A stretch of 44,614 nucleotides of DNA from a bacterium (GTDB lineage: Bacteria > UBP6 > UBA1177): contig JAGCNV010000078.1 in NCBI GenBank assembly GCA_017645765.1, forward strand, positions 1 to 44,614. The letters run 5' to 3'. Position 1 is the stretch's first letter. Each line of letters opens with the position of its first letter. The position numbers were made by a program, and so were the translations under genes. The notes beneath the pieces were generated by a model. It did not search any database, was not told the origin of the DNA, and was given only the letters and a program-made list of their open reading frames with translations. Positions 1-44,614 of the stretch are shown in pieces.

Positions 1-130
1 ACAAACAAACAAACCTCTTCTAGTTTAATACTACAGAAAAGCCGTCGTTTTTCAAGGAAATTCTTAATAAAATTCAGTAATTATACAAATTTTTATAAAA
101 ATATTCTGTCAACTTTTTAAGGAGGAAAAA

Positions 131-625
131 ATGAAAAGATTTGCTCTGTTACTTTTTGCCGCTTTTGCTTTGGTTTCATGCGGCGGTACTGAAGAAACTC
201 TAGAAGATAACCCAACTTCTGATTGGTCAAAAAGGGCTCTGGAAGTTATGACGTGGGAAGATGCACAAAAATATTGTGATAAACTTTCGGAAAACGGCTA
301 CGACGATTGGCGTTTTCCTACAATAGATGAACTCCGAAGTTTAATTATAAACTGTAAAGAAACGGAAGTTGATGGAGAGTGTCCGATTTCAGAGAAAAAC
401 AATGAGCTTCCTTTCGGTACTGCAACGGAGATCTCAGAGCACTGCAAAGGCTGTGAAGACGGCAAAAATCACAGCAAATTTGGAGATAAAGGATGGTATT
501 GGTCTTCTTCGGAAAGATCGGAAGATGCAACGGTCGCTTTCCGGGTAAATTTCGATACAGGAGAGGTCGTAAATTACAATAAAGACCATAAATACAACGT
601 CCGCTGTGTCAGAACCGCTGATTAG
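131..625 (+). CDS. DUF1566 (Lcl C-terminal-like) lipoprotein
   Basis: Small predicted lipoprotein of 164 residues. The first 17 residues form a lipoprotein signal peptide ending in LVSC, with Cys17 the likely lipidated residue. The mature part has the DUF1566 pattern: the WEDAQKYCDKL segment, then GYDDWRFPTIDELRSLI, then a WYWSSSE segment and a C-terminal YNVRCVR strand. Proteins with this fold are usually exported surface domains, often in large paralogous families; the fold is C-type-lectin-like and no ligand is known. Cysteines at about 47, 75, 83, 105, 108 and 159 could form disulfides. An excellent ribosome site (AGGAGG at 120-125) fixes the start. It stands alone, convergent with the KilA-N gene. 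The family call is good; the function is unknown. Confidence 0.85.
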   Translation: MKRFALLLFAAFALVSCGGTEETLEDNPTSDWSKRALEVMTWEDAQKYCDKLSENGYDDWRFPTIDELRSLIINCKETEVDGECPISEKNNELPFGTATEISEHCKGCEDGKNHSKFGDKGWYWSSSERSEDATVAFRVNFDTGEVVNYNKDHKYNVRCVRTAD

Positions 626-656
626 CGTACGGGCTCACAAAACAAGGGCTTGATTT

Positions 657-1481
657 TCAACAAGTTTTCCCTGAATTTTTATCTGTTAGCAGTCGTTGTT
701 CAGCGACATTTTCAAGTATTTGCATCTGCTGAATGGCGATTTTGTTGAGTTTTTCTATACGCTCGGACTGCGGAAACCCGTCATTTATGAAAACTGCGTT
801 CAAATTTTCCATATTTGAAAGGCAGATCAGCTGATTTATCGTGGCATAATCGCGGATATTGCCGGAAAGTTCCGGATTGCTATCGCGCCACTCTTTTGCA
901 GTCATTCCAAAGAGCGCGACATTAAGCATATCGGCTTCATCGGCATAGACAAAAGACTTTTGAGCCGCTGTAAGTTCAGGCGGGATCAGGTTACGGCTGA
1001 CTGCGCTCGTGTGAATGTGATAGTTTATCTTCGCAAGTTCGCGTTTTGCGCTCCAGCCGAGCTGTTTCTGTTCTTCTGCTTTAAGACGCTGAAAATCTTT
1101 GACCATATATATCTTGAATTCCGGGCTGATCCACATCGCAAATTCAAAGGCTATGTCTTTGTGAGCGTAAGTGCCGCCGTAACGCCCCGCCTTTGCCTGC
1201 AGACTTACAGCGTGTGTCCGTTCCACAAACTCTTTTACGCTTATCTTGAAACTGTTCAGACCTGACCGGCTTTTAATTGTGGCGAATTCGCTATAATTAA
1301 AATTTGGATTGTAAACTTCCTCCCAAATGCCGATATATTCCAAAGTGTTTCTGTTTCTAAGCCAGTCACTGACAAAAAAATCACCGTCTTTTGCTTTCAG
1401 CATATCAGTCAGACAAAGATAATCCTCGTTGTTCACACGAATTACCGAAATAGTCTCACCTTTCACTGTTAACTTTTGCAT
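657..1481 (-). CDS. KilA-N domain protein
   Basis: A 274-residue protein with an N-terminal KilA-N domain (about residues 15-120). Recognisable pieces are YLCLTDMLKAK, DWLRNRNTLEYIGIWEE, SGLNSFKISVKEFVERT and GGTYAHKDIAFEFAMWIS. KilA-N is a nucleic-acid-binding fold known from phage and large DNA viruses, and also common as a stand-alone bacterial gene. The C-terminal half (about 120-274) is probably helical and carries TAKEWRDSNPELSGNIRDYATINQL, which looks like the partner domain of chromosomal KilA-N genes. The open frame extends upstream to 1559, but the ATG at 1481 has GGAGG seven bases before it and is preferred. No phage genes flank it, so it is more likely a resident or orphan mobile-derived gene than part of a prophage. 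Target unknown. Confidence 0.85.
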   Translation of the reverse strand: MQKLTVKGETISVIRVNNEDYLCLTDMLKAKDGDFFVSDWLRNRNTLEYIGIWEEVYNPNFNYSEFATIKSRSGLNSFKISVKEFVERTHAVSLQAKAGRYGGTYAHKDIAFEFAMWISPEFKIYMVKDFQRLKAEEQKQLGWSAKRELAKINYHIHTSAVSRNLIPPELTAAQKSFVYADEADMLNVALFGMTAKEWRDSNPELSGNIRDYATINQLICLSNMENLNAVFINDGFPQSERIEKLNKIAIQQMQILENVAEQRLLTDKNSGKTC

Positions 1482-1521
1482 TTGAACCTCCAAAGATATC
1501 AAAGAAAATTTTCTGATAAAT

Positions 1522-1549
1522 AGAATAGAAATTTTGACAGACAAGTCAA
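1522..1549 (-). promoter_or_regulatory. Candidate promoter of the KilA-N gene
   Basis: On the minus strand, TTGACT (1549-1544) and TATTCT (1527-1522) are separated by 16 bases and lie about 40 bases upstream of the ATG at 1481. The spacer matches other promoter candidates in this window. Not tested. Confidence 0.45.
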
Positions 1550-1550
1550 A
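1533..1550. promoter_or_regulatory. Inverted repeat over the KilA-N promoter, possible operator
   Basis: TTTGAC, six bases, GTCAAA: a perfect 6-bp inverted repeat that covers the -35 box of the KilA-N gene. A little further upstream (about 1551-1575) the direct repeat TTTATCATA occurs twice. The position suits an autoregulatory operator, but this is only inferred from placement. Confidence 0.35.
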
Positions 1551-1720
1551 TTTTATCATATAAAATTTATCATAAATTCTAACTGTTTAGTGGTTAGTCT
1601 CTTTTTCAAAGGTATTTACTTCAATTTTAAAAAAATATTGCTAAGATACTTCGCTTTTGCGTTTTTGTGCTTATATAGAGTCGCAAGCTCTTTTATGTGT
1701 GAAATTTTTGGGAGAAATAT

Positions 1721-3553
1721 ATGAGATTCAATTACAGGACTTTGATCGTTTGGCTTTTTATCGCAGTTCTCGCTTTTGTTGCGATAAGTCTTTCAAGAAT
1801 GACGGAATCGGCTCCGGTCAGCGAGATCAACATGACCGAGTTCAGGCAGAAAGTTAAAAATCAGGAGATAAAAGAAGTCTTTATCGACGGTATCGAGTTC
1901 AGCGGCGTTCTCAACGACGGAAAGGATACCAAATTCACTGTCATCGGGCCGAGCGGAGAAAGGATGTCGGAGTTTCTGGCTGAAAACAACGTTCCGGCGA
2001 CTTATAAAAAACCTGAAGACGATTCGCTTTGGAAAACTCTCCTCATTTCGTGGCTCCCGATGATCGTTTTTGTCGCGATATTCATATTCTTCCTGCGTCA
2101 GATGAACGGCGGCAACAACAAGGCTTTCTCTTTCGGAAAGAGCAAGCACAGAATGATCTCGAAGGACCAGAACCAGATCCGTTTCAAGGATGTCGCGGGA
2201 GTTGACGAGGCTAAGGAAGAACTTGAAGAAGTCGTCGATTTCCTCAAAAAACCGTCGGTCTACACCAAGATCGGCGCGAAGATCCCGCACGGAGTCCTTC
2301 TCGTGGGGCCTCCCGGAACCGGTAAGACTCTTCTTGCAAAAGCTGTCGCGGGTGAAGCCGATGTTCCGTTTTTCATCATAAGCGGTTCCGATTTCGTCGA
2401 AATGTTCGTCGGTGTCGGTGCAAGCAGAGTCCGCGACTTGTTTGAGAACGCAAAAGCTAAGGCGCCGTGCATCATTTTTGTTGACGAGATCGATGCGGTA
2501 GGGCGGCAGCGCGGTGCAGGTCTCGGCGGTGGAAACGATGAGAGAGAGCAGACTTTGAACCAGCTTCTTGTTGAAATGGACGGTTTCGGCAGTGACCTCG
2601 GGATCATCGTAATTGCTGCAACGAACAGGCCTGACGTACTCGATCCGGCTCTGCTTCGTCCGGGAAGATTCGACAGACAGGTCTATGTGCCGCTTCCGGA
2701 CATCAAAGGGCGCGAACTTATTCTCAAAGTTCATGCCGAAAAGATAAAAACCGCGCCGGACATCGATTTCAGCGATATCGCGAAGGGAACTCCGGGACTT
2801 TCGGGTGCCGATCTGGCGAACCTTCTCAACGAAGCGGCTCTGATTGCGGCTTCGAGGTCTGAAGAGGAAGTTACGATGGCCGACATCGAAGACGCAAAAG
2901 ACAAGATCTTCATGGGAAAGGCGCGCAAAACAATGGTCCAGACTCCCGAAGAGAAGAAGGATACAGCTTATCACGAGGCAGGTCACGTTGTGGTCGGGCT
3001 CTGCTCGGAATATGCCGATCCGGTGCACAAAGTTTCGATCGTACCGCGCGGAAGAGCTCTGGGTGTAACGCAGCAGCTTCCCGAAAAGGACAAATATTCA
3101 TACCACAGAGCCGAACTCATCGACAGGATCAAAGTCCTCATGGGCGGCAGAGCGGCTGAAGAAGTCTTCATCGGCAGGATCACTACCGGCGCCGGAAACG
3201 ACATCGAGCGTGCAACTCAGATCGCAAGAAACATGGTCATGCAGTGGGGCATGGGCGATGATTTGGGACCTATCAGCTACGGTGAAAAAGAGGAGCAGGT
3301 CTTCTTAGGGCGTGAACTCGGAAAGAGGACTCAGGTAAGTGAAGCGACATCGCAGAAAATCGATGAAGAAGTCCAGAAGATCATCGAACAGGCTTATGCT
3401 GATGCGAAAGGTATTCTTGAAGCTCACAAAGACGGTGTTGAAAGGCTTGTTGCAGCGCTTGTCGAGAAAGAGACGCTCGAAAGGGACGAAATTTTGGAAG
3501 CTGTTGGTATGAAACCGGAAGATAAAGTCGAAGAATCTGCAACGGAAGAATAG
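1721..3553 (+). CDS. ftsH: ATP-dependent zinc metalloprotease FtsH
   Basis: Membrane-anchored AAA+ protease that extracts and degrades misfolded membrane proteins and short-lived regulators. The 610 residues are a normal FtsH length. In order: TM1 (about 7-25), a periplasmic loop, TM2 (about 105-126), then the AAA module with Walker A GPPGTGKT (196-203), Walker B ending in DEID (255-258) and the second region of homology [19 protein letters not shown]. The zinc protease site HEAGH is at 418-422 and the third ligand is the Asp in GAGNDIERA (about 493). The ATG at 1721 has GGGAG six bases ahead. The transglycosylase follows three bases after the stop and pgsA after that, so all three are probably cotranscribed. 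All catalytic residues are present. Confidence 0.98.
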
Positions 3554-3556
3554 TTC

Positions 3557-4159
3557 ATGCGTTTTTTAGTGCTTTTTCTGACATTTTTTTCTTTTTTTCA
3601 GATTTTTGCAGACACAGTCAGAATATATTATCTCTATGAACCGCTTTCAGACCGCTACACTTTCACGAATCAGTGTGCCGATCTGCGCTCCTGCAAGCCT
3701 TTGTATGTAACGAAAGGCGAAGTAAAGCACAAAGCTGGCTACAAAATCAATCCCGGCAGGGAAAACCAGTTCGACGAGATCATAAAACGTGCTTCCGAAA
3801 AGCACGGAGTCGATTTTTTCCTCATAAAAAGCGTTATCAAAGCAGAATCGCTTTTTGACACGAAAGCAGTCTCCAGCGCCGGTGCGAAAGGGCTTATGCA
3901 GCTTATGCCCGATACTGCGGCAGAAGTAGGAGTGAAGAATGTTTTCGATGCCGAACAGAATATAATGGGCGGTACAAAATATCTGAAAAAAATGCTGAAA
4001 AAGTTCAAAAACAATGCCAAAAGCGCAGTCGCCGGATACAACGCCGGACCGGCTGCGGTTGTTTATTACGACGGTGTTCCGCCGTTTGATGAAACGATGA
4101 ACTATGTTGATAAAATACACGGTTTTTATAAAATTTATACGGGGAAAGAGCCATGGTGA
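3557..4159 (+). CDS. Lytic transglycosylase, SLT domain
   Basis: Cleaves the glycan strand of peptidoglycan to a 1,6-anhydro end, in the periplasm. There is a signal peptide at 1-18 (very Phe-rich, ending QIFA), then a short N-terminal segment (about 20-65) resembling the small domain often placed before SLT domains. The SLT domain proper is about 70-190. The catalytic Glu is E97 in VIKAESLFDTKAVSSAGAKG; the supporting GLMQLMP and VAGYNAGPAAV motifs follow. At 200 residues it is a short, soluble, stand-alone enzyme of the MltC/Slt70 catalytic type. It starts three bases after ftsH and its end overlaps pgsA by seven bases, so translation is probably coupled. Confidence 0.95.
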   Translation: MRFLVLFLTFFSFFQIFADTVRIYYLYEPLSDRYTFTNQCADLRSCKPLYVTKGEVKHKAGYKINPGRENQFDEIIKRASEKHGVDFFLIKSVIKAESLFDTKAVSSAGAKGLMQLMPDTAAEVGVKNVFDAEQNIMGGTKYLKKMLKKFKNNAKSAVAGYNAGPAAVVYYDGVPPFDETMNYVDKIHGFYKIYTGKEPW

Positions 4160-4782
4160 AAAAGAATAAAGGCGGCGCCGGAAAACGTAAAATTATTGAT
4201 AAGCTGCGCAATTTCAAACAGGATGTCCTGACGATTCCGAACCTTCTGACTTCGATCAGAATAATCCTTGTTCCGGTAGTTCTTCTTTTCATCTGGCTTG
4301 ACACACCCGTAATGCGTCTGTGGTCTTGGATTTTTTACACGGTGGCGACAGTCACCGACTTTTTCGACGGCTATCTTGCGCGTAAATCAGGCACGGTTTC
4401 GGTTTCCGGCAAGCTCCTTGATCCGCTTGCGGACAAGTTCATCGTCAATCTCACGCTGGTTCTGCTCGTTTCGATGCAGGAAATCTCCGCATGGCCTGTC
4501 ATCATAATTCTGGCGCGCGAGTTTTATATTTTCGGAATACGCTCGCTTGCAATGGAGCACGATTTAGTTATCGCAGCCGATATCTGGGGCAAAACAAAAA
4601 CCATGCTCCAGATGTTCGCTCTGCCGTTTTTCATGATAAACCAGAAAACTCTGCTTGCTCTTGTAAATATCGACTGGGATCCGAGCGGAGTCGGATATTT
4701 CCTCATCTGGTCATCGATAGTTTTCAGCCTTATCAGCGCGTTTACCTATACACGCGAAGTCAAAAGAAAAATTTTCGGGTAA
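4153..4782 (+). CDS. pgsA: CDP-diacylglycerol-glycerol-3-phosphate phosphatidyltransferase
   Basis: Committed enzyme of phosphatidylglycerol synthesis in the inner membrane; it uses CDP-diacylglycerol, the product of CdsA (encoded at 21740-22666). The CDP-alcohol phosphotransferase signature is exact: D69-x2-D72-G73-x2-A76-R77-x8-G86-x3-D90-x3-D94. About five or six membrane helices surround it, and the basic N-terminus (residues 1-22) is cytoplasmic. The 209 residues are slightly longer than E. coli PgsA because of that basic extension. The family contains several close specificities; phosphatidylglycerol-phosphate synthase is the best fit from length and from the TIPNLLTSIRI start of helix 1. 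Confidence 0.93.
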   Translation: MVKKNKGGAGKRKIIDKLRNFKQDVLTIPNLLTSIRIILVPVVLLFIWLDTPVMRLWSWIFYTVATVTDFFDGYLARKSGTVSVSGKLLDPLADKFIVNLTLVLLVSMQEISAWPVIIILAREFYIFGIRSLAMEHDLVIAADIWGKTKTMLQMFALPFFMINQKTLLALVNIDWDPSGVGYFLIWSSIVFSLISAFTYTREVKRKIFG

Positions 4783-4790
4783 TTTGATTT

Positions 4791-5672
4791 CTAATTTACA
4801 GCCGTCATCCAGCAGCCGAAAATAACCGAGATAAACAGAATCGCAGCAATATTCTGTGCAGTTTTTCCGGGAAGGCTGCGCTTCGAAAAGGCGGCTCCGA
4901 AAATCGTTCCGGCGGGAAGTCCTGCGACAAAGCCGAAAAGGTGGGCTAAAACATCGCTTTTTTCACTGCTTCCAAGCATTGCAAGAAGGCCTAATGCCGC
5001 TCCGAACGGGATCCAGCGGCCTAGTTTTTTCTCGCGGAAACTGTCGAAAAACTGCAGGCCTGCAAGAACTCCGATGATGCCGAAAACAGAGGTCGAAGCG
5101 CCGATTGAGTTGTGCGCGCTGCCGTAGAAAAAAGCGTTCATGACATTTCCCGCAAAACCGGTGAAAAGTGCAAAAAGAAGCGCAGAACCTGTCCCCGTCA
5201 TGGTCGAAAGAGCCCAAAGGACTATTCCTCCGAAAAAAATGTTGGAAAAAAGGTGCTTGTAGTCGCCGTGAAGGGTGAGAGCGGTGACAGCTCTGAAAAA
5301 TTCGCCTTCGGTTATAGCCGAAGCGCTTGATCTGCCCGCTTTTATGAGTTCCATGTGGTCAAATTCGTAGATGAAAACATGAAATGCCGCGAGAAGAATG
5401 AGAGTCGCGCAGAAAATCGGCCAGTTAACTTTCTGGAAACGTATATGGGCGAATTTATTGTGAATTTTTTCTATTCTTCCCGATTTTTCATAATCTGAGA
5501 TTTCGCTTTTCGCCTTTTCGTAATCGCTTAAATCAACTTCTATCTGCCACGAATTCCAGCGGAAGACGGCGTTGTTTGCTATGGAAAGAGAGTCTAAAAG
5601 AAGCGAATATTCACGTGCGGTTTTTTTGTCGGGAGCAGCTATGTATGCTGAATTGTTTTGAGTTTCTTCCAT
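4791..5672 (-). CDS. Rhomboid-family intramembrane serine protease
   Basis: Cuts transmembrane substrates within the bilayer. The 293 residues comprise a cytosolic N-terminal region (about 1-80) and a six-helix rhomboid core. Landmarks are HGDYKHLFSNIFFGG (helix 2), the nucleophile S193 in IGASTSVFG, and the catalytic H244 in DVLAHLFGFVAG. The usual GxSG reads GASTS here, with Thr in place of the last Gly, so the oxyanion region is slightly unusual. It lies six bases after the stop of the FG-GAP lipoprotein and has no clear ribosome site, so translational coupling is likely. Whether the lipoprotein is related to its substrate is unknown. Confidence 0.93.
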   Translation of the reverse strand: MEETQNNSAYIAAPDKKTAREYSLLLDSLSIANNAVFRWNSWQIEVDLSDYEKAKSEISDYEKSGRIEKIHNKFAHIRFQKVNWPIFCATLILLAAFHVFIYEFDHMELIKAGRSSASAITEGEFFRAVTALTLHGDYKHLFSNIFFGGIVLWALSTMTGTGSALLFALFTGFAGNVMNAFFYGSAHNSIGASTSVFGIIGVLAGLQFFDSFREKKLGRWIPFGAALGLLAMLGSSEKSDVLAHLFGFVAGLPAGTIFGAAFSKRSLPGKTAQNIAAILFISVIFGCWMTAVN

Positions 5673-5678
5673 AAAGTG

Positions 5679-7703
5679 CTATTTGCCGAAGTATTCTTCG
5701 ATTTTGTGGTGCCTGAGCCCTGTTTCCTGATTGATTTCAAGAACATAGTTGGCGAAAACTTTGTCGTATTTCGTAACAGAGTTTTCTTTGTCGGGCCAGC
5801 GGATCTCGATTTCTTCAACTTCGCAGATATCTCCGAGACCGATGATCTGGAGATGGTCGTTCTGGAAACCGTTGAGACCGTATGCGCCCTGAACTTCGCG
5901 GACAAACTGCTTTCCGCCTGCCTTGACGATGATTTTTGCACCGATTGCATCGCGGTTTGCGGTAGAACCAGAAATGTCGATGATGACTTTGTTCGCATCC
6001 TGACCTGTGTCGTTGCGGAGCACTTTGATCCACTGCTTTTCAGGTTTGCTCTTTGCATCAGTATCGCTTGAAGCCCAGCGCATGAACGATGTTCCGACAA
6101 TGAGGTCGTAATCTCCGTCGCGGTCGATATCGACGAATGCGCCGCCGTGAGCACGGGCCACCTGAGCTTCTGCTTCTTTTGCCGTGTTGCTGAATTTACC
6201 GTCAGCCTGCTGCTGGAAAAGCATCGATTTAGTGCCGGGGTAATCGGAACTCAGAATATAGATGTCAAGTCTGCCGTCGTTGTCGAAATCGGCTGCAAAA
6301 CCACCGAGATCGCCGTCATTCCAGGAGCCTGAGCGTTTTCTCGTAATGCCGCTTTCCTCTTCCGAAAGGCGTCGCAAAGGCTTTTCTGCAAATCCGTCGT
6401 TTATTATGAGCTGCGATTTGTCGCTTGCCTGACCAATGTGCCAGTGTGCAAGTTCGATCTGGAAAAGGTCGGTGTCGCCGTCGCCGTCAAAGTCTCCGCA
6501 GAGAGTTCCGGCGCTGTTGCCGCCGAGTCTATAAGGCTGATCGGAAAAGCCGGGATCCCAGCCGCCGGTGCCGATTCCGTCACAGCTGATCACAGCTCCT
6601 GTCGATATCGAGCAGTAATCACTTCCTTTGTAGGCTTCGTCTTCGCAGTAGCATGCAAAAAACTGGTCATCTCCGTAGTTTTCGTTGTCGTCATGTGCAA
6701 AGCCGGAACTTATCGAAAGGTCTTCAAAAGAGCCGTTGCCTTTGTTTCGGTAAAGCGCGTTGTAGGATCTGCCGTAGCTCGAAGTGAGAATGTCGGCAAA
6801 ACCGTCGCCGTCGACATCGCATGCGCTTACGCCCCATGTCGGTTTGTTGAATTTGCCCGTGAGAGCGTTTTCCGCGTTGAATTTTTCGGTTTCGAGTCCG
6901 CTTGTTCCGTCAACGACATCCGTAAAATTTCCGTTTCCGAGACCTTTCATCAAAGTGTCTGGTTCGCATGAAGTCAGGTTTCCGTAACTGTTGTACTGTC
7001 TTCCTATGAAAAGGTCGATCACGCCGTCATGGTCATAATCAAGAAATGCGGCGCCGGCTATTGCTTCGAACATATCGTCGTAAACAAAATTCCCGCCTAT
7101 ATTTTTGAAAGTTCCGTCACCGTTGTTTAAATAAATTCTGGAATAATCTTCCTGAAAAGAATCGCTTGAAAGTGTATCGCTGTCAACATAGACGACATTG
7201 AAGGCATCCTGAAAACCGTCGTTGTTCATATCGGCAAATATGACATAGGTTGAAGCAATGCCGTTTGTTCCGTCTTTGCCTGTGAAAAGTCCGCTGGAAA
7301 AGGTGATGTCTTCGAAATTTTTGCCTTTTACGTTTTTGAGAAGTTTGTAAATGTTTTGCGGTTCGTTCTGATCCTCGCGGTTTTTCGATGCAAGCGAAGT
7401 GTAGATATCGGGCCATTTGTCGCCGTCAATATCTGCAACAGTGATCTGTGTGCCAAGCGCATTGAGTTTCTGGACCCCCATTTCTTCCGAAATATCGGTG
7501 AATTTCAGAGCATAAGGTCCGACTTTCGGAGTCAGGCATATCGGCTCGACGACTTCTTCATCGGGCTGAGAGTCGCTCTGATCTCCGTCGTTTACAGTGT
7601 TACCATCATTTGCGGCATCTTCATCGTTTTCAGTTTTCGATCCGCTTCCGCAGGCCGCAATGGAAAAAACAAGCAAAAACAGTAAAAAATAGATTTTTTT
7701 CAT
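5679..7703 (-). CDS. FG-GAP/VCBS repeat lipoprotein with ASPIC/UnbV domain
   Basis: Exported 674-residue lipoprotein. The signal peptide ends SIAAC (Cys18), followed by an acidic linker rich in D, N and E (about 20-55). The body is a beta-propeller of FG-GAP repeats, each with a calcium-type loop: ADIDGDKWPD, ADMNNDGFQD, LDYDHDGVID, CDVDGDGFAD, GDFDGDGDTD, ADFDNDGRLD and VDIDRDGDYD. The C-terminal part (about 560-660) matches ASPIC/UnbV, including RDAIGAKI and VEEIEIRWPD. This is the bacterial CRTAC1-like architecture, usually outside the cell; its biochemical role is not established. The ribosome site is GGAG before the ATG, and an extended -10 promoter lies upstream. It heads a two-gene unit with the rhomboid protease. 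Confidence 0.92.
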   Translation of the reverse strand: MKKIYFLLFLLVFSIAACGSGSKTENDEDAANDGNTVNDGDQSDSQPDEEVVEPICLTPKVGPYALKFTDISEEMGVQKLNALGTQITVADIDGDKWPDIYTSLASKNREDQNEPQNIYKLLKNVKGKNFEDITFSSGLFTGKDGTNGIASTYVIFADMNNDGFQDAFNVVYVDSDTLSSDSFQEDYSRIYLNNGDGTFKNIGGNFVYDDMFEAIAGAAFLDYDHDGVIDLFIGRQYNSYGNLTSCEPDTLMKGLGNGNFTDVVDGTSGLETEKFNAENALTGKFNKPTWGVSACDVDGDGFADILTSSYGRSYNALYRNKGNGSFEDLSISSGFAHDDNENYGDDQFFACYCEDEAYKGSDYCSISTGAVISCDGIGTGGWDPGFSDQPYRLGGNSAGTLCGDFDGDGDTDLFQIELAHWHIGQASDKSQLIINDGFAEKPLRRLSEEESGITRKRSGSWNDGDLGGFAADFDNDGRLDIYILSSDYPGTKSMLFQQQADGKFSNTAKEAEAQVARAHGGAFVDIDRDGDYDLIVGTSFMRWASSDTDAKSKPEKQWIKVLRNDTGQDANKVIIDISGSTANRDAIGAKIIVKAGGKQFVREVQGAYGLNGFQNDHLQIIGLGDICEVEEIEIRWPDKENSVTKYDKVFANYVLEINQETGLRHHKIEEYFGK

Positions 7704-7747
7704 AGAAATCTCCTTTGTTGAACGGTCAAAAAAAGCAAAGACCGGTA

Positions 7748-7753
7748 ATTATA
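7748..7753 (-). promoter_or_regulatory. Extended -10 element of the FG-GAP lipoprotein
   Basis: On the minus strand TGCTATAAT ends at 7748, a perfect TATAAT with an upstream TG. It lies about 45 bases before the ATG at 7703. No good -35 box is visible, as is common for extended -10 promoters. Confidence 0.5.
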
Positions 7754-7809
7754 GCAGCAATTCAAATAAAATAAATAACCACAATTAATTAAAATCCGGT
7801 TTTAAGGTC

Positions 7810-7837
7810 TTGTTTTATTTTCAACTTTCTGTAAAAT
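7810..7837 (+). promoter_or_regulatory. Candidate promoter of the MopE-like lipoprotein
   Basis: TTGTTT (7810-7815), 16 bases, TAAAAT (7832-7837), about 40 bases before the ATG at 7878. Same spacer and same -10 hexamer as the candidate promoter of the amylase lipoprotein at 44402-44429. Confidence 0.45.
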
Positions 7838-7877
7838 AATGCGTCTTTTAGTTAATTGATTTTTTTCGGAGGGTAAA

Positions 7878-9590
7878 ATGAAGAAAATCAGCGTGTTATT
7901 CGTGATTTTATTTACAGTGCTTTTCTTTGCTGCATGCAGTGAAGATGAAGAAGAAGGTGATGTGACAGGAGATACCGGAAACAGCGGTGAAAACAGCGGT
8001 GGCAACAACGAAGGTAACGGTAATAACGGTGGAGAAGAAACCGGAGATACCGAACAGACTGATAGTGATGCGGAGCCGGTAAACCAAGGTGGAATTTATG
8101 TAACATGTACTCCGGGAGAAACCCATCCATGCTATGAGGGTCCGAGCGGCACTGAGGGTGTCGGTGCATGCAAAGCCGGTGTTGCGACTTGTGTCGAGGA
8201 CGGAACCGACTGGAGCGAATGTGTAGGCCAGGTCCTTCCGAGCCCTGAAATCTGTAGCAACGGAATTGACGAGAACTGTGACGGCGAGGATATGACTCCT
8301 GAAAACGAGATAGATTACGACGGCGACGGATACACTTACTGCACGGGTGACTGCTGCGAAACAGGCTGGGAACCGAACTGCAGCGGAACAGATTCACCTG
8401 AAAGAATCAATTCCGGCGCATTCGAAATGAAAGATAACTACGTTGACGATAACTGCAACGGTCAGGTCGACGAGGTCGAGCACTGTGATGCAGGACTTGC
8501 ACTTACAGTCGGTGATTATGCTGGTAATGCTGAGAAACTTGCAAAGGCAATGGGAGTATGTGCAGGGCTTATTTCTGCGGAACTTTCTCTTGCAGGAGAT
8601 CCGATAACCGAACAGATCGATACCAATCCGGATGCATGCAACCAGGGTGAAAACGGCGGGTGCAACTACAATCCTCAGCCGAGACTCAGCCGCGATATGC
8701 CTTACTACGAAAGCGACTATCAGACTTTTGCAGTAACGAGTATGTTCGGAACTATGATGGCTCCGGAAGACGGCAGCAACATGCTTGCAGTTCTCTCTAC
8801 CGGTCAGTGGAACAGTCCGACGCAAAACGCATCGATCGCGACTCTTGGTGCCGGAGACATGCAGACTGCAAGTACTCTTCCCGAAGACTGGCTTAACATG
8901 ATGCCGGGTTGTGCTGTTCCTAAAGCACCGTCGTGCGGCGGTCAAAATCCGCAGGACGGTCTTACCAACCAGTGCGCCGGCAAAGAAATTCCGGTGGGTC
9001 AGGATCCTATAATGCTCACTTTGAAGATGAAGGTTCCGGCAAATGCAAGAGCTTTTGAATTCAGTCTTTTCTTCATGTCGATCGAATATCCTACAACGGT
9101 TTGCAATGATAACAACTACAACGACTTCTTTGTAGCGCTGCTTGACTCGACATACAACGATAAAAATCCGGGTGCCGAATATATGAATCCATACGACAAG
9201 AACCTTGCAAAAGACGATTTCGGTAATCCGGTGGGCGTAGATCTTGCTCCGGCAGGACTCTTCAAGGCCTGCAACCCGAGCTGCAACAATGCGTTAACAG
9301 GGAATCTCAATAAATGGGGTGCATGCACCGGAGACGAACTTCTCAACGGAACTGGTTTCGGCACAAATGGAAAAACAGGTATGGTCGGATGCTCTGAAGG
9401 TCACGGCGGCACAGGCTGGCTCAGAGTTGTCGGAAACGTAGAACCTAATGAAGAGATCACTCTGAAACTGGTTCTTTTTGAACAGGGAACAGTCGGTTAC
9501 GGTCCCGACCATTCATGGGATTCGACAGTCGTTCTCGATGGTTTTACCTGGCTGCCGACTCCTAAAAAACCTGGTGTTTCACCTAAATAA
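7878..9590 (+). CDS. MopE-motif lipoprotein with choice-of-anchor-L-like domain
   Basis: A 570-residue exported lipoprotein. The signal peptide ends FFAAC (Cys20), followed by a Gly/Asn/Glu-rich linker (about 22-70). Residues about 75-200 are Cys-rich and carry the MopE-type putative metal-binding motifs ICSNGIDENCDGED and YVDDNCNGQVDEVEHCD, plus YDGDGYTYC. The C-terminal region (about 280-560) has the layout of a choice-of-anchor-L domain: an AVLSTG segment, FFMSIEYPTTVCNDNNYNDFF, a Trp-Leu strand near WLRVVGNVEP and a final DSTVVLDGFTW. Proteins of this kind are typical secreted or surface proteins of Myxococcota and relatives. Metal binding is suggested by the motif name only. A strong GGAGG site precedes the start; it appears monocistronic. 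Confidence 0.88.
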   Translation: MKKISVLFVILFTVLFFAACSEDEEEGDVTGDTGNSGENSGGNNEGNGNNGGEETGDTEQTDSDAEPVNQGGIYVTCTPGETHPCYEGPSGTEGVGACKAGVATCVEDGTDWSECVGQVLPSPEICSNGIDENCDGEDMTPENEIDYDGDGYTYCTGDCCETGWEPNCSGTDSPERINSGAFEMKDNYVDDNCNGQVDEVEHCDAGLALTVGDYAGNAEKLAKAMGVCAGLISAELSLAGDPITEQIDTNPDACNQGENGGCNYNPQPRLSRDMPYYESDYQTFAVTSMFGTMMAPEDGSNMLAVLSTGQWNSPTQNASIATLGAGDMQTASTLPEDWLNMMPGCAVPKAPSCGGQNPQDGLTNQCAGKEIPVGQDPIMLTLKMKVPANARAFEFSLFFMSIEYPTTVCNDNNYNDFFVALLDSTYNDKNPGAEYMNPYDKNLAKDDFGNPVGVDLAPAGLFKACNPSCNNALTGNLNKWGACTGDELLNGTGFGTNGKTGMVGCSEGHGGTGWLRVVGNVEPNEEITLKLVLFEQGTVGYGPDHSWDSTVVLDGFTWLPTPKKPGVSPK

Positions 9591-9616
9591 TCAGTTAAAA
9601 AGTCTTAAATTTTTCT

Positions 9617-9634
9617 AAAAAACCGAGGTTTTTT
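9617..9634 (+). promoter_or_regulatory. A/T-armed palindrome over the amidohydrolase ribosome site
   Basis: AAAAAACC-GA-GGTTTTTT, eight-base arms around two central bases, directly before the ATG at 9636. The central GAGG is the only ribosome-site candidate, so a hairpin would hide it. A realistic loop would open at least one pair and the stem is mostly A-U, so any effect may be weak. It could also be a chance feature. Confidence 0.3.
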
Positions 9635-9635
9635 C

Positions 9636-10817
9636 ATGCTTTCCAAAATGTTTATTCCTTATCTGCATGATTCTCACAGCCACTTCACGCTCTATGCCGG
9701 AATGTTCAAATCGATATGTCTGAAAGAGGTTAAAACCAAGGAAGCAGCTTTGAATTTGTTTGCAAAACTTGAGGACGGAAAACTCAATTCGGCTTACGGC
9801 TGGAACAGCGGATTCTTTTCTTTGGAAAAATCTGAGCTTAACAAGTTTCCGCCGCTCATAATTTCGAATCTGTCGCTTCACGGTTTTGTGATGAATGAAG
9901 GGGCAAAAAAGCTGCTTCGCCCTGATTTTACCGAGATAATCGATAACTACGAAAATCCTGACTGGTGCGAAGAACACGTGACTGAACTTCTCCTTTTCTT
10001 CGTGCAGATCCTCCCTTCGACCATTGAAACAATGCAGGAATTTGCCGATTTTCTTCTGGAGGAATGCGGAGTTTATGAAATTGAGGATATGCTGCTTCCG
10101 ACGCAGGAAATATTCGAGACTATCGATAATTCATCACTCAAAAACCGCGTTTCGTTCTGGGCCGATATCAATACTTTCCGCAAGCTGCCCGATCCGATAA
10201 AAAAGAGGATCAGAGGAATCAAACTTTTTACAGACGGCGCTAACGGTTCATGCACCGCAGCTTTGAGCAGTCCTTACATAAACGGAATGAAAGGCGTTCT
10301 GACTTACACGACTCCGCAGCTTGCCGGACTTCTCGAAGAAGCCGCTTCCACTGCAAACGGTGTTGCAATCCACGCTTTGGGCGATATCGCGGCAAAACAG
10401 GTGGTAGATGCCGCAGAAATCGTTAGAAAGCACGGAAGTTCCCAGTTTATCAGGCTTGAACACGCCCAGTTTATTGATTTGGAAACAGCGAAAAGGGCGA
10501 AAAATGCAGGGATAGTTCTTTCGATGCAGCCCAATTTCACCGAAGATTCGCTTATATACAAAGACAGGCTGCCTGACGGTTTTGCCGAAAGGAACAACCC
10601 ATTCAGAATGCTTATCGACAAAGCTGGTTTTGTTCCGGGAAAAGATATGTTTTTCGGCTCCGACGGAATGCCGCACGGCGTAAAATTCGCGCTGAAGCAG
10701 TCGCTTTGTCCTGTTTTCGAGCAACAGAGGCTCACTTTGAGCGAGTTTATGGCAGGCTACTGCATTGATAAAAAGCACGGCGTTTATGAATTCGATCCGA
10801 CTGAAATTTTCGGCTGA
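9636..10817 (+). CDS. Amidohydrolase family 3 (YtcJ-like) hydrolase, short form
   Basis: Probable metal-dependent hydrolase of the TIM-barrel amidohydrolase superfamily. Visible metal and active-site motifs are DSHSH (about 13-17), LFTDGANGSCTAAL (about 196-209), AIHALGDIAAK (around 246), RLEHAQFI (around 276), LSMQPNF (around 296) and the Asp in FGSDGMPHG (around 346). At 393 residues it is much shorter than typical YtcJ-like enzymes of about 530. It starts directly at the HxH motif and lacks the N-terminal beta-sandwich strands, and it also has a reduced C-terminus. Substrate cannot be told. ispG begins eight bases after its stop, so the two are likely cotranscribed, though no pathway link is obvious. 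Confidence 0.85.
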   Translation: MLSKMFIPYLHDSHSHFTLYAGMFKSICLKEVKTKEAALNLFAKLEDGKLNSAYGWNSGFFSLEKSELNKFPPLIISNLSLHGFVMNEGAKKLLRPDFTEIIDNYENPDWCEEHVTELLLFFVQILPSTIETMQEFADFLLEECGVYEIEDMLLPTQEIFETIDNSSLKNRVSFWADINTFRKLPDPIKKRIRGIKLFTDGANGSCTAALSSPYINGMKGVLTYTTPQLAGLLEEAASTANGVAIHALGDIAAKQVVDAAEIVRKHGSSQFIRLEHAQFIDLETAKRAKNAGIVLSMQPNFTEDSLIYKDRLPDGFAERNNPFRMLIDKAGFVPGKDMFFGSDGMPHGVKFALKQSLCPVFEQQRLTLSEFMAGYCIDKKHGVYEFDPTEIFG

Positions 10818-10824
10818 GGTGAAA

Positions 10825-11898
10825 ATGAAAAAATCTAGAGTCATAACTTTGGGAAAAGTGAAGATCGGCGGAGACAACCCTCCGGTGATACAGACGATGA
10901 TAACGACTCCTTTGACAAGGCCGGAGGATGCTCTGCGTGAAGCAAACCGCGCGCTTGATCTCGGCTGTCAGCTTGTAAGAACGGCGTTCAAACACATTTC
11001 CGAACTCGACGGGTTGAAGTATTTAGTCGCGAATTTCAAAGGTGAAATAATCGCAGACATCCATTTCGACTACAAACTCGCCCTTGCGGCAATTGAAGCA
11101 GGAGTGAGCGGAGTGCGCTTCAATCCCGGCAATGTCGGAGGTGCGGACAAAGTTGACGCAATAATAGAATCGGCGAAAAAACGCCCTGAACTTGCTGTCC
11201 GAATCGGTGTCAACGGCGGATCGCTTGATAAAAATATCCTCAAAAAATACGGCGGAGTAACTTGGGAAGGGCTTGTCGAAAGCTCGCTTTTCTGGGCGGA
11301 TTACCTTGAAAAAGAGCATAATTTCTTTAATTTCAAAATTTCGGCCAAGGCTTCGAATGTCATGGAAACAGTCGCAGCGTGCCGCAGGATCCGCGAAGGT
11401 AGCGACGCTCCACTTCATGTCGGAATTACCGAAGCAGGCGGTGGAAAACACGGAATAATCAAAGGAACCGCCGGAATTGCAATTCTTCTTTCGGAAGGAC
11501 TTGTCGACACGTTCAGAGTGAGCCTCACGGCACCGATCGAAGAGGAACTGAGGACTGCAAACATGATCCTGAAGTCGCTTGGAATATTAAGAACCGGCGG
11601 CGAGATCGTAAGCTGCCCGACATGCGGCAGGACTCACGGCAAAGTTATCGAATATTATAACCGCCTTGAAGCCTGGTTTGATGAAGAAAAGTGGTGGATG
11701 AAACCTGCTCTCAAAGTCGCCGTCATGGGCTGCGAAGTCAACGGCCCGGGAGAGGCTCGTGAGGCCGACCTCGGCATCGCGCTCGGTAAGGATTGCGCCC
11801 TCTATTTCGAAAAAGGGGAAATCGTCAGAAAATTTGATGACCAGGATGAAGCGTTCGGTTTTTTGATTGAAAAAATCAAAAAAATCTGGAAATCGTAA
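10825..11898 (+). CDS. ispG: 4-hydroxy-3-methylbut-2-enyl diphosphate synthase
   Basis: Penultimate enzyme of the MEP isoprenoid pathway; it converts methylerythritol cyclodiphosphate to HMBPP using a 4Fe-4S cluster. The chosen ATG at 10825 follows GAGGTG and gives 357 residues, close to the normal bacterial short form; the open frame reaches back to 10765 inside the amidohydrolase. Cluster ligands are visible: C264 and C267 (SCPTCGRT), C303 and E310 (MGCEVNGPGE). The TIM-barrel part has ADIHFDYKLA and VRFNPGN. The usual QSMTNTDT motif is replaced by QTMITTPLT, a mild divergence. It is a companion of ispC in this window (20602-21750), though in another operon. Confidence 0.96.
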   Translation: MKKSRVITLGKVKIGGDNPPVIQTMITTPLTRPEDALREANRALDLGCQLVRTAFKHISELDGLKYLVANFKGEIIADIHFDYKLALAAIEAGVSGVRFNPGNVGGADKVDAIIESAKKRPELAVRIGVNGGSLDKNILKKYGGVTWEGLVESSLFWADYLEKEHNFFNFKISAKASNVMETVAACRRIREGSDAPLHVGITEAGGGKHGIIKGTAGIAILLSEGLVDTFRVSLTAPIEEELRTANMILKSLGILRTGGEIVSCPTCGRTHGKVIEYYNRLEAWFDEEKWWMKPALKVAVMGCEVNGPGEAREADLGIALGKDCALYFEKGEIVRKFDDQDEAFGFLIEKIKKIWKS

Positions 11899-11910
11899 TT
11901 ATCGATAAGA

Positions 11911-11977
11911 ACAATTCGCCGCCTTTCGAAATGTCGGAATTCGATAATTCGATATATCGACAAAATTCTGCGGCGTC
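11911..11977 (-). repeat. 8-bp-period intergenic repeat element, copy A
   Basis: Lies between the convergent ends of ispG and the O-methyltransferase. Read on the minus strand: GACGCCGC, a short T-rich link, then five units of the form TCGNNNNN (11960 down to 11922) with lengths 8-8-7-8-8, ending TCGAAAGG, then GGCGGCG (11923-11917) and AATTG. The outer CGCCGC (11917-11922) and GCGGCG (11970-11975) are inverted. Clearly related to copies B, C and D by order of parts, by the terminal unit and by the arms. No second CGT array is attached here. Confidence 0.8.
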
Positions 11978-11982
11978 AGAAA

Positions 11983-12612
11983 TCAAATCTTCAAACTTAT
12001 TGTCAGGCCGTGGCCTATTGGCAGGATCGTGCTGAAAAGTTTTTTGTGTGCGAAAACGGCGCGGTTGTAGTCGTGGGTGTAGTCGCCAAGTCCGCTGCGG
12101 ACTGTTTCCGTGACTCTGAAAAGGGAGTCGTCTGCTGCAATGATGCCGCCTTTTTTGCAGAGTTTAACAGTTGAATCAAGAAGCATCGGATACAAATATT
12201 TTCCGCAGTCCTGAAAAATGAGATCGAATTTTTCCCCAATTTCTAGAAGTTCCGCGACTTTTGTTTCAGCTTTGCCGTGATAAAGCTCGATTATGTCGCC
12301 GTAACCCGATGCCGCGATATTTTTTTCCGCTTCTGCGAAAATCCTGTCGTGACCTTCGACGGTGATGATTTTTCCGCCAGTTTTTCTCAGTGCGGAAGCC
12401 ATCCAGATTGCAGAATATCCGTTGCTTGTGCCGAGTTCGAGAACCGATTTTATTTTCTTTGCCTGAATCAGAAAAACGAGAAACTTTCCGACTTCGAGCT
12501 CGATCATCGGCTGGATGTCGTTGCGGCTTCTGTTCGATTTTTCGAGTTCGTCCAGAAAATCGGCATCGTGTTTTATGAAATCCCTTAAATACTGCGCTGT
12601 TCTTGCGTCCAT
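11983..12612 (-). CDS. Class I SAM-dependent O-methyltransferase
   Basis: Predicted methyltransferase of the O-methyltransferase family 3 (caffeoyl-CoA/catechol type), 209 residues. The SAM-binding motif I is VLELGTSNGYSAIWMA (about 56-71); an acidic motif II, ITVEGHD, and FDLIFQDCGK with the usual Asp follow, then GGIIAADDSLF. Such small bacterial enzymes methylate hydroxyl groups on small molecules; the substrate cannot be read. A GGAG site precedes the ATG. It is the last gene of the U32/sigma/anti-sigma operon, 19 bases after the anti-sigma factor, but it need not be functionally tied to that pair. Confidence 0.9.
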   Translation of the reverse strand: MDARTAQYLRDFIKHDADFLDELEKSNRSRNDIQPMIELEVGKFLVFLIQAKKIKSVLELGTSNGYSAIWMASALRKTGGKIITVEGHDRIFAEAEKNIAASGYGDIIELYHGKAETKVAELLEIGEKFDLIFQDCGKYLYPMLLDSTVKLCKKGGIIAADDSLFRVTETVRSGLGDYTHDYNRAVFAHKKLFSTILPIGHGLTISLKI

Positions 12613-12631
12613 ATTTTCTCCTTTTTTGCAG

Positions 12632-13438
12632 TTAAAAGTTGGTGTTTATGAGTTTCACCATTTTCGCGGCGGCATTGCTTTCGTCTGAAACCATGAGGTA
12701 GTTGTTGCCGGAATTCTGCCAGTAGATCATCTCTTTTCCGCCGTCGCTGCGGTGACGCGCCTTGCAGATGTCGTCTTTTTTGACGAGGCAGTCGCTTCCC
12801 GAAAAAAGTTTTTCAAGCTGCTCGTTCCGCTTCGAAAGAAAGAGTGTTCCCCTGATGTTGTCCTCATTGGAATCGAGGGTTATTTTTGCTGTCGGAGTGG
12901 CTGCGATGGAGGTGAATCTTCCGCTTATTTTCGGTCTTTTGGTAAATTCGGAGAATGTTACCGTTTTGAATTTTTCCTTCAGTTCGTTCTGGGCAGCCTG
13001 ACTGTTTCCGAATTCATCCGGCAAAGCCTGACTGTGCGCCGTCATTATCTCGTCAATTATGATGTTGTTCTCTTTCTCTATTCCGGCAATCGCGAAAATG
13101 AAGGCGAATACAAGGCACGAAAAAGAGAAAAACGAGAAGGCGAGAGTTGCCGCGCGGTTTTGGAAAAGATTCTTTATTGATTCGATAAGTGTCGGTTTTT
13201 GTTTCGATTTCTGGTCTATCAGTCTGAGAAAGCCCTCTTTTTCGATGATCGAAAGTTTTTCGTTTTCGGCAAATGCCGAAGTGATTTTCTTCGTTGCGAG
13301 GATTGCCTCGTATTTTCTGCGGCATTCGGAACATTCTTTCAGATGCGCCGCAACTTCCGCGCTTTCGAGGTAATCAAGTTCTCTGTCGGCGAACTGTTCG
13401 ATAAAAAGTTCGTTGAAATCACACTTTTCCTTAAGCAT
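12632..13438 (-). CDS. Anti-sigma factor with N-terminal zinc finger
   Basis: A 268-residue single-pass membrane protein. Residues about 1-45 form a zf-HC2 (ZAS) domain with HLKECSECRRKY, the H-x3-C-x2-C signature that holds an ECF sigma factor in the cytoplasm. A membrane helix lies around 95-120 (LAFSFFSFSCLVFAFIFAIAG), followed by a periplasmic domain of about 145 residues with two cysteines (in SDCLVKKDDICKA) that could be disulfide-bonded. Its ATG overlaps the end of the sigma gene by eight bases (ATGCTTAA), which couples translation and supports a cognate pair. Release of the sigma factor would need a signal sensed by the periplasmic part; that signal is unknown. Confidence 0.92.
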   Translation of the reverse strand: MLKEKCDFNELFIEQFADRELDYLESAEVAAHLKECSECRRKYEAILATKKITSAFAENEKLSIIEKEGFLRLIDQKSKQKPTLIESIKNLFQNRAATLAFSFFSFSCLVFAFIFAIAGIEKENNIIIDEIMTAHSQALPDEFGNSQAAQNELKEKFKTVTFSEFTKRPKISGRFTSIAATPTAKITLDSNEDNIRGTLFLSKRNEQLEKLFSGSDCLVKKDDICKARHRSDGGKEMIYWQNSGNNYLMVSDESNAAAKMVKLINTNF

Positions 13439-13982
13439 CTTTCCTTTCCTTTTTCGTAACGATATTCAATTCTTCCGCCTCTTTTCCAAGCACTTTCTTG
13501 AGAAAATTTCTGCCACGGTGAAGTCTGCTCATGACGGTTCCGACAGGGATCGCAAGAGTCTGCGCGGTCTCCTCGTAAGATAAACCGTCAATGTGGATCA
13601 TGACGATGACTTCGCGGTATTCTGCCGGCATGGTTTCGAAAACTTCGCGGATTTTCTCTTTAAGTATCGGATCGCTCAGATCTTCAGGAGATATGCGTGT
13701 ATCGGGAAAATCTATGATCCCTGAATCATCATCGTCTTTCGCAAGGTCCGAGTACGATATCTCGCCGATCACCGCGTCGTGCTTGATCTTGTTGATGTAG
13801 TTGTTTTTCAGGATCCTGAAAATCCACGATCTGAAGTGCTCTTCCTCTTTGTAAAGATGCTTCTTCGAAAGGACAGTGACAATTGTGTCCTGCATCAGAT
13901 CAAGCGCCTTTTCGCGGTTTCCCGTGATGAAAAGCGCGTAGTTGAAAATCTTGTCGAGGTTTGTTTTCAGTAATTCTTCCAT
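13431..13982 (-). CDS. ECF-type RNA polymerase sigma factor
   Basis: Alternative sigma-70 factor of about 183 residues from the ATG at 13982. The open frame runs to 14171, but that extension lies in the preceding barrel gene and lacks family features. Region 2 spans about 5-70 (REKALDLMQDTIVTVL, then HFRSWIFRILKNNYINKIK); region 4 spans about 115-170 (MPAEYREVIVMIHIDGLSYEETAQTLAIP followed by GTVMSRLHRGR, the DNA-reading helix). There is no region 3, as expected for ECF factors. It is followed directly by its anti-sigma gene. Upstream genes in the same operon encode a barrel protein, a DUF4911 protein and a U32 peptidase. Confidence 0.95.
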   Translation of the reverse strand: MEELLKTNLDKIFNYALFITGNREKALDLMQDTIVTVLSKKHLYKEEEHFRSWIFRILKNNYINKIKHDAVIGEISYSDLAKDDDDSGIIDFPDTRISPEDLSDPILKEKIREVFETMPAEYREVIVMIHIDGLSYEETAQTLAIPVGTVMSRLHRGRNFLKKVLGKEAEELNIVTKKERKDA

Positions 13983-14043
13983 AATCAGTCCCGAAATGAA
14001 CAACGCGAAATAAACAGCGGAAAAATGAAAAATATTCCGAAAA

Positions 14044-14619
14044 TTATTGCCAGAGGAAAACTTCTGTAGAAAGAACGAGGTTAAAGTAAAAATGATTCCT
14101 TTCGACAAAGTATCTTCCGGCTGCCGGAGCAAGGTAGATGTTAACAGAATCATGAGGGGAAACATATGCACCGAGCCTTAGTTCAAGGGCGACTCTGGGG
14201 TCGGAAGTTTCGGTCGGGTCAGCTGTCACGATAGTCAGGATCTCGCCTTTGAATCCGGAAAGTTTTACTCCGGCAGATATCGTTGCACCCGCTTCGCCGC
14301 CTAAAAATATTCTATTGAATTTACGGTTTGTGAGGAAAATTCCGTCTAATTTCAAAAGTCCGGCAACATGTTCGCTGTCGATCCACTGCCAGGCTATGCC
14401 GAATTTGAGTCCGGGATTCTGGAATCGGTTCACCATGAGACCGAAGTCGAGATTCAGATACTTTATCAGCGGTGCGTTGTAGAGAAAATTCGATTCCTCG
14501 AGCGACACCATGAGCGAAAGAGACGGCACTTTGTTTCCTGAAATCCTGTCGTTAAGAACTGCGTGTAGGTTCGCGGAAAAAAGGGCGATAAATATTAAAA
14601 CAAAAATCTTTTTACTCAT
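14044..14619 (-). CDS. Exported outer-membrane beta-barrel-like protein
   Basis: A 191-residue protein with a signal peptide (about 1-20, ending SANLHA). The mature part alternates hydrophobic and polar residues in short strands (for example NLDFGLMVNRF, GLKFGIAWQWI, EAGATISAGVKLSGF, RVALELRLGAYVS, FYFNLVLSTEVFLWQ), with an aromatic near the end. This fits an eight-strand outer-membrane barrel or a related envelope protein. No family is recognised. Its start overlaps the end of the DUF4911 gene by eight bases (ATGAGTAA), and the ECF sigma gene follows 61 bases later, so it may be a target or sensor partner of that system. Confidence 0.7.
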   Translation of the reverse strand: MSKKIFVLIFIALFSANLHAVLNDRISGNKVPSLSLMVSLEESNFLYNAPLIKYLNLDFGLMVNRFQNPGLKFGIAWQWIDSEHVAGLLKLDGIFLTNRKFNRIFLGGEAGATISAGVKLSGFKGEILTIVTADPTETSDPRVALELRLGAYVSPHDSVNIYLAPAAGRYFVERNHFYFNLVLSTEVFLWQ

Positions 14620-14824
14620 GGCTTTTCTTTATCTCTCTTAAAACTGATTCGATCACGCGGTCGAAATCCCTCGAGCTTTCCATCGTCGTGAAGCAGTCAA
14701 GCGTCAGAATCCCGTCCTTTTTCTCAAGTGTCGAAATCAAACCTAAATTTTCGTGGCTTTCGATCGTAAAATGGAAATAGAAATTGTCTTTCGCAGTCAT
14801 TTTTATCACTCTATGCCACGCCAT
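14612..14824 (-). CDS. DUF4911-like small protein
   Basis: A 70-residue cytoplasmic protein with the pattern FHFTIESHENLGLISTLEKK then GILTLDCF, followed by a C-terminal helix. It resembles DUF4911, a small domain found next to U32 peptidases in former Deltaproteobacteria. Start choice: the ATG at 14824 has GAGGAG eight bases before it; a TTG two codons earlier is less likely. It overlaps the U32 peptidase by 14 bases and the barrel gene by eight, so translation is probably coupled through all three. Function unknown; the assignment rests on length, residue pattern and neighbour. Confidence 0.7.
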   Translation of the reverse strand: MAWHRVIKMTAKDNFYFHFTIESHENLGLISTLEKKDGILTLDCFTTMESSRDFDRVIESVLREIKKSHE

Positions 14825-16013
14825 TTTCAACTCTCCTCAAAATGGAGTAGGGGATAAAGTTTCCTTCAAGCAGGACGAATTTTGAGTGGTTCGCGACTCT
14901 ATCCTGCGTTCCGTCGGTGAAAGTAAGTATTTCCGGCAGTTTGTAGGTTCTTGTATGACCGCTGGGTTCTAAGATTTCAACTGTTTTGCCTCCTTCCATG
15001 TGGTTTCTGACTTCGGCGATGCAGCAGTTGTTCTCTTTTTCTTCAGTGATATTTGCCACAAATTCGGCTTCGGAGTTCGAGCCGTCGCCGCCAATCTGGT
15101 AGTCGTCCGGAGTGACGCCGCCTTTCATGAAACCGGTGGAGTAGCCTCTGTTTTTGACGCGGTTTAGAAGCGTTTCGATCTCTTCACGCGGAATGTTTTC
15201 GCCGTCAAGAAGTCTTCTGTAAAGCGAAACGACCGAAGCGACATAGTGGATCGACTTCATTCTTCCTTCGATCTTGAACGAGTCAACGCCGAGTTCTTTG
15301 AGCGGAGCGATGTAGTCGAAAAGGGCGAGTTCCTTCGGGTTGAAGATGTAAGTTCCGCGTCCGTCCTCGCCGACAGGCATGTATTCGCCTTCGCGTTTTT
15401 CCTCGACTACGGCGTATTTCCAGCGGCAGGGATGAGTGCATTCGCCGCGGTTCGCCTTTCTTCCGGTGAGCCAGTCGCTTATAGCGCATCTGCCCGACAT
15501 GCTGAAACAGACTGCGCCGTGGACAAAAACTTCGATCTCCGCTTCTTTGTATTTGTTCTGCGCGATCTCCTTGATTTTTTCAAACGAAAGCTCACGTGCC
15601 AGATTTACCCTTTTCGCGCCGTAATCGTAGTATGCGTTCACGGTTTCCCATGAAACGGTGTTTGCCTGCGTCGAAATGTGGAGCGGCACTTTGAGACCAG
15701 CTTTTTTGAGTGCAGTTATTACGCCGAAATCGCTAACTATGAACGCGTCGGCTTTGCATTCGGCAAGCTGTCCCGCAGTTTCAACAAGGTCTTTGTATTC
15801 GTCTGAATATGGGTAGATATTCAGAGTTATGTAGCCTTTTTTGCCGTTTTTGTGAAGCCTTTCAAGGGCTTTTGCGGCATCATCGAGAGTGAAATTCCCT
15901 GCAAAAGAGCGGAGAGAAAACCTGTCAACACCAAAATATATCGCATCAGCTCCGTAAATATCGGCCCAGACGAGCTTTTCAGGATTTCCGGCGGGAGCGA
16001 GAAGTTCAGCCAT
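14811..16013 (-). CDS. Peptidase U32 family protein (TrhP/YegQ-like)
   Basis: A 400-residue TIM-barrel protein of the U32 family. The N-terminal MAELLAPAGNPEKL and GADAIYFGVDRFSLR are typical, and the family signature is complete in VFVHGAVCFSMSGRCAIS (about 165-182), followed by GECTHPCRWKY and DSFKIEGRMKS. Members long called collagenase-like peptidases are now linked to prephenate-dependent hydroxylation of tRNA U34 (TrhP) or of 23S rRNA (RlhA); the length fits the TrhP-type subgroup with a C-terminal beta-barrel domain (about 310-400). First gene of the operon that also holds the sigma/anti-sigma pair. The ribosome site is AGAGGTG. Specific substrate is inferred, not shown. Confidence 0.92.
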   Translation of the reverse strand: MAELLAPAGNPEKLVWADIYGADAIYFGVDRFSLRSFAGNFTLDDAAKALERLHKNGKKGYITLNIYPYSDEYKDLVETAGQLAECKADAFIVSDFGVITALKKAGLKVPLHISTQANTVSWETVNAYYDYGAKRVNLARELSFEKIKEIAQNKYKEAEIEVFVHGAVCFSMSGRCAISDWLTGRKANRGECTHPCRWKYAVVEEKREGEYMPVGEDGRGTYIFNPKELALFDYIAPLKELGVDSFKIEGRMKSIHYVASVVSLYRRLLDGENIPREEIETLLNRVKNRGYSTGFMKGGVTPDDYQIGGDGSNSEAEFVANITEEKENNCCIAEVRNHMEGGKTVEILEPSGHTRTYKLPEILTFTDGTQDRVANHSKFVLLEGNFIPYSILRRVENGVA

Positions 16014-16038
16014 TACACACCTCTAAAAAAACCGTTGA

Positions 16039-16067
16039 ATTAACACGGGAAAAGTGCTTGAAGTCAA
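16039..16067 (-). promoter_or_regulatory. Candidate promoter of the U32-sigma operon
   Basis: TTGACT (16067-16062) and GTTAAT (16044-16039) on the minus strand, 17 bases apart, about 25 bases ahead of the ATG at 16013. This would drive the six-gene operon down to 11983. The -10 hexamer is imperfect. Confidence 0.4.
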
Positions 16068-16072
16068 GTTTT

Positions 16073-17464
16073 CTACCTGTCAAAAATATTTGTCGAAGCG
16101 ATATGCTCCCTGATCTCATCGATATGGGAGATCCTGACTATTTCTGCTTTGCCTGAGTATTTTTTCTCTTTGTTGCCGCGTTCTATTGGAGCGAAGATCT
16201 TGCTCAGACCGAGTCTCGCCCCTTCTTTCAGCATGATGTCTAAACCCGGAACTTCGCGCACTTCGCCGCCCAATCCGATTTCTCCTACAAATGCCCAGTC
16301 AACGGGGAGCGAAAGGTTTAAAACCGACGAGAAAAGCGAGGCCGCAAGGGGCAGATCGACGCACGGAGTCTTGATTTTAAGGCCTCCGACAATGTTTACG
16401 AAAATATCGAAATTCGAGAAATATATGTCGCATCTTTTTTCGAGAATAGCGCAGATCATGGCGAGTCTTCCACTGTCGATCCCTGTTACGACGCGGCGCG
16501 GCTGCGGCAGATTAGAGTTCGTGACGAGCGACTGGACTTCAATCAGAAACGGGCGGGTCCCTTCGAGAACAAGCGCTCTTGCCGAGCCTGAAATAGAGCC
16601 TAAGTTGTCAGAAAGAAAGAACTGGCTCGGGTTTTCGACTTCGGTAAGTCCGTTCGATGTCATCGTGAAAATTCCGATTTCGTCTGTCGCGCCGAAACGG
16701 TTTTTCGAGCAGCGCAGAACCCTGTATCCGAGCGAGGGATCACCTTCGAAAATAAGCACAGAATCGACCATGTGCTCAAGCAGCATGGGACCAGCGATCT
16801 CGCCGTTTTTGGTGACATGTCCTACTACGAAAACCGTGATCCCTTTTCTTTTAGCCGTTTCGAGAAGCCTGACGGCACACTCTTTGATCTGGCTCACGGA
16901 ACCGGGAATCCCCAGGACTGACGGCGAATAGACCGACTGGATCGAATCGCAGAAAAGGACGTCAAAATCCTCTTCCTCAAGTTTCGCGCGGAGTTTGTCG
17001 AGGTTGCTTTCGTTGGAAAGAAAAAGGCTTCCGCACCCTTTTTTACCGGCGAGCCTTTCAAAGCGGATCTTAACTTGTGAAACGCTCTCTTCCGCCGAAA
17101 GATAGAGCACTTTGCACTGCTTCGAAAGTTCGAGTGCCGTCTGGAGCATGAGTGTCGATTTTCCGACTCCCGGATGGCCGCTGATAAGGTTGTAACTTCC
17201 TTTTACAACGCCGCCGCCCAAGATCCTGTCGAGTTCCTTGTATCCGGTTTTGACTCTTTCGTTGTCAACGCTTTTGACCTCGGAAATGTGGGTGTAGACC
17301 GCGTCTGGAGAAGTCGCGAAAAGCCTGTGGTTCTCTTCCGGAGCGACAGTTTCATCCTTTTCTTCGAGAGTGTTCCACTCTCCGCATTCGGGGCATCTTC
17401 CCATCCATTTCGGAGTTGTGTATGAGCAGTTAGTGCAGACGAAAGAAGTTCTTTTCTTTACCAT
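16073..17464 (-). CDS. radA: DNA repair protein RadA/Sms
   Basis: RecA-like ATPase that drives branch migration and helps process recombination intermediates. The 463 residues from the ATG at 17464 (GAGG seven bases before it) match the family; the open frame to 17521 adds an unlikely 19 residues. Order of parts: a C4 zinc finger (C10, C13, C24, C27, within CTNCSYTTPKWMGRCPEC), Walker A GHPGVGKST (96-104), the RadA-specific KNRFG (254-258) and a C-terminal Lon-protease-like domain (about 290-450) with VGEIGLGGEVREVPG. All diagnostic motifs are present. It stands alone between the U32 operon and the VWA lipoprotein. Confidence 0.97.
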   Translation of the reverse strand: MVKKRTSFVCTNCSYTTPKWMGRCPECGEWNTLEEKDETVAPEENHRLFATSPDAVYTHISEVKSVDNERVKTGYKELDRILGGGVVKGSYNLISGHPGVGKSTLMLQTALELSKQCKVLYLSAEESVSQVKIRFERLAGKKGCGSLFLSNESNLDKLRAKLEEEDFDVLFCDSIQSVYSPSVLGIPGSVSQIKECAVRLLETAKRKGITVFVVGHVTKNGEIAGPMLLEHMVDSVLIFEGDPSLGYRVLRCSKNRFGATDEIGIFTMTSNGLTEVENPSQFFLSDNLGSISGSARALVLEGTRPFLIEVQSLVTNSNLPQPRRVVTGIDSGRLAMICAILEKRCDIYFSNFDIFVNIVGGLKIKTPCVDLPLAASLFSSVLNLSLPVDWAFVGEIGLGGEVREVPGLDIMLKEGARLGLSKIFAPIERGNKEKKYSGKAEIVRISHIDEIREHIASTNIFDR

Positions 17465-17553
17465 TTTGACCTCGGATTTTAGTCTCAAAAAACGGCGGAG
17501 TATAGCAGAAAAAGAGTTCAAAACAAGAGCCGTAGGAACGCCCTGCGTGGTGT

Positions 17554-19422
17554 TTAGTTATTGTTTGACGGAATAATTATACGAATTAGGTGGCTTGAAA
17601 GATACGAACCGTTGCCAAGAGCGGCGGCGTGGACATCGAATACCTGCAAATTGTTCGTTGAATTTACACAGAAATCGTTGTAGAAGTGAACATCGAAGGT
17701 AACATCGGTTCCCTGTTTTACAGATTTGAAAGTTGTTTCTGTCTGACTGTTTACACCATTCGGAGGATCTGCTTCAAATGTTTGTGATGATTTTACAAAA
17801 TTTGCCGCATTTATGCCGTTGCAGTTGTCGTCACTGATTCCGCCTGTGGTGACATCCATATCGATCAATTCCGTGAGTTGGTTGATTGCATTTGTGACTT
17901 CATCGCCGATACCTGTTCCGTCCTGGTTCTCAGTGTGATAGAGGAACGGTTCGTCGTCCGCGTCAAGAGAACCTGTTGCTTCTGCAAATGTCGTAAACCA
18001 GTCTTTTGCCGAATTGGTTTTTGTAGTACCGTTGTCATCGAAACCTGAATCGATGCCGATGAATTTTGCGCCGATTCCGTTCATCGCGGCGATTGCCATG
18101 TCAATCGAAAGCTTTTTTGTTCCCTCATCGAACATGCAGGATGTGCTGAGAGATATCTGTGAACCGTAGGGAATACAGTCGTCTGAATTTTCGTCTGTGA
18201 TTACGACGAAAATGGGCATTGATTTCTTTCTCATGCAGAGAGCACCAGCCGTTCCGAGTTTATCTGCACCTGAGCAGTTAGCTTTTGCAACATTGTATTC
18301 TGTACTGTGCATTATATTACTGTCCTCACATTTGTTCATTGCACACTGGAGAAAGCTTCCGTTGTAAGCTTCGCCGGTTGCAGCAAGGTAGAGCGCGTAA
18401 ATTGCAAGCTCATTGCTCTGGTCGCTTTTCAGGTTTCCTATCGCGTTCTGAAGCAGATCCGCGTCGAAAGTCATTGTCTGCTCGACGACGTAAGGCTTTT
18501 CCCAGCCGAAACTTACAAGACCGAACGAAGCGTAGTTAGGGTTGTCTGCAAACTGGTTTGCGATCGCATTGACAACCTTTTCTTTTACTTCTTCTTTGAA
18601 TTTGTTAATCTCTGCATTCATCGAGCCGGAGTTATCGAAGAAAATCGCGACATCGATACCTTGGATTTTTGTCTGGAAAGTAAGTCTTCTCGTTGCATCT
18701 GCCGGAGCGTTGTAGGGAAGAACGATATAAAAAAGTCCGGCCGGAATATGGTCGCCGTCATCAAGCGGATCCGAGCCGTAAGCTATTTCAGCAATGTCGT
18801 CGTCGCCGTCGCCGTCAGTATCTTTTACGAGCGGATCGGTTCCGTGTTGCGTTTCTTTTTTGTCGGAAAGACCGTCTCCGTCACTGTCTCTGTCAAGGAA
18901 ATCGGGAGTGCCGTCATAATCGGTGTCTCTGCACGGCTGCTCGGGACATTCCTGATTGTCAGGGATACCGTCTTCGTCACTGTCTGAATCCATGCAGTTC
19001 GGAAGCGAGTCTCCGTCAAAGTCTTCGCATCCCTCAACGCCGTTAGGAATGCCGTCACCGTCGTCATCAGCATCGTCCTGACCGCATATGCATGTTTCGA
19101 CAGGAACATCAGTATCATCTGTCGGGTCCGGATCTTCCGGTTCATCAGACGTGTCACTGATGTCAGTTGGTTCTTCATAATCAGTGTCACCGATGTCAGT
19201 CGGTTCTTCATAATCAGTGTCACCGATGTCAACCGGTTCTTCCGCAGTATCACCTGTGTCGTCTGGCTCTTCCGCCGTGTCGGATGTGTCCGGTATCTCC
19301 GGTGTATCGTCATGCGTTTCCTGCCATGCTTCTCTGATTTCACCTGTAAGATCCGATCTTCCGCAGGATAAAATGAACGCAAAAGTTAAGCAGAAACAAA
19401 GTGTTGCAACTATTTTCCTCAT
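17554..19422 (-). CDS. VWA lipoprotein with thrombospondin type 3 repeats
   Basis: A 622-residue exported lipoprotein. The signal peptide ends FILSC (Cys20). Residues about 35-110 are an Asp/Glu/Thr/Pro repeat (units like DIGDTDYEEPT) encoded by 33-bp DNA repeats. Residues about 115-225 hold calcium-binding thrombospondin type 3 repeats: DADDDGDGIPNGVEG, DSDEDGIPD, DRDSDGDGLSDKKE and DTDGDGDDD. A von Willebrand factor A domain (about 245-500) follows, with the MIDAS motif DNSGSM and later Thr/Asp candidates around VVITDENSDD. The last 100 residues form a beta-rich tail. The layout suggests a surface adhesin or matrix protein held out on a calcium-stiffened stalk. GGAGG precedes the start; it follows the CsgG/LpoB-like gene by nine bases. 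Confidence 0.92.
   Translation of the reverse strand: MRKIVATLCFCLTFAFILSCGRSDLTGEIREAWQETHDDTPEIPDTSDTAEEPDDTGDTAEEPVDIGDTDYEEPTDIGDTDYEEPTDISDTSDEPEDPDPTDDTDVPVETCICGQDDADDDGDGIPNGVEGCEDFDGDSLPNCMDSDSDEDGIPDNQECPEQPCRDTDYDGTPDFLDRDSDGDGLSDKKETQHGTDPLVKDTDGDGDDDIAEIAYGSDPLDDGDHIPAGLFYIVLPYNAPADATRRLTFQTKIQGIDVAIFFDNSGSMNAEINKFKEEVKEKVVNAIANQFADNPNYASFGLVSFGWEKPYVVEQTMTFDADLLQNAIGNLKSDQSNELAIYALYLAATGEAYNGSFLQCAMNKCEDSNIMHSTEYNVAKANCSGADKLGTAGALCMRKKSMPIFVVITDENSDDCIPYGSQISLSTSCMFDEGTKKLSIDMAIAAMNGIGAKFIGIDSGFDDNGTTKTNSAKDWFTTFAEATGSLDADDEPFLYHTENQDGTGIGDEVTNAINQLTELIDMDVTTGGISDDNCNGINAANFVKSSQTFEADPPNGVNSQTETTFKSVKQGTDVTFDVHFYNDFCVNSTNNLQVFDVHAAALGNGSYLSSHLIRIIIPSNNN
19159..19257 (-). repeat. 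33-bp in-frame tandem repeats in the VWA lipoprotein linker
   Basis: Two near-identical 33-bp units (19159-19191 and 19192-19224) and a third diverging unit (19225-19257), each encoding an 11-residue DIGDTDYEEPT-like block. Being a multiple of three, copy-number change would lengthen or shorten the acidic linker without a frameshift. Confidence 0.85.
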
Positions 19423-19431
19423 AATTGCCTC

Positions 19432-20427
19432 CTAAAATTCAAAACCGAGAGAGGCATAAAAACCATCGTTCGACGGAAGAACGGAAAAGTTCGAAAGAGA
19501 AACTTTTTCATCAGTTTTTTCTTTCTTTATAAGTGTAAGAACTACGCCTGAAACAAGAAGTGCGCCGCCGACTGCACCGCTCGTAATTTCAAGAATACGG
19601 TAAGTATCTGAATTTTTGCGGTATTTGTCAGCCTTTTTGATGTATTCATCCGCGCTTTCGGCTGAGGATGACTCAGCGTGGGAGTGTTTCGCCATGTTTT
19701 TGTATTTGTCATATTCCTTGTCCGAAAGAACATGAAATGCCGCGACTCCGGCAACGACAACCGCAGCACCAGCAGCAATCAGCGAAATTCCCGTAATTTT
19801 ATAGGGACGGTATGTTTCAACCTCCGGCTTACTCTCAGCGGTAGTTTCACTCTTCTGCGGCTCGACAGGTTTCACCTCTGCTTCCTCTTCGGCAACCACA
19901 GGTTTAACTTGCTGATTTTCTTCATTATTATCCGATTTATCCTTTTGTTTGGCAAATCCCGTGATTTTTTCCTCTATTTTATCGAGAGCTTCCATAAGAG
20001 ACTTTTCAGAGCCGTCGAATTTTTCCTTTGCAGCAATTACAGTGGCCTCTTTCGCAAGGTCGATAAACTCCGAAGTAATCGTATAAACTCCGCCGAAAAA
20101 ATTGATGGTTGTTCTCAGAATCGTGTCTGCCGACAGAGCCTGACCGAGCGGAATCTGACAGTTTTTGTCGTTGCATTCTTTGTAGGATTCCTTCTTCATC
20201 TCGGCAATCATCGCCTTTTCCTGACGCTCCTTCGCGATCAGCAGGAACTTGTTGGAGTTTGCGAACGCGCTCCGAAGATATTCTGCTGCTCCGGAAAGCA
20301 TTTCGGGAGAGAATGTTTTGCTTAAATCTTCAAACTCCATAACCGCGAGTTTCAGCTTGTCTTCATCATCATCGGCGAACAAATTCACCGAAAACAAAAG
20401 CAACAAAATAGTGAGAAATTTCTTCAT
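19432..20427 (-). CDS. CsgG/LpoB-like envelope protein with two membrane helices
   Basis: A 331-residue protein with a signal peptide (1-18, ending VNLFA). The N-terminal domain (about 25-150) has the CsgG/TolB-like pattern seen in many myxobacterial envelope proteins: KLAVMEFEDLSKTFSPEML, FLLIAKERQEKAMIAEM, then CQIPLGQALSADTIL. A charged Glu/Lys/Pro linker (about 155-210) leads to two hydrophobic segments (about 213-232 and 282-302) with a Lys/Glu-rich loop between them. The second half therefore looks like a membrane hairpin, and the protein ends in FYASLGFEF with terminal Phe. Function unknown. The VWA lipoprotein gene follows nine bases after its stop, suggesting joint surface display or assembly. 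Confidence 0.75.
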   Translation of the reverse strand: MKKFLTILLLLFSVNLFADDDEDKLKLAVMEFEDLSKTFSPEMLSGAAEYLRSAFANSNKFLLIAKERQEKAMIAEMKKESYKECNDKNCQIPLGQALSADTILRTTINFFGGVYTITSEFIDLAKEATVIAAKEKFDGSEKSLMEALDKIEEKITGFAKQKDKSDNNEENQQVKPVVAEEEAEVKPVEPQKSETTAESKPEVETYRPYKITGISLIAAGAAVVVAGVAAFHVLSDKEYDKYKNMAKHSHAESSSAESADEYIKKADKYRKNSDTYRILEITSGAVGGALLVSGVVLTLIKKEKTDEKVSLSNFSVLPSNDGFYASLGFEF

Positions 20428-20601
20428 CTTAACTCCTGAAAAATTTGTACTTATTGATGTTATTTTCTGAATTTAAAAATGCCATTCTGATCCTTTCAGT
20501 CTCAAAAATTGCGGCAATATTATACACAAAACGATAGGAAAATCAAAAAAACTGCGATGGAAATGTTTAATTTTCGGTAAGTTCGATCTGTGAAATTCAA
20601 T

Positions 20602-21750
20602 CTAGAGCACTTCTTCCGTGAATCTTTCTATTTCTTTAATGAAATCAGATATTTCTTCGACTGATGAGGGCGGTTTGAGTCCGCTGAATTTTGCAGTTGC
20701 GGTTTCTACTGCCTTGTGTATTCCTTTGACTTTGATTTCACCTTTGAGGAACTTTTCAACTGCGGCTTCATCCGAGATAGCGAATGCAACCATGCCCGAG
20801 AAATCGCGGTTTTTGAGGAGTTCGAAAGCAGTTCTGAGAAGCGGATATTTTACAAGGTCGGGAGGCATGAAAGTCATTGTTTTGCCCGTAAACTCGAATT
20901 TCATTTCGGGAAATTTTTCGGCGACATCGAGCATTTCGGGGTAGGAGAGTGCCGCCGCGATCGGGACAAGCATATTTCCGACGGCGTTCTGCGAAATTGC
21001 CGATCCGTCCTTGAAAAGAAGCGCTGCGTGAACGTTCACGCTGGGGTGGACAAGAACGTCGAGTTTTTCCGGCTCGAGATCGAAAAGCCAGAAAGCTTCG
21101 AAAAGTTCAAGGCCTTTGTTGAGCATTGTCGCACTGTCTATTGTCACTTTCTGCCCCATGCTCCAGACAGGGTGTTTGAGTGCCGCCGCCGCGTCTGCGT
21201 TTTCCATTTCGGCTGCGCTCATCTCACGCAGAGCTCCGCCGGAAGCGGTGATATAGACTTTAGCCAGAGTTTCGCGGTTGCATTTTTCAAGAAGCTGCAT
21301 GAGTGCTGCGTGTTCGCTGTCGATCGGGATTATTTTTGTGCGGTCGGAAGTGACTTTTTGGCCGAGATAATATCCTGCGATTACCAGCGATTCCTTGTTC
21401 GCCAGGCAGACCGGAATTCCGCGTTTTATTGCTTTGATCGTGATTTTCCAGCCCGATTTTCCCGGCAGAGCCATCACGATTTTATCGGGAGCGAGGTCGA
21501 GAAGGCGCATGATTCCTTCTTCGCCGGAATATACTTTGCCTCCGAATGTGACTTTTTCCGCATCCGCCGCATCTGAAACTGCCACAGCCTTCAACGATTG
21601 GTGACGCGGAATCATTTCGTTGAGAAGCGTTACGTTTTTTCCTGCCGAGCAACCGATTATTTCAAATTTGTCGCTGTAAGCTCTGACGAGGCGCTCGGTG
21701 TTCGTACCGATCGAGCCCGTGATACCTAAAATTACGATTTTATCCGACAT
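20602..21750 (-). CDS. ispC: 1-deoxy-D-xylulose 5-phosphate reductoisomerase
   Basis: Second step of the MEP pathway: NADPH-dependent rearrangement and reduction of DXP to MEP. The 382 residues are a normal length. The NADPH-binding start is ILGITGSIGTNT (motif GxTGSIG, about 9-15); LANKESLVIAG, IPIDSEHAALMQ and ITASGGALRE carry the usual substrate and metal residues (Asp and Glu of DSEH). The C-terminal helical domain is present. It overlaps the end of cdsA by 11 bases, a well-known order in bacterial genomes. The uppS gene upstream and rseP downstream that often complete this cluster are absent here. Confidence 0.97.
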   Translation of the reverse strand: MSDKIVILGITGSIGTNTERLVRAYSDKFEIIGCSAGKNVTLLNEMIPRHQSLKAVAVSDAADAEKVTFGGKVYSGEEGIMRLLDLAPDKIVMALPGKSGWKITIKAIKRGIPVCLANKESLVIAGYYLGQKVTSDRTKIIPIDSEHAALMQLLEKCNRETLAKVYITASGGALREMSAAEMENADAAAALKHPVWSMGQKVTIDSATMLNKGLELFEAFWLFDLEPEKLDVLVHPSVNVHAALLFKDGSAISQNAVGNMLVPIAAALSYPEMLDVAEKFPEMKFEFTGKTMTFMPPDLVKYPLLRTAFELLKNRDFSGMVAFAISDEAAVEKFLKGEIKVKGIHKAVETATAKFSGLKPPSSVEEISDFIKEIERFTEEVL

Positions 21751-22666
21751 AGCTTTTTACAAGAAGGGAAACGAAAACGATAACTGCCGAGACGAGAAGA
21801 GAATCGGTTCTGTCGAACAAGCCGCCGTGGCCGGGAATCAGATTGCTGGAATCCTTGACGCCGGCGCCGCGTTTGATGAGCGATTCGATAAGGTCGCCGA
21901 ACTGCGCGAAAATGCCGTCAAGAAGCGCTACGACGAGGACGAACCAGATATTTTCGTTTTTAAGAAGGGTGAGAGCAAAGACAAGGCCGGCAATAACCGA
22001 AAAAATCATGCCGGAAACCGCTCCTTCCCAGGTTTTTTTGGGGCTTATCGCAGGAGCAAATTTGTGTTTGCCGAGCGCTTTGCCGCCGAAATATGCCGCA
22101 CTGTCGCAGACCCACGGAATTACGAGCATGAAAAGAAACCAGTGTGCGTTGGAATATGGAAACTTTTCAAACAGCGGTTCAAGTCCGGAAGTGTAGCTTT
22201 TGATGAGCGGGAAAAGTCCGAAAATTATGCCGAAGTAGAAAAATCCGAAGAAGTAGACGTTCATTCTTCTGAATTTCACTGCAATTTCATCTTTGCCGGT
22301 GAGAGCGATCATCGGAATGAGTGCTACGCCTGCAAAAAGTACCGTAAGAAACTGCTTGAGAGGCATACAAAGTTTCCAGAATGCCTCGCCGCTTTTTGCC
22401 ATTTCAGCAATGTTTGCAGTCGCAGGATCCGCCGCTGCAAGGAAAAGTGCGTCCATCCGCATGATGGAATTTGCCATCGAAAGCATGAGTATTGCCGCAA
22501 TGATGAAAAGCGGGTGATTTCTCTCTTTGAACATCGAAAGATATTCGGCGAAAGTAAAAAATGCGACGGCGATGATGAGATAGTTGAAAATTGCGGGCGG
22601 CATGAAGTAGATCATTCCGACTACCGCGGCAATTCCGATTACAGCTGTTATGATGCGTGTTTTCAT
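21740..22666 (-). CDS. cdsA: Phosphatidate cytidylyltransferase (CDP-DAG synthase)
   Basis: Makes CDP-diacylglycerol from phosphatidate and CTP in the inner membrane, the precursor for PgsA (4153-4782). The 308 residues hold about eight membrane helices. The C-terminal signature is clear: FGDLIESLIKRGAGVKDSSN followed by LIPGHGGLFDRTDSLL, with the conserved Lys, Asp and Asp residues. PKKTWEGAVSG in the middle is also typical. The ATG has GGGG upstream and lies 34 bases after pheT. With pheT and ispC it forms a three-gene minus-strand unit. Confidence 0.96.
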   Translation of the reverse strand: MKTRIITAVIGIAAVVGMIYFMPPAIFNYLIIAVAFFTFAEYLSMFKERNHPLFIIAAILMLSMANSIMRMDALFLAAADPATANIAEMAKSGEAFWKLCMPLKQFLTVLFAGVALIPMIALTGKDEIAVKFRRMNVYFFGFFYFGIIFGLFPLIKSYTSGLEPLFEKFPYSNAHWFLFMLVIPWVCDSAAYFGGKALGKHKFAPAISPKKTWEGAVSGMIFSVIAGLVFALTLLKNENIWFVLVVALLDGIFAQFGDLIESLIKRGAGVKDSSNLIPGHGGLFDRTDSLLVSAVIVFVSLLVKSYVG

Positions 22667-22700
22667 AAAAAACCCCGTTAAAAATCAGATAGTTGCTTGA

Positions 22701-25085
22701 TTAGTCTCCGCTGATTTTCCAGCCTGCGTTGCGCAGAGCGGTGAAGACTTTCTGCTGGGTCTCTTTCATCTCGTCGATCGTGAGAGTGCGCTCTTTCGCG
22801 TTGAGGACGACTCTCATCGTGATGCTTGCAAAACCCGGAAGGATCGGGAAACCGGTGAACTTGTCAACAAGTTTGGTCTCGATGAAAATTTTCGGGTCAA
22901 CTGCTTTTTTGACGACGTTTAAAAGCTGCGAGCTTTCGGTTCTTTCGGGAACGATCGCCGAAACGTCGAAACTCGTTGAGGGGAATTTAAGGAGTGGTGC
23001 GAACTTGGTGTTTCTTTCCGGCAGATTGAAAAGCATCGACTGTTCTATTTCGATGTATGCAACAGGAACATGGATATCGCATTTTTTGAGGATTCCGGGG
23101 TGAACTTCGCCGAAAATCGCGATCGGATCCTTGCCGGAGAGGACGACTGCCGACTTGTTCGGATGAAGGAATTCAGTTCCGCAGAGCGCGTTTCCTGTGA
23201 TTCTTTCAAAACGGAGCGGCGGCGTGCAGAGTTCTTTTGCGATCGAAACCATGATTTTCTTCGTATATTCAAAGAGTTCCGGGGTTCCAACAGCGATTAT
23301 GCCGATTCTTTTTCTCTCGTCGTCAACCGTGAAGATACGGCCGAATTCAAAGAGAGTAAACTGCTTGAAATTCTTGAGATTTTCGTGAACATTTTTGACC
23401 AAGCCCTGGAAAAGCGAGTATCTGAGGTAAGGTGTGTCTCTTTCGTCAACCGTCTCGACGATTTTTTCTTTCGGGAACGGAACGAGCTCAAGGTCGCTTG
23501 CGCCGTAGAACGAGTAGTTCATAACTTCGTTCGCGCCGAATCCTTTTGCAAGAAGGTTTTTCAGAATCTCGGTTTTTTCCATATCTTTGTTGCGTGCCGG
23601 ACGTTCGACTTCAAAGTACGGACTCTGCGGCTTGATGTTGTTGAATCCGTAAAGTCTGCCGACTTCTTCGACGATATCTTCCGCAATCGAAACATCCTTG
23701 CTTCTTCTGTGAGCCGGAACTTCGATCGTGAGTTTTCCGCCGTCATTTTTAACGCCGAAATCGAGGTAGGTGAGCATCGAAACGATTTTTTCGTCGCTGA
23801 GGTCTTCTGCCGGGATGCCGAGAAGCGAGCGGATCCTGTCAGTCGTGATGACGATGTTTCCTTTGAAACCGTATCCCTCGCTGTTGTCGGCCGTTGCAAG
23901 TTCAGAGGTGATGATCGCACCCGGAATTATCTCTTTGATGAGAGTTACGATGCGCTCCATCGCAAGGTAGCAGTTTTCGACCCAGAGCGATTTTTCGTAT
24001 CTGTTGACTGCATCGGTCCTGAGGTCGAGCCTGTTTGCCGTTCTGCGGACGCTTGCCGGTGAGAAAAGAGCCGATTCGATGAAGATCTCGGTCGTATCGT
24101 CCTTGATTTCGCTGTTGAGACCGCCCATGACACCTGCGATTGCAAGGCTTCTCGTCTCGTCCGCGATGACTGCGTCTGTCGATTTGAGAACTCTCGGAAC
24201 ATTGTCCAGAGTCGTGAAGTTTTCGCCTTCGAATGCGTCTCTGATCACGATCTTGTTTCCTGCGATGTCGCGTCTGTCGAAGGTGTGGAGCGGATGACCG
24301 ACTTCATACATGACGTAGTTTGCGATATCGACGATGTTGTTTATCGGACGCAGTCCGACATTTTCAAGTCTTGCCTTCATCCAGTCAGGCGAAGGAGCTG
24401 TTTTCAGGTTGCTGACTTTGAGACCGAGATAGTGGAGACAGCGCGGAGTTTTGATTTCGATTTCGAATTTTTCGTCAACTCTGTCGGCTTTGATGCCTGT
24501 GTATTTGAGTTCACGCTTCCACGGAAGTTCGAAGATCGCCCTGATTTCACGTGCAATTCCGTAGTGACCCCAGAGGTCAGGCCTGTGGTTTATTGTCTTG
24601 TTCTCGATTTCAATCACGAAATCCTGTCTGTTGAAGATTTTTTTGAGTGGAACGCCGATTTCGGTCGCCGGATCAAGCACCATGATGCCTGTGTGGTCGG
24701 TTCCCAAGCCGAGTTCGTCTTCAGCGCAGATCATGCCGCAGCTTTCGACTCCGCGGATCTTAGCCGGTTTTATCTCGAAATTGCCCGGAAGAACCGTTCC
24801 CAGCGGAGCAAACACGACAGTCTGGCCTTCAGCGATATTCGGCGCGCCGCAGACAACAGTCTGTTCTTTATGGCCGTCAAAAACGGTAGCCAGATGAAGG
24901 TGATCCGAATTCGGATGATTCTCGACTTTCATTACTTTAGCCGTAATAACCTGGTCGAAGTGCTTGAAAAGCCACTCATAATCCTCGACTTCCGCCGATT
25001 TCATCGTAAGCTGTTTCGCGATCTCTTCTGCGGCGATCCCGCTGAGATCTATGTAGTCGTTAAGCCAGTTTAAAGATAATTTCAT
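22701..25085 (-). CDS. pheT: Phenylalanine-tRNA ligase beta subunit
   Basis: Beta subunit of the (alpha-beta)2 phenylalanyl-tRNA synthetase; it binds tRNA and carries the editing site. The 794 residues match the long bacterial form: an N-terminal OB-fold tRNA-binding domain (about 40-150, NHPNSDHLHLATV), the B3/B4 editing domain (about 210-385), a B5 domain (about 410-485), the catalytic-like core and the C-terminal FDX-ACB anticodon domain (about 700-793, PSTSFDVSAIVPE). A GAGGAG site lies ahead of the ATG, and an extended -10 (TGCTATAAC on the minus strand, near 25118-25126) is upstream. The alpha subunit gene pheS, normally just upstream, is not here. Confidence 0.98.
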   Translation of the reverse strand: MKLSLNWLNDYIDLSGIAAEEIAKQLTMKSAEVEDYEWLFKHFDQVITAKVMKVENHPNSDHLHLATVFDGHKEQTVVCGAPNIAEGQTVVFAPLGTVLPGNFEIKPAKIRGVESCGMICAEDELGLGTDHTGIMVLDPATEIGVPLKKIFNRQDFVIEIENKTINHRPDLWGHYGIAREIRAIFELPWKRELKYTGIKADRVDEKFEIEIKTPRCLHYLGLKVSNLKTAPSPDWMKARLENVGLRPINNIVDIANYVMYEVGHPLHTFDRRDIAGNKIVIRDAFEGENFTTLDNVPRVLKSTDAVIADETRSLAIAGVMGGLNSEIKDDTTEIFIESALFSPASVRRTANRLDLRTDAVNRYEKSLWVENCYLAMERIVTLIKEIIPGAIITSELATADNSEGYGFKGNIVITTDRIRSLLGIPAEDLSDEKIVSMLTYLDFGVKNDGGKLTIEVPAHRRSKDVSIAEDIVEEVGRLYGFNNIKPQSPYFEVERPARNKDMEKTEILKNLLAKGFGANEVMNYSFYGASDLELVPFPKEKIVETVDERDTPYLRYSLFQGLVKNVHENLKNFKQFTLFEFGRIFTVDDERKRIGIIAVGTPELFEYTKKIMVSIAKELCTPPLRFERITGNALCGTEFLHPNKSAVVLSGKDPIAIFGEVHPGILKKCDIHVPVAYIEIEQSMLFNLPERNTKFAPLLKFPSTSFDVSAIVPERTESSQLLNVVKKAVDPKIFIETKLVDKFTGFPILPGFASITMRVVLNAKERTLTIDEMKETQQKVFTALRNAGWKISGD

Positions 25086-25183
25086 GACAAAATCTCCTCA
25101 AAATTATAAAAATTCAATTGTTATAGCACAAAAAAACGGGAGTTTTATAGTCAAGCGATAGTTAAATGCAAGAAATTGTCTTG

Positions 25184-25240
25184 AACTTCCTTAAACTCCC
25201 TTAAACTCCCTAGATTCCCTAAACTCCCTAATCCCTAACT
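25184..25240. repeat. Degenerate CTCCCTAAA-type short tandem array
   Basis: Six to seven imperfect units of the form AACTCCCTA/TTA, with period 10, 10, 10, then 8, 9 and 7 bases, lying between the divergent pheT and ABC-transporter genes and just upstream of the ABC promoter. The later units read like CCCTAA repeats. Not related to the TCGA element. Possibly slipped-strand expansion or a binding array; nothing further can be said. Confidence 0.75.
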
Positions 25241-25251
25241 TCTTTTCTTTT

Positions 25252-25279
25252 TTGCTCTTTTGATTGTTTTCACTATAAT
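25252..25279 (+). promoter_or_regulatory. Promoter of the ABC-2 exporter operon
   Basis: TTGCTC (25252-25257), 16 bases, perfect TATAAT (25274-25279), about 32 bases before the ATG at 25312. The start is then set by GGGAGG. The strongest-looking -10 box in the window. Confidence 0.6.
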
Positions 25280-25311
25280 CAACGGTTTTTTGATTTTTAG
25301 GGAGGAATCGT

Positions 25312-26250
25312 ATGAAACCTATCGAACTCAAAAATGTCAGGAAAGTTTTTAATCACCCGATGAAAGTCTGGTCGAAAATCGAGTCAGTCAAAGACCTTTC
25401 TTTCTCAATGGAACAGGGTGAGATAATAGGATTTGTCGGTCACAACGGCGCGGGAAAGACGACTACGATCAAAATGATAATGGGGTTTATAACTCCGACT
25501 TCAGGCGAAATTTCTGTTTTCGGCAAAAAGCCGGGAGAGCGCGAAGTGAAGAGCAAAATCGGCTTCCTGCCTGAGCGTCCTTACTTCTACTCGGAACTCA
25601 CTGCGATGGAAGTTTTGAAATATTTCGGAAAACTTTCGGGAATAAGCGGCAGGATCCTTACTGACAAAGCTGAAAACGTGCTGAAAAAAGTGGGACTTTT
25701 CGAGGACAGGAACCGCAAACTTGCAAGTTATTCGAAAGGTATGCTCCAGAGAATCGGCCTGGCTCAGGCGATAATCCACGATCCTGAACTTGTCATTATG
25801 GACGAGCCTATGAGCGGTCTTGATCCGATCGGTAGAAAAGAGGTCAAAGACATCATCCGCGGTCTCAAGAGAGACGGAAAAAGCGTTATTTTCTCAAGCC
25901 ACATCCTGAGCGATATCGAAAACCTTTCTGACAGAGTTCTCATCATCGAGCACGGTAAGCTCAAAAGTTTCGGTTCTCTGCATGAGATCATCCGCCCGGA
26001 AGATGTCAGATATTCGATCGAATTTTCGTGCGACAAGAGTATGAAAGACGCCGTTTTCTCGCTTTTCGACGGTGTCAGGATCGTTTCTGACAGATTTGTT
26101 CTCGACTGCGCCGATATTCGCGATTTCAATGTAAAACTGGCTGAAGTCGTAGGCAAAGGATACACGGTTTTGAATGCGAACGGTTCATATCCTTCGCTGG
26201 AAGAGATAGTTTTCAAGGAGGTTAAGGAGGAAGAAAATGGACAGCATTAA
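25312..26250 (+). CDS. ABC-2 type transporter ATP-binding protein
   Basis: A 312-residue nucleotide-binding subunit of an ABC exporter. Walker A is GHNGAGKT (43-50), the signature loop is YSKGMLQRIGLAQA (a non-canonical LSGGQ form usual in this DrrA/CcmA-like group), Walker B ends LVIMDEPMSGLDP, and the switch His is in IFSSHILSDIE. The C-terminal 90 residues form the extra domain typical of these exporters. Its end overlaps the permease gene by 14 bases. Natural substrates of this group range from lipids to peptides and drugs; nothing here narrows it. Confidence 0.95.
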   Translation: MKPIELKNVRKVFNHPMKVWSKIESVKDLSFSMEQGEIIGFVGHNGAGKTTTIKMIMGFITPTSGEISVFGKKPGEREVKSKIGFLPERPYFYSELTAMEVLKYFGKLSGISGRILTDKAENVLKKVGLFEDRNRKLASYSKGMLQRIGLAQAIIHDPELVIMDEPMSGLDPIGRKEVKDIIRGLKRDGKSVIFSSHILSDIENLSDRVLIIEHGKLKSFGSLHEIIRPEDVRYSIEFSCDKSMKDAVFSLFDGVRIVSDRFVLDCADIRDFNVKLAEVVGKGYTVLNANGSYPSLEEIVFKEVKEEENGQH

Positions 26251-27016
26251 AAGAATTGCCAATGTTTCGTTCTACACTTTTCTCGAAATGGTCCGCAGCA
26301 AAGTGCTCTACATCCTTCTTTTCTTCGCTCTTTTCATCTTTGCGCTCGGCATCGGGATCACGCAGATGACGATAGGCAACGTGCAGGATATCATCAGCGA
26401 TATCGGGCTAGGCACTATCGAGATTTTCTCGACTGTTCTTTCGATTTTCCTCGGCATTTCGCTTGTTCACAAGGAACTTTCGCTTAAAACGCTGCATCCT
26501 CTTCTGGCTCGTCCGATCGCGCGTCCCGAATACATTCTGGGAAAATTTTTCGGCATGGTTTTTCTCATTGTCGTTGAAATTTTCGTAATGTGCATAATTT
26601 TCGCGATACTTCTTACCGTTTTCGGCGGATTTTCGCGCTTTTTCGGCTATCTTCCGGCGGTTTATACGATTTTCCTCCAGACCTGCACCGTCATTTCTGT
26701 CGCTGTTCTCTGCTCGACTCTCACTGAACCGGCAGTTGCTGCGATGCTCACGATTTCGTTTTATCTGATCGGTGCGACTTCGTATAATCTGGTTTACGCG
26801 ATAACAAGCAGAACTTCCGAATTTGTTGCAAACATAGTTACGACTCTGCGCTATGTACTTCCCGATTTTTCGCACTTCAATATCAAGGATAACCTTGTTT
26901 ACGGGCGCGGTCTCGACGGTTTGAGCCTTGGTTTTGCCTCGGTTTACGCCCTTTTGATCATTGTGATCGTCCTTTCGCTCGCAGTCATGTTCTTCAACAA
27001 TAAAGAAATTTCGTAG
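26237..27016 (+). CDS. ABC-2 type transporter permease
   Basis: A 259-residue membrane protein with about six helices: one near 18-40, then helices around 65, 105-135, 140-165, 170-190 and 232-255. The segment LSLKTLHPLLARPIARPEYILGK between the first helices is typical of NatB/ABC-2 permeases. It overlaps the ATPase gene and has a perfect GGAGG site inside it, so the two subunits are made together; a dimer of each would form the exporter. The peroxiredoxin gene follows nine bases later and may be cotranscribed. Confidence 0.92.
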   Translation: MDSIKRIANVSFYTFLEMVRSKVLYILLFFALFIFALGIGITQMTIGNVQDIISDIGLGTIEIFSTVLSIFLGISLVHKELSLKTLHPLLARPIARPEYILGKFFGMVFLIVVEIFVMCIIFAILLTVFGGFSRFFGYLPAVYTIFLQTCTVISVAVLCSTLTEPAVAAMLTISFYLIGATSYNLVYAITSRTSEFVANIVTTLRYVLPDFSHFNIKDNLVYGRGLDGLSLGFASVYALLIIVIVLSLAVMFFNNKEIS

Positions 27017-27025
27017 GAGAAAAAA

Positions 27026-27478
27026 ATGCTTAAAAAAGGTGACATAGCTCCGGAATTCAAACTTCAGGATTCACACGGAACAGAGATAAAACTTTCTGAT
27101 TTTACTGGCTACAACGTCGTTCTTTACTTCTATCCGCGCGACAATACGTCGGGCTGCACGACAGAGGCGAAAGAGTTCACTGAACTTGCCGACAAATTCA
27201 AGGAAAAACACGCTGTCATCATCGGAATAAGCCCGGACTCAGTCGAATCGCACCGCAAATTTGAGGAAAAACACGGACTCAGAGTTCTCCTTCTTTCCGA
27301 CCCGGACAAAGAAGTTCTCCAGAAATATGGCGCATGGCAGATCAAAAAACTCTACGGCAAAGAGTCGATGGGCGTTGTCAGAACGACTTATCTCATAGGC
27401 ACTGACGGAAAAATCGCCGAAGTCTTCGAAAAAGTCAAAGCGGCAGGACACGCCGAAAAAGTTCTTTGCTCGCTTTAG
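27026..27478 (+). CDS. bcp: Peroxiredoxin, BCP/PrxQ type
   Basis: Thiol peroxidase that reduces hydrogen peroxide and organic peroxides in the cytoplasm. The 150 residues have the thioredoxin-like fold; the peroxidatic Cys is C44 in NTSGCTTEAKEF, where Ser replaces the more common Pro of PGCT. The usual resolving Cys five residues on (as in CTxxAC) is Lys49 here. The only other candidate is the Cys near the C-terminus (VLCSL), so this is probably a 1-Cys or atypical form needing another thiol partner. A GGAG site is present. It may be the last gene of the ABC operon, followed by an intrinsic terminator built from the repeat element. Confidence 0.95.
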   Translation: MLKKGDIAPEFKLQDSHGTEIKLSDFTGYNVVLYFYPRDNTSGCTTEAKEFTELADKFKEKHAVIIGISPDSVESHRKFEEKHGLRVLLLSDPDKEVLQKYGAWQIKKLYGKESMGVVRTTYLIGTDGKIAEVFEKVKAAGHAEKVLCSL

Positions 27479-27480
27479 CC

Positions 27481-27547
27481 GCGCCGCAAAAATAGTGTCG
27501 AAATACCGAAATCTCGAAATATCGATATATCGAAAGGCGGCGAATCG
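27481..27547 (+). repeat. 8-bp-period intergenic repeat element, copy B1
   Basis: First of two tandem copies between the convergent bcp and helicase genes. GCGCCGC (27481-27487), a short link, five exact 8-bp units beginning TCG/CCG (27498-27537) that end TCGAAAGG, then GGCGGCG (27536-27542) and AATCG. The phase is exactly 8 bp throughout. Confidence 0.85.
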
Positions 27548-27573
27548 TTATTTTCGACGCCGCCAATTTTTTT
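27536..27573 (+). terminator. Intrinsic terminator formed at the B1/B2 junction
   Basis: GGCGGCG (27536-27542) pairs perfectly with CGCCGCC (27558-27564) across a 15-base loop, followed by AA and seven T residues (27567-27573). This is a textbook rho-independent terminator for bcp on the plus strand. It arises from the 3' arm of one repeat copy meeting the 5' arm of the next. Confidence 0.75.
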
Positions 27574-27624
27574 GTCGAAATATCGAAATTTCGTAATCTC
27601 GAAATATCGAAAGGCGGCGAATCG
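27556..27624 (+). repeat. 8-bp-period intergenic repeat element, copy B2
   Basis: Second tandem copy, 77 bp after B1. GACGCCGCC (27556-27564), AATTTTTTTG, five exact 8-bp units (27575-27614; TCGNAATN type) ending TCGAAAGG, then GGCGGCG (27613-27619) and AATCG. The outer CGCCGCC and GGCGGCG arms form a perfect 7-bp inverted repeat. This is the best-preserved copy. Confidence 0.87.
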
Positions 27625-27633
27625 ATAAAAACG

Positions 27634-29202
27634 TTATTTCTTGAATTTTTTATCCCTGTTTTTGAAATCCTCACCGTAACCGCCGCGTTTTTTGTCTTTT
27701 CTCTCTTTGTGATCTTTGCGGTCTTTGTGATGGAAATCGTTTGATTTGCGCGATCTGTGTTTTTTGTCTGCATTGTCGTGACGGCGGTTCGTTCTGCCCT
27801 GACCACGGTGCGTTTTAGAGAATTTGTCATCCTCTTTTTTGAGAAGCTGCCTGATCCTTTTTTCGGTGAATCCGATCTGGTCTGGTTCTTCTGTCTCGCT
27901 TTCCTCTTCTTCAAGAAGCATCGAAGCTAAAATCATTGCAATAGATCGCGGATCAAGCTCGCTTTCAAGCCCTTCGACGAATTCGATCCCCGCTTTGTTC
28001 GGTGTGTATTCAAGCGCTTCCGCGGCGAGGCGTTTGATGCGCTCGCTTCTGATGTCACGCAGAGTCGGTATCACTTTGACTTCGATCGACGAGCCGACAT
28101 TTTTTTCGATCCTGCGGATATTTCTGAATTCCGACGGCGTTACCAGAGTTATTGCGATCCCTTTGTTTCCGGCACGTCCTGTCCTTCCGACGCGGTGGAT
28201 ATAGCTTTTCGCGTTGAAGGGGATGTGGTAGTTGAAAACGTGGCTCACATCGGCGATGTCAAGTCCTCGTGCCGCGACATCGGTAGCGACTAAAATGTCG
28301 ATCATCCCTTTGCGGAAAGAGGACATGACCTGATTTCTCTGCGACTGGTCGAGGTCTCCGTGAAGCGCTTTTGCGTTGAAGCCGCGTGCAACCAGGAATG
28401 TGCTTAGCTCGTCGACTTCAAGTTTTGTGCGGCAGAATACAATCGCTTTTTCAGGGTTCTGTTCTTCGATAAGGCGCGTCAGAGCAGGTTTTTTCTCCTC
28501 TTCCTCGACGATGTAATATGACTGCTCGATATCGGTGTTTGTCGATTCTTCGACAGTTTCTGCCTTTATCGAAACAGGATCTTTGAGGATTGATTCGGCG
28601 AGTTTTCTGATTTCTTCGGGCATTGTCGCCGAGAAAAGTAATGTCTGACGGTTTTCCGGCATGAAGTCGAATATCGCCATGATGTCGTCGTAAAAACCCA
28701 TGTCTAGCATTTCGTCCGCTTCGTCAAGAACGACCGTTATCGGCTCGATTATCTCGATTTTTCCCGATTTCAGCATGTCGAGAAGCCTTCCAGGAGTTGC
28801 CGCAAGAACCTGAGTCCCGCTTTCAAGAAGTTTGAGCTGTCTTGAATATGAGTGCCCGCCAAGAATCGAGCAGGTACGGATCCCTGCAAATTTTCCCAGG
28901 CGGTAAAGTTCGTCGCTGATCTGGGAGGCAAGCTCTCTGGTCGGGGAGATGACGATAAGTTCGATGCCGACATTTCTCAGCATGTTGTTCATCACCGGAA
29001 GACCGAAAGCGGCAGTTTTGCCGGTTCCTGTGTGAGACTGAGCGATGACGTCTTTGCCTTGTAAAATCAAAGGAATAGCCTGAGCCTGAATCGGACTCGG
29101 GATTTTGAAACCTGCTTCGCGTATACCTTCCATTATGTCGCTTTTGAAGCCGAAAGCCTCAAAAGTCATGTCTGTTGCCATTTCGGCGAATTTTTCAGTC
29201 AT
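27634..29202 (-). CDS. DEAD-box ATP-dependent RNA helicase
   Basis: A 522-residue RNA helicase of the DeaD/CshA/RhlE type, which unwinds RNA in ribosome assembly, decay or cold adaptation. Motifs in order: Q motif with F18 and Q39, motif I AQSHTGTGKT (54-63), PTRELASQ, GG, TPGRLLDM, DEAD (160-163), SAT (about 191), then in the second domain VATDVAARGLDI and HRVGRTGRAG. After about residue 370 there is a linker region, and from about 440 a strongly basic tail rich in Arg, Lys, His and Asp, typical of RNA-binding extensions. There is no clear C-terminal DbpA/CsdA domain, so the exact subfamily is open. A GAGG site supports the first ATG. Confidence 0.95.
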   Translation of the reverse strand: MTEKFAEMATDMTFEAFGFKSDIMEGIREAGFKIPSPIQAQAIPLILQGKDVIAQSHTGTGKTAAFGLPVMNNMLRNVGIELIVISPTRELASQISDELYRLGKFAGIRTCSILGGHSYSRQLKLLESGTQVLAATPGRLLDMLKSGKIEIIEPITVVLDEADEMLDMGFYDDIMAIFDFMPENRQTLLFSATMPEEIRKLAESILKDPVSIKAETVEESTNTDIEQSYYIVEEEEKKPALTRLIEEQNPEKAIVFCRTKLEVDELSTFLVARGFNAKALHGDLDQSQRNQVMSSFRKGMIDILVATDVAARGLDIADVSHVFNYHIPFNAKSYIHRVGRTGRAGNKGIAITLVTPSEFRNIRRIEKNVGSSIEVKVIPTLRDIRSERIKRLAAEALEYTPNKAGIEFVEGLESELDPRSIAMILASMLLEEEESETEEPDQIGFTEKRIRQLLKKEDDKFSKTHRGQGRTNRRHDNADKKHRSRKSNDFHHKDRKDHKERKDKKRGGYGEDFKNRDKKFKK

Positions 29203-29286
29203 TGTGCCTCAGAATACACTTTTACTATTGATAAATTTTTGAAAAAGCTGAAATTTTTTTGGATAGAAAAGAAAAAACAATTAAAC

Positions 29287-29850
29287 TTAGAATCTGTAAG
29301 CTGCTTCAGCCATGAAGAAATCTCTGTGGCCGTCGTGAGCGTTGCCGCCGAAACCAGCCTTAAGTGCCCAGTTGCCTTCGAAAGCAAGGCTTGCACCAAG
29401 ACCCCAAGCGAAACTTGCGTCTACATCGCTGTCATTATCCCAAACGGCGAAATCAACGCTGACACCCATTGAGATCCAGGGACCGACTGCTATAAGAGGA
29501 CCGGCACCATTCATCTGGGTTGTATCGAATTCATAAGCGAAATTTCCCTGAATCGGAAGATTCATATAATGAGCATCCCAACCATGACCGTGTGTAGGAG
29601 CCCAGTACTGGAAAGCAAGATCGATACCTGCGTACATTTTACCGCTGCCGTCATGAGCGTGAGATGTTGCTTTTTCCCAAACATTCCAGTCAATGTCTAC
29701 GCCAGCTGAAACGCCAAGCTGATTCCAACCGTCGAAATCAACGCCAAGACCTAAAGTCGGCTGAATGTAAGCCGGTGCCGGATCTCCGAATTTTGCGAAA
29801 AGACCGAATGTGCAGCAGAGAACAGCTGCAAGAACCAAAAATTTTTTCAT
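29287..29850 (-). CDS. Small outer-membrane beta-barrel protein
   Basis: A 187-residue protein with a signal peptide (1-19, ending FGLFA). The mature part is rich in Gly, Trp, Asp and aromatic residues in alternating strands (LGLGVDFDGWNQLGVSAGVDIDWNVW, then SMGVSVDFAVW, and GLGASLAFEGNWALKAGFGG) and ends in AYRF, with the C-terminal Phe that the BAM machinery recognises. Several His residues lie in loops (SHAHDG, THGHGWDAHY, AHDGHRD). The ATG at 29850 has GGAGG five bases ahead; the frame back to 29874 is not needed. No named family is recognised. An upstream promoter (29906-29933) points to a monocistronic unit. Confidence 0.8.
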   Translation of the reverse strand: MKKFLVLAAVLCCTFGLFAKFGDPAPAYIQPTLGLGVDFDGWNQLGVSAGVDIDWNVWEKATSHAHDGSGKMYAGIDLAFQYWAPTHGHGWDAHYMNLPIQGNFAYEFDTTQMNGAGPLIAVGPWISMGVSVDFAVWDNDSDVDASFAWGLGASLAFEGNWALKAGFGGNAHDGHRDFFMAEAAYRF

Positions 29851-29905
29851 AACTTCCTCCAAATAAAATAACAAAATTGGTTAACCCAAACAAAAAAACC
29901 GCAGA

Positions 29906-29933
29906 ATGCTATTCATAAAGGTCTCAAAGTCAA
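29906..29933 (-). promoter_or_regulatory. Candidate promoter of the small barrel protein
   Basis: TTGACT (29933-29928), 16 bases, TAGCAT (29911-29906) on the minus strand. A GGTTAACC palindrome at about 29879-29886 lies between it and the ribosome site and could bind a regulator. Confidence 0.45.
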
Positions 29934-29995
29934 AAAAATTCGCAATTTGCTGTTTGCCGGAAGCCAATGAGCCGAATTTGCTTGAAAAATCAAAA

Positions 29996-30331
29996 CTACT
30001 TTCTGACGTAGTGCGGCATATCGAAAGGAATTACCATCGAAATTTCGACAAGACCGCCGATAACGCCCTCTTCCTTGTACCACGGAGCCTGATAGATCAT
30101 CTTTTTTCTGCCGTTTTTTTCGATAGTGTAGACATTCGGATGATCGTTTTTCATCATGTCGTGCATTTTGTCGATCGATGCCTGCTGGTGGCACTTCATG
30201 AGATTTTCTCCGATCATGTTTCTGCCGCCCGAAAGCGCCTGCATCGCCGCATCGTTCATGTCTAAAATGTTTCCTTCGGTGTCCATGACGGTTATTGCCG
30301 CACCGAATTTGTCAACCCAGTCTCTGAACAT
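29996..30331 (-). CDS. Stand-alone PAS domain protein
   Basis: A 111-residue protein made of a single PAS fold (about 5-100): FGAAITVMDTEGNILDMNDAA, then MIGENLMKCHQQ, and GGLVEISMVIPFD at the end. The KCHQ segment and overall pattern recall the PAS domain found at the C-terminus of DUF438 proteins, which has a similar CH motif. There is no kinase, GGDEF or DNA-binding part, so it is a separate sensor or cofactor-binding protein. Start: the ATG at 30331 has GGAGGG in front, while the open frame to 30388 is less likely. It is divergent from the chromate transporter gene. Confidence 0.85.
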   Translation of the reverse strand: MFRDWVDKFGAAITVMDTEGNILDMNDAAMQALSGGRNMIGENLMKCHQQASIDKMHDMMKNDHPNVYTIEKNGRKKMIYQAPWYKEEGVIGGLVEISMVIPFDMPHYVRK

Positions 30332-30380
30332 TTTTCCCTCCATAAAGTTCTCAAACAGACGTGCGATGATAGCGATTTTT

Positions 30381-30408
30381 TTGTGCAAATAAAATAAATG
30401 ATTATATT
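30381..30408 (+). promoter_or_regulatory. Candidate promoter of the chromate-transporter gene
   Basis: TTGTGC (30381-30386), 16 bases, TATATT (30403-30408), about 30 bases before the ATG at 30438. Confidence 0.45.
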
Positions 30409-30437
30409 CGGCCGGAAATTTTTTGTTTGAAGGGGTG

Positions 30438-31001
30438 ATGATCTATCTCGATCTTTTCTTAGGTTTTCTAAAAGTCGGCTGTTTCGCTTTCGGCGGGGCT
30501 TATGCCGCGATTCCGCTTATCCGCGATGTGGTGCTTTCCTACGGCTGGGTGACTGACGAGACTCTGACCTACATGATCGCGGTGAGCGAAATGACGCCGG
30601 GGCCGATCATGGTGAATCTCGCAACTTATGTCGGGCGCAGTCAGGCCGGCTTTTTGGGTGCATTCGTCGCAACTTTCGCCGTTGTTTTTCCCGCGTTTTT
30701 AATAATGCTGCTCTGCATGTTCGTTTTTAATTCACTAATGAAAAACCGCTGCTTCAATTCGCTTATAAACACTTTGAAACCGTGTGTCGTCGGGCTTATT
30801 CTGGCAGTCGGAATTTTTATGACTGCGGAAGCCTTTTTTGATCTGAAAGGAGCCGGAAGCTTTGATCCGAAGGCGCTTTTGATCACTGTTTTACTTGCAG
30901 CCGCGGCGTTTCTGCCGCCGGTTTTCCGGAAAAAGAAGATTTCTCCGATAATGCTGATTGTCGTGAGTGCTGTGCTTGGTATTGCAGTTTATAGTTTTTA
31001 A
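30438..31001 (+). CDS. chrA: Chromate transporter, single CHR domain
   Basis: A 187-residue membrane protein with one CHR domain. The N-terminal FLGFLKVGCFAFGGAYAAIPL and the MTPGPIMVNLATYVGRSQAG loop are the family hallmarks; about six hydrophobic helices follow. CHR proteins occur as long fused forms or as short pairs of adjacent genes that work together. Here only one short copy is present and the neighbour is not a second one. The start is uncertain: ATG at 30438 with AGGGG close by, or TTG at 30423. Real substrate may be something other than chromate. The gene symbol is by family only. Confidence 0.88.
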   Translation: MIYLDLFLGFLKVGCFAFGGAYAAIPLIRDVVLSYGWVTDETLTYMIAVSEMTPGPIMVNLATYVGRSQAGFLGAFVATFAVVFPAFLIMLLCMFVFNSLMKNRCFNSLINTLKPCVVGLILAVGIFMTAEAFFDLKGAGSFDPKALLITVLLAAAAFLPPVFRKKKISPIMLIVVSAVLGIAVYSF

Positions 31002-31029
31002 TTGACAAAAATCGCGGAAAGTATAAAAA
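31002..31029 (+). promoter_or_regulatory. Candidate promoter of rseC-rnfB
   Basis: A perfect TTGACA (31002-31007) and TAAAAA (31024-31029) separated by 16 bases; TATAAA at 31022 gives a 14-base alternative. It begins right at the stop of the chromate transporter gene. Confidence 0.5.
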
Positions 31030-31054
31030 ATCGCAGTTTTTTTAGGTTCAAATC

Positions 31055-31465
31055 ATGGCGAATACGAGAGTTTCACACGAAGGCACGGTGATAAACGTGG
31101 CTGACGGAAAAGTTTCAGTAAAAATCGAGGTCAAAAGCGCTTGCAGTGCGTGTCACGCCAGAAGCATGTGCTCGGTTTCCGAGCTTTCCGAGAAGGTGAT
31201 CGAAGCTCTCCCGGCTGAAAGCGTCTCCGTCGGCGACAGCGTGGTCGTCGAAATGGAGGAAAAGTTCGGCCTGAAAGCTGTTTTTTATGTTTTTTTCATA
31301 CCTTTTATTCTTATGGCTTCAACACTTTTTGTTTCGGCGAATTTCGTTTCAGAGGCTTTTGCAGCGCTCTTTTCACTGCTTATTTTAGCGCCTTACTACC
31401 TGCTGCTGGCATTTCTGAAACCTTATTTCGCGAAGCAGTTCGTGTTTGTGTGCCGGAAAATTTAA
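31055..31465 (+). CDS. RseC/MucC family protein
   Basis: A 136-residue inner-membrane protein. The cytoplasmic N-terminus carries the RseC cysteine cluster C30-x2-C33-x5-C39 in SACSACHARSMC; two membrane helices follow (about 78-100 and 103-126) with a short loop. RseC is linked to SoxR reduction and to sigma-E signalling in enterobacteria; in many other bacteria it sits just before rnfB, as it does here, and is better read as an Rnf-linked protein. rnfB begins 12 bases after its stop. The ORF reaches back slightly further but the ATG chosen gives the usual length. Confidence 0.88.
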   Translation: MANTRVSHEGTVINVADGKVSVKIEVKSACSACHARSMCSVSELSEKVIEALPAESVSVGDSVVVEMEEKFGLKAVFYVFFIPFILMASTLFVSANFVSEAFAALFSLLILAPYYLLLAFLKPYFAKQFVFVCRKI

Positions 31466-31477
31466 ATGGAGGTCTTT

Positions 31478-32380
31478 ATGGACGGAGCTATTCTTTATTC
31501 GCTTGTAACTCTTGGCATTATCGCGGTTGTTTCCGCGGTCGTTCTTTTTGTCGTTGCAAAAAAATTCAAGGTCGAAGAAGATCCGAGGATTGATGAAGTT
31601 CTCGAATTTCTTCCCGGTGCGAACTGCGGCGGATGCGGTTTTCCAGGATGCCGCGGACTTGCCGAAGGTATAATCAAAGCAGCTAACGCAGGTTCTTCCG
31701 ACATTCCGTGCTGTCCCGGCTGCGATGCTGAAAAACGTAAAAAAATAGGCGAAGTGATAGGTCTTGCAATGCAGGAGTCTGTTCCTAAAGTTGCAGTTAT
31801 ACGCTGCGGCGGAACATGCGAAAAAACGACGAGAAAGAGTGATTACGACGGTCCCGCGAACTGCGCTGTCGCAACTTCTCTCTTTGTCGGCGAAAAGGGC
31901 TGCCAGTTCGGCTGTCTGGGACTTGGCGACTGTGTTTCAGCATGTGCTTTCGGCGCGCTTTCGATGGATAAAACGACAGGTCTTCCCGTTGTTAATGAAG
32001 AAAAATGCACATCCTGCGGCGTCTGCGCGAAAAAATGTCCGAGAAAAATCATCGAGATCCGTCCGAAAGGGCGCAACAACAGGCGTGTTTACGTCGGCTG
32101 CCGCAATACCGACAAGGCTCCGGCTGCAATGAGCGTCTGCAAGGCAGCATGTATCGGCTGCGGAAAGTGCGCGAAAGAGTGCCCTGAAAAAGTTCAGGCG
32201 ATCACGGTCGAAAATTTCCTTGCTTACATCGATCCGGCGAAGTGCATTGCCTGCGGAAAATGTGCCTCTGCATGTCCGACTCATGCGATAAAGGCGACGT
32301 TCGAAATCAAAGTCGCGGAAAAACCGGCAGAAGCGAAACCGGCTGCCGCACCCGCGCCTGAAACTGAAAAAACAGCTTAA
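31478..32380 (+). CDS. rnfB: RnfB-like electron transport ferredoxin subunit
   Basis: A 300-residue iron-sulfur protein with one N-terminal membrane helix (about 5-27). The 4Fe-4S domain near the membrane has C50, C53, C58 and a following Cys (in CCPGC) within GANCGGCGFPGCRG. Ferredoxin-type cluster motifs follow: CTSCGVCAKKCP, CIGCGKCAKECP and CIACGKCASACP, plus Cys residues at CLGLGDCVSAC. The Pro/Ala/Glu C-terminal tail is a typical RnfB feature. The ATG at 31478 has GGAGG five bases before it; the one at 31466 does not. It is not followed by the rest of an rnf operon (C, D, G, E, A); pepT comes next. Confidence 0.93.
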   Translation: MDGAILYSLVTLGIIAVVSAVVLFVVAKKFKVEEDPRIDEVLEFLPGANCGGCGFPGCRGLAEGIIKAANAGSSDIPCCPGCDAEKRKKIGEVIGLAMQESVPKVAVIRCGGTCEKTTRKSDYDGPANCAVATSLFVGEKGCQFGCLGLGDCVSACAFGALSMDKTTGLPVVNEEKCTSCGVCAKKCPRKIIEIRPKGRNNRRVYVGCRNTDKAPAAMSVCKAACIGCGKCAKECPEKVQAITVENFLAYIDPAKCIACGKCASACPTHAIKATFEIKVAEKPAEAKPAAAPAPETEKTA

Positions 32381-32410
32381 TTTTTTTACTAACTTTTATA
32401 GGAGTCCGTT

Positions 32411-33658
32411 ATGAAAAGAGATCAGTTGGCAGCAAAAATCCTCAATGAAACCAATTTGTTGAACCGTTTCCTTGACTACGTTAAGGAAGACACTCAGTCA
32501 GTTGAAGAGAGCGAGACCTGTCCTTCTTCGCCGAAAGAGAAAAATCTCGGCAGAAAGCTTGTAGAAGAGCTTAAATCGCTCGGTCTTGCAAATGCGGAAA
32601 TGGATGAAAACGGCTATGTTTACGCGAAAATGGCGACAAACTGCGGCATTACGAAAAAGGTCGCTTTCATCGCTCACATGGATGTCGCTCTTGACTGCAA
32701 AGGCGAAGGCGTATGTCCGGTAATCCACGAAAAATACGACGGAACGGTTATGAATCTTAAAGGCGGCACGGTTATTGATCCGGCTGATACCGAGCATCTT
32801 TCCGACTGCATCGGCGACACGATCATCACTTCCGACGGAACGACGCTTCTTGGCGCTGACGACAAAGCCGGTGTTGCAGCGATCATGTCGATGGTCGAAT
32901 ATTTGGGCAAACATCCCGAAATCAAACACCCCGAAATCAGAATCTGCTTCACGCCAGACGAAGAAATCGGACGCGGTGTCGACAAAATCAACCTTCAGAA
33001 AGTCGATGCAGACTTCGCATACACGCTTGACGGCGGTGCTCCGTATGAAGTAAACTACGAAAATTTCAATGCTTTCTCGGCGAAAGTCACACTGCGCGGC
33101 GTTTCGATCCACCCCGGATATGCAAAAGACAAAATGGTCAACGCGATCAGATATGCAGGCAAATTCATCGATATGCTTCCGAAGACGATGTCGCCTGAAA
33201 GAACCTGCGGCAGAGAGCCTTTCATCCACATTGTCGGCATCAGCGGCGGCAGCGAGGAAGTTACGGTCAGCATGATCCTCAGAAGTTTCGTTCGCGAAGA
33301 CATCGAGCGCGAAGAGAAGATAATCCTCAACATTATCGAAGTTCTCAAGGCTGAAGAACCGCGTCTTCAGGTAACTCCCGTTTTCACCGAAAGCTACCTC
33401 AATATGCATGAAGTTATGAAGAACAACATGGAAGTTTTCGGCTATGTCAAGAAGGCGATCGAAGATCTGGGCGCTGCTCCTGATGTAGAACCTATCCGCG
33501 GCGGAACCGACGGCGCAAGACTTTCCTTCATGGGACTTCCGTGCCCGAACATTTTTGCAGGCGGCGTAAACTTCCATTCCCAGAAAGAGTGGGTCGCTCT
33601 TGAAGACATCGCGCTTGCTTCGGCGGTCACTGTCAAAATTCTTGAAAACGTAAAATAA
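32411..33658 (+). CDS. pepT: Peptidase T (tripeptide aminopeptidase)
   Basis: Zinc-dependent M20B aminopeptidase that removes the N-terminal residue from tripeptides in the cytoplasm. The 415 residues fit PepT. Zinc and catalytic residues are visible: H89 and D91 (AHMDV), D150 in GADDKAG, E184/E185 in DEEIG, the Asp in TLDGG and the final His in NFHSQ. A dimerisation domain lies between about 215 and 320. An AGGAG site precedes the ATG. It lies 30 bases after rnfB, likely in the same transcript, and is followed by repeat copy C. Confidence 0.97.
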   Translation: MKRDQLAAKILNETNLLNRFLDYVKEDTQSVEESETCPSSPKEKNLGRKLVEELKSLGLANAEMDENGYVYAKMATNCGITKKVAFIAHMDVALDCKGEGVCPVIHEKYDGTVMNLKGGTVIDPADTEHLSDCIGDTIITSDGTTLLGADDKAGVAAIMSMVEYLGKHPEIKHPEIRICFTPDEEIGRGVDKINLQKVDADFAYTLDGGAPYEVNYENFNAFSAKVTLRGVSIHPGYAKDKMVNAIRYAGKFIDMLPKTMSPERTCGREPFIHIVGISGGSEEVTVSMILRSFVREDIEREEKIILNIIEVLKAEEPRLQVTPVFTESYLNMHEVMKNNMEVFGYVKKAIEDLGAAPDVEPIRGGTDGARLSFMGLPCPNIFAGGVNFHSQKEWVALEDIALASAVTVKILENVK

Positions 33659-33660
33659 AT

Positions 33661-33692
33661 CGTCACGGCGTTCCGTCGTAACGTCGTTTCGT
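33661..33692. repeat. CGTNNCGN array (four 8-bp units) attached to copy C
   Basis: Four exact 8-bp units starting CGT (33661, 33669, 33677, 33685), two bases after the pepT stop, running without a gap into copy C. Matched by a four-unit array at 44438-44469. Confidence 0.8.
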
Positions 33693-33748
33693 CGCCTCGA
33701 AATGTCGAAATATCGAAATTACGAAATATCGACAAATATTGGGCGGCG
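33693..33748 (-). repeat. 8-bp-period intergenic repeat element, copy C
   Basis: Between pepT and the tRNA gene. On the minus strand: ACGCCGCC (3' arm on plus, GGCGGCG at 33742-33748), a short T-rich link, then five exact 8-bp units TCGATATT/TCGTAATT/TCGACATT type (33732 down to 33693), the last being TCGAGGCG. The near-side arm is decayed (GGCGACG). Together with 33661-33692 it makes nine consecutive 8-mers in one phase. Confidence 0.82.
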
Positions 33749-33766
33749 TTGAAATCAAAAAAAAAC

Positions 33767-33794
33767 TTGACATTCAAATTTTTTTTCCTAAACT
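33767..33794 (+). promoter_or_regulatory. Promoter of the tRNA gene
   Basis: Perfect TTGACA (33767-33772), 16 bases, TAAACT (33789-33794), leaving about 17 bases to the tRNA 5' end. It starts 18 bases after repeat copy C. Confidence 0.6.
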
Positions 33795-33810
33795 ACCTGC
33801 CGTCCTGCGT

Positions 33811-33887
33811 GGCGGGATAGCTCAGTTGGCTAGAGCAGCGGACTCATATCCCGCAGGTCGAGTGTTCGAATCACTCTCCCGCTACCA
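33811..33887 (+). tRNA. tRNA with CAU anticodon, probably elongator tRNA-Met
   Basis: A 77-base cloverleaf with encoded CCA. Acceptor stem 33811-33817 with 33877-33883 (one G-U pair at position 1-72), D stem GCTC/GAGC, anticodon CAT at 33845-33847, T arm with TTCGAAT loop, discriminator A. The anticodon stem has an A-C mismatch next to the loop (33842 with 33850); the usual form here is A-T. CAU also occurs in the minor isoleucine tRNA that is modified by TilS, and sequence alone does not settle which; the stem and loop read more like Met. Not an initiator, since the first pair G-U is closed and the GGG/CCC anticodon-stem pairs are missing. Confidence 0.9.
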
Positions 33888-33943
33888 CTTCTTGTTTTTT
33901 TTCCTTATAATGATTTTATTATTCAATTTTTTGTGATTTTTTC

Positions 33944-33972
33944 TTGTTTGAATCGGCATTGTGTGCTATTTT
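33944..33972 (+). promoter_or_regulatory. Candidate promoter of the propeller-GGDEF gene
   Basis: TTGTTT (33944-33949), 17 bases, TATTTT (33967-33972) with an upstream TG (extended -10). A transcript from here would have a leader of about 45 bases before the ATG at 34024. Confidence 0.45.
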
Positions 33973-34023
33973 GCGCCGTTTTTTGCGTTTCGCTGTTTAA
34001 ACGGTGTGATTTTGGAACTTATG

Positions 34024-37000
34024 ATGAAGAAATTTGTGTCGTTTTTGTTTCTCCTTGCTCTTTTTGTTTCTGTGTATGCCGGAACGATGCCGTGTGCCGG
34101 CGGCTACTGTTTTGACTGTTATGATTCCTCTCAGAATCTTCCGCAAAATCAGATTGTTGCATTTTCCAAAAATGCTCAGGGATATATGTTTGTCGTCGGA
34201 AGAAACACGATTTCAAGATTCGACGGTAGTGAATTCGTTCTTCCCGAAGGCGGCAGGCTTGAAGAGATTCCGACAAACACGATAAACGATTTTGTCTCCG
34301 ATGATACCGGATTCGGCTATGTCGCGACAGATCTTGGTCTTTGGACCGTTGATTTGAACAAATTCGAATTACTTTCGTTCAGGAGTTTTGGTAAAGTCGG
34401 GAATGTTTCGGTACAATCAGTAGCTTATGATAAAAACAAGGCTCTTGTTTATGGAGCGGTTCCGGGAAAAGGAGTTTTCGCAGTTTCTGCAAAAGGTTTT
34501 ATCGAGTGGTTCAATCCCGAAAATTCGCGTCTCAGTACGAAAAACGTCAATAAAGTTTTTTCAGACAGTCTCGGTACGGTTTGGCTCGGAACGGAAAACG
34601 GCGTCTATTTCATGAAAGACGGAAGCGAAAAATTCCTTCAGATCGACTATCTCGACGATTCGGTTTCAGCTTTTGCGGAAAAGGATAAAAATAGCATTTA
34701 TGCAGGCGGCAGAAACGGTTACTACCTCATCGAAAACGGCGAAGTTTCGATTTCATACTCCGGCGAAAAAGCGCCATGGTCAGATATCACAATGCTTGAA
34801 ACCGCCGATTCCGGCAGGCTTTGGATCGGAACGAAAAAATCAGGTCTCTTTTACGACGAGATCGCTTCATGGTCTGTCGGCGGAGCGGTCACAGCTTCGA
34901 TACGCGACAATGAGGGTGAAATTTGGTTCGGAACTTCGGCAGGCGGGTTCTGCATTGTCAAAAAAAGTGCTTTCAAAGGGATGTCTTTCGAAGACGAAAG
35001 CGTTTCCGTTGTTGCGGCTTCGGACGATGTTTTCGTCAATACGAAAAAAGGGATCTTCGGATTCGGAGAACTTGGAGAGCTCGGAGAAAAACTTTTAAGC
35101 GATTCTGTTTTCGACACTATTTTTGTCGATAAAATAAACAATCTCTGGGCTTCTTCGAAGTCGGCAGGGCTTTTTATCATGCAGCCTGACAAAACTTTTA
35201 AGCCGGTAAAAGAAATCTACACGAGTGAAGACGATCTTTTTCCCTCTTCGTCAGACGTGTTTTTCAGCGATGCCGACGGAAATGTCTGGACGAACGACCT
35301 TTCTATGAACGGTGCGCTGTTTATTTTCAGAAACGACAGGACAGCAGAAAGGCTGATGCTGCCGGATGCCGACGCGGAAATCGTCGATATAGTCGATCAT
35401 GAAGGAAAGCTTTTCATCGTTACGAAGCGGAGCGGCGTGTTCGGTCTTGAGGAAAACAACCGTCTTACACCTCTGACTCTTTGGGAAAAGGATATTTATG
35501 TGAAAAGAGTGTTCGTCGATTCAAAGCAGCGGATATGGATAGTCACTCTTTCGAACGATATCTTCATAGATGTCGAAAAAGACGCGATCGCGTTTCCTTT
35601 GGCCGGAATAGGGGGTAAAGCGGCTATACATTCGGTTTCGGAAGACAAAAACGGCAATTTCTGGATCATGACGAACGCAGGGATTGCTTCTGTAAAAGGC
35701 GAAGATGCCGACTGTTTCGTGAGCGGTCAGTGTGCTGAAGTGCCGGTCATCGTTTACGGCAAAAAGGACGGTCTGACCTCAGTTGAATGTGCCGAGGGAA
35801 GGGCTTCCGATGCCGCGCTTTCGGCTGAAGGACACCTTTTCGCTCCGATGATGAAAGGTGTTGCTGTTTTCGATACGAATTTCAGAGATAACCGCAGTTT
35901 TGTTCCGGAAATCAGTATAGACCGCATTTATTCGCCTGATGAAGATCTGAATTATTATCCGGACTATCGTGACATACTCGTTCTTCCGTACACTGTTGAC
36001 AATCTTTTGATTTCTTATTCGGCTCCGTTGTTTTCCGGTTCAGGACAGTTGCTTTTCGATTATTCTTTCGATAAAGAGCAGGTGAAAGGAACGAGCGAAA
36101 GGGAAGTCATTTTTTCTGATGTCCAAAGCGGTCTTCACGAATTTTCAGTCCGTGCCTACCGCGCGGATGATCCGTCGAAATTCAGTGAAAAAAAGTTCGT
36201 TTTCCGTGTAAAAACCGTATTTTACAAAAAAACCGGATTCATGGTAACGGCAACTTTCCTTTTTATTTTATTTGTTTCCGTTCTCATTTTCCTTGATAAG
36301 CGCTTGAAAGCTATAAGAAAAGCTGAAATCAAACGTCTTATAGACGAAAAGACGGCAGAACTTCAGATCAAAAACAACGCTCTCAGTGAAGCTGTAATGA
36401 AGGATCCGCTGACGGGGCTTATGAACAGGCGCTATATGTTCGATGTCGAAGAGCGCAAGATCAGGCGTTTCATCGAGTCGCGCGACCGTAAAATGCACCT
36501 TTTGGACAACCGTAATGTGTTTGAAAAGAATGATATTGTCTACGGTGTCATAATGATGGATATCGACCATTTCAAGCGGGTCAACGATATTTACGGTCAC
36601 GATGCCGGCGATATGGTTCTTAAAGGTGTCGCCGAAGTTATGCAGGATTCGGTGCGTGCCGATGATATCCTGATCCGCTGGGGCGGAGAGGAGTTCCTTA
36701 TCGTTCTGAAAAATATACCGCTTGGAAAGATGTTTGAAGTCGCAAAAAAGATAAGAAAGGCGATAGAACAGCATCCTTTTGCAACTCAGAGTGGTGGTAC
36801 GACTATCTGGGTCACGGTTTCGATGGGAGTCGTTTTTCTTCCGTTTTTTGCCGGTAATCCTAAACTTTTGACTTTCGAAAATATCATAACACTGGCTGAT
36901 ACGGCTCTTTATCATTCGAAAGAAAACGGACGCGATATGGCGACTTTTGTAGTTCCGGGTGAAAAGATGCCTGAAACACCGGAAGATGTCGGCAGTATGC

Positions 37001-37086
37001 TCAGCAGCAGCGAATTTGCCGTCGTAAACGGTTTCTACAATTTTGAAAAGATAGAACCCGATAATTTCTCAGAGTTTGAAATTTGA
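34024..37086 (+). CDS. Periplasmic beta-propeller sensor with Y_Y_Y domain and GGDEF diguanylate cyclase
   Basis: A 1020-residue single-pass sensor. A signal peptide (about 1-20) is followed by many 'two-component regulator propeller' repeats (about 35-620), for example LGTVWLGTENGVYFM and GRLWIGTKKSGLF. A Y_Y_Y domain (about 640-735) comes next, then one membrane helix (about 740-758), a short coiled coil, and a GGDEF domain (about 785-960). The active-site GGEEF is at 887-891, and the product-inhibition site RADD lies five residues ahead, so it should make cyclic di-GMP and be feedback-inhibited. There is no EAL domain. It likely reads an extracellular carbohydrate or envelope cue. The ATG at 34024 suits the ribosome site GGA better than 34021. 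Confidence 0.94.
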   Translation: MKKFVSFLFLLALFVSVYAGTMPCAGGYCFDCYDSSQNLPQNQIVAFSKNAQGYMFVVGRNTISRFDGSEFVLPEGGRLEEIPTNTINDFVSDDTGFGYVATDLGLWTVDLNKFELLSFRSFGKVGNVSVQSVAYDKNKALVYGAVPGKGVFAVSAKGFIEWFNPENSRLSTKNVNKVFSDSLGTVWLGTENGVYFMKDGSEKFLQIDYLDDSVSAFAEKDKNSIYAGGRNGYYLIENGEVSISYSGEKAPWSDITMLETADSGRLWIGTKKSGLFYDEIASWSVGGAVTASIRDNEGEIWFGTSAGGFCIVKKSAFKGMSFEDESVSVVAASDDVFVNTKKGIFGFGELGELGEKLLSDSVFDTIFVDKINNLWASSKSAGLFIMQPDKTFKPVKEIYTSEDDLFPSSSDVFFSDADGNVWTNDLSMNGALFIFRNDRTAERLMLPDADAEIVDIVDHEGKLFIVTKRSGVFGLEENNRLTPLTLWEKDIYVKRVFVDSKQRIWIVTLSNDIFIDVEKDAIAFPLAGIGGKAAIHSVSEDKNGNFWIMTNAGIASVKGEDADCFVSGQCAEVPVIVYGKKDGLTSVECAEGRASDAALSAEGHLFAPMMKGVAVFDTNFRDNRSFVPEISIDRIYSPDEDLNYYPDYRDILVLPYTVDNLLISYSAPLFSGSGQLLFDYSFDKEQVKGTSEREVIFSDVQSGLHEFSVRAYRADDPSKFSEKKFVFRVKTVFYKKTGFMVTATFLFILFVSVLIFLDKRLKAIRKAEIKRLIDEKTAELQIKNNALSEAVMKDPLTGLMNRRYMFDVEERKIRRFIESRDRKMHLLDNRNVFEKNDIVYGVIMMDIDHFKRVNDIYGHDAGDMVLKGVAEVMQDSVRADDILIRWGGEEFLIVLKNIPLGKMFEVAKKIRKAIEQHPFATQSGGTTIWVTVSMGVVFLPFFAGNPKLLTFENIITLADTALYHSKENGRDMATFVVPGEKMPETPEDVGSMLSSSEFAVVNGFYNFEKIEPDNFSEFEI

Positions 37087-37113
37087 TAATATTTGATTGT
37101 ATCGGAGAATATT

Positions 37114-38517
37114 ATGAAGAGACTGCTAAAAATATTTTTGTTTCTTCTGATTCTTTCATCTTTTTTTAATGCAGGTGCGGTCGATTTTCATCCGAACGAA
37201 GCCTACAGCCGCTTTAAAAGAGGAATGAGTTTCGGCGGCGCGCTTTTCCCGACTTATCAGGGCGATTCAATGCTTCTGGAACTCGATTTGTACGGTTCTT
37301 TCGAATTTTCGATGCTCGGTTTCGGTGTAGGCCTTCCGGTCAGATTCATCCTGAAAAACGATGACGATATTCCGACAACCGGAGGTGCTTTTCCGAAAGA
37401 AGACTGGGATGATGCGAGAGACTGGGTCGCCATTCTCAATTATTTCCACTACGGTCATTCGGGCGATATGTTCTATTTCTATTTCGGCGAGCAGAAAAAC
37501 CGCTATGTCGGCAACGGCTCGATAGTAGGAGCTTACTACGGCGATCTGAGGCTTTATCATCCGCAGCGCGGAGTCAACCTCGAAATAAATACCGATTACG
37601 CCGGACTCGATTTTTTCATGGACGATGTTACTCCGCCGAATGTCATTGGAGGGCGCGTCTATGTCAAGCCGATAAGTTTCCTGAAGGAAAGTTACGCAAA
37701 CAACCTTGAAATCGGCGCATCATACTTTGCTGATATTTTTGCGCCGGATCAGATCACGGGAAAGAGCGACAATGATTACGGCCGAGAGATAACTGATTCC
37801 AAATTCCAGATCTTCGGTTTCGATCTCTCTTTCCGTCTTCTTGCGATGAAGTATTACCAGCTCACTCTTTATACCGACATGAACAAGATCGTCGATGCGG
37901 GTTTCGGTATGCACTTCGGTGCAAAACACAAACTTATGCTTCCGACGAGCACTGACATGCAGATCCTGAGCCGCTGGGAGGTCAGGGCAATGGAGCCGGA
38001 CTACATTCCGTCGTATTTCAACACCTTCTACGACATTGAAAGGGAGTATTACAAAGGTCAGAGCAATTCGACTTTCAGTACGCCGACAACGAAGTCCCGC
38101 TATCTTTCAAGCTATGCCGGAAGAGGGAAGGACTGGACTGCCGGATACTATCTTGACCTTGTTTTCGATATAACAGGAACATTCTCGATAGGAGGTTCCT
38201 TCGAGCATAACAAACTCTATGATCATGAAGCGAAAAAGTATAACAACTATCAGATAAACGTTTTTACGGATATATTCCTGTTTGATTCTCTGGCTATAGA
38301 TTTCCTTATGACTTTCCAGTCTTTGGGAGAAGACGGAAAACGGCTCAAAAACAAGCCTTATTACAGAGCTTCGGTAACCTATTATCTGAACAGATATTTC
38401 AGTTTCGGTGCCGGCGCCGATTCGAAGTGGTATCTTGTCGAACCTAGAAATGATGTCGGTTACTACGACTATTACAACTGCTTCTCGATAGGCGGTTTTG
38501 CCGGAGTCAGGTTCTAA
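37114..38517 (+). CDS. Outer-membrane beta-barrel protein (porin-like)
   Basis: A 467-residue exported protein. The signal peptide (about 1-22) ends FFNAGA. The mature part is a long series of amphipathic strands with many Tyr, Phe and Gly residues and Asp/Asn-rich turns (for example LLELDLYGSFEFSMLGFGVG, YFSFGAGADSKWYL) and ends GFAGVRF with the C-terminal Phe. No named porin family is recognised. The ATG at 37114 has GGAG six bases before it. It lies 27 bases after the propeller-GGDEF gene and three bases before the amidase, so they probably form one envelope operon. Confidence 0.85.
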   Translation: MKRLLKIFLFLLILSSFFNAGAVDFHPNEAYSRFKRGMSFGGALFPTYQGDSMLLELDLYGSFEFSMLGFGVGLPVRFILKNDDDIPTTGGAFPKEDWDDARDWVAILNYFHYGHSGDMFYFYFGEQKNRYVGNGSIVGAYYGDLRLYHPQRGVNLEINTDYAGLDFFMDDVTPPNVIGGRVYVKPISFLKESYANNLEIGASYFADIFAPDQITGKSDNDYGREITDSKFQIFGFDLSFRLLAMKYYQLTLYTDMNKIVDAGFGMHFGAKHKLMLPTSTDMQILSRWEVRAMEPDYIPSYFNTFYDIEREYYKGQSNSTFSTPTTKSRYLSSYAGRGKDWTAGYYLDLVFDITGTFSIGGSFEHNKLYDHEAKKYNNYQINVFTDIFLFDSLAIDFLMTFQSLGEDGKRLKNKPYYRASVTYYLNRYFSFGAGADSKWYLVEPRNDVGYYDYYNCFSIGGFAGVRF

Positions 38518-38520
38518 CTG

Positions 38521-39405
38521 ATGAAAATCGCTGCTTTTTTTCTTTTTTTGTTCCAGTTTTGCGTTGTTTCGGCACAAAATTCGATGAGTGATTCCGACAT
38601 GGATTCTCTTGACCAGCTGATTTCCGATTTGCTCGAATCGTCAAAAAAAGAACAGAAACAGGAAAAAAAACAGGAAAAACCGGCGGTCAAACCGCAAAAA
38701 AACGAGAAAACAAAAAAACAGGAAGTCAAATCCACAAAAGTTAAAGGTAAAAAACTGATAGTTATTGATCCCGGTCACGGCGGTAAAGATCCCGGAACGA
38801 TTTCAGGAAAGCTTTATGAAAAGGACATCGTTTTGAAGCTCGCGAAAAAAATCGAGAAACTTTCGAAAAATTACAAAAACATCGAAGTCAGACTGACACG
38901 CGACAAGGACATTTTTCTTGCTTTGGAAGAGCGTGCCGTTATTGCAAACAAGCTTGACGGCGATTTGTTCATTTCGCTTCACGCAAACTCGTTTCCCAAG
39001 GACAGAAATATCGGCGGAATGGAGATTTACCATCTCGACAACACGCGTGACGAATATGCAAACAAACTGGCGAGAGTTGAAAATAAAATTTCTGAAAACG
39101 CCTCGCTTCTCGGTACGATTTTAGTCGATATGGATATAAGTTATTATGTCGGCGACAGTCTGGATTATGCGAAGGAAATAGGAAACGGATTGAAAAAAGA
39201 CTTAAAAAAATATGGGGTTAAATTAAGGGGTTATGAAAAAGGAGCCCTTTTTTACGTCCTTGTGGGCGCAAGAATGCCGTCTCTTCTTTTCGAGATCGGT
39301 TACATAACGAACAAGACAGAAAAAGATCTCCTTCAAAATGATGCTTATCTCGAGTCGATAGCGAAGTCTCTGCTTGATTCGGTTTCTGCTTCAAAGGTGA
39401 AATGA
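38521..39405 (+). CDS. N-acetylmuramoyl-L-alanine amidase (Amidase_3)
   Basis: Zinc amidase that cuts the bond between MurNAc and L-alanine, needed for cell separation and wall turnover in the periplasm. A signal peptide (1-18) is followed by a long Lys/Glu/Gln-rich linker (about 40-75) and the Amidase_3 domain (about 78-290). The ligands H86 (VIDPGHGG), E100 (LYEKDI) and H154 (SLHANS), and the catalytic E258 (LLFEIGYITN), are all there. An AmiC-type AMIN domain is absent, so the linker may tether or regulate it. Its stop overlaps the start of the FecCD permease by four bases (ATGA). Confidence 0.96.
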   Translation: MKIAAFFLFLFQFCVVSAQNSMSDSDMDSLDQLISDLLESSKKEQKQEKKQEKPAVKPQKNEKTKKQEVKSTKVKGKKLIVIDPGHGGKDPGTISGKLYEKDIVLKLAKKIEKLSKNYKNIEVRLTRDKDIFLALEERAVIANKLDGDLFISLHANSFPKDRNIGGMEIYHLDNTRDEYANKLARVENKISENASLLGTILVDMDISYYVGDSLDYAKEIGNGLKKDLKKYGVKLRGYEKGALFYVLVGARMPSLLFEIGYITNKTEKDLLQNDAYLESIAKSLLDSVSASKVK

Positions 39406-40379
39406 TGCCGGAAAAGATGAATATCGTAAAAATTTCTGCCGTTGCAGCGTTTTCTATTCTGCTTTTAGCACTTTTTCCTTTTTTCGGATATGTCGAAATG
39501 CCTCTGAGTGAAATTTTCGGCGAAAGTGCTGCCTCGAACATATTCTGGAATATCAGAGTTCCGCGAACTTCGGGGGCTTTTGTCTGCGGTGCGACTCTGG
39601 CTCTTTGCGGAATGGTGTTCCAGTCGATGTTCAAGAACGATCTGGCGACGCCTTACACGCTCGGAGTGAGCAGCGGCGCGGCTTTAGGTGCTGTGACTGC
39701 AATCAAGCTCTTTTCTGGGGTTGCCTTTGCCCTTCCTGTAACGCAAATACTCAGTTTTGCATTTGCATTTCTTACGGTCGTTTTCATCTACACGGCAGGA
39801 CGCCTCAAAAAGAGGTTTGATACCGGATTTCTGCTCCTTGCCGGAGTCGCCGTCAATTTTATATGCAGCGGGCTTATCCTTTTTATTCAGTATATTGCAA
39901 GCGGCAGCGAAAGCTCGATGATGATCCACTGGATGATGGGAAGCCTTGATTTTATAGGCTTTTCTACTGTTCTGAAAATCGTTCCGGCGTTTGCTGTCAT
40001 GCTTGTTGTCTCGCTCTTTTTCCACAGAGAGCTTGATCTCATGCGGATCGATTCCGATATTGCGACGACCCGCGGCGTCAATATGAACACAGTCGGCAAC
40101 GTTCTTCTTTTTACGGTTTCTATAGCTGTTGCGCTTGTTGTTTCGCAGGTGGGACCAATAGGCTTCATCGGCATGATGGCGCCTCACATTGCTGTCAGAT
40201 TAGTAGGCAGAAAGCACAGCTCGCTCGCATTCGCATCGCTTTTTATAGGCGGCTGCATTCTCATGTTTTCGGATGCAGTTTCGAGAACGGTGATAGCACC
40301 TTCAGAAATTCCTGTAGGAGTTATAACGTCGCTTGTCGGCGGTCCGTTTTTCTTATTTATATTGATTAAATCAAAATAA
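39402..40379 (+). CDS. FecCD/BtuC-type ABC transporter permease
   Basis: A 325-residue membrane protein with about ten helices, of the FecCD (BtuC) family that imports iron-siderophore complexes, heme or cobalamin. Typical features are RVPRTSGAFVCGATLALCG, then LGVSSGAALGA, the MIHWMMGSL motif and GPIGFIGMMAPHIAVRLVG, the loop that meets the ATPase. In other genomes the gene sits with an ATPase and a binding protein; neither is present here. It overlaps the amidase by four bases and converges on pyrF with a two-base gap. Confidence 0.93.
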   Translation: MMPEKMNIVKISAVAAFSILLLALFPFFGYVEMPLSEIFGESAASNIFWNIRVPRTSGAFVCGATLALCGMVFQSMFKNDLATPYTLGVSSGAALGAVTAIKLFSGVAFALPVTQILSFAFAFLTVVFIYTAGRLKKRFDTGFLLLAGVAVNFICSGLILFIQYIASGSESSMMIHWMMGSLDFIGFSTVLKIVPAFAVMLVVSLFFHRELDLMRIDSDIATTRGVNMNTVGNVLLFTVSIAVALVVSQVGPIGFIGMMAPHIAVRLVGRKHSSLAFASLFIGGCILMFSDAVSRTVIAPSEIPVGVITSLVGGPFFLFILIKSK

Positions 40380-40381
40380 AT

Positions 40382-41077
40382 TTATGCGTTTTTGCACTCT
40401 TCAAGGATTTTGAGGAAAGCCTCTCTGCGGTTTTCAGCAGCCGTGATCGGGCGTCCGATTACGAGATAGTCGGCACCTTTGCGGAGAGCTTCTGCCGGAG
40501 TCGCGATCCGTTTCTGGTCATTGACAGCCGCAAATGCAGGACGGATTCCGGGAGTGAGGATTTTGAAATCTTTGCCGCAGGTTTCACGTATCAGTTCGAT
40601 TTCAAGCGGACTTGCGACGACTCCGTCCATCCCCGAATCTTTCGCCAGTTTCGCGAGTTTCGCTATCTGCTCCGGTATCGTGCGGTCAAAGCCGACTTCG
40701 CGGATATCTTCTTCACCGAGACTCGTTAAAATCGTGACAGCCAGAACAAGAGGCGGATTTGCGATTTTATCCATCTCACTTCTCACCGCTTCCATCATTT
40801 TTCTGCCGCCTGAAGCGTGGACGTTGAATATCTTGACACCGAGTTCAGCCGCTGCAACACCTGCTTTTACGACGGTATTTGGAATGTCGTGATATTTAAG
40901 GTCAAGAAAAACATCTTCGCCCATGCCGACGATCTCTCTGACAAGCTCCGGACCGGTGGAAGTGAAAAGCTGCTTTCCGATTTTGAAGCAGGCTCCTAAA
41001 CCTTTCAGATCGCCGACTATTTCAAGAGCTTTTTCTTTTGTTTCGACATCGAGTGCGACAAAAATTTTCGATTTCAT
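40382..41077 (-). CDS. pyrF: Orotidine 5'-phosphate decarboxylase
   Basis: Last step of UMP synthesis: decarboxylation of OMP. The 231 residues are a normal PyrF length, taken from the ATG at 41077 (GAGGG ahead); the open frame goes to 41200 inside the amylase gene. The signature DLKYHDIPNTV contains the catalytic D59, K61 and D64; the N-terminal FVALDVETKEKAL and the phosphate loop PGIRPAF and VIGRPITAA are present. It follows the amylase lipoprotein by 14 bases, probably as second gene of that unit, an odd pairing with no clear metabolic link. Confidence 0.97.
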   Translation of the reverse strand: MKSKIFVALDVETKEKALEIVGDLKGLGACFKIGKQLFTSTGPELVREIVGMGEDVFLDLKYHDIPNTVVKAGVAAAELGVKIFNVHASGGRKMMEAVRSEMDKIANPPLVLAVTILTSLGEEDIREVGFDRTIPEQIAKLAKLAKDSGMDGVVASPLEIELIRETCGKDFKILTPGIRPAFAAVNDQKRIATPAEALRKGADYLVIGRPITAAENRREAFLKILEECKNA

Positions 41078-41091
41078 TTTTCCCTCAAAAA

Positions 41092-44000
41092 CTAATTTCC
41101 AATTACAAGGCTGCCCTTTGCCGGAACTTTTACGCTTCCGTTTGAAACCGAAACTGATGAGCCGTCGTAGGAAGTGAACGAGCTGTTTTCGCCGTTGCAT
41201 GTAGTTGTGTATTCGGACGAACCTTTGTTGATTCCGACGATTACCGTTTTGTCGTTGTATTTAAGTTTGTAAACCCATGCGTCATCCGTGCTGCCACAGG
41301 TCGAGCGCGATCCGTGTCTCAGAGCGGGGTGCGATTTTCTGAAAGTTCCGAGCTTCTGTATGTGCTGCAGAGCATCCTGTTCGTTTGGAGAAAGACTTGT
41401 AAACTTCATAACAGCGCGTCTTCCGCCGTCAAAACCGTTCTCATTCACTCCTTCCATGCCGATGTCGTCGCCCTGATATAACATCGGGATGTTGATCGGG
41501 GATGTGAGAAGGAAAGTCTGCGCATGTTTGAGGAGAGTGTAGTTTTTGCCGCATTCGGTGAGGGCTCTGTTCTGGTCATGGTTGCCGAAGAAGTTGCCCA
41601 TTACAGCACCGGGGAAACCTCCTGTTCCGCCGTTTGTGGACTGCGGAGTGAGATAAGCCTTGTCCCACGCTTCGGTAACGTCGTGCGCGAGGGAATTGTA
41701 GCTGTTTCCTTTAAGAATGATATCTTTCGCTTTGTAGTAGAAATCTTCGTTTACCTGTCCCTGAACCATCGAAGCACGGGTGTGGTAACGCGCCCAGCCG
41801 CCGAGAGATTCACCGACCATGTAGAAAACTTCGGCTTCGTCTGGAAGGTCGTGGTCTTTAACTGTCGTTTCGATCTTTTCTTTAATTGCCGAGCGGAGTT
41901 CGATTGTAAAAATATCGTCCATGTGCTTCAGAGCGTCGGCGCGGAAACCGTCGAGGTTGAAGTTTTCGATAAGCCAGATTGCGTGGGCGATGACTGCTTT
42001 TCTCGCCTCTGCGTTGTTGTAGTTGAAATCGGGCATATAAGGAGTGAACCAGCAGTCTATTCTGTGATCATCCCAGTGACCGTCGCACGGGTTGTAGTTG
42101 TAGAACCAGCCGTCGTTTTTGTGCTGCTGATAGAGCGGAGCATCGATATAAACATGGTTTGCCGCGAAATCGGGAATGACTCTGATCCCTTTCTTGTGCG
42201 CCTTTTCTACAAGTTCGCGGAGTTCGTCTGCGGTTCCGAAAGCGGTGTCGACACCTTCGTTGTCAAATCCGTAGTCGTTGTCGAAGCTGTATCCTGTAGC
42301 AAGAGGATGGTAAGCGTGGTAGCTTGTGAAGTAGACGTTGTCCTGCGAAGAGGCTGTGCCACCCTTGCTTTCGTAGTGAGGATTTTTGACGGGTGAACTT
42401 ATCCAGATCGCATTTACACCCATTTTCGTGAAGTATCCGTCGTCGATTTTTTTGATAATTCCTCTGAAATCGCCGCCTTTCCATTTTTCAAGATCCTGTG
42501 TTACATGCGGAAATTCACTCGAAGGAACATCGTTGCCTGGGTCGCCGTTCAGGAAGCGGTCGGTCATGATCTGGTAGACAAACGCGTCACGCCAGCCGAA
42601 ATCGGCAAAATCAACACCTTCACCAATCCAGATCGGAACGAAGAAAGGCTCGATTGCTTCGCCGTTGTCGTCGACAAGTCTGAAAAGCCAGCTGTATTTG
42701 TTCGGTTCAAGTCCTGTCTGCGATACGGTGAAAGTCTTGGTCGCCGCGTCGTATTCGTAATCGTCGGTTTCAACACCGTTCAGAGTGATGACAGATGCAG
42801 CGAAATCGATGGCAGCTGTGCCGTGGTATTTAAGTTTAAAAGTGTATGAATCTGCTGTCCTGTCATTGTTAGATGAGTAGTCAAGAGTAAACAGTTCATC
42901 ACTGCCTCCCTCGATCGTCGCCTTGCCTGGATAGTTGTTTTCAGATTCTACAGGATGTGGACCGTTACTGCCGCCGTCGCCGGCATCTCCGTACCACCAC
43001 GATTTGCCATCATCAAGCGAGAACCTGAAAATATAAATGAAATCTCCTGCTTTATCCTGCGGGAATTGAGCCTGATACTGATGGTTGTTCGGTTGATATT
43101 CTGCAGGACTGAATGTTGCTTTTTTCCAAGTCCAGGTTCCTGCAATTATCGGATATTCAGCTTTTCCTGTTCCTTCTTTGTAACCTAACTCGGCTCTCCA
43201 GTTGGTATGTTCGGCAACACTGTTTCCGGTTTGACCGTTGATATAGATTTGACCGTAAACCATATAAGGATCGCTTGTCGGATTGTTAGGATCTTCGTAT
43301 GGGATATATGGCGGATGCTGGACGCCGTACCACATTCCTTCGGATTTATCCATCTTGACGCATGAATTGTTGTTGTCGTAGTAGCTGTCGGGGCAGTTGC
43401 AGACTGTATTTCCGTTTTCAACAGTGCAGACTCCGCCGTTTCCGCAGTTTATATTCTTACTCTTGCAAAGATCTTCGACACATTTGTGAGCCGAATTGTC
43501 GCATGTTTCACCGTCTTCGCAGTCATTGTCAAAAATACTGTTGCAGTTCGGGTAAACTACAGTGCAGCTTCCGCTTTTACGCTCGCAAGTTTCCCATTCT
43601 TTGCATGTATCATTTATGCATTTATCCTGAAGGCAGGTTTTCTCCTCTTCGTTAAAGAAGTATCCTTCCGGGCAGTCGCATGTTTCTGCTCCGTCTTCCT
43701 GTATGCAATGGCCTACACCGCAGTCAAGGTCGCATGGATCTATTATAACGCAGTTGTCGTCGTCATCTTTATTGTAACCGTCGATGCATTCGCAGTATTC
43801 GTTGCCGTTTTCGTCAAACTCGCAGAATGATTTGTCGCCGCATTCACGCAAGCAGTTTTCGTTTACGCATGTCGGAGTTTCGCCGACATTTTCAGGTCTG
43901 TAACCGTTCTCGCAGTTGCAGTAGATTCCGCCGCTCTGGTAGCTGTTTCCACTGCTGTAGCCGCTTCCGTACCCGCTTCCATAGCCGGCACCTTCCATGC

Positions 44001-44376
44001 ATTCGCCGTGGTAGTTGCAGGTTACGCCTTCGCAAAGGCCGGTATATTCGCATCTATGGGTTTCCATGTTGCATTTGTTGCTCTGACAGTCGGAGTTCTC
44101 GTCGCATCTGCCATGTTGGATGTGGCATGAACCGTTATCGCAGTATTCCCACTCGTCGCATTCGACATCTTTGCAGGGATCAACTATCTCATCACAACCG
44201 AGCTGGCCGTTAGGAGCATAGCCTTCGTCGCACTCGCAGACTGCTCTGCCGCTTGAATCGTCGCATGTCCCGTGATCGCTGCATGTTACACCGTCACACG
44301 GATGGTGGGGTGATTTACTGCATGCGACAGCAAAGGTCATTAAACAACAAACTAAGATCAAAGATAATTTTTTCAT
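41092..44376 (-). CDS. EGF-repeat lipoprotein fused to a GH13 alpha-amylase-type glycosidase
   Basis: An exported lipoprotein of 1094 residues. A signal peptide ends at Cys19 (FAVAC). Residues about 25-350 hold some seven to eight Cys-rich EGF-like modules (such as VTCSDHGTCDD, VCECDEGYAPNG, GVGHCIQEDG then CDCPEGYF), with a Gly/Ser/Tyr-rich insert at about 133-152. Two beta-sandwich modules (about 350-600) carry a carbohydrate-binding-like pattern (YIFRFSLDDGKSWWYGD). The GH13 catalytic barrel follows (about 610-1040): D736 and H741 in PDFAANHV, nucleophile D814 in GFRADALKH, acid/base E856 in GES, D934 in NHDQN. All are intact. The start at 44376 has GGAGG before it. Confidence 0.95.
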   Translation of the reverse strand: MKKLSLILVCCLMTFAVACSKSPHHPCDGVTCSDHGTCDDSSGRAVCECDEGYAPNGQLGCDEIVDPCKDVECDEWEYCDNGSCHIQHGRCDENSDCQSNKCNMETHRCEYTGLCEGVTCNYHGECMEGAGYGSGYGSGYSSGNSYQSGGIYCNCENGYRPENVGETPTCVNENCLRECGDKSFCEFDENGNEYCECIDGYNKDDDDNCVIIDPCDLDCGVGHCIQEDGAETCDCPEGYFFNEEEKTCLQDKCINDTCKEWETCERKSGSCTVVYPNCNSIFDNDCEDGETCDNSAHKCVEDLCKSKNINCGNGGVCTVENGNTVCNCPDSYYDNNNSCVKMDKSEGMWYGVQHPPYIPYEDPNNPTSDPYMVYGQIYINGQTGNSVAEHTNWRAELGYKEGTGKAEYPIIAGTWTWKKATFSPAEYQPNNHQYQAQFPQDKAGDFIYIFRFSLDDGKSWWYGDAGDGGSNGPHPVESENNYPGKATIEGGSDELFTLDYSSNNDRTADSYTFKLKYHGTAAIDFAASVITLNGVETDDYEYDAATKTFTVSQTGLEPNKYSWLFRLVDDNGEAIEPFFVPIWIGEGVDFADFGWRDAFVYQIMTDRFLNGDPGNDVPSSEFPHVTQDLEKWKGGDFRGIIKKIDDGYFTKMGVNAIWISSPVKNPHYESKGGTASSQDNVYFTSYHAYHPLATGYSFDNDYGFDNEGVDTAFGTADELRELVEKAHKKGIRVIPDFAANHVYIDAPLYQQHKNDGWFYNYNPCDGHWDDHRIDCWFTPYMPDFNYNNAEARKAVIAHAIWLIENFNLDGFRADALKHMDDIFTIELRSAIKEKIETTVKDHDLPDEAEVFYMVGESLGGWARYHTRASMVQGQVNEDFYYKAKDIILKGNSYNSLAHDVTEAWDKAYLTPQSTNGGTGGFPGAVMGNFFGNHDQNRALTECGKNYTLLKHAQTFLLTSPINIPMLYQGDDIGMEGVNENGFDGGRRAVMKFTSLSPNEQDALQHIQKLGTFRKSHPALRHGSRSTCGSTDDAWVYKLKYNDKTVIVGINKGSSEYTTTCNGENSSFTSYDGSSVSVSNGSVKVPAKGSLVIGN

Positions 44377-44401
44377 TTCAACCTCCACAAAAAACCGCAA
44401 T

Positions 44402-44429
44402 ATTTTAATGAAGAAAGAGAAAAAGACAA
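44402..44429 (-). promoter_or_regulatory. Candidate promoter of the EGF-amylase lipoprotein
   Basis: TTGTCT (44429-44424), 16 bases, TAAAAT (44407-44402) on the minus strand, about 26 bases before the ATG at 44376. Immediately downstream of the CGT array of copy D on the plus-strand map. Confidence 0.5.
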
Positions 44430-44437
44430 GAAATGAT

Positions 44438-44469
44438 CGTCACGTCGTCACGCCGTTACGTCGTTACGG
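44438..44469. repeat. CGTNNCGN array (four 8-bp units) attached to copy D
   Basis: Four exact 8-bp units, two CGTCACGN and two CGTTACGN, upstream of the amylase promoter. A short T-run (44470-44474) then leads into copy D. Same order as at 33661-33748. Confidence 0.82.
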
Positions 44470-44474
44470 TTTTT

Positions 44475-44539
44475 GCCGCCGGTCGACATGTCGAAAAATC
44501 GATATTTCGATATGTCGACAAAAAAGTGTTGCGGCGGCG
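44475..44539 (-). repeat. 8-bp-period intergenic repeat element, copy D
   Basis: On the plus strand GCCGCC (44475-44480), five exact 8-bp units whose minus-strand form begins TCG (44479-44518), a link with six A residues, then GCGGCGGCG (44531-44539). The block 44482-44519 is also a large inverted repeat: a 15-base arm beginning GTCGACATGTCG matches the other arm with one mismatch. Confidence 0.85.
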
Positions 44540-44602
44540 AAAAAAATATTTCAATGAAATTGGCTTGTTATGCAAAAAAACAAAAAAAGTGAAAAAAATA
44601 AT

Positions 44603-44608
44603 TTGACA
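44603..44608 (+). promoter_or_regulatory. -35 box of a gene beyond the window end
   Basis: A perfect TTGACA followed by TTTGAT and then the end of the sequence. The context (A-rich lead-in after repeat copy D) resembles the tRNA promoter that follows copy C. Confidence 0.35.
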
Positions 44609-44614
44609 TTTGAT

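What the first reader, a model, noticed from the sequence alone, without database searches (positions are those of the whole stretch)
33661..33732. Two different 8-bp arrays fused into nine consecutive 8-mers
Before copy C, four CGTNNCGN units (33661-33692) run straight into the five TCGA-type units (33693-33732) with no change of phase. The same CGT array, also four units, accompanies copy D at 44438-44469. Two arrays with different letters but the same 8-bp period imply a common mechanism that fixes the period, such as a repeat protein reading 8 bp per module or a templated duplication process, rather than a single ancestral sequence.
Basis: seen in the sequence. Interest (0 to 1): 0.65.

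Follow-up and report, generated by a model that had tools for sequence, protein, structure and literature searches.

The report
Repeated octad DNA arrays between genes
In one genus of uncultured gut bacteria, short 31-36 base arrays with a strict 8-base rhythm are scattered between genes; their rhythm letters are kept by natural selection while the letters in between drift freely, which points to an unknown DNA-binding protein that reads DNA in 8-base steps.

Summary
The arrays are real. Two array classes recur there: CGTNACGN x4 (31 bp), and the "TCGA" class, whose underlying code is (CGNNATNN)x4+CG: nine self-complementary dinucleotides, CG and AT alternating every 4 bp. The second occurs in 15/15 congeners; 371 other genomes show at most uniform microsatellites. 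Unit number is nearly fixed. In orthologous copies the fixed letters diverge 5-8%, the N letters 29-36%, like third codon positions: purifying selection on the code. Mirrored N letters do not co-vary, so a hairpin of the array is not what is kept. Elements are inserted, absent, inverted or exchanged for the other class at the same site in different species, mostly at gene 3' ends and convergent junctions. Y1 transposase (14/15), RHH_1 and MetJ (15/15) are missing. Best guess: an interspersed palindromic repeat carrying a site for dimers tiling duplex DNA every 8 bp. No protein was found.

The parts
33661..33691 (+). Copy C, CGT array: four CGTNNCGN units, 2 bp after the stop codon of the M20 peptidase gene
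33693..33696 (.). Copy C, remnant (CGCC) of the left arm, which reads TTCGCCGCC in the orthologue of G012
33697..33732 (.). Copy C, CG/AT (TCGA-type) array, nine palindromic dinucleotides at 4-bp steps
33742..33748 (.). Copy C, right arm GGCGGCG after a 9-nt spacer (CAAATATTG)
44438..44468 (+). Copy D, CGT array, four units
44470..44481 (.). Copy D, left arm (TTTTTGCCGCCG)
   Evidence: inverted repeat I2
44483..44518 (.). Copy D, CG/AT (TCGA-type) array
44532..44543 (.). Copy D, right arm (CGGCGGCGAAAA)
   Evidence: inverted repeat I2
27498..27533 (.). Copy A, CG/AT (TCGA-type) array in a convergent gap
   Evidence: orthologues
27536..27547 (.). Copy A, right arm GGCGGCGAATCG
27558..27564 (.). 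Copy B, left arm CGCCGCC
27575..27610 (.). Copy B, CG/AT (TCGA-type) array
27613..27624 (.). Copy B, right arm GGCGGCGAATCG (pairs with CGACGCCGCC apart from a two-base AA bulge)
11941..11962 (.). Short or decayed CG/AT array in a convergent gap whose orthologue in G005 holds an array

Best explanation
The arrays are cis-acting DNA sites, kept by selection, carried by a short interspersed repeat family of this genus. SHOWN: each array is a run of self-complementary blocks on an 8-bp grid: CG and AT dinucleotides every 4 bp, nine in all, or four CGTNACG heptamers. The block letters are conserved, the letters between drift at about the third-codon-position rate, the number of blocks is nearly fixed, polarity ignores transcription, and mirrored N letters do not co-vary. 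CG/AT arrays usually sit between complementary GC-rich arms with a spacer of about 9 nt on one side. Elements are present, absent, inverted or swapped at orthologous sites, mostly just after stop codons and in convergent gaps. INFERRED: a dimeric protein, or two paralogues with different letter preference, binds duplex DNA with one dimer per 8 bp and about four dimers side by side, in the way MetJ covers adjacent 8-bp metboxes and ParB-pSM19035 needs at least four contiguous 7-bp repeats. The bound array would act as a boundary at gene ends (roadblock to read-through or antisense transcription, or an anchor for topology or nucleoid proteins). The arms allow inversion and probably spread by an unidentified route.
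For: Intergenic and period-specific: 27 against 0 genic for period 8, 0-4 for scrambled units. Block number: 35 of 55 CG/AT runs have exactly nine dinucleotides and 24 of 35 CGT runs exactly four units from lenient seeds. Selection: 30 orthologous CG/AT pairs, fixed letters 27/540 changed against N 174/540 (p 8e-33); 19 CGT pairs, 36/456 against 45/133 (p 2e-12); third codon positions 0.27-0.36, second 0.04-0.09. No hairpin signal: in TCGA-type arrays mirrored N4/N7 complementarity is at chance (z +1.3 or -1.5 by orientation); off-centre mirrors score as high as the central one; in CGT arrays mirrored N3 pairs are complementary in only 2 of 90. Polarity random against genes: 7 same, 5 opposite. 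Arms complementary (6 bp or more) in 38 of 58 elements against about 20 with swapped flanks. Convergent gaps 12/38 against 18/287 others (p 2e-5). Empty, swapped and inverted orthologous sites. 15/15 congeners, no non-uniform array among the matches shown for 371 other genomes.
Against: No binding protein was found: RHH_1 and MetJ profiles match none of the 15 genomes. Half of the orthologous comparisons show no array, so any single site is dispensable. The strong avoidance of complementary mirrored N letters in CGT arrays is not predicted by simple dimer tiling. Orthologous pairs share branches, so the p values overstate independence. Arms with compensating letters suggest that a DNA or RNA hairpin matters for part of the element. 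Function at gene ends rests on position alone.
Confidence: 0.5

Rival explanations
1. A selfish interspersed palindromic repeat (MITE- or RPE-like) mobilised in trans by an unidentified recombinase; the array is the recognition site of that enzyme and has no host function.
For: Empty and occupied orthologous sites, inversion in place, copies inside a TonB-like coding sequence, arms forming an inverted repeat, copy number varying widely between species.
Against: Fixed letters stay conserved in copies that remain at the same site in different species, which a recognition site needed only for jumping would not show. Y1 transposase is absent from 14 of 15 genomes. No target-site duplication was evident by eye in the empty-site comparison at the M20-tRNA gap.
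Confidence: 0.25
2. The element works as a hairpin in RNA (terminator, 3'-end stabiliser) or in single-stranded DNA, like REP/BIME sequences.
For: Elements with arms fold better than shuffled sequence (mean z -2.7 for CG/AT elements); position at gene 3' ends and convergent gaps; complementary arms.
Against: The array itself, the most conserved part, does not keep base pairing at its N positions and in CGT arrays avoids it; CGT elements fold barely better than shuffles (z -0.8); polarity is random with respect to the gene.
Confidence: 0.17
3. A genome-wide recognition sequence for another process (DNA uptake, chromosome segregation, topoisomerase target).
For: Interspersed at gene ends, genus-specific, dispensable at single sites, conserved letters.
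Against: Orientation along the chromosome could not be tested because the genome is in 109 contigs; 31-36 bp is long for uptake sequences (general knowledge); tens rather than hundreds of copies per genome.
Confidence: 0.05
4. Ordinary microsatellite expansion of an 8-bp unit.
For: Tandem 8-bp period; similar letters give long uniform arrays in other bacteria.
Against: Here the unit number is fixed and units are diverged; N letters vary while fixed letters are conserved.
Confidence: 0.03

Closest known systems
REP/BIME elements (GTAG) with TnpA-REP (RAYT)
   Same: Short interspersed intergenic palindromes of restricted taxonomic range, combined as mosaics, near gene 3' ends.
   Different: No RAYT in 14 of 15 genomes, no GTAG foot; the core is a fixed-length octad array whose N letters do not pair.
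CGTC-tagged REPs and Rickettsia palindromic elements (PMC3733652)
   Same: No dedicated transposase known; some copies lie in frame inside genes, as here in a TonB-like linker.
   Different: Those have 8-9 bp stems with 4-5 nt loops (PMC3733652); here a 31-36 bp periodic core.
MetJ metboxes (PMC3228920)
   Same: One dimer per 8-bp palindromic box; two or more adjacent boxes are needed for repression.
   Different: Different letters, MetJ absent, position at gene ends rather than upstream of methionine genes.
parS of pSM19035 with RHH ParB/omega (PMC9499535)
   Same: Contiguous short repeats, one dimer each, at least four needed for full activity.
   Different: 7-bp period, non-palindromic heptads; RHH_1 not found.
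TAACTGA heptamer repeats of Beggiatoaceae, Cyanobacteria and Bacteroidetes (PMC4679880)
   Same: Intergenic short-period arrays found many times in a genome, function unknown.
   Different: Identical units, variable copy number (2-6, up to 43), placed at start codons.

Membership tests
GTAG REP / RAYT system | RAYT (Y1_Tnp, PF01797) encoded in the genome | tested here: not met
   absent in 14/15 genomes incl. the window's own
GTAG REP / RAYT system | GTAG tetranucleotide at the foot of the palindrome | tested here: not met
   flanks of 58 CG/AT and 45 CGT elements show GC arms or no arm, no common GTAG by inspection
CGTC REP / RPE | 8-9 bp stem, 4-5 nt loop, CGTC tag | tested here: not met
   arms of 6-10 bp enclose a 36-bp array plus a spacer of about 9 nt
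CGTC REP / RPE | some copies inside coding sequences | tested here: met
   four CG/AT arrays in frame in the linker of a 306-aa TonB-like ORF, L069 9611-10531
MITE | terminal inverted repeats | tested here: met
   CG/AT class 38/58 with complementary arms of 6 bp or more; CGT class 10/45, like swapped flanks
MITE | target-site duplication | tested here: inconclusive
   empty and filled sites compared by eye at the M20-tRNA gap; no clear duplication
MetJ operator | tandem 8-bp palindromic boxes | tested here: met
   8-bp grid of self-complementary blocks
MetJ operator | MetJ protein present | tested here: not met
   PF01340 0/15, positive control E. coli found
RHH ParB/omega parS | CopG/omega-type RHH protein present | tested here: inconclusive
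   RHH_1 PF01402 0/15 while 8 of 14 controls ring; other RHH families not searched
Intrinsic terminator | G+C-rich perfect stem followed by a T run | tested here: inconclusive
   arms are G+C-rich, but array pairing is not kept and polarity is random; T runs were not counted systematically
Microsatellite | near-identical units, variable copy number | tested here: not met

The most novel reading that the evidence does not exclude
A so far undescribed DNA-recognition system: a protein or protein pair that reads duplex DNA by self-complementary blocks on an 8-bp grid (CG/AT every 4 bp, or CGTNACG) and ignores the letters in between, with a fixed number of modules per site. Its sites are spread over a chromosome at gene ends by a palindromic cassette in which one class of core can be exchanged for another.
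Probability: 0.35. Interest if true: 0.85.

Novelty: new variant of a known kind. Interest (0 to 1): 0.62.

Why it matters
Short interspersed palindromes are common in bacteria, but their cores are usually hairpins. Here the conserved part is a fixed-length periodic code in which letters between the blocks are free, so selection on the code can be measured directly from orthologous copies. If a protein reads it, this is a modular DNA-recognition scheme of a fresh kind and a tractable target; if not, it is a clear example of a repeat family kept by selection in an uncultured lineage with no identified mobiliser.

Tried and rejected
Hairpin in the array: mirrored N letters tested in three data sets, not supported. 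The first test gave high z for N0/N3, but it mixed orientations and letter classes; repeating it on TCGA-type arrays alone removed the signal. Tandem duplication of neighbouring units: rejected. Strand-specific RNA signal: polarity random. RAYT, RHH_1 and MetJ as partner: absent. Fusion of the two arrays as one element: phases vary. Rfam: only the tRNA in the window. Scan of all species genomes with the CGT pattern: mostly uniform tandem repeats in high-GC genomes, apart from congeners and an Acidobacteriota MAG. A first attempt to define the element by the exact frame CGCCGCC...GGCGGCGAATCG was too strict (8 hits).

Full report
The observation. The letters are as described: four CGTNNCGN units at 33661-33691 and a TCGA-type array at 33697-33732, with CG dinucleotides on one 8-bp grid across both; copy D has four CGT units at 44438-44468 and its own TCGA array at 44483-44518. 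In about 797 kb read from the same genome (window plus L036-L075), scans for TCGANATN and CGTNACGN found 27 and 20 arrays, against 0-4 for six scrambled units. A letter-blind scan found period 8 in 27 intergenic and 0 genic places; the only other intergenic family of note has period 9.

Where it is. The window is one contig of a 2.65 Mb, 109-contig genome in a genus of 15 species genomes. CGT arrays occur in 12 of 15 congeners and TCGA arrays in 15 of 15, and neither in the other genomes of those searches.

The real code. At orthologous sites the TCGA letters themselves are not kept: in G005 and G009 the same frame holds units such as CCGGGATC. What is kept is CG and AT alternating every 4 bp, nine dinucleotides in all. 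The exact pattern CGNNATNN x4 + CG is found in 15/15 congeners (4-56 places each). Among 371 other genomes only five match: four as uniform tandem repeats (G108, G154, G177, G271) and a fifth, G289, with one match whose letters were not shown. In 79 exact arrays the base after CG is almost never C (5/632 on both strands), so the N letters are free but not fully. CGT arrays are CGTNACG four times, with N mostly pyrimidine on one strand (mean 5.7 of 7, null 4.6).

Selection. In 30 orthologous pairs of CG/AT arrays, fixed letters differ at 27/540 and N letters at 174/540; in 19 CGT pairs 36/456 and 45/133. Third codon positions between the same genus members differ at 0.27-0.36, second positions at 0.04-0.09. 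N letters thus look unconstrained and fixed letters constrained. Pairs are not independent and arrays broken by gaps were left out, so the size of the effect is approximate. Block number is narrow: 35 of 55 CG/AT runs have nine dinucleotides and 24 of 35 CGT runs four units from lenient seeds.

Not a hairpin array. If pairing were selected, mirrored N letters should co-vary. For TCGA-type arrays they are at chance; for the exact set, mirrors about shifted centres score as high as the central one, which reflects overall composition; for CGT arrays mirrored N3 letters are complementary in only 2 of 90 cases, an avoidance that I cannot explain. The arms of CG/AT elements are different: they vary (CGCCGCC, GCGCGC, GGCGCC, GCGGCGC) but match each other in 38/58 elements against about 20 with swapped flanks, with a spacer of 8-10 nt on one side and 0-2 on the other.

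Position and turnover. Arrays lie in 12 of 38 convergent gaps against 18 of 287 others (p 2e-5), CGT arrays often within a few bases of a stop codon; polarity is random against the gene. At the gap between the M20 peptidase and tRNA-Met (copy C), G006, G013 and G014 have nothing; G000 and G012 have CGT plus CG/AT; G001 and G002 hold the same 62-bp CG/AT element as G012, letter for letter, in the opposite orientation; G005 and G009 hold CCG-type cores; G008 has two CGT arrays. At the convergent gap 27479-27633, G000-G002 have CG/AT arrays, G006, G007, G011 and G012 CGT arrays, G005 and G009 CCG-type arrays, G014 nothing. In L058/L134/L143 one frame (GCCGCC...GGCGGC) holds a CG/AT array in one species and a CGT array in others. 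Array-bearing gaps tend to be array-bearing in relatives too (9 of 18 against 8 of 90, p 1.5e-4), though comparisons around the window dominate this count.

The fused nine units. In G012 the two arrays of copy C are 18 bp apart with the left arm TTCGCCGCC between them; in G000 only CGCC remains. Offsets between CGT and CG/AT arrays across 11 other pairs are spread over six of eight phases. The continuous phase in copy C is therefore best read as a chance result of losing part of the left arm.

Mechanism. The evidence asks for something that reads duplex DNA symmetrically in 8-bp steps over about 32-36 bp. MetJ (one dimer per 8-bp palindromic metbox, two or more adjacent sites needed, PMC3228920) and the RHH ParB of pSM19035 (one dimer per 7-bp repeat, four contiguous repeats needed, PMC9499535) show that such tiling exists. 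Neither family was found: MetJ and RHH_1 profiles match 0/15 genomes while controls ring. Y1 transposases, which move REPs, are absent from 14/15. The protein and the mobiliser are therefore unknown, and the boundary function at gene ends is inference from position.

Relation to known elements. In dispersal and position the family resembles REP, RPE and MITE sequences, including copies in frame in the linker of a TonB-like protein (L069 9611-10531; the TonB reading is mine from the sequence, not a profile hit); CGTC-type REPs also lack a known transposase (PMC3733652). It differs in its core. I file it as a new variant of interspersed palindromic repeats, with the categorically new reading (a new modular DNA code and reader) left open at about one in three.

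Noticed in passing
window 25174-25240: A 9-bp tandem array (CTCCCTAAA-like) absent from the orthologous gap in G006, G014 and G005; a genome-wide intergenic period-9 family.
   Followed up: partly
L047 6723-6791 (G000:C22): A GTAG...CTAC palindrome (GTAGAGACGTC...GGCGTCTCTAC) lies in a convergent gap where G006 has a CGT array; related palindromes (AGACGTTTCAGGAAACGTCT) recur in intergenic DNA.
   Followed up: no
G006 orthologue of window gap 25086-25311; L178 for the gap L045 8462-8942: Insertions of a GTCATTCTGAG..GAAG..GAAGAATC type repeat in relatives, absent in G000.
   Followed up: no
L069 9611-10531: TonB-like 306-aa ORF whose linker is built of four in-frame CG/AT arrays (RNLEISKSRNIDENNSAQD repeats); the relative in L097 has arrays with other letters.
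   Followed up: partly
L311-L360 (viral contigs): 28 non-uniform (CGNNATNN)4CG arrays in viral contigs, several on one contig (L343+L348, L327+L360, L318+L350, L347, L354); L345, L360 and L331 also have the GC arms and spacer. The code may exist outside this genus.
   Followed up: partly
L114, L135, L149, L151, L174: Acidobacteriota MAG JZ-1 carries a dispersed repeat with four non-uniform CGT units, in four of the five copies followed by a similar CTTGAAAAATCG stretch.
   Followed up: no
CGT arrays across the genus: Mirrored N letters avoid complementarity (2 of 90), beyond what the pyrimidine strand bias gives (expected 11); unexplained.
   Followed up: partly
window 19151-19242: 33-bp tandem repeat (2.8 copies, 93% matches) inside a predicted coding region.
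   Followed up: no
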